NCBI GenBank assembly: GCA_031285945.1
Contig: JAITVF010000080.1
Span: 1-15,502, forward strand
Direction: 5' to 3'
DNA from: Oscillospiraceae bacterium
GTDB lineage: Bacteria > Bacillota > Clostridia > Oscillospirales > Ruminococcaceae
Length of the DNA: 15,502 nt
Position numbers and translations under genes: made by a program. Below the pieces are notes generated by a model. It did no database searches, was not told the origin of the DNA, and saw nothing but the letters and a program-made list of their open reading frames with translations. Of the stretch, positions 1 to 15,502 are shown piece after piece; positions within the stretch are counted from its first letter, which is position 1; each line of letters starts with the position of its first letter.

Positions 1-9
1 TGAGATTGA

Positions 10-30
10 CGTGCCCGGCGCAAAGGCACG
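10..30. repeat. short inverted repeat upstream of murI promoter
   Basis: CGTGCC at 10-15 and GGCACG at 25-30 form a 6-bp stem with a 9-base loop just before the murI -35 box. There is no T-run after it, so it is not a convincing terminator. It could be the end of an upstream gene's terminator region or an operator. Weak evidence. Confidence 0.3.
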
Positions 31-31
31 A

Positions 32-60
32 TTGACATATGCGCGTATATTCTCTATACT
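32..60 (+). promoter_or_regulatory. sigma-70-type promoter of murI
   Basis: TTGACA at 32-37 (6/6 consensus), a 17-base spacer, and TATACT at 55-60 (5/6). Transcription would begin near 67, leaving a leader of about 40 bases before the GTG start at 108. The ATG at 39 lies inside this promoter, so it cannot be the start codon of an mRNA made from it. Confidence 0.8.
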
Positions 61-107
61 GTAGTAAATTTTTGTATTTTATATCCATAAGAAAGGCAGG
101 CGATCGT

Positions 108-896
108 GTGAACAACACAGCTCCCATCGGCATAATGGATTCCGGCGTGGGTGGGCTCACCCTGGTTCGAGAGCTTGTCAAGCTCTGCCCCGGCGAGGAT
201 ATTGTTTATTTGGGGGACAGTGCCAATTGCCCTTACGGCAACCGCGCGCAAGAAGATATTTTTGCGTTGGCTCTTTCCATGCTGCGTTTTCTGCAGCAGA
301 AAGGGAGCAAGGTGGCGGCGATTGCCTGCAATACCATATCGGCACTGGCGGAGCCGCTTGCGCTCCAAGTGGATATCCCCCTTTTAGGGATTGTTTCCCC
401 GGTGGCAGAAGCTGTCACGCAAAGTGGTCTCGACCAAGTGGGGGTGTTTGCCACTGAGTTTACCATTTCCACACAGATTTACACGCGTCTCATCCAAGCC
501 CATAATCCGCGGCTCAAGATTTACGGGAAGGGCAGTCACCTTCTGGCGTCTCTTGTGGATTCGGGCGCAAGTGAAGCCCGAATCGAGGAAGAGATAAAGA
601 CCGAGCTGGGGGCGCTGCTTGCTCACGAACCGCTCGATCATGTCATTCTCGGATGCACTCATTTCCCAATTGTCGAAGATATCTTTCAGCGTTGTTTTCC
701 AGACGTCACCTTTTTAAATCCCGCGAAAGAACAGGCAAAGGCAGTTATCTCCTTCCTGCGAGAACCGCAGACCGCCAATCATCAGGAAAAAGGCCGCCTT
801 TCCATTTACACCTCCGGGAATGCGGAACCCTATCGAAGCGTACTCGCGCGGCTCGGTATTACAGAGTGCTGCGATATAGCGACAGTTTCCCTATAA
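108..896 (+). CDS. murI: glutamate racemase
   Basis: Interconverts L- and D-glutamate without cofactor, supplying D-glutamate for peptidoglycan in the cytoplasm. The 262-residue length fits the family. Visible motifs are the N-terminal IMDSGVGG (D11, S12), YLGDSANCPYG, and the two catalytic cysteine signatures AIACNT (C74) and LGCTH (C183, H185). I chose GTG at 108, not the in-frame ATG at 39: the family begins a few residues before the GIMDSG motif, a purine-rich AAGAAAGGCAGG lies just upstream, and the ATG sits inside the promoter. The gene appears monocistronic and is separated from the catabolic locus by transposase debris, so it is probably a housekeeping gene rather than part of that system. 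An aspartate/hydantoin racemase superfamily relative is possible but less likely given the motifs. Confidence 0.93.
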   Translation: MNNTAPIGIMDSGVGGLTLVRELVKLCPGEDIVYLGDSANCPYGNRAQEDIFALALSMLRFLQQKGSKVAAIACNTISALAEPLALQVDIPLLGIVSPVAEAVTQSGLDQVGVFATEFTISTQIYTRLIQAHNPRLKIYGKGSHLLASLVDSGASEARIEEEIKTELGALLAHEPLDHVILGCTHFPIVEDIFQRCFPDVTFLNPAKEQAKAVISFLREPQTANHQEKGRLSIYTSGNAEPYRSVLARLGITECCDIATVSL

Positions 897-1059
897 CTCG
901 TTCTACTGAAATCCTACGGCCATAAAGCTCTCGCAGGCGGAAAAATGTGTATGGGGGTTCGGTGGCGCAATTCTCCGCGCCCATTCGCAGCTTCCCAAAA
1001 ATACACGACTTCATGCGTGATTTTTACATCTACAGATTCCAGCAGCGCGGCGATTCTGG

Positions 1060-1238
1060 CTACAAATCGGCCCGGCTCTTGGCAGACAACCGAAGAATCA
1101 GGAACTCTCGAAACAGGCTAGCGTCAGGAATATCAGGATATCTGTGATCGAAACGCAGTGGAAGGCGCTTTTGGAACAGCCAAAACGGCCTATGGTTTAA
1201 GCCGCGTCGCTGCTCGGCGCGCCATTATACTGACTTAG
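1060..1238 (+). pseudogene. decayed DDE transposase C-terminal fragment (IS5/IS1182-like)
   Basis: Reading 1122-1238 in one frame gives RQEYQDICDRNAVEGAFG, followed by TAKTAYGLSR and a TAG stop. This matches the conserved tail of IS5/IS1182-type DDE transposases (RNxxEGxFGxxKxxYGLxR), which carries the catalytic glutamate. Just upstream, in a different frame (about 1060-1135), LLADNRRIRNSRNRLASG resembles the preceding block of the same transposases (LADxIYRxRxNRxxxxxxxxRLSG). The region between the two blocks is deleted and the frame shifted, and most of the protein is absent. It is a dead remnant. The family assignment is from memory of the motif, not from a search. Confidence 0.65.
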
Positions 1239-1291
1239 AGCAATGCGCCAAAATAACCGGAAATTCGATGCCGTATGGCGCGCATTGCTCT
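1237..1291. repeat. inverted repeat / hairpin 1 after the transposase remnant
   Basis: AGAGCAATGCGCCA (1237-1250) pairs with TGGCGCGCATTGCTCT (1276-1291), leaving a 2-base bulge and a 25-base loop. It overlaps the stop codon of the transposase remnant. It could be a terminal inverted repeat of a lost element or a structured transcript end. Confidence 0.55.
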
Positions 1292-1294
1292 ATC

Positions 1295-1340
1295 GGCCAT
1301 ATCCGGCGGTTGCCGCCCGCAGGTGGCGAGCCGGATGGCC
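1295..1340. repeat. inverted repeat / hairpin 2
   Basis: GGCCATATCCGGC (1295-1307) pairs with GCCGGATGGCC (1330-1340), giving 11 pairs with an AT bulge on the left arm. It is the second of three hairpins in a row in this non-coding stretch. Confidence 0.5.
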
Positions 1341-1347
1341 ATGACCG

Positions 1348-1400
1348 CTATAGCAATTGTAGATAAGACCTTTTCCGCTCATTTCTTACAATTGCTATAG
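1348..1400. repeat. perfect 14-bp inverted repeat / hairpin 3
   Basis: CTATAGCAATTGTA (1348-1361) and TACAATTGCTATAG (1387-1400) are exact reverse complements around a 25-base loop. The right arm ends two bases before the stop codon of the leftward gene at 1403. It lacks a GC-rich stem with T-tract, so a standard terminator is doubtful; a small mobile-element end is an alternative. The rest of 897-1059 shows nothing I can name. Confidence 0.55.
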
Positions 1401-1402
1401 GC

Positions 1403-2245
1403 TTATACTACTTCATCCCACCGCGTCGCACGGCTTACCTGCAATTCCGGAAGCTTTGCCCCTTTTACGCCGCCTATCCCGGCAAAGGCCGCTGTTATAT
1501 GCTCTTGTTCGCCCTGTAGGGCCAGCACCACAGCGCCTTCGGCGCCACCAAGTCCCCCCGCCGCGATTACACAAGATTTTACGCCATACAAAAGCGAAAT
1601 CGCGTCTGTTTCGTTTATAATTTTTCCGTCCACGGGGTAAAGCCCGCAGGGCAGACCCATTGCCAGCTCCGCCGTGCGTCCGGCCGCGTGGCACGCCTCT
1701 TTTACAGAGCCGGGAATAAGCTTTTCGTACCCCGCGGGCAAAATTATGTTAAAATTTTTATTGCGCCGCGCCGACAGTACCCGCCCTATAGTCCCGCCAC
1801 CGCCGGCGGGGTTGGCAAACAGTACTCCGGCGTTGCCCTGGGCATCCACCGCGTTTACGCCCTTTACATAGACGTCATTCTCGCCCATGCCGTCAAGAAT
1901 CTCGCCGAGCGGCGCGGCTTGCTGAAGAACTCCGCGCTTAAACACCCACGTCTGCCTCGACACCTTTCGCGGGTCACGAGAATCTTTTCCCCCTCCGCGC
2001 GCTCTTATCATTTCTTCGGCCTCGCGGGAACCGGTAAGGCCGCTTGGGGCAATAACGCCGCACACCCAAAGGCCCTCCGGCCTGCAACCCGTCAGCTCTT
2101 CAAAAATAAAGCAGGTGCTGCTGCTGGGGTGCAGCGCCAGAATCCCTTCTTCAAGGGAAAGCCGCACCTCCGGAAGCTTTAAAACGGCATGCGCTATAAG
2201 CTTTTTAGATTCTGTAGGCGTAAGTACTATTTGGGCTTGGGCCAT
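1403..2245 (-). CDS. conserved hypothetical protein, glycine-rich motifs
   Basis: A 280-residue, probably cytoplasmic protein without signal peptide or membrane segments. I recognise it as a protein type seen in anaerobes but know no assigned function. Two glycine-rich blocks stand out: ANPAGGGGTIGRVL near residues 143-156 and AAGGLGGAEGAV near 228-239, which could be phosphate- or nucleotide-binding loops. MPCGLYP-like and DVYVKGVNA segments are other likely conserved spots. ATG start at 2245 follows AGGAGGG at 7-base spacing. It is the last gene of the leftward arm, 129 bases behind the CitMHS transporter with a palindromic element in the gap, so it may be co-transcribed at reduced level. 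Its position suggests a role in the same organic-acid pathway; this is inference from context only. Confidence 0.7.
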   Translation of the reverse strand: MAQAQIVLTPTESKKLIAHAVLKLPEVRLSLEEGILALHPSSSTCFIFEELTGCRPEGLWVCGVIAPSGLTGSREAEEMIRARGGGKDSRDPRKVSRQTWVFKRGVLQQAAPLGEILDGMGENDVYVKGVNAVDAQGNAGVLFANPAGGGGTIGRVLSARRNKNFNIILPAGYEKLIPGSVKEACHAAGRTAELAMGLPCGLYPVDGKIINETDAISLLYGVKSCVIAAGGLGGAEGAVVLALQGEQEHITAAFAGIGGVKGAKLPELQVSRATRWDEVV

Positions 2246-2261
2246 TCTTAAACCCTCCTGT

Positions 2262-2353
2262 TACATATAGAATGCTTTTATAATATTACTCTATTTTTCC
2301 CCCGCCAGAGGCGGGGGAAAAATAGAAAGAAGTATCTTAAATGCGCAATAGTA
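2262..2353 (+). repeat. MITE-like palindromic element, copy 1
   Basis: The core is a perfect 16-bp inverted repeat, CTATTTTTCCCCCGCC (2291-2306) and its complement (2310-2325), with loop AGA. The flanks (AATGCTTTTATAATATTACT on the left; AGAAAGAAGTAT then AAATGCGCAATAGTA on the right) match copies 2 and 3. The left end is about 10 bases shorter than in the other copies. It lies between the CitMHS gene and the hypothetical gene. The T-run precedes the GC stem and the A-run follows it, the reverse of an intrinsic terminator. Confidence 0.85.
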
Positions 2354-2374
2354 TTAGGGCTTATTGGGGTATCA

Positions 2375-3676
2375 TTACGCCGGCGTATAAATCCCCAAAA
2401 ACGCCCCGCCCAACAGGTAAAACGCAAAGCTAAAAAGGCTGATCGGAATCATCTTTCTCTGGAAATCGCTAAACTCGATTTTTAGGTATGAGGCTAAAAA
2501 GTACAGCGACGCGATAACAGGGCTGCATCCGCGCACACTTTGGCCAATCAGGGTGGCGAGCCCAATCTGCATGTCGGAATATCCATAAGCAGCGGCGGTT
2601 TTAGCCAAGACAGGCACTATGCCAAAGTAGAACGCGTCGTTGTTCAATATCCACACGGCGGGGGCGCTAATGACAGCAATAATAAAGTTAAAGAAACCAC
2701 TCCACGATTCAGGGATTACCGAAATCAGCGCACCCGCCATCTCGTTGGCCAGACCCGACTGGCTAAGCATTCCCATAAAGACGCCCGCGCCCAGAATCAT
2801 AACGCAAACAGTTACAATTCCTTCTGCGTTGCGTTCAATTACACGCCGCTCCAGCTTGAGATCGCGGTAGTTCACCGTTAAGGCAATGCAAGAGGAAATG
2901 GCGAACACCAGCGGCCCGGGAATGCCCACTGCGATGATAGCGATCATGCAAAGAACGGTAAGACACAAGTTAAACCAAATCATTTTGGGCCTGCGCAGTT
3001 CCTGCTCTTCTTCGTCCAGCCTAGTTTGCGCAGACTCCATAGAGATATCGGCAATGCCAAGCCTTTTGCGCTCCTGAAAGCCGAAGTAAAACGCCATGAT
3101 AAAGGCAGCAACAAGGCCGATTCCCATGAGTGGGAGAAGCCGCAAAAGCATCTCGTTGGGGTCTAGCGGAATAACCGCCAGCAGCCTTGCCGTGGGGCCG
3201 CCCCACGGCAGCATGTTTATTACGCCGTTGGGAATGATAATAAAAGCGGCAAGATATATTTTGTTAATATTAAGCCTTGTGTAAATAGGAATAAGCGCCG
3301 CGCAGCATATCATTACCGTAGTTGTTCCGTCACCGTCTAACGAAACCAGCGTTGACAGAATAGCGGTGCCGACAATAACGCGCAACGGGTCCCCTTTCAT
3401 AAATTTGGTCACAAGACCGGCTAAGGGGTCAAACAGCCCTGTATTGAGCATTATGCCAAAATACAGTATGGCAAAAGCCAACATGGCAACCGTTGCGCCT
3501 ATTTCTGAATCAATCATGCCCAGAACGGCAAATTTAAAAGTATCGGTCCCGTAGCCCGCTATGAACCCAAAGACAACCGGAACAACCACAAGCGCAGTTA
3601 AAGCGCTAATACGCTTGGACAGTATAAGACCCATAAACACCAAAAGCATTATAACGCCCACAACTACCGTGTACAT
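2375..3676 (-). CDS. CitMHS-family citrate/organic-acid:cation transporter
   Basis: A 433-residue inner-membrane carrier with about eleven to twelve hydrophobic segments, the usual length of the CitMHS group (Mg- or Ca-citrate:proton symporters of the ion-transporter superfamily). Recognisable stretches are SLDGDGTTTVMICCAALIP (about 112-130), followed by the PNGVINMLPWGGPTARLL loop (about 148-165), a typical CitMHS signature. The C-terminal half contains SAPAVWILNNDAFYFGIVP and GLATLIGQSVRGCSP, also characteristic. ATG start at 3676 follows an AGGGGGG site at 7-base spacing. It lies 81 bases behind the RraA-family gene in the same leftward operon. The substrate is probably a di- or tricarboxylate, but citrate itself is not proven. 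A second, unrelated citrate-type carrier is encoded on the other arm. Confidence 0.88.
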   Translation of the reverse strand: MYTVVVGVIMLLVFMGLILSKRISALTALVVVPVVFGFIAGYGTDTFKFAVLGMIDSEIGATVAMLAFAILYFGIMLNTGLFDPLAGLVTKFMKGDPLRVIVGTAILSTLVSLDGDGTTTVMICCAALIPIYTRLNINKIYLAAFIIIPNGVINMLPWGGPTARLLAVIPLDPNEMLLRLLPLMGIGLVAAFIMAFYFGFQERKRLGIADISMESAQTRLDEEEQELRRPKMIWFNLCLTVLCMIAIIAVGIPGPLVFAISSCIALTVNYRDLKLERRVIERNAEGIVTVCVMILGAGVFMGMLSQSGLANEMAGALISVIPESWSGFFNFIIAVISAPAVWILNNDAFYFGIVPVLAKTAAAYGYSDMQIGLATLIGQSVRGCSPVIASLYFLASYLKIEFSDFQRKMIPISLFSFAFYLLGGAFLGIYTPA

Positions 3677-3757
3677 GATGTTTCCCCCCTAGTCTGGCTC
3701 AAAAAAATTCTATGGCCGCTATTGCGAATTCCCCTGTTCTGTGCAAGCGTTTGGCTC

Positions 3758-4459
3758 TTATTTATGCTTTGCCATTTCGCCGCGCCATTTGCGCAGCTCG
3801 GCGGGGGTGGGCTTAACGCCGCTCTCAATTGCCTTGCGGCAGGGCTCCAGCACAAACAGCTCCGCATCGGCAACGCGCCTGCACGCCGCAGCAAGTGTAG
3901 GCGCTGCCTCGGCCGGTATGGTTATAGCCCCGTGCGTATCGGCAAAAACTAAATCTCCCGGGGCAACCTCCATGCCGCAAATATGAACTGTGCCGCCGCG
4001 CTCAATAAGGTGCGATTCGGCGCGCGCCACCATAATATCGGTAGAAAAAAAGCTAAACCCCAGCGCCCCAACCTCGTTCAGATCCCGCACTCCGCCGTGG
4101 GTAAGGGTGCCCGCAGCGCCCAGCGCCTTGCAGGTTGTGGCCTGCACCTCTCCCCAAAAGGAGCCTATGGGCCGCGCGTCTATATCCTGCATTACGGCTA
4201 CGGCGGGAACGTTCATATTATAGATGTCCTCAAAATACGCAAACAGCATGTCTTTTTGTTCGTCCGTGGGCGGGGTTAGCCCCGAAATTTTGGCTGTTAC
4301 CGCATAGCCTATCATGGGTTTTTTATCCGGCGTGCGCAGGAATAGCCCCGGGCCGGTAAATCCCACGGTGTTGGGGCGCAGCTTAAAGCCCTCCAGCGCG
4401 TTCCACACGGTCGGCACGTCAAATGCGCGCAGCTCCTCCATCTGTTCTAAGCTCAGCAA
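3758..4459 (-). CDS. RraA-family protein (HMG/CHA aldolase or oxaloacetate decarboxylase-like)
   Basis: A 233-residue cytoplasmic protein of the RraA fold, which includes 4-hydroxy-4-methyl-2-oxoglutarate and 4-carboxy-4-hydroxy-2-oxoadipate aldolases, with side activity as oxaloacetate decarboxylases. The metal/substrate motif is visible: G103-E104, then GGVRDLNE with R125-D126 and E129. The usual aspartate just before GG(x)RD is histidine here (H121). Metabolic enzyme is preferred over RNase E regulator because it lies in a transporter operon. The start is TTG at 4459, three bases after the DUF4387 stop; the GGAGG that serves it is inside the last codons of that gene, so translation is probably coupled. 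It likely cleaves a 2-oxo-4-hydroxy acid or decarboxylates an oxaloacetate-like intermediate. Confidence 0.85.
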   Translation of the reverse strand: MLSLEQMEELRAFDVPTVWNALEGFKLRPNTVGFTGPGLFLRTPDKKPMIGYAVTAKISGLTPPTDEQKDMLFAYFEDIYNMNVPAVAVMQDIDARPIGSFWGEVQATTCKALGAAGTLTHGGVRDLNEVGALGFSFFSTDIMVARAESHLIERGGTVHICGMEVAPGDLVFADTHGAITIPAEAAPTLAAACRRVADAELFVLEPCRKAIESGVKPTPAELRKWRGEMAKHK

Positions 4460-4462
4460 AAT

Positions 4463-4768
4463 TTATACCTCCAATTCCGCCAGCCGGATATACTGCTGCC
4501 CCGTGTGCATGTCGTTTTCGTACTTGTGGCCCGAGGGCTTGGGCCGCGGGAAGGAAAACTTGGCTACATAAATGCTGTCGCAGTAAAAGCATTTAATCTG
4601 CTCCGGGTTCACCATATAAGTTTCGGCAACTTTTTCTTTTGTTACGTTAGGCGAATTTTTGATGATTTGATACGCCTCGTCATCTTTGCAGAAGATTTCC
4701 AGTGTCACCCAAAAGGGCCCCGCGTTTTTAGAGCGCACCTCCATGGCAATATCCTGAACCATTGGCAT
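4463..4768 (-). CDS. DUF4387 domain protein
   Basis: A 101-residue soluble protein of the DUF4387 family, which is regularly encoded next to, or fused to, AtuA-type proteins; function unknown. Characteristic parts are VRSKNAGPFWVTLEIFC near the N-terminus, CFYCDSIYVAKFSFPRP in the second half, and a C-terminal GQQY segment. The frame could open at a TTG at 4792 overlapping the AtuA gene, but the ATG at 4768 has an AAAGGG site at proper distance and gives the family length, so I prefer it. It begins 16 bases after the AtuA stop and ends three bases before the RraA gene, the tightest cluster in the operon. This points to a stoichiometric partner or subunit of the AtuA protein (inference). Confidence 0.88.
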   Translation of the reverse strand: MPMVQDIAMEVRSKNAGPFWVTLEIFCKDDEAYQIIKNSPNVTKEKVAETYMVNPEQIKCFYCDSIYVAKFSFPRPKPSGHKYENDMHTGQQYIRLAELEV

Positions 4769-4784
4769 AGTTTTCACCCTTTCT

Positions 4785-6149
4785 TTATTCAATCTCTACG
4801 TATTCGAATCGGACAAGCTCAAAGGGGTCGTCGCACTCCACCACGTGCAGCAGCTTAAACTCACAGGTAGCGCCCCGCGGAATATCCACAGGCGAAAACG
4901 GGAAGGCAAAGCTTGGCAGATCTTCGTTAAGGTCAGCGGGAAAGTGCAGCAGGTAGGGGTTAAAAATCTTTGCGATCTGCGTGGCCAGCTCCTGCGTTTT
5001 AGCGGTTACTGTAAGCAGCATGCCTATTTCTCGCGGCGGCGGAGTCCCTACAGGTACCGGGCCCTCAATTACGGCGTTGTAGCCGTAGGCCTTAAAGTTA
5101 AAAGAATAGTCCCCGGGGTCAATTCCAACCTTGCGTATAAACTTGTCCACATAGGCGCTTATATTTTTTATCCAGGTTTCCGGGTCGGCAAGCACCTTGC
5201 GGTTGGTAATGCCTACTAAGCTTATATTCTGGTAGCCTACTATGCCCGCGCCCTCCAGCTTCATGGTGTATTTAGCGGCAGGCTCAAAGGTAGACCCGAT
5301 TACCCGCACCGAGCGGCCGTCCGGCAGCTGGGTATAAACGGCGTCCTTTGTAAGAAAAGACCCCGAAGGCTCGGTAAGCCTGGTGGGATCGGACGTTTCG
5401 TAGAGCAGGTGAGCCGAAATAGTATAAGGCGTGCAGCGGGTTTTTTCGCCAAGCGGCGTAACTGTAAAGCCTTCTTCGTCCACCGTTAAAAAAACGCCCT
5501 TGTCCTCAGAAGTGTCGGTGCATTGAGCGCCGCATTCCACCGTTTTTGCGCCGTGCCAGGCCGCCGCCGTGTTGCAGCCCTTATAAACGGCCATAGCGGC
5601 AATATTGGCCGTGTCGGTAGCGCGGCCCCCCAGCACCACGTCCGCACCGTTTTGCCAGGCCTTAATAAAGGGCTCGGCGCCCAGCAGCGCAACTATGTTG
5701 GTGCACTCGTCAAAGGTTTCGCGGCAAACCCCGGGGGCTCCATCAAGCGCCCTTATTTTGCCTTCGTCCCACTTTTTCTTAATTATGTCGGCCGTTTGCT
5801 GCGAGTATATCTTGGCAATTTTACCGGTCAGGCCATTTTCTTTGTAGATTTCCTCTACAAGCTCGGCGCATAGGTCTACCATGTTGTCGGTCCCGCAGGT
5901 TCCACAGCTTCCGACAAAAAATGGTATTCCCGCTTTTTTTGCGGCCAGCACGGCTATGCTCAGGTCGCTTTTAAGCATGGCCCTAGTATACTTGCACATG
6001 CCGTTCGCAAGATACCCCGGTCCGGAATCTGTAGAGCCCGCATCAACTGCAATAACGTCCGGTCCCAGGGCCATACCGGCTGCAAAAGTTTCCGGGTTAA
6101 AACCGGCGCCCATACTGCCAATGGGCATGAGGATTTTACAAGTATTCAC
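4785..6149 (-). CDS. AtuA-family protein (DUF1446, acyclic terpene utilization-like)
   Basis: A 454-residue cytoplasmic protein of the AtuA/DUF1446 family, named after a gene needed for citronellol/geraniol catabolism in Pseudomonas; its chemistry is not established. Visible family stretches are an N-terminal GSMGAGFNPE (about 11-20), VDAGSTDSGPGYL (about 35-47), GSCGTCGTDNMVDL (about 80-93), GADVVLGGRATDTANIA (about 169-185) and GYNAVIEGPVP in the second half. The cysteine-rich GSCGTCGTD loop may be catalytic or metal-binding. The start is GTG at 6149 with AAGGAGG eight to nine bases upstream. It is first in the leftward operon, followed by DUF4387, RraA and CitMHS genes. A terpene substrate is unlikely here given the citrate-type transporters and the absence of acyl-CoA enzymes. 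Confidence 0.9.
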   Translation of the reverse strand: MNTCKILMPIGSMGAGFNPETFAAGMALGPDVIAVDAGSTDSGPGYLANGMCKYTRAMLKSDLSIAVLAAKKAGIPFFVGSCGTCGTDNMVDLCAELVEEIYKENGLTGKIAKIYSQQTADIIKKKWDEGKIRALDGAPGVCRETFDECTNIVALLGAEPFIKAWQNGADVVLGGRATDTANIAAMAVYKGCNTAAAWHGAKTVECGAQCTDTSEDKGVFLTVDEEGFTVTPLGEKTRCTPYTISAHLLYETSDPTRLTEPSGSFLTKDAVYTQLPDGRSVRVIGSTFEPAAKYTMKLEGAGIVGYQNISLVGITNRKVLADPETWIKNISAYVDKFIRKVGIDPGDYSFNFKAYGYNAVIEGPVPVGTPPPREIGMLLTVTAKTQELATQIAKIFNPYLLHFPADLNEDLPSFAFPFSPVDIPRGATCEFKLLHVVECDDPFELVRFEYVEIE

Positions 6150-6199
6150 AAAAGATCCTCCTTAGCGCTTAGCGGAATTAATATATTTCTTCTTTGATG

Positions 6200-6228
6200 T
6201 TGCAATCCTATTATATTATGCTTATAAT
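6200..6228 (+). promoter_or_regulatory. promoter of lysR1 (rightward)
   Basis: TTGCAA at 6200-6205 (4/6), a 17-base spacer, and TATAAT at 6223-6228 (6/6). It overlaps the leftward promoter at 6210-6238, so the two polymerases would compete. The first transcribed base would be near 6235. Confidence 0.6.
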
Positions 6229-6238
6229 TATATGTAAA
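6210..6238 (-). promoter_or_regulatory. promoter of the AtuA operon (leftward)
   Basis: On the minus strand TTTACA (6238-6233, 5/6), a 17-base spacer, and TATAAT (6215-6210, 6/6). The same TTTACA-17-TATAAT arrangement precedes the 2HCT transporter gene, suggesting the two arms share promoter type and perhaps regulator. The leader to the GTG start at 6149 is about 55 bases. Confidence 0.7.
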
Positions 6239-6259
6239 ATACTAATTAAATTATAATGA

Positions 6260-6279
6260 CTATAGAATTTTATCTATAG
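6260..6279. promoter_or_regulatory. CTATAG dyad, candidate LysR operator
   Basis: CTATAG at 6260-6265 and again at 6274-6279, eight bases apart, in the lysR1 leader and upstream of the leftward promoter. Each half is itself palindromic. LysR-type regulators usually bind AT-rich dyads beside their own divergent promoter. Assignment is inference from position. Confidence 0.35.
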
Positions 6280-6310
6280 CATGGCAGTCGTGAAACGGGA
6301 GAGTGATAAC

Positions 6311-7219
6311 GTGACCGACCGGCAGTTGCGGTATATACTTGCAATAGCAAAAGAGGGCAATATTTCGGCGGCGGCGCAGAAGCTGTTTATAAGCCAGCCC
6401 TCCCTTAGCAGCCTGGTTGCCCATGTAGAGGAAGAATTGGGTGCAAAGCTGTTCGACCGCAGCGTCTCGCCTATGATTCCCACTTATGTGGGCGAAAAAT
6501 ACATCGAGTCCGCCGAAAGCATACTCTCTACGCTAGAAGATCTTAATAATTTGGTAACTGATATTGACAGCTCCCGCAGCGGGCGGCTGCGCATAGGCTG
6601 CGGGCCGCAGCACTCGCCCTTTGTCATACCTTTATTGCTTCCCCAGATTATGACTCTCTACCCCGGCGTGGATTTTCACATAACCGAGGACTCCCGCGCT
6701 GTGCTCGAAAACGAGCTGCTGGCCGGGCGGCTGGACCTGCTGCTCTACGGCGGACACAGCGACAACCCCACGCTGTGCTACGAGGAGCTTGCCGCGCAGG
6801 AATATATCCTGCTGGTCCCCAAAGGCGCCGCGGCGGCGACCCTGCCCGCGCAGGAGGGCCGAGCGCTGCCCGTCGTAAATCTCTGCTGCCTTAAGCACTG
6901 CAACTTTGTGCTTATGAAGCGCGGCCACGGGCTGCGCGCAATGCAGGACCTTATTTTTTCGGAGCTGGGGTTTTTCCCCAATATTATACTCGAGACCGAT
7001 AACTGGCAAACCAGCATACGTCTGGTAGAAAGCGGCATAGCTTGTACGGTGCTGCCCGACGCCGACTCGGGTATGTTTGGGCAGGCGTTCGACAAATACG
7101 CCCTTGAAAAACGCTTTGACCGGCACATCTGGCTATGCTACCGCCAGAACGCCTATATCCCTAAAGTTATGAAAGACTTAATTGCCATGGTCCGCCGGCT
7201 GTTTTTAGAAAGCTTGTAA
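6311..7219 (+). CDS. LysR-type transcriptional regulator 1
   Basis: A 302-residue DNA-binding regulator. The N-terminal winged helix-turn-helix (about 2-60) shows the family pattern, including AAAQKLFISQPSLSSLVAHVEEELGAKLFDR. A linker helix and a periplasmic-binding-protein-like effector domain follow (about 90-295), with RLRIGCG at its start and ILETDNWQTSI in the second half. GTG at 6311 is taken as start: GGGAGAG (6297-6303) lies seven bases before it, and the paralogue at 12957 begins at the equivalent residue; the in-frame ATG at 6281 has no ribosome site and overlaps the CTATAG dyad. It is divergent from the AtuA operon and upstream of the 2HCT/selenoprotein genes, so it probably controls both arms in response to a pathway acid (inference). 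Confidence 0.93.
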   Translation: MTDRQLRYILAIAKEGNISAAAQKLFISQPSLSSLVAHVEEELGAKLFDRSVSPMIPTYVGEKYIESAESILSTLEDLNNLVTDIDSSRSGRLRIGCGPQHSPFVIPLLLPQIMTLYPGVDFHITEDSRAVLENELLAGRLDLLLYGGHSDNPTLCYEELAAQEYILLVPKGAAAATLPAQEGRALPVVNLCCLKHCNFVLMKRGHGLRAMQDLIFSELGFFPNIILETDNWQTSIRLVESGIACTVLPDADSGMFGQAFDKYALEKRFDRHIWLCYRQNAYIPKVMKDLIAMVRRLFLESL

Positions 7220-7250
7220 TATTTAAAAAAGCACAGGCTCTGCTAATCTA

Positions 7251-7297
7251 AGCTATAATATTTATAAAATGCTATTTATTTTATAAATATTATAGCT
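7251..7297. repeat. perfect 20-bp AT-rich inverted repeat
   Basis: AGCTATAATATTTATAAAAT (7251-7270) and its exact reverse complement (7278-7297) flank a 7-base loop, followed by TTTT. It lies just after the lysR1 stop and before the 2HCT promoter. It could end lysR1 transcription, but a stem with almost no GC pairs is unusual for an intrinsic terminator; a protein-binding cruciform or operator is an alternative. Confidence 0.7.
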
Positions 7298-7304
7298 TTT
7301 AATT

Positions 7305-7320
7305 TATAGTAAGCGCTATA
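7305..7320. promoter_or_regulatory. TATAG-N6-CTATA dyad, candidate operator
   Basis: TATAG at 7305-7309 and CTATA at 7316-7320 form a dyad whose half-sites resemble the CTATAG motif in front of lysR1. It lies about 70 to 85 bases upstream of the 2HCT -35 box. Speculative operator. Confidence 0.3.
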
Positions 7321-7363
7321 AAATGCCGGGCGTGAATAACCAAAAGCTATAATAGACAATATA

Positions 7364-7378
7364 CTATCGCGGCAATAG
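7364..7378. promoter_or_regulatory. CTAT-N7-ATAG LysR-type box (T-N11-A)
   Basis: CTAT (7364-7367), seven bases, ATAG (7375-7378). The T at 7365 and A at 7377 are separated by 11 bases, the classic LysR T-N11-A layout with dyad arms. Its centre is about 55 bases upstream of the expected transcription start of the 2HCT gene, close to where LysR recognition sites usually lie. Confidence 0.45.
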
Positions 7379-7390
7379 GAAATTTGGTAT

Positions 7391-7419
7391 TTTACAGTAT
7401 AGCAATCATTATTTATAAT
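7391..7419 (+). promoter_or_regulatory. promoter of the 2HCT-selenoprotein arm
   Basis: TTTACA (7391-7396, 5/6), a 17-base spacer (7397-7413), TATAAT (7414-7419, 6/6). Leader of about 60 bases to the TTG start at 7488. It is nearly the same promoter as that of the AtuA operon on the other strand. Confidence 0.75.
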
Positions 7420-7487
7420 CATATTGCGGCTATTTTATAAAAAATTAACAAAGCAAGGCCATTCAAGACCGTAGAGGAGGTAATGTT

Positions 7488-8828
7488 TTGATTCAGACAA
7501 AGACCAAATGGTACCTGCCGCGCCTGGTGCGCGGAATGTTCGGTGTGCATATTAAGTACTTTATCCCCATTGCGTTAATGGTGCTTGTGGCGGCGCGTTT
7601 TAACATGCTGCCCCCCGGATTTGTAGGCATGATAGCTATACTAATGGCGGCGGGCGGGCTGCTGTCGTGGCTGGGGTCTACGCTGCCGCTCCTGCGCGAG
7701 GTAGGCGGTCACCTGCTGCTGCCGCTGTTTGGCTCTACCCTGCTTTACCGCACGGGTATTCTGCCCGAATTTGCCGCCGAAAGCAGCAAGTTCCTTATGG
7801 ACGGCGGCTTCCAGATGGTGTTTGTCACGGCGGTGCTGGTAGGGTCCATTTTGGCAATGGACCGTAAGATGCTGCTGGCAAGCGTGGTGCGGTACGTTCC
7901 CGTTTTAATAATTTCGCAGCTTTGCGCCCTGGCCTGCGCGTTTTTGGCCGCCATGCTTACCGGCACCAGCCTTTACGACGCAATCTTTTTTATTGCCGCG
8001 CCTTGCATGACAGGCGGCACAAGCGGCGCTATAGCTACGCTGCCCGCCCTGTATTCGCAGGTGTTGGGTCAGGACGTCAGCTCTATTGGCGGTACTATGC
8101 TGGCCGTTGCCATGATAGGAACTTATCTTGCTACCGCCCTTGTTATTGTCATGAGAGTTCTGGCCGATAAGCTCCCGGGGCTTATGGGCAACGGCAACGG
8201 CCAAATACTTCAGCGCGAAAGCGAAGCCCTTAAAAAGGCCCGCGAAAATATGGCTACCTACGAGGATTCATCGGCCGATTATTCGCAGCTGGGCGCGGGC
8301 ATTTTCGTTTCGGCAGCCATTATGGTGCTGGGGTCTGTTCTTTCCAGCGTAATCCCGCAGATAATTTATGTGGCAATGGCCATTATCGTCTGCATTGTTC
8401 TAAAAGGCACCGGCCTGCTGCCCGACGAAATCTGCAAAGCCACCCATTATTGGTCTCAGTTTGCCATTAAGAACATTGTTGTCGTACTGGCAACGGCGGT
8501 GGGGCTTAGCTCTTCTGGCGGGACCTCGCTCTCTTCGGTGCTCAACGCCGGCACTATTATAATTATTCTTATTACTTTTATAGGCGCTATTGCGGGCGCT
8601 ATGATCGGCAGCAAGCTGCTGGGGCTCTACCGCTACGAAGGGGCGCTCACAGCCGCCATGTGCGCCTGCAATATCGGGGCCTCGGGCGATATACAGATGC
8701 TCGCCATAGCCGACCGGCTCGAGCTGCTGGCCTTTGCCACCATTTCTACCCGCATAGGCGGCGCGCTGATGCTTATAGAGATCAGCATTATTTTCCCTAT
8801 CGTGTGTAAAGCCATGGGCATTATATAA
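7488..8828 (+). CDS. 2-hydroxycarboxylate transporter family protein (CitS/MleP/CitP-like)
   Basis: A 446-residue inner-membrane secondary carrier of the 2HCT family, which moves citrate, malate or lactate with sodium or protons or by exchange. Two re-entrant-loop regions typical of the family are visible: PCMTGGTSGAIATLPALYSQ (about 171-190) and CNIGASGDIQMLAIADRLEL (about 401-420), followed by the very characteristic ATISTRIGGALML, corresponding to the substrate-binding SSRLGGG/ATRIGGA segment of CitS. About eleven membrane segments are predicted by eye. The start is TTG at 7488, seven bases after GAGGAGG (7474-7480); the ATG at 7483 is followed at once by a stop in its frame. It leads the rightward arm and is followed after 77 bases by the selenoprotein. 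The loops read GGTSG and GASG rather than the usual GGxG forms, so specificity may differ. Confidence 0.87.
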   Translation: MIQTKTKWYLPRLVRGMFGVHIKYFIPIALMVLVAARFNMLPPGFVGMIAILMAAGGLLSWLGSTLPLLREVGGHLLLPLFGSTLLYRTGILPEFAAESSKFLMDGGFQMVFVTAVLVGSILAMDRKMLLASVVRYVPVLIISQLCALACAFLAAMLTGTSLYDAIFFIAAPCMTGGTSGAIATLPALYSQVLGQDVSSIGGTMLAVAMIGTYLATALVIVMRVLADKLPGLMGNGNGQILQRESEALKKARENMATYEDSSADYSQLGAGIFVSAAIMVLGSVLSSVIPQIIYVAMAIIVCIVLKGTGLLPDEICKATHYWSQFAIKNIVVVLATAVGLSSSGGTSLSSVLNAGTIIIILITFIGAIAGAMIGSKLLGLYRYEGALTAAMCACNIGASGDIQMLAIADRLELLAFATISTRIGGALMLIEISIIFPIVCKAMGII

Positions 8829-8833
8829 CACAG

Positions 8834-8884
8834 CTAATTACTAAAACGCTAATTACTAAAACGCTAATTACTAAAAAGCTAATA
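8834..8884 (+). repeat. 15-base tandem repeat, three and a half units
   Basis: CTAATTACTAAAACG occurs at 8834-8848 and 8849-8863, with one variant unit (final AAG) at 8864-8878 and a partial unit to 8884. It fills most of the gap between the transporter stop and the ribosome site of the selenoprotein gene. Such AT-rich direct repeats can arise by slippage; they would keep the mRNA unstructured ahead of the next gene. Confidence 0.85.
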
Positions 8885-8905
8885 ATAGAAAGGAGTCTTA
8901 CTGCT

Positions 8906-10639
8906 ATGTCTAACTACAACGTTGTCTGGCCGCTTGGTAAGCTGGGCGTCCAAAAATCCTCACTCGCGCCCCGCCTGCCCGACCTGAACGGCAAGACTAT
9001 CTGCGAGCTGTCCCACATGTCCTACCGGGGGGACGATATATTCCCCGCGCTGAGGGTTGCGCTAAAAAAACGTTATCCCGATATTAAATTCGTCACATAC
9101 GAAACTTTTGGCAACTTCCGTGACCCGCGGGTTAACGGATATGAGCTCGAAAAGCACCCCGGGCTTAAGGAGCTGCTAGAAAAAGAAGGCTGCGACGCCA
9201 TTATTGCCGGGGTAGCGGCTTGAGGGGCCTGTACACCCGCCGTGTTGCGGGTATCGGCCGCCGTTGAGCGTTGCGGTTTCCCCACTGCTTCAATTGTTAT
9301 TTCTGGGTTTATGCAGCAAGGCAAGCTGGTAGCCAAAAGCCAGGGCATGCCCGGACTTGCCATAGCGGAGTATCCCGGCACTATGATGACGGATTCTATG
9401 GAACAGCTGGTCGAAAAAGTCGAAACCGCCCTAATGGAAAACGTCATCCGCTCGCTAACCGCTGCACCGGCGCAAGAGACACAGGAGCCGGAGAGCGCCG
9501 AGCCAGAAAAGCGAGATGTTATCTTCCGGGGAGATCTCGACGCTGTCAACGATTATTTTTACGAGCGCCTGTGGACCGACGGGCTCCCCATTGTTCCGCC
9601 AACCGCCGAAAAGATAGAAGCGTTCCTAAAATTTACCGAGCGCTCTCCCGACGAAATTATAAGCCTGTTGCCCCACGAGCAGCGTGAAGCGACCGTTTGG
9701 AACGTTGCCGTCAACGGCGTCATGGCCGGGTGCCGGCCCGAGTATATGCCTGTTCTGCTCGGAATAGCCGACGCGATTTCCGATCCTGTATTCCAGACCA
9801 GAGACGTAGGCAGCACTCCGGGATGGGAGCCCTTGGTAATAGTTACGGGGCCAATTACAAAAGAGCTTGATTTTAACTGCGGTCAGGGAATCCTGCGCTT
9901 TGGGCGGCGTGCCAATACCAGCATAGGGCGGTTCTTAAAGCTCTTTTTGCGCAATGTCGCCGGCTTTCGTCTGCCGCCCGGCGTGGGAGATAAAGGCAGC
10001 ATAGGCCAGAGCATGAACGTAGCCATTGCCGAAAACGAAGACGTAGTACAAGAAATAGGCTGGACCCCCTTCAGCGTTGACCACGGCTTTGCCAAGGGCG
10101 ATAACACCGTGACCGTTATGAGCTCGGCATATGTAAGCCCCCCCACCTACAGCGCGGGCAGTACGGCCCTAGAGCACGTGGAAACTATTGCCGAAGGCAT
10201 GGCCCGCAGATCCTGCTCTGCATATGCGGTATGGGGCGTATACTTTACTGTTCTGGCCCCACTGTTTATGATAAGCCCCGCGGTAGCCAGAATCATTGCC
10301 AAGGACGGCTGGTCCAAGGCGGATATAAGCGCCTATATGCACGAAAACATAAAAGAAAAAGCGGCTTATATCGAAAAGCACGGGCGGGAGTTTAACGGCA
10401 AATATCTCGATCTTTGCAAAGAAGTAAACGCGGGCAGGCTGCCCAAGGAATATTGCGAATCCTGCGACCCCGAGCGTCTTATCAAGTCCTTCCCGTCGCC
10501 TGGCTCGGTGCAGATTATAGTCGGCGGCGACCCCGACCGCAACCAGAGCAAGGCGTTTATGCAAAGCGGGGGCATAGGCTACCCCGTTACGCGCAAAATA
10601 GTCCTGCCGGCAGACTGGAAAGACATGCTCGCAAAGTAA
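8906..10639 (+). CDS. UGSC-family selenoprotein with large C-terminal domain
   Basis: One 577-residue protein read through an in-frame TGA at 9221 (residue 106, selenocysteine). The frame is open from ATG 8906 to TAA 10639 with this single interruption, and protein similarity style continues on both sides. The N-terminal domain (about 1-183) carries GVAA-U-G-A-C-T at 102-110, matching the UGSC-type seleno/cysteine motif, followed by an amphipathic helix and CGFPTASIV. Its layout recalls the UxxC site of glycine-reductase GrdB and proline-reductase PrdB, so a reductive or redox role is likely. A Glu/Pro/Ala linker (about 184-203) leads to a C-terminal domain (207-577) of unknown function with VNGVMAGCRPEYMP, GSTPGWEPL, RRANTSIGRFL and a CESC pair (C517, C520). 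AGGAG lies about ten bases before the start. The thioredoxin-reductase-like gene downstream is a plausible electron donor. An in-frame nonsense mutation is the alternative, but the SECIS-like hairpin argues against it. Confidence 0.9.
9221..9223 (+). other. in-frame TGA read as selenocysteine (residue 106)
   Basis: The TGA is in frame with the open reading on both sides and begins the motif U-G-A-C-T, where the UGSC family has selenocysteine or cysteine. The next codons are GGG GCC TGT ACA CCC GCC. The organism uses TGA as a stop elsewhere in the window (for example at 13087), so the code is standard and recoding must be local. Confidence 0.88.
9226..9259 (+). promoter_or_regulatory. bacterial SECIS-like hairpin
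   Basis: Directly after the TGA, GGCC (9226-9229) pairs with GGCC (9256-9259), and ACCCGC (9235-9240) pairs perfectly with GCGGGT (9247-9252), closing a six-base apical loop CGTGTT (9241-9246) that contains a GU. The loop starts 17 bases after the TGA, the distance at which SelB-binding loops occur in bacterial selenoprotein mRNAs such as fdhF. Confidence 0.8.
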
Positions 10640-10659
10640 AAGCATCGCAGTTCAACTGG

Positions 10660-10699
10660 GGGTTCCTCCCGGTAAGCAGTATATACCGGCGAGGAACCC
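10660..10699 (+). repeat. strong stem-loop between selenoprotein and trxB-like genes
   Basis: GGGTTCCTC (10660-10668) pairs with GAGGAACCC (10691-10699), and CGGTA (10670-10674) with TACCG (10684-10688), separated by a small internal loop; the apical loop is nine bases. It begins 20 bases after the selenoprotein stop. No T-tract follows, so it may stabilise the mRNA 3' end or attenuate read-through rather than terminate. Confidence 0.6.
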
Positions 10700-10733
10700 T
10701 AAAAGTTATAAGAACCGTACACCTAAATATTAA

Positions 10734-10835
10734 TACTAATCCGCAAATTAAATGCTTTTATGATATTACTCTATTGCTTCCCCCGCCAAAGGCGGGGGAA
10801 GCAATAGAAAGAAGTATTTTAAATGCGGAATAGTA
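10734..10835 (+). repeat. MITE-like palindromic element, copy 2
   Basis: A 102-base element with ends TACTAATCCGC and GCGGAATAGTA (terminal inverted repeats with one mismatch, TA at both edges). The core is a perfect 17-bp inverted repeat, CTATTGCTTCCCCCGCC (10771-10787) and complement (10791-10807), loop AAA. It lies in the gap between the selenoprotein and trxB-like genes, in the same orientation as copy 1 and opposite to copy 3. Confidence 0.88.
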
Positions 10836-10905
10836 TAAATATTAAAACGCCACAACAGCAGTTATTTTTCTGCATGGCCGCGCTAATTTATTTTGGAGGA
10901 AAGCC

Positions 10906-11829
10906 ATGGAACAAACTATATATGATGTTATTGTAGTCGGCTGCGGGCCTGCGGGGATGACGGCCGCCATATACGCCGCCAGGGCCAACAAGCGTGTATG
11001 TATTATAGAAAAAAGCGTCTTTGGTGGCCAGATCACCCACTCCCCCCTGGTCGAAAACTTCCCGGGGTCGCTGGCTATGAGCGGCAACGACTTTGCCGCG
11101 CGTATGACCGAGCAGGTAATGAGCCTAGACATAGCCGTAGAAATGGGCAATGTAACCGCAATTATCGACCAAGGGCCCGCCAAGCTTCTCGAGACCGAAG
11201 AAGGCTCTAGCTACCGTGGGCGAACGGTTATCTTGGCCACCGGCGCCAAGCACCGCACGCTGGGCCTTCCCGGTGAAGATGAGCTTGAGGGCAACGGCCT
11301 TTATTACTGCGCGGTTTGCGACGGCGCGCTTATGAAAGGCAAGCACGTGGCAGTAATAGGCGGCGGCAACAGTGCGCTGCAAGAGGCCATACTGCTGTCT
11401 GAGCTAGGCGAAAGCGTAACTATTGTTCAAAACCTGCCATGTTACACAGCCGAAATGAAACTGCGCGAAGCAGTTGAAGCCAAGCCAAACACAAGCACGG
11501 TCTTTTCCACCCTGGTTGATGGAGTATTGTTAGAAGAAGGCCGGTTCGCCGGGCTGCGTCTTATACACGCGCAAACCGGCGAAAAAAGCGAGCTTAGATG
11601 TGGCGGCGCCTTTGTCGCCATAGGCATGGCTCCCGAAAACGAAATTTTCGGCACAGTCGCCGCGCTTGACGCGCAGGGTTATTTCGAATCCGGCGAAGAC
11701 TGCACAACCCGTACCGGTGGCGTTTTTATAGCCGGAGATTGCCGCGCAAAGCAAGTGCGGCAGCTCACTACCGCTGTTGCCGACGGCGCGGTAGCGGCGC
11801 TTGCCGCTTGCCGGTTTCTTGGTTTCTAA
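10906..11829 (+). CDS. thioredoxin reductase-like FAD disulfide oxidoreductase
   Basis: A 307-residue cytoplasmic flavoprotein of the TrxB type, the usual length. Seen: FAD dinucleotide motif VGCGPAG (11-17), GGQITHSPLVENFPG (40-54), redox-active CAVCDG (C135, C138), second nucleotide motif GGGNSA (152-157), and the C-terminal FAD motif GGVFIAGDCR near 265-275. The HRRxxxR segment that binds the NADPH 2'-phosphate in classical TrxB is missing: after VTIV the sequence reads QNLPCYTAEMKLRE. The donor may therefore be NADH or reduced ferredoxin, as in clostridial ferredoxin-linked enzymes (inference). ATG 10906 follows GGAGG at six bases. Immediately downstream of the selenoprotein and flanked by inverted palindromic elements, it probably recharges the selenoprotein directly or through a thioredoxin encoded elsewhere. 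Confidence 0.88.
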   Translation: MEQTIYDVIVVGCGPAGMTAAIYAARANKRVCIIEKSVFGGQITHSPLVENFPGSLAMSGNDFAARMTEQVMSLDIAVEMGNVTAIIDQGPAKLLETEEGSSYRGRTVILATGAKHRTLGLPGEDELEGNGLYYCAVCDGALMKGKHVAVIGGGNSALQEAILLSELGESVTIVQNLPCYTAEMKLREAVEAKPNTSTVFSTLVDGVLLEEGRFAGLRLIHAQTGEKSELRCGGAFVAIGMAPENEIFGTVAALDAQGYFESGEDCTTRTGGVFIAGDCRAKQVRQLTTAVADGAVAALAACRFLGF

Positions 11830-11931
11830 TACTATTCCGCATTTAAAATACTTCTTTCTATCGCTTTCCCCGCCTCTGGCGGGGGAAGCGATAGAGTAAT
11901 ATTATAAAAGCATTTTAATCGTGGAGTAGTA
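11830..11931 (-). repeat. MITE-like palindromic element, copy 3 (inverted)
   Basis: Also 102 bases, in opposite orientation to copy 2, beginning at the base after the trxB-like stop codon. Ends are TACTATTCCGC (11830-11840) and GTGGAGTAGTA (11921-11931). The core stem is CTATCGCTTTCCCCGCC (11858-11874) against GGCGGGGGAAGCGATAG (11878-11894), loop TCT. Stem bases differ from copies 1 and 2 but pairing is kept. Confidence 0.88.
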
Positions 11932-11974
11932 TAATTATATTTTTATTTATAATTTTTGGGGGAATCTGTGTGTA

Positions 11975-12027
11975 ACAGGGTGCCCCAAAGCAGAACGGCG
12001 CGGGCCGTTCGCTTTAGGGCGCCCTGT
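11975..12027. terminator. long GC-rich stem-loop between convergent genes
   Basis: ACAGGGTGCCC (11975-11985) pairs with GGGCGCCCTGT (12017-12027), AAAGC with GCTTT (12011-12015), and AACGGC (11994-11999) with GCCGTT (12004-12009), closing a GCGG tetraloop. That is 22 pairs with small interruptions. It sits between the ends of the rightward operon and of the convergent lysR2, the place of a bidirectional terminator, but neither side has a clear T-tract, so the role is uncertain. Confidence 0.5.
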
Positions 12028-12045
12028 AATTTCTGCGCAAGAAGG

Positions 12046-12957
12046 CTATGGCGCGTCGCTTATTGCCTGCTTGGCCAACTCAATAAAATCGGCGGCAATC
12101 TTAGCTGGTACGGCCTTGCGGTAACATATATGCAGCGAGCGTGTATGCTGCCCCTCAAGGCAATAGGCCAAAATAGGCGTTTTGGCTGCGTTATCCAGAA
12201 TAGTGTGCGAGGGCAATATAGAAAAAGCTTCGCCGGCGGCGGTCATGCCAATGCAGGTTTGCCAATTGTCGGTTTCAAGTACAATTTCGGGAGTACACGC
12301 AAACGTCTCGAATACGCGGTCGGTAAGCTCGCGCAGGCGGTTCCCTTTTTTGTACAGAACAAAGGGCTTGCCGTCCAGCTCTTTAAAATCAATTACGGGG
12401 AGTCTGCGCCCCTCGACCTGCCTCGCCGTATCCAAACAAAAACCGGGCGGCGCAAAGAGCACAGCCTCTTCGTCAAGAAAATGGACGCAGCATAGCTGCT
12501 CGCCGTGCATCTCCTCGTAGCTGAATACAAAGTCGAGCTCGCCGTCCAGCAGCATTTTTTGCAGCACCGAAAGCGAGTCTTCGAACAAATGAACTGTCAG
12601 CCCGGGGTAGCTGCGCCGAAAGGCCGGTATAATAAGCGGAAATAAAAATGTGCAAATCTGCCGTCCGCAGCCAATAGAAATATGGCCGCGGGTGTGCTGC
12701 CGCACCTCGCCAAGCTGCCGCTCAAGGTCGCTCTTAATGCGCAGAATGCTCTTGGCAGCCTCTACATAGCAGCGCCCGGCCGGCGTAAGGGTCATCCGCG
12801 CGGTCTTGCGCTCGAACAGCACGGCCCCCAGCTCGTTTTCTACGCCGGCAAGCATGTTGCTCAGCGAAGGCTGGCTAATATACAGCTTTTGCGCCGCGCC
12901 GGTCATGTTGCCCTCTTCGGCAAGGGTAAGTATGTATTTTAGCTGCCGGTCATTCAA
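12046..12957 (-). CDS. LysR-type transcriptional regulator 2
   Basis: A 303-residue regulator with the same plan as LysR1: DRQLKYILTLAEEGNMTGAA opens the winged helix-turn-helix (about 1-60), followed by an effector-binding domain starting near HISIGCGRQ (about 95). The pair share distinctive spots, such as the identical LETDNWQT stretch in the effector domain and the L-CYR segment near the C-terminus, so they are paralogues. The start is TTG at 12957, seven bases after GGAGG. It is convergent with the selenoprotein/trxB arm and faces no divergent partner within the locus; upstream lie small unrelated membrane-protein genes. It may sense a second metabolite of the same pathway or be a duplicated copy with altered specificity (inference). 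Confidence 0.92.
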   Translation of the reverse strand: MNDRQLKYILTLAEEGNMTGAAQKLYISQPSLSNMLAGVENELGAVLFERKTARMTLTPAGRCYVEAAKSILRIKSDLERQLGEVRQHTRGHISIGCGRQICTFLFPLIIPAFRRSYPGLTVHLFEDSLSVLQKMLLDGELDFVFSYEEMHGEQLCCVHFLDEEAVLFAPPGFCLDTARQVEGRRLPVIDFKELDGKPFVLYKKGNRLRELTDRVFETFACTPEIVLETDNWQTCIGMTAAGEAFSILPSHTILDNAAKTPILAYCLEGQHTRSLHICYRKAVPAKIAADFIELAKQAISDAP

Positions 12958-13018
12958 GAGTATTCCTCCTTGCGCGTTTGCTTTAAGAACCTGTATTCAC
13001 AGAGCAAAGACGGCTGCT

Positions 13019-13038
13019 GAGCCTGTAAATACAGGCTC
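13019..13038. repeat. perfect 9-bp inverted repeat upstream of lysR2
   Basis: GAGCCTGTA (13019-13027) and TACAGGCTC (13030-13038) around two bases. An imperfect echo, GAACCTGTA, occurs at 12987-12995. It lies 60 to 80 bases upstream of the lysR2 start and could be an operator for lysR2 or the transcript end of the small gene behind it; no T-tract is seen on the minus strand. Confidence 0.5.
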
Positions 13039-13067
13039 TTAGGCGTCCGTTTAGGTTATCGGACTTC

Positions 13068-13090
13068 TTGATAAAAACTGTATTTATCAA
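13068..13090. repeat. 8-bp inverted repeat at the end of the small gene
   Basis: TTGATAAA (13068-13075) and TTTATCAA (13083-13090) are exact complements around seven bases and overlap the TGA stop of the leftward gene at 13087. It is an AT-rich hairpin, perhaps a weak transcript end. Confidence 0.45.
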
Positions 13091-13473
13091 ATATCTGGTT
13101 CAAATTTCAAAGTAGCAATAATAATTTCTGCATAATCTGCGGTGGATAGCTCATACTTGCCCGGAGCAATTTTGTAATTCATATGGCTCATATAACGAAT
13201 CAACCGATCTATTTCTTTGCGATCACATAAATCCAAAAACGGTTCGGGATATTTTTCAACACCTTTATAATTCAACTCACCATCGCAAACGCTTTCTATA
13301 TAATCCGCATTCACCGCAATGTTGCTCGGTACATCAATAGACAATGACTTTCCAATACGGATATTTGTGTTATAGAGAGCTTCTCCAAAATTATAGCCCA
13401 TACGACAACCGATATAGAACGATATACCGATTGCACAAATAAAAACTACAGCGATGATTATCTTCTTTTTCAC
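13087..13473 (-). CDS. small membrane-anchored protein, unknown
   Basis: A 128-residue protein that I do not recognise. It opens with lysines and one strong hydrophobic segment (about residues 2-22, IIIAVVFICAIGISFYIG), followed by a polar region of about 100 residues with several acidic and aromatic residues and two cysteines; the topology looks like a single membrane anchor with an outside domain, or an uncleaved signal. The start is taken as GTG at 13473, which has GAGGG seven bases upstream; the frame stays open further to 13581 but that stretch lies in the duplicated promoter repeat and upstream of the -10 box. Base composition is more AT-rich than the core locus, suggesting separate acquisition. 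The next gene upstream has the same promoter repeat. Confidence 0.6.
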   Translation of the reverse strand: MKKKIIIAVVFICAIGISFYIGCRMGYNFGEALYNTNIRIGKSLSIDVPSNIAVNADYIESVCDGELNYKGVEKYPEPFLDLCDRKEIDRLIRYMSHMNYKIAPGKYELSTADYAEIIIATLKFEPDI

Positions 13474-13510
13474 TTCTCGGCCCTCTAATATGTCATGTTT
13501 TCTTTCAAAC

Positions 13511-13596
13511 CCACCCCAATTATACCACCCGAAAGAAGATGATTCAATCCCGCCACTTCTGGACGCCTGTTCATAAGTCACAGCGGCAGTTCCCGC
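13511..13596 (-). repeat. 86-base promoter-bearing repeat, copy A
   Basis: Matches 14122-14207 at 80 of 86 positions in the same orientation. It contains a complete leftward promoter (13519-13547). The next gene downstream on the minus strand begins at 13473. Confidence 0.9.
13519..13547 (-). promoter_or_regulatory. promoter inside repeat copy A
   Basis: On the minus strand TTGAAT (13547-13542, 4/6), 17 bases, TATAAT (13524-13519, 6/6). It points at the small gene starting at 13473 with a leader of about 40 bases. Confidence 0.7.
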
Positions 13597-13602
13597 TTAA
13601 AT

Positions 13603-14043
13603 TTATTTTTTGTGTTCGATTTTGGGCGTGAATTTCCATATAGCTAAGAGACTCAGAATAAGAGGTAGGGTTAAAATAATCAGGTAGACATTATGATTGT
13701 ACACCTCGTGATATGCTTTTCCTAAAGCATCATATTCTGAAACGGAATATACATAGTTCAAATGATTTAGATACACAACTTTGATAGGATATTCCGTATC
13801 AAAAATACTTACGTTGCCAATGCCCCAATAAACATTATCACTCTTGTCCTGTAGTCTTAACATATGTGCATTACTGCTTGAAACACGATAGTCACCCAAC
13901 TGTCTTAGCTGAAGTTCTTCAGTAACGACACCAAAACAGCATAAATATGTCAAATACAGCATCGGTATAGTAAGCAATAACAACTTAAAAAGATTGGTGA
14001 ATTTCTTAATGCCCCCGTTAGACCTAAATAGCAACAGTGCCAA
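13603..14043 (-). CDS. small membrane protein, unknown; 5' end uncertain
   Basis: At least 146 residues, not recognised. Hydrophobic segments lie near the N-terminus (FKLLLLTIPMLYLTYLCCFG, about 19-38) and near the C-terminus (VYLIILTLPLILSLLAIW, about 119-136), with a polar region of about 80 residues between them, so a two- or three-helix membrane protein with an outside domain. The listed TTG start at 14043 is doubtful: the same frame stays open and hydrophobic upstream (ICIYLLLLVLGTYITLALL) to about 14095, but contains no ATG, GTG or TTG in a good position. An ATG at 14105 in a neighbouring frame (MFRKVG) would join it after a one-base shift, so the gene may be frameshifted. A consensus promoter lies at 14130-14158. 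AT-rich like the previous gene. Confidence 0.5.
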   Translation of the reverse strand: MALLLFRSNGGIKKFTNLFKLLLLTIPMLYLTYLCCFGVVTEELQLRQLGDYRVSSSNAHMLRLQDKSDNVYWGIGNVSIFDTEYPIKVVYLNHLNYVYSVSEYDALGKAYHEVYNHNVYLIILTLPLILSLLAIWKFTPKIEHKK

Positions 14044-14121
14044 TGTGATGTATGTTCCTAATACGAGTAGTAGCAGGTATATACAAATCCCACCTTGCGA
14101 AACATTTCTTTACTTGTTAAT

Positions 14122-14207
14122 CTACCCCAATTATACCACCCAAAAGAAGATGATTCAATCCCGCCACTTCTGGACGTTTGTTCATAAGTCACAGCGGCAA
14201 TTTCCGC
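14122..14207 (-). repeat. 86-base promoter-bearing repeat, copy B
   Basis: Second copy of the repeat at 13511-13596, differing at six positions, all transitions. It lies upstream of the membrane-protein gene ending at 13603. Confidence 0.9.
14130..14158 (-). promoter_or_regulatory. promoter inside repeat copy B
   Basis: On the minus strand TTGAAT (14158-14153), 17 bases, TATAAT (14135-14130). It is placed to drive the membrane-protein gene read leftward from about 14105 or 14043. Confidence 0.7.
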
Positions 14208-14297
14208 CGCAACAAAAGCGACGGGCGCGTCTGTGGCCATCCGGTACAAAAATCTTAGTAGTTGGGTTGCTAATACTGCTCCGCGTTACCTTATAAT

Positions 14298-14750
14298 TCA
14301 ATATAATTCAAATTTACCTACGAGCTTTGTCACAGTTTCAGGCCCGTCCACGGCTATGTTAACTTTGTGGGCGTCCTGGGGATAACAGACAAGAAAACAA
14401 CCGGGCTCTAAAATGCAAGCCACTCCGCCCTCGCCATTGTAAAAGCAAATATCATCCTGTGGGTCGTATGTCTGGCAAACGCAGACTTGTCCGATATCCT
14501 TGACAACAATTTTTTCGCGGCCGGCAACAATATAATGGACGTCCGCGTAACGGCGGTGTGACTCGAAGCGGCATTCTTCCTCGAGTTTGGTCGCTAAACG
14601 AACCGGGTTCGCATAAAGCCGGTCTCCGTCAAGTCTCACCGTTTCCCCGGGAAAATTCTCAATTGTTATTTTTGACATATATAAAAGCAGCTCGGCAAGC
14701 TTGCTTTTATTGCCGTAAAACGCCCGGTGTTCTATTTTATCAAAAATCAC
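14298..14750 (-). CDS. YhcH/YjgK/YiaL family protein
   Basis: A 150-residue cytoplasmic cupin-like protein of the YhcH/YjgK/YiaL (EbgC-type) family, found in sugar and sialic-acid operons; some members are proposed sugar isomerases or mutarotases, with metal-binding histidine and acidic residues. The family core is visible in ESHRRYADVHYIVAGREKI in the middle, the CFYNGEGG block, and the C-terminal DAHKVNIAV, where the histidine is a usual metal ligand. GTG at 14750 is chosen as start: GGAGG lies seven bases upstream, and the family begins with a short I-F-D segment; the longer reading to 14801 lacks a ribosome site. It follows a Gfo/Idh/MocA oxidoreductase gene on the same strand after 71 bases, consistent with a carbohydrate-catabolic operon that begins outside the window. 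Confidence 0.87.
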   Translation of the reverse strand: MIFDKIEHRAFYGNKSKLAELLLYMSKITIENFPGETVRLDGDRLYANPVRLATKLEEECRFESHRRYADVHYIVAGREKIVVKDIGQVCVCQTYDPQDDICFYNGEGGVACILEPGCFLVCYPQDAHKVNIAVDGPETVTKLVGKFELY

Positions 14751-14821
14751 AGGTCTGCCTCCATTACTTTTTTTCGCTGTCGACAAGCATAAGCATATCA
14801 ATACTGTTTAAACAGTTTAAG

Positions 14822-15502
14822 CTACCAGCTTTTTGCGGGAATAGTATTACGGTATGCCTCCAATATGATTTTCAGAGACGCCGCGCCTTCCTCCAACGGG
14901 CAAACGAGCTCCGCGCCGTAAAGTACCGCATCGGCAAAGTTTTGCAGGGTGGCCGCATGCTGCGCGGCGTCGTCCTCGGGGGGGAATTCGCGGTTGTATA
15001 CTGTGTTTCCGGCTTTGCCGAAAGGGTCGCTGCTTTCCCGTGAAAAATCAACTGAATCTGTTACCAGACGGCGCAAGGTAAAAAAACGATCATCCTCCAA
15101 GATAATATGTCCCTTTGTACCGGCCAGCTCCAGGCGGTTGACGCCGGGCATCTCGTGCCCAGAGGCGATAAAATGCCCCGTGGCTCCGCTAGGAAAACGC
15201 AGAAGCAGGGTCGCTTCGTTTTCCGTTTCGATTTTCCGGTCTACAGTCCGGCAGCAAGCCGTTACCACCTCAGGACTCCCGCAAATCCATTGCAGCAAAT
15301 CAAGCTGGTGGGCCGCCTGTGTCATGAGCAGGCCGCCGCCCTCCAGCTCCCATGTGCCCCGCCATGTTCCGGACCTATAGTAAGCATCCCCACGAAAATG
15401 AAAGGTGGCCAGCCATGTGGCGCGCAGAAGCCGCCCAATCTCCCCGCTGCCTACCTGCTCCTTTACAAAGCGGTAAGCCGCAGCCGTGCGGCGGTTGTAA
15501 AG
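14822..15502 (-). CDS. Gfo/Idh/MocA family oxidoreductase, C-terminal part (5' end outside window)
   Basis: The last 226 residues of an NAD(P)-dependent sugar or polyol dehydrogenase-like protein; the frame is open to the window edge, so the N-terminal Rossmann domain with its nucleotide motif and EKP motif is missing only because of the window cut. The visible part starts in LYNRRTAAAYRFVKEQV, goes through GEIGRLLRATW, the aromatic WRGTWELEGGG, and AAHQLDLLQW, which holds the catalytic HxxD of this family. The ATG at 15325 is internal, not the start. Cells use such enzymes to oxidise sugar ring or side-chain hydroxyls. It is followed by the YhcH-family gene and is unlikely to be part of the selenoprotein locus. 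Confidence 0.9.
   Translation of the reverse strand, partial: LYNRRTAAAYRFVKEQVGSGEIGRLLRATWLATFHFRGDAYYRSGTWRGTWELEGGGLLMTQAAHQLDLLQWICGSPEVVTACCRTVDRKIETENEATLLLRFPSGATGHFIASGHEMPGVNRLELAGTKGHIILEDDRFFTLRRLVTDSVDFSRESSDPFGKAGNTVYNREFPPEDDAAQHAATLQNFADAVLYGAELVCPLEEGAASLKIILEAYRNTIPAKSW

Follow-up and report, generated by a model that had tools for sequence, protein, structure and literature searches.

Selenoproteins of the UGSC family, and a fusion of UGSC to Unknown_1, a conserved but functionally uncharacterised domain, were reported in 2008, when the family ranked fifth by number among the 51 selenoprotein families in a table from an ocean metagenome and was regarded as a thiol oxidoreductase with a likely thioredoxin-like fold (PMC2398784). 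The family is also listed in PMC9312934, PMC5029168, and PMC13188914, the last of which is a 2026 review describing the functions of such selenoprotein families as largely uncharacterised. The gene analysed here belongs to this known kind. It lies in a window of 15,502 nucleotides, the whole stretch of DNA that was examined, from the draft genome (76.6% complete) of an Oscillospiraceae bacterium. The best explanation of the locus, which is probably correct as a whole, is a selenoprotein resembling GrdB, with a C-terminal substrate domain, that would be reduced by NADPH through a protein similar to thioredoxin reductase (TrxB).

The gene is formed by a single reading frame on the forward strand (8906–10639). 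It starts with the ATG at 8906, 10 nt downstream of AAGGAG (8890–8895), a likely ribosome-binding site, passes an in-frame TGA at 9221–9223 followed by GGG GCC TGT, and contains no other stop codon before the TAA at 10637–10639. With TGA read as selenocysteine (Sec, U), the product has 577 residues, and U106 and Cys109 (TGT, 9230–9232) form the ends of the motif UGAC. The translation bears out the initial annotation, which had placed 8906–9223 and 9242–10639 in one frame and had predicted that mechanical calling would split the gene: the list of open reading frames contains a 105-residue piece with an ATG start and a 465-residue piece with a GTG start. The two pieces represent one gene for a 577-residue protein, very probably with Sec at its active site. 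Judged from sequence, 8906–10639 is almost certainly a selenoprotein gene, in which Sec would be inserted at the TGA. A 15-bp direct repeat, GCTAATTACTAAAAC, is present in 3.4 copies at 8833–8883, between the upstream transporter gene and the selenoprotein gene.

The list of reading frames could also be taken to indicate two proteins, one of 105 residues ending at the TGA and one of 465 residues restarted at the GTG at 9242, translationally coupled by GAGGGG (9222–9227), which resembles a ribosome-binding site. However, the cut would fall within the UGSC domain, at a residue that is cysteine in uninterrupted relatives, and relatives share the frame upstream as well as downstream of the TGA. 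Two separate products are thus very improbable.

Residues 6–185 (8921–9460) match the UGSC domain of Pfam (PF24696) with 87.2 bits against a cut-off of 25, and the predicted model of the domain has alternating strands and helices. The proposed membership in the UGSC family holds for this part of the protein, which passes the Pfam cut-off, contains UxxC, and occupies with Sec a position at which U and Cys alternate in the family. It does not hold in full: the motif is UGAC instead of U/C-G-S-C, with U, G, and C kept and A in place of S; the score with the NCBIfam equivalog model NF041046 is 50.7 bits, below its cut-off of 125; and residues 206–577, a fused domain of 372 residues, belong to a second family. 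Other arrangements were observed elsewhere. A 659-residue UGSC fusion (L026, 492–2471) carries CGIC where the window protein has UGAC, appears by eye to have a signal peptide, and lies upstream of a paralogue of the second domain. An Arthrobacter UGSC protein (L041, 6039–6854) has a C-terminal NifU-like domain (27.2 bits, Pfam cut-off 27).

When the whole protein was searched against a genome set with one representative per species, three relatives were found. The protein from the finished chromosome of Geosporobacter ferrireducens is 65% identical and has TGA at the same codon. A metagenome-assembled genome titled Bordetella parapertussis, a name that may well be wrong, encodes a protein of 42% identity with TGA and the motif UGSC, and a betaproteobacterial metagenome-assembled genome encodes UGSC (TGA, motif UGSS) and, downstream, the second domain in two distinct genes. 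The in-frame TGA is not a chance occurrence, because it recurs at the same residue in Geosporobacter and in the 42%-identical protein, and the relatives with Cys are uninterrupted. The family is rare near the source genome, with matches in two of 61 relatives and three of 391 genomes of the class, its own genome counted; the other matches were Met forms, one per search, plus one Cys form among the 391 genomes. A tblastn search of plasmid records matched 24, and the neighbourhoods of 22 were examined (H4 and H5, from further Neorhizobium, were left out). Together with the window, L015, and L023–L027, these give 29 loci, including near copies such as three from Paracoccus and three from Neorhizobium.

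Residue 106 is encoded by TGA in eight of the 29 loci (the window, L023, L024, L025, L036, L045, L046, and L049), is Cys in 16, all of which cross the position without a break, and is Met in four (L015, L027, L035, and L047); in the stretch examined of the remaining locus, L043, no UGSC domain was seen. The alignment of U or Cys with residue 106, which the initial annotation had proposed as a check, is therefore found in 24 loci. In 19 aligned sequences other than Met forms, U/Cys106 is invariant and Cys109 nearly so, with serine in P0124. The protein of L025 has serine in place of the resolving cysteine, which counts against the best explanation. In the Met forms, which are fusion proteins, Met-Gly-Thr-Ser replaces U-G-x-C, with Met106 and Ser109, and part of the family therefore works without a selenol or thiol, which likewise counts against that explanation. 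These four were missed by the in-house UGSC profile and were placed by alignment; the Pfam UGSC model gives them 34.4, 24.6, 28.3, and 24.9 bits (cut-off 25). A gene for an FAD-dependent oxidoreductase adjoins L015 (by Pfam), L035 (annotated), and, by eye, L027, and one for aconitase X adjoins L035 and L047. Relatives lacking the N-terminal domain do exist. They begin near residue 206, not just after residue 112, where a start had been named as evidence against a joined gene, and have a separate UGSC gene alongside in the stretches examined, except at L043.

A TGA differs by one base from the cysteine codons TGC and TGT, and a decayed gene or a sequencing error might be suspected in a draft assembly. 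However, seven other loci share this TGA, among them that of the finished Geosporobacter genome, and the source genome has all four Sec genes. The shared TGA refutes decay or error as far as sequence can, and the probability left to either is negligible.

The source genome encodes selC (68.6 bits, cut-off 47; anticodon TCA, with ARAGORN in agreement), selB (361 bits, cut-off 242), selA (487 bits, cut-off 268), the start of which is lost at a contig end, and selD (355 bits, cut-off 125). The set of genes for which a search had been suggested is thus present, including selB and selC, the lack of which would have spoken against Sec. The SelD gene (L016, 1824–2945, reverse strand) also has a TGA within its frame, at KGAG*ASK. 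Contig C96 of the genome contains a glycine reductase operon, most genes of which were named by eye. Its GrdB scores 653 bits (cut-off 602) when read through a TGA at STUGTCT. GrdA carries the motif CFVU, and the GrdA frame of the operon shows ..TGCTTCGTCTGA... Of five other genomes or records with the TGA form that were searched for selC, four contain it (L023, L024, L025, and L045; 73.6–77.1 bits); it is absent from the 79-kb Acidovorax plasmid (L036), which is uninformative about the chromosome, and from the two Cys-form plasmids searched (L033 and L034). No more than 100 bp separate a TrxB-like gene from selC in Paracoccus ferrooxidans (L058, W02:C1:1313795-1313884) and in the genome of L024 (L062, G447:C138:5667-5757).

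Just 3′ of the UGA, a hairpin with a GUGU loop (9235–9252), enclosed by an outer stem (9226–9259), is a candidate bacterial SECIS element, and the same form is kept in Geosporobacter. The fold of 9221–9260 has −18 kcal/mol and a z-score of −1.19, with 25 of 200 shuffled sequences as good, which is not significant alone. In the segment 10–40 nt from the codon, the six TGA loci compared, in which L045 represents three Paracoccus, average a z-score of −2.1 and −14.0 kcal/mol, versus −0.2 and −6.4 kcal/mol for 16 Cys loci (one-sided p of 0.004 for z and 0.0005 for energy; 0.005 for z after removal of five near copies). The window itself has a z-score of −0.5 in this measure. The fold of L025 sits elsewhere than in the other TGA loci, which counts against the best explanation.

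The C-terminal domain (residues 206–577; 9521–10636) has no Pfam name: no Pfam match was found in the window protein outside the UGSC domain, and none of the 120 matches listed for relatives of the second domain has a Pfam domain. UGSC and the second domain are fused in the proteins of the window, Geosporobacter, L024, Variovorax (L029), and Acidovorax (L036). Haloarchaea, Roseovarius, Paracoccus, Arthrobacter, and others have a gene for each, side by side, with either one first. The 2008 fusion likewise joins UGSC to a conserved domain, and Unknown_1 is probably the same as residues 206–577 (PMC2398784). With a 394-residue relative as the query, E ≤ 0.001 was reached by 7995 of the 8000 candidates scored, which makes the second-domain family a large one. 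This size, and the retention of both domains in the Met/Ser forms, would fit an arrangement in which the C-terminal domain does the catalysis, for instance as a lyase, and UGSC serves as a redox switch or structural partner that is degenerate in the Met forms. The invariance of U/Cys106 in the 19 non-Met sequences argues against such an arrangement, which appears improbable.

Profile comparison makes it very likely that UGSC is related to the domain of GrdB that carries Sec. Alignment of the UGSC profile with a GrdB profile, built from only five sequences, in hhalign gives a probability of 96.4 and an E-value of 1.3e-9, and places U106 on U342; control profile comparisons gave 0.1 and 0.2. With single sequences, the window protein matches PrdB of D-proline reductase with an E-value of 1.9e-4, and that of L025 matches GrdB with 3.3e-4. 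The shared features are a UGxCT motif, the helix that follows it, and a proline-rich end, with Sec aligned on Sec. However, the alignment reaches no further than the final ~100 residues of GrdB, the fused domain is a different one, and the window has no GrdE/PrdA-type partner gene among the neighbours scanned. The window protein scores 20.9 versus 300 bits with the PrdB model, below the cut-off for a GrdB/PrdB enzyme.

Downstream of the selenoprotein gene, a flavoprotein similar to thioredoxin reductase is encoded at 10906–11829 (forward strand) and is the proposed electron donor. It has a pyridine nucleotide-disulphide oxidoreductase domain and the motif CAVC in common with TrxB, but its score with TIGR01292 is 284 bits, below the cut-off of 343, and it is an extra copy. 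The second TrxB-like gene of the source genome, just below the same cut-off, is part of the glycine reductase operon, and the copy at 10906–11829 therefore looks dedicated. The gene is in the same place in Geosporobacter, a member of Clostridia, and a TrxB-like gene with CxxC occurs in 12 of the 29 stretches (the window, L023, L029, L030, L033, L034, L037, L038, L040, L041, L042, and L050), spanning Geosporobacter, Alpha- and Betaproteobacteria, Actinomycetota, and haloarchaea. It was not found in the other 17 stretches, some of which are shorter than 4 kb, and is on the opposite strand in L042; both observations count against the best explanation. The gene is in two pieces in L038, and a thioredoxin gene intervenes in Arthrobacter. 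The genomes or records of 19 loci were searched for TrxB-like genes (all except the window, L015, L026, L027, L035, L038, L046, L048, L049, and L050), with distances entered by hand. Sixteen of these records are plasmids, 10.19 Mb in total, with 16 TrxB-like genes (E ≤ 1e-15), eight of which are less than 5 kb from a UGSC/second-domain pair, versus 0.4 expected (P ~1e-8). The recurrence of this trio makes it reasonably likely that the TrxB-like protein is the partner of UGSC, to which it would pass electrons. Between the two genes in the window lies an inverted repeat (10770–10808) whose 18-nt arms match perfectly and are 3 nt apart, and co-transcription is therefore uncertain, which counts against the best explanation; the repeat may act as an attenuator or represent a small mobile repeat.

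Upstream, a transporter of the 2-hydroxycarboxylate (citrate/malate) type, 2HCT, is encoded at 7488–8828 (forward strand; PF03390, 318 bits). The transporter, fusion, and TrxB-like genes have the same order in Geosporobacter, which also shares with the window genes for AtuA, DUF4387, CitMHS, and a 280-residue protein (1403–2245, reverse strand) without Pfam or NCBIfam matches at E 0.01. Other loci have tripartite tricarboxylate and TRAP transporters, CoA transferases, CoA ester lyase, and aconitase X, and some have no organic-acid genes nearby. The neighbouring genes therefore indicate small carboxylic acids, but no further, and a carboxylic acid is a tentative proposal for the substrate.

The transporters would be bystanders if the selenol were instead a peroxidase or detoxification centre and not a GrdB-like substrate reductase. 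Cys forms are present in haloarchaea, Neorhizobium, and Variovorax, all presumably aerobes, which would suit such a role. The published view of a thiol oxidoreductase with a likely thioredoxin-like fold (PMC2398784) also favours it. The homology to GrdB and the repeated presence of organic-acid genes speak against it, and the strand-helix alternation of the predicted UGSC model, which is not an obvious thioredoxin topology, may do so as well; on balance, that role is unlikely.

In the GrdB-like mechanism preferred here, the UGA at 9221–9223 would be decoded as Sec106 by the cell's own SelA, SelB, SelC, and SelD, aided by the downstream hairpin. The selenol of Sec106 would be the reaction centre, with Cys109 as the resolving thiol, and the substrate would be held by the C-terminal domain or, elsewhere, by the product of the neighbouring gene. 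The oxidised Se–S bond would be reduced by NADPH via the adjacent TrxB-like protein, directly or through thioredoxin. The substrate may be a small hydroxy- or keto-carboxylic acid imported by the neighbouring transporters. Computation shows the gene structure, the conservation of U/Cys106, the Sec genes, the homology to GrdB, and the recurrence of the trio; Sec insertion, the direction of electron flow, the roles of the two domains, and the substrate are what we infer. The protein most likely uses NADPH to reduce a small organic acid through its selenol or thiol, and which acid this is would be a guess.

In the literature searched, with most subscription journals outside its coverage, and as far as the texts were available, no link of UGSC to a TrxB partner or a GrdB domain was found. 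Within those bounds, the relationship of UGSC to the Sec domain of GrdB, the recurring TrxB-like gene beside the UGSC/second-domain pair, and the fixed partner domain of UGSC across bacteria and archaea are new.

Selenoprotein genes of this kind are split or dropped in gene tables. In the PLSDB table, itself incomplete, the gene on Acidovorax plasmid p2-T1 (L036, 5680–7200) is represented only by a 96-residue piece, and that of Paracoccus ferrooxidans (L045, 4378–4947) by two reading frames of 95 and 80 residues. It is possible, if somewhat doubtful, that UGSC, its partner domain, and the dedicated TrxB-like protein constitute a third line of GrdB/PrdB-type reductases that extends over bacteria and archaea, aerobes included. 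Sec or Cys would attack an alpha-substituted carboxylic acid bound to the partner domain, the substituent would leave, and NADPH and the flavoprotein would reset the centre, with no need for the pyruvoyl partner that glycine and proline reductase have. With a link to the catalytic domain of GrdB, a constant partner protein, and a probable reductase, the UGSC proteins become assayable.
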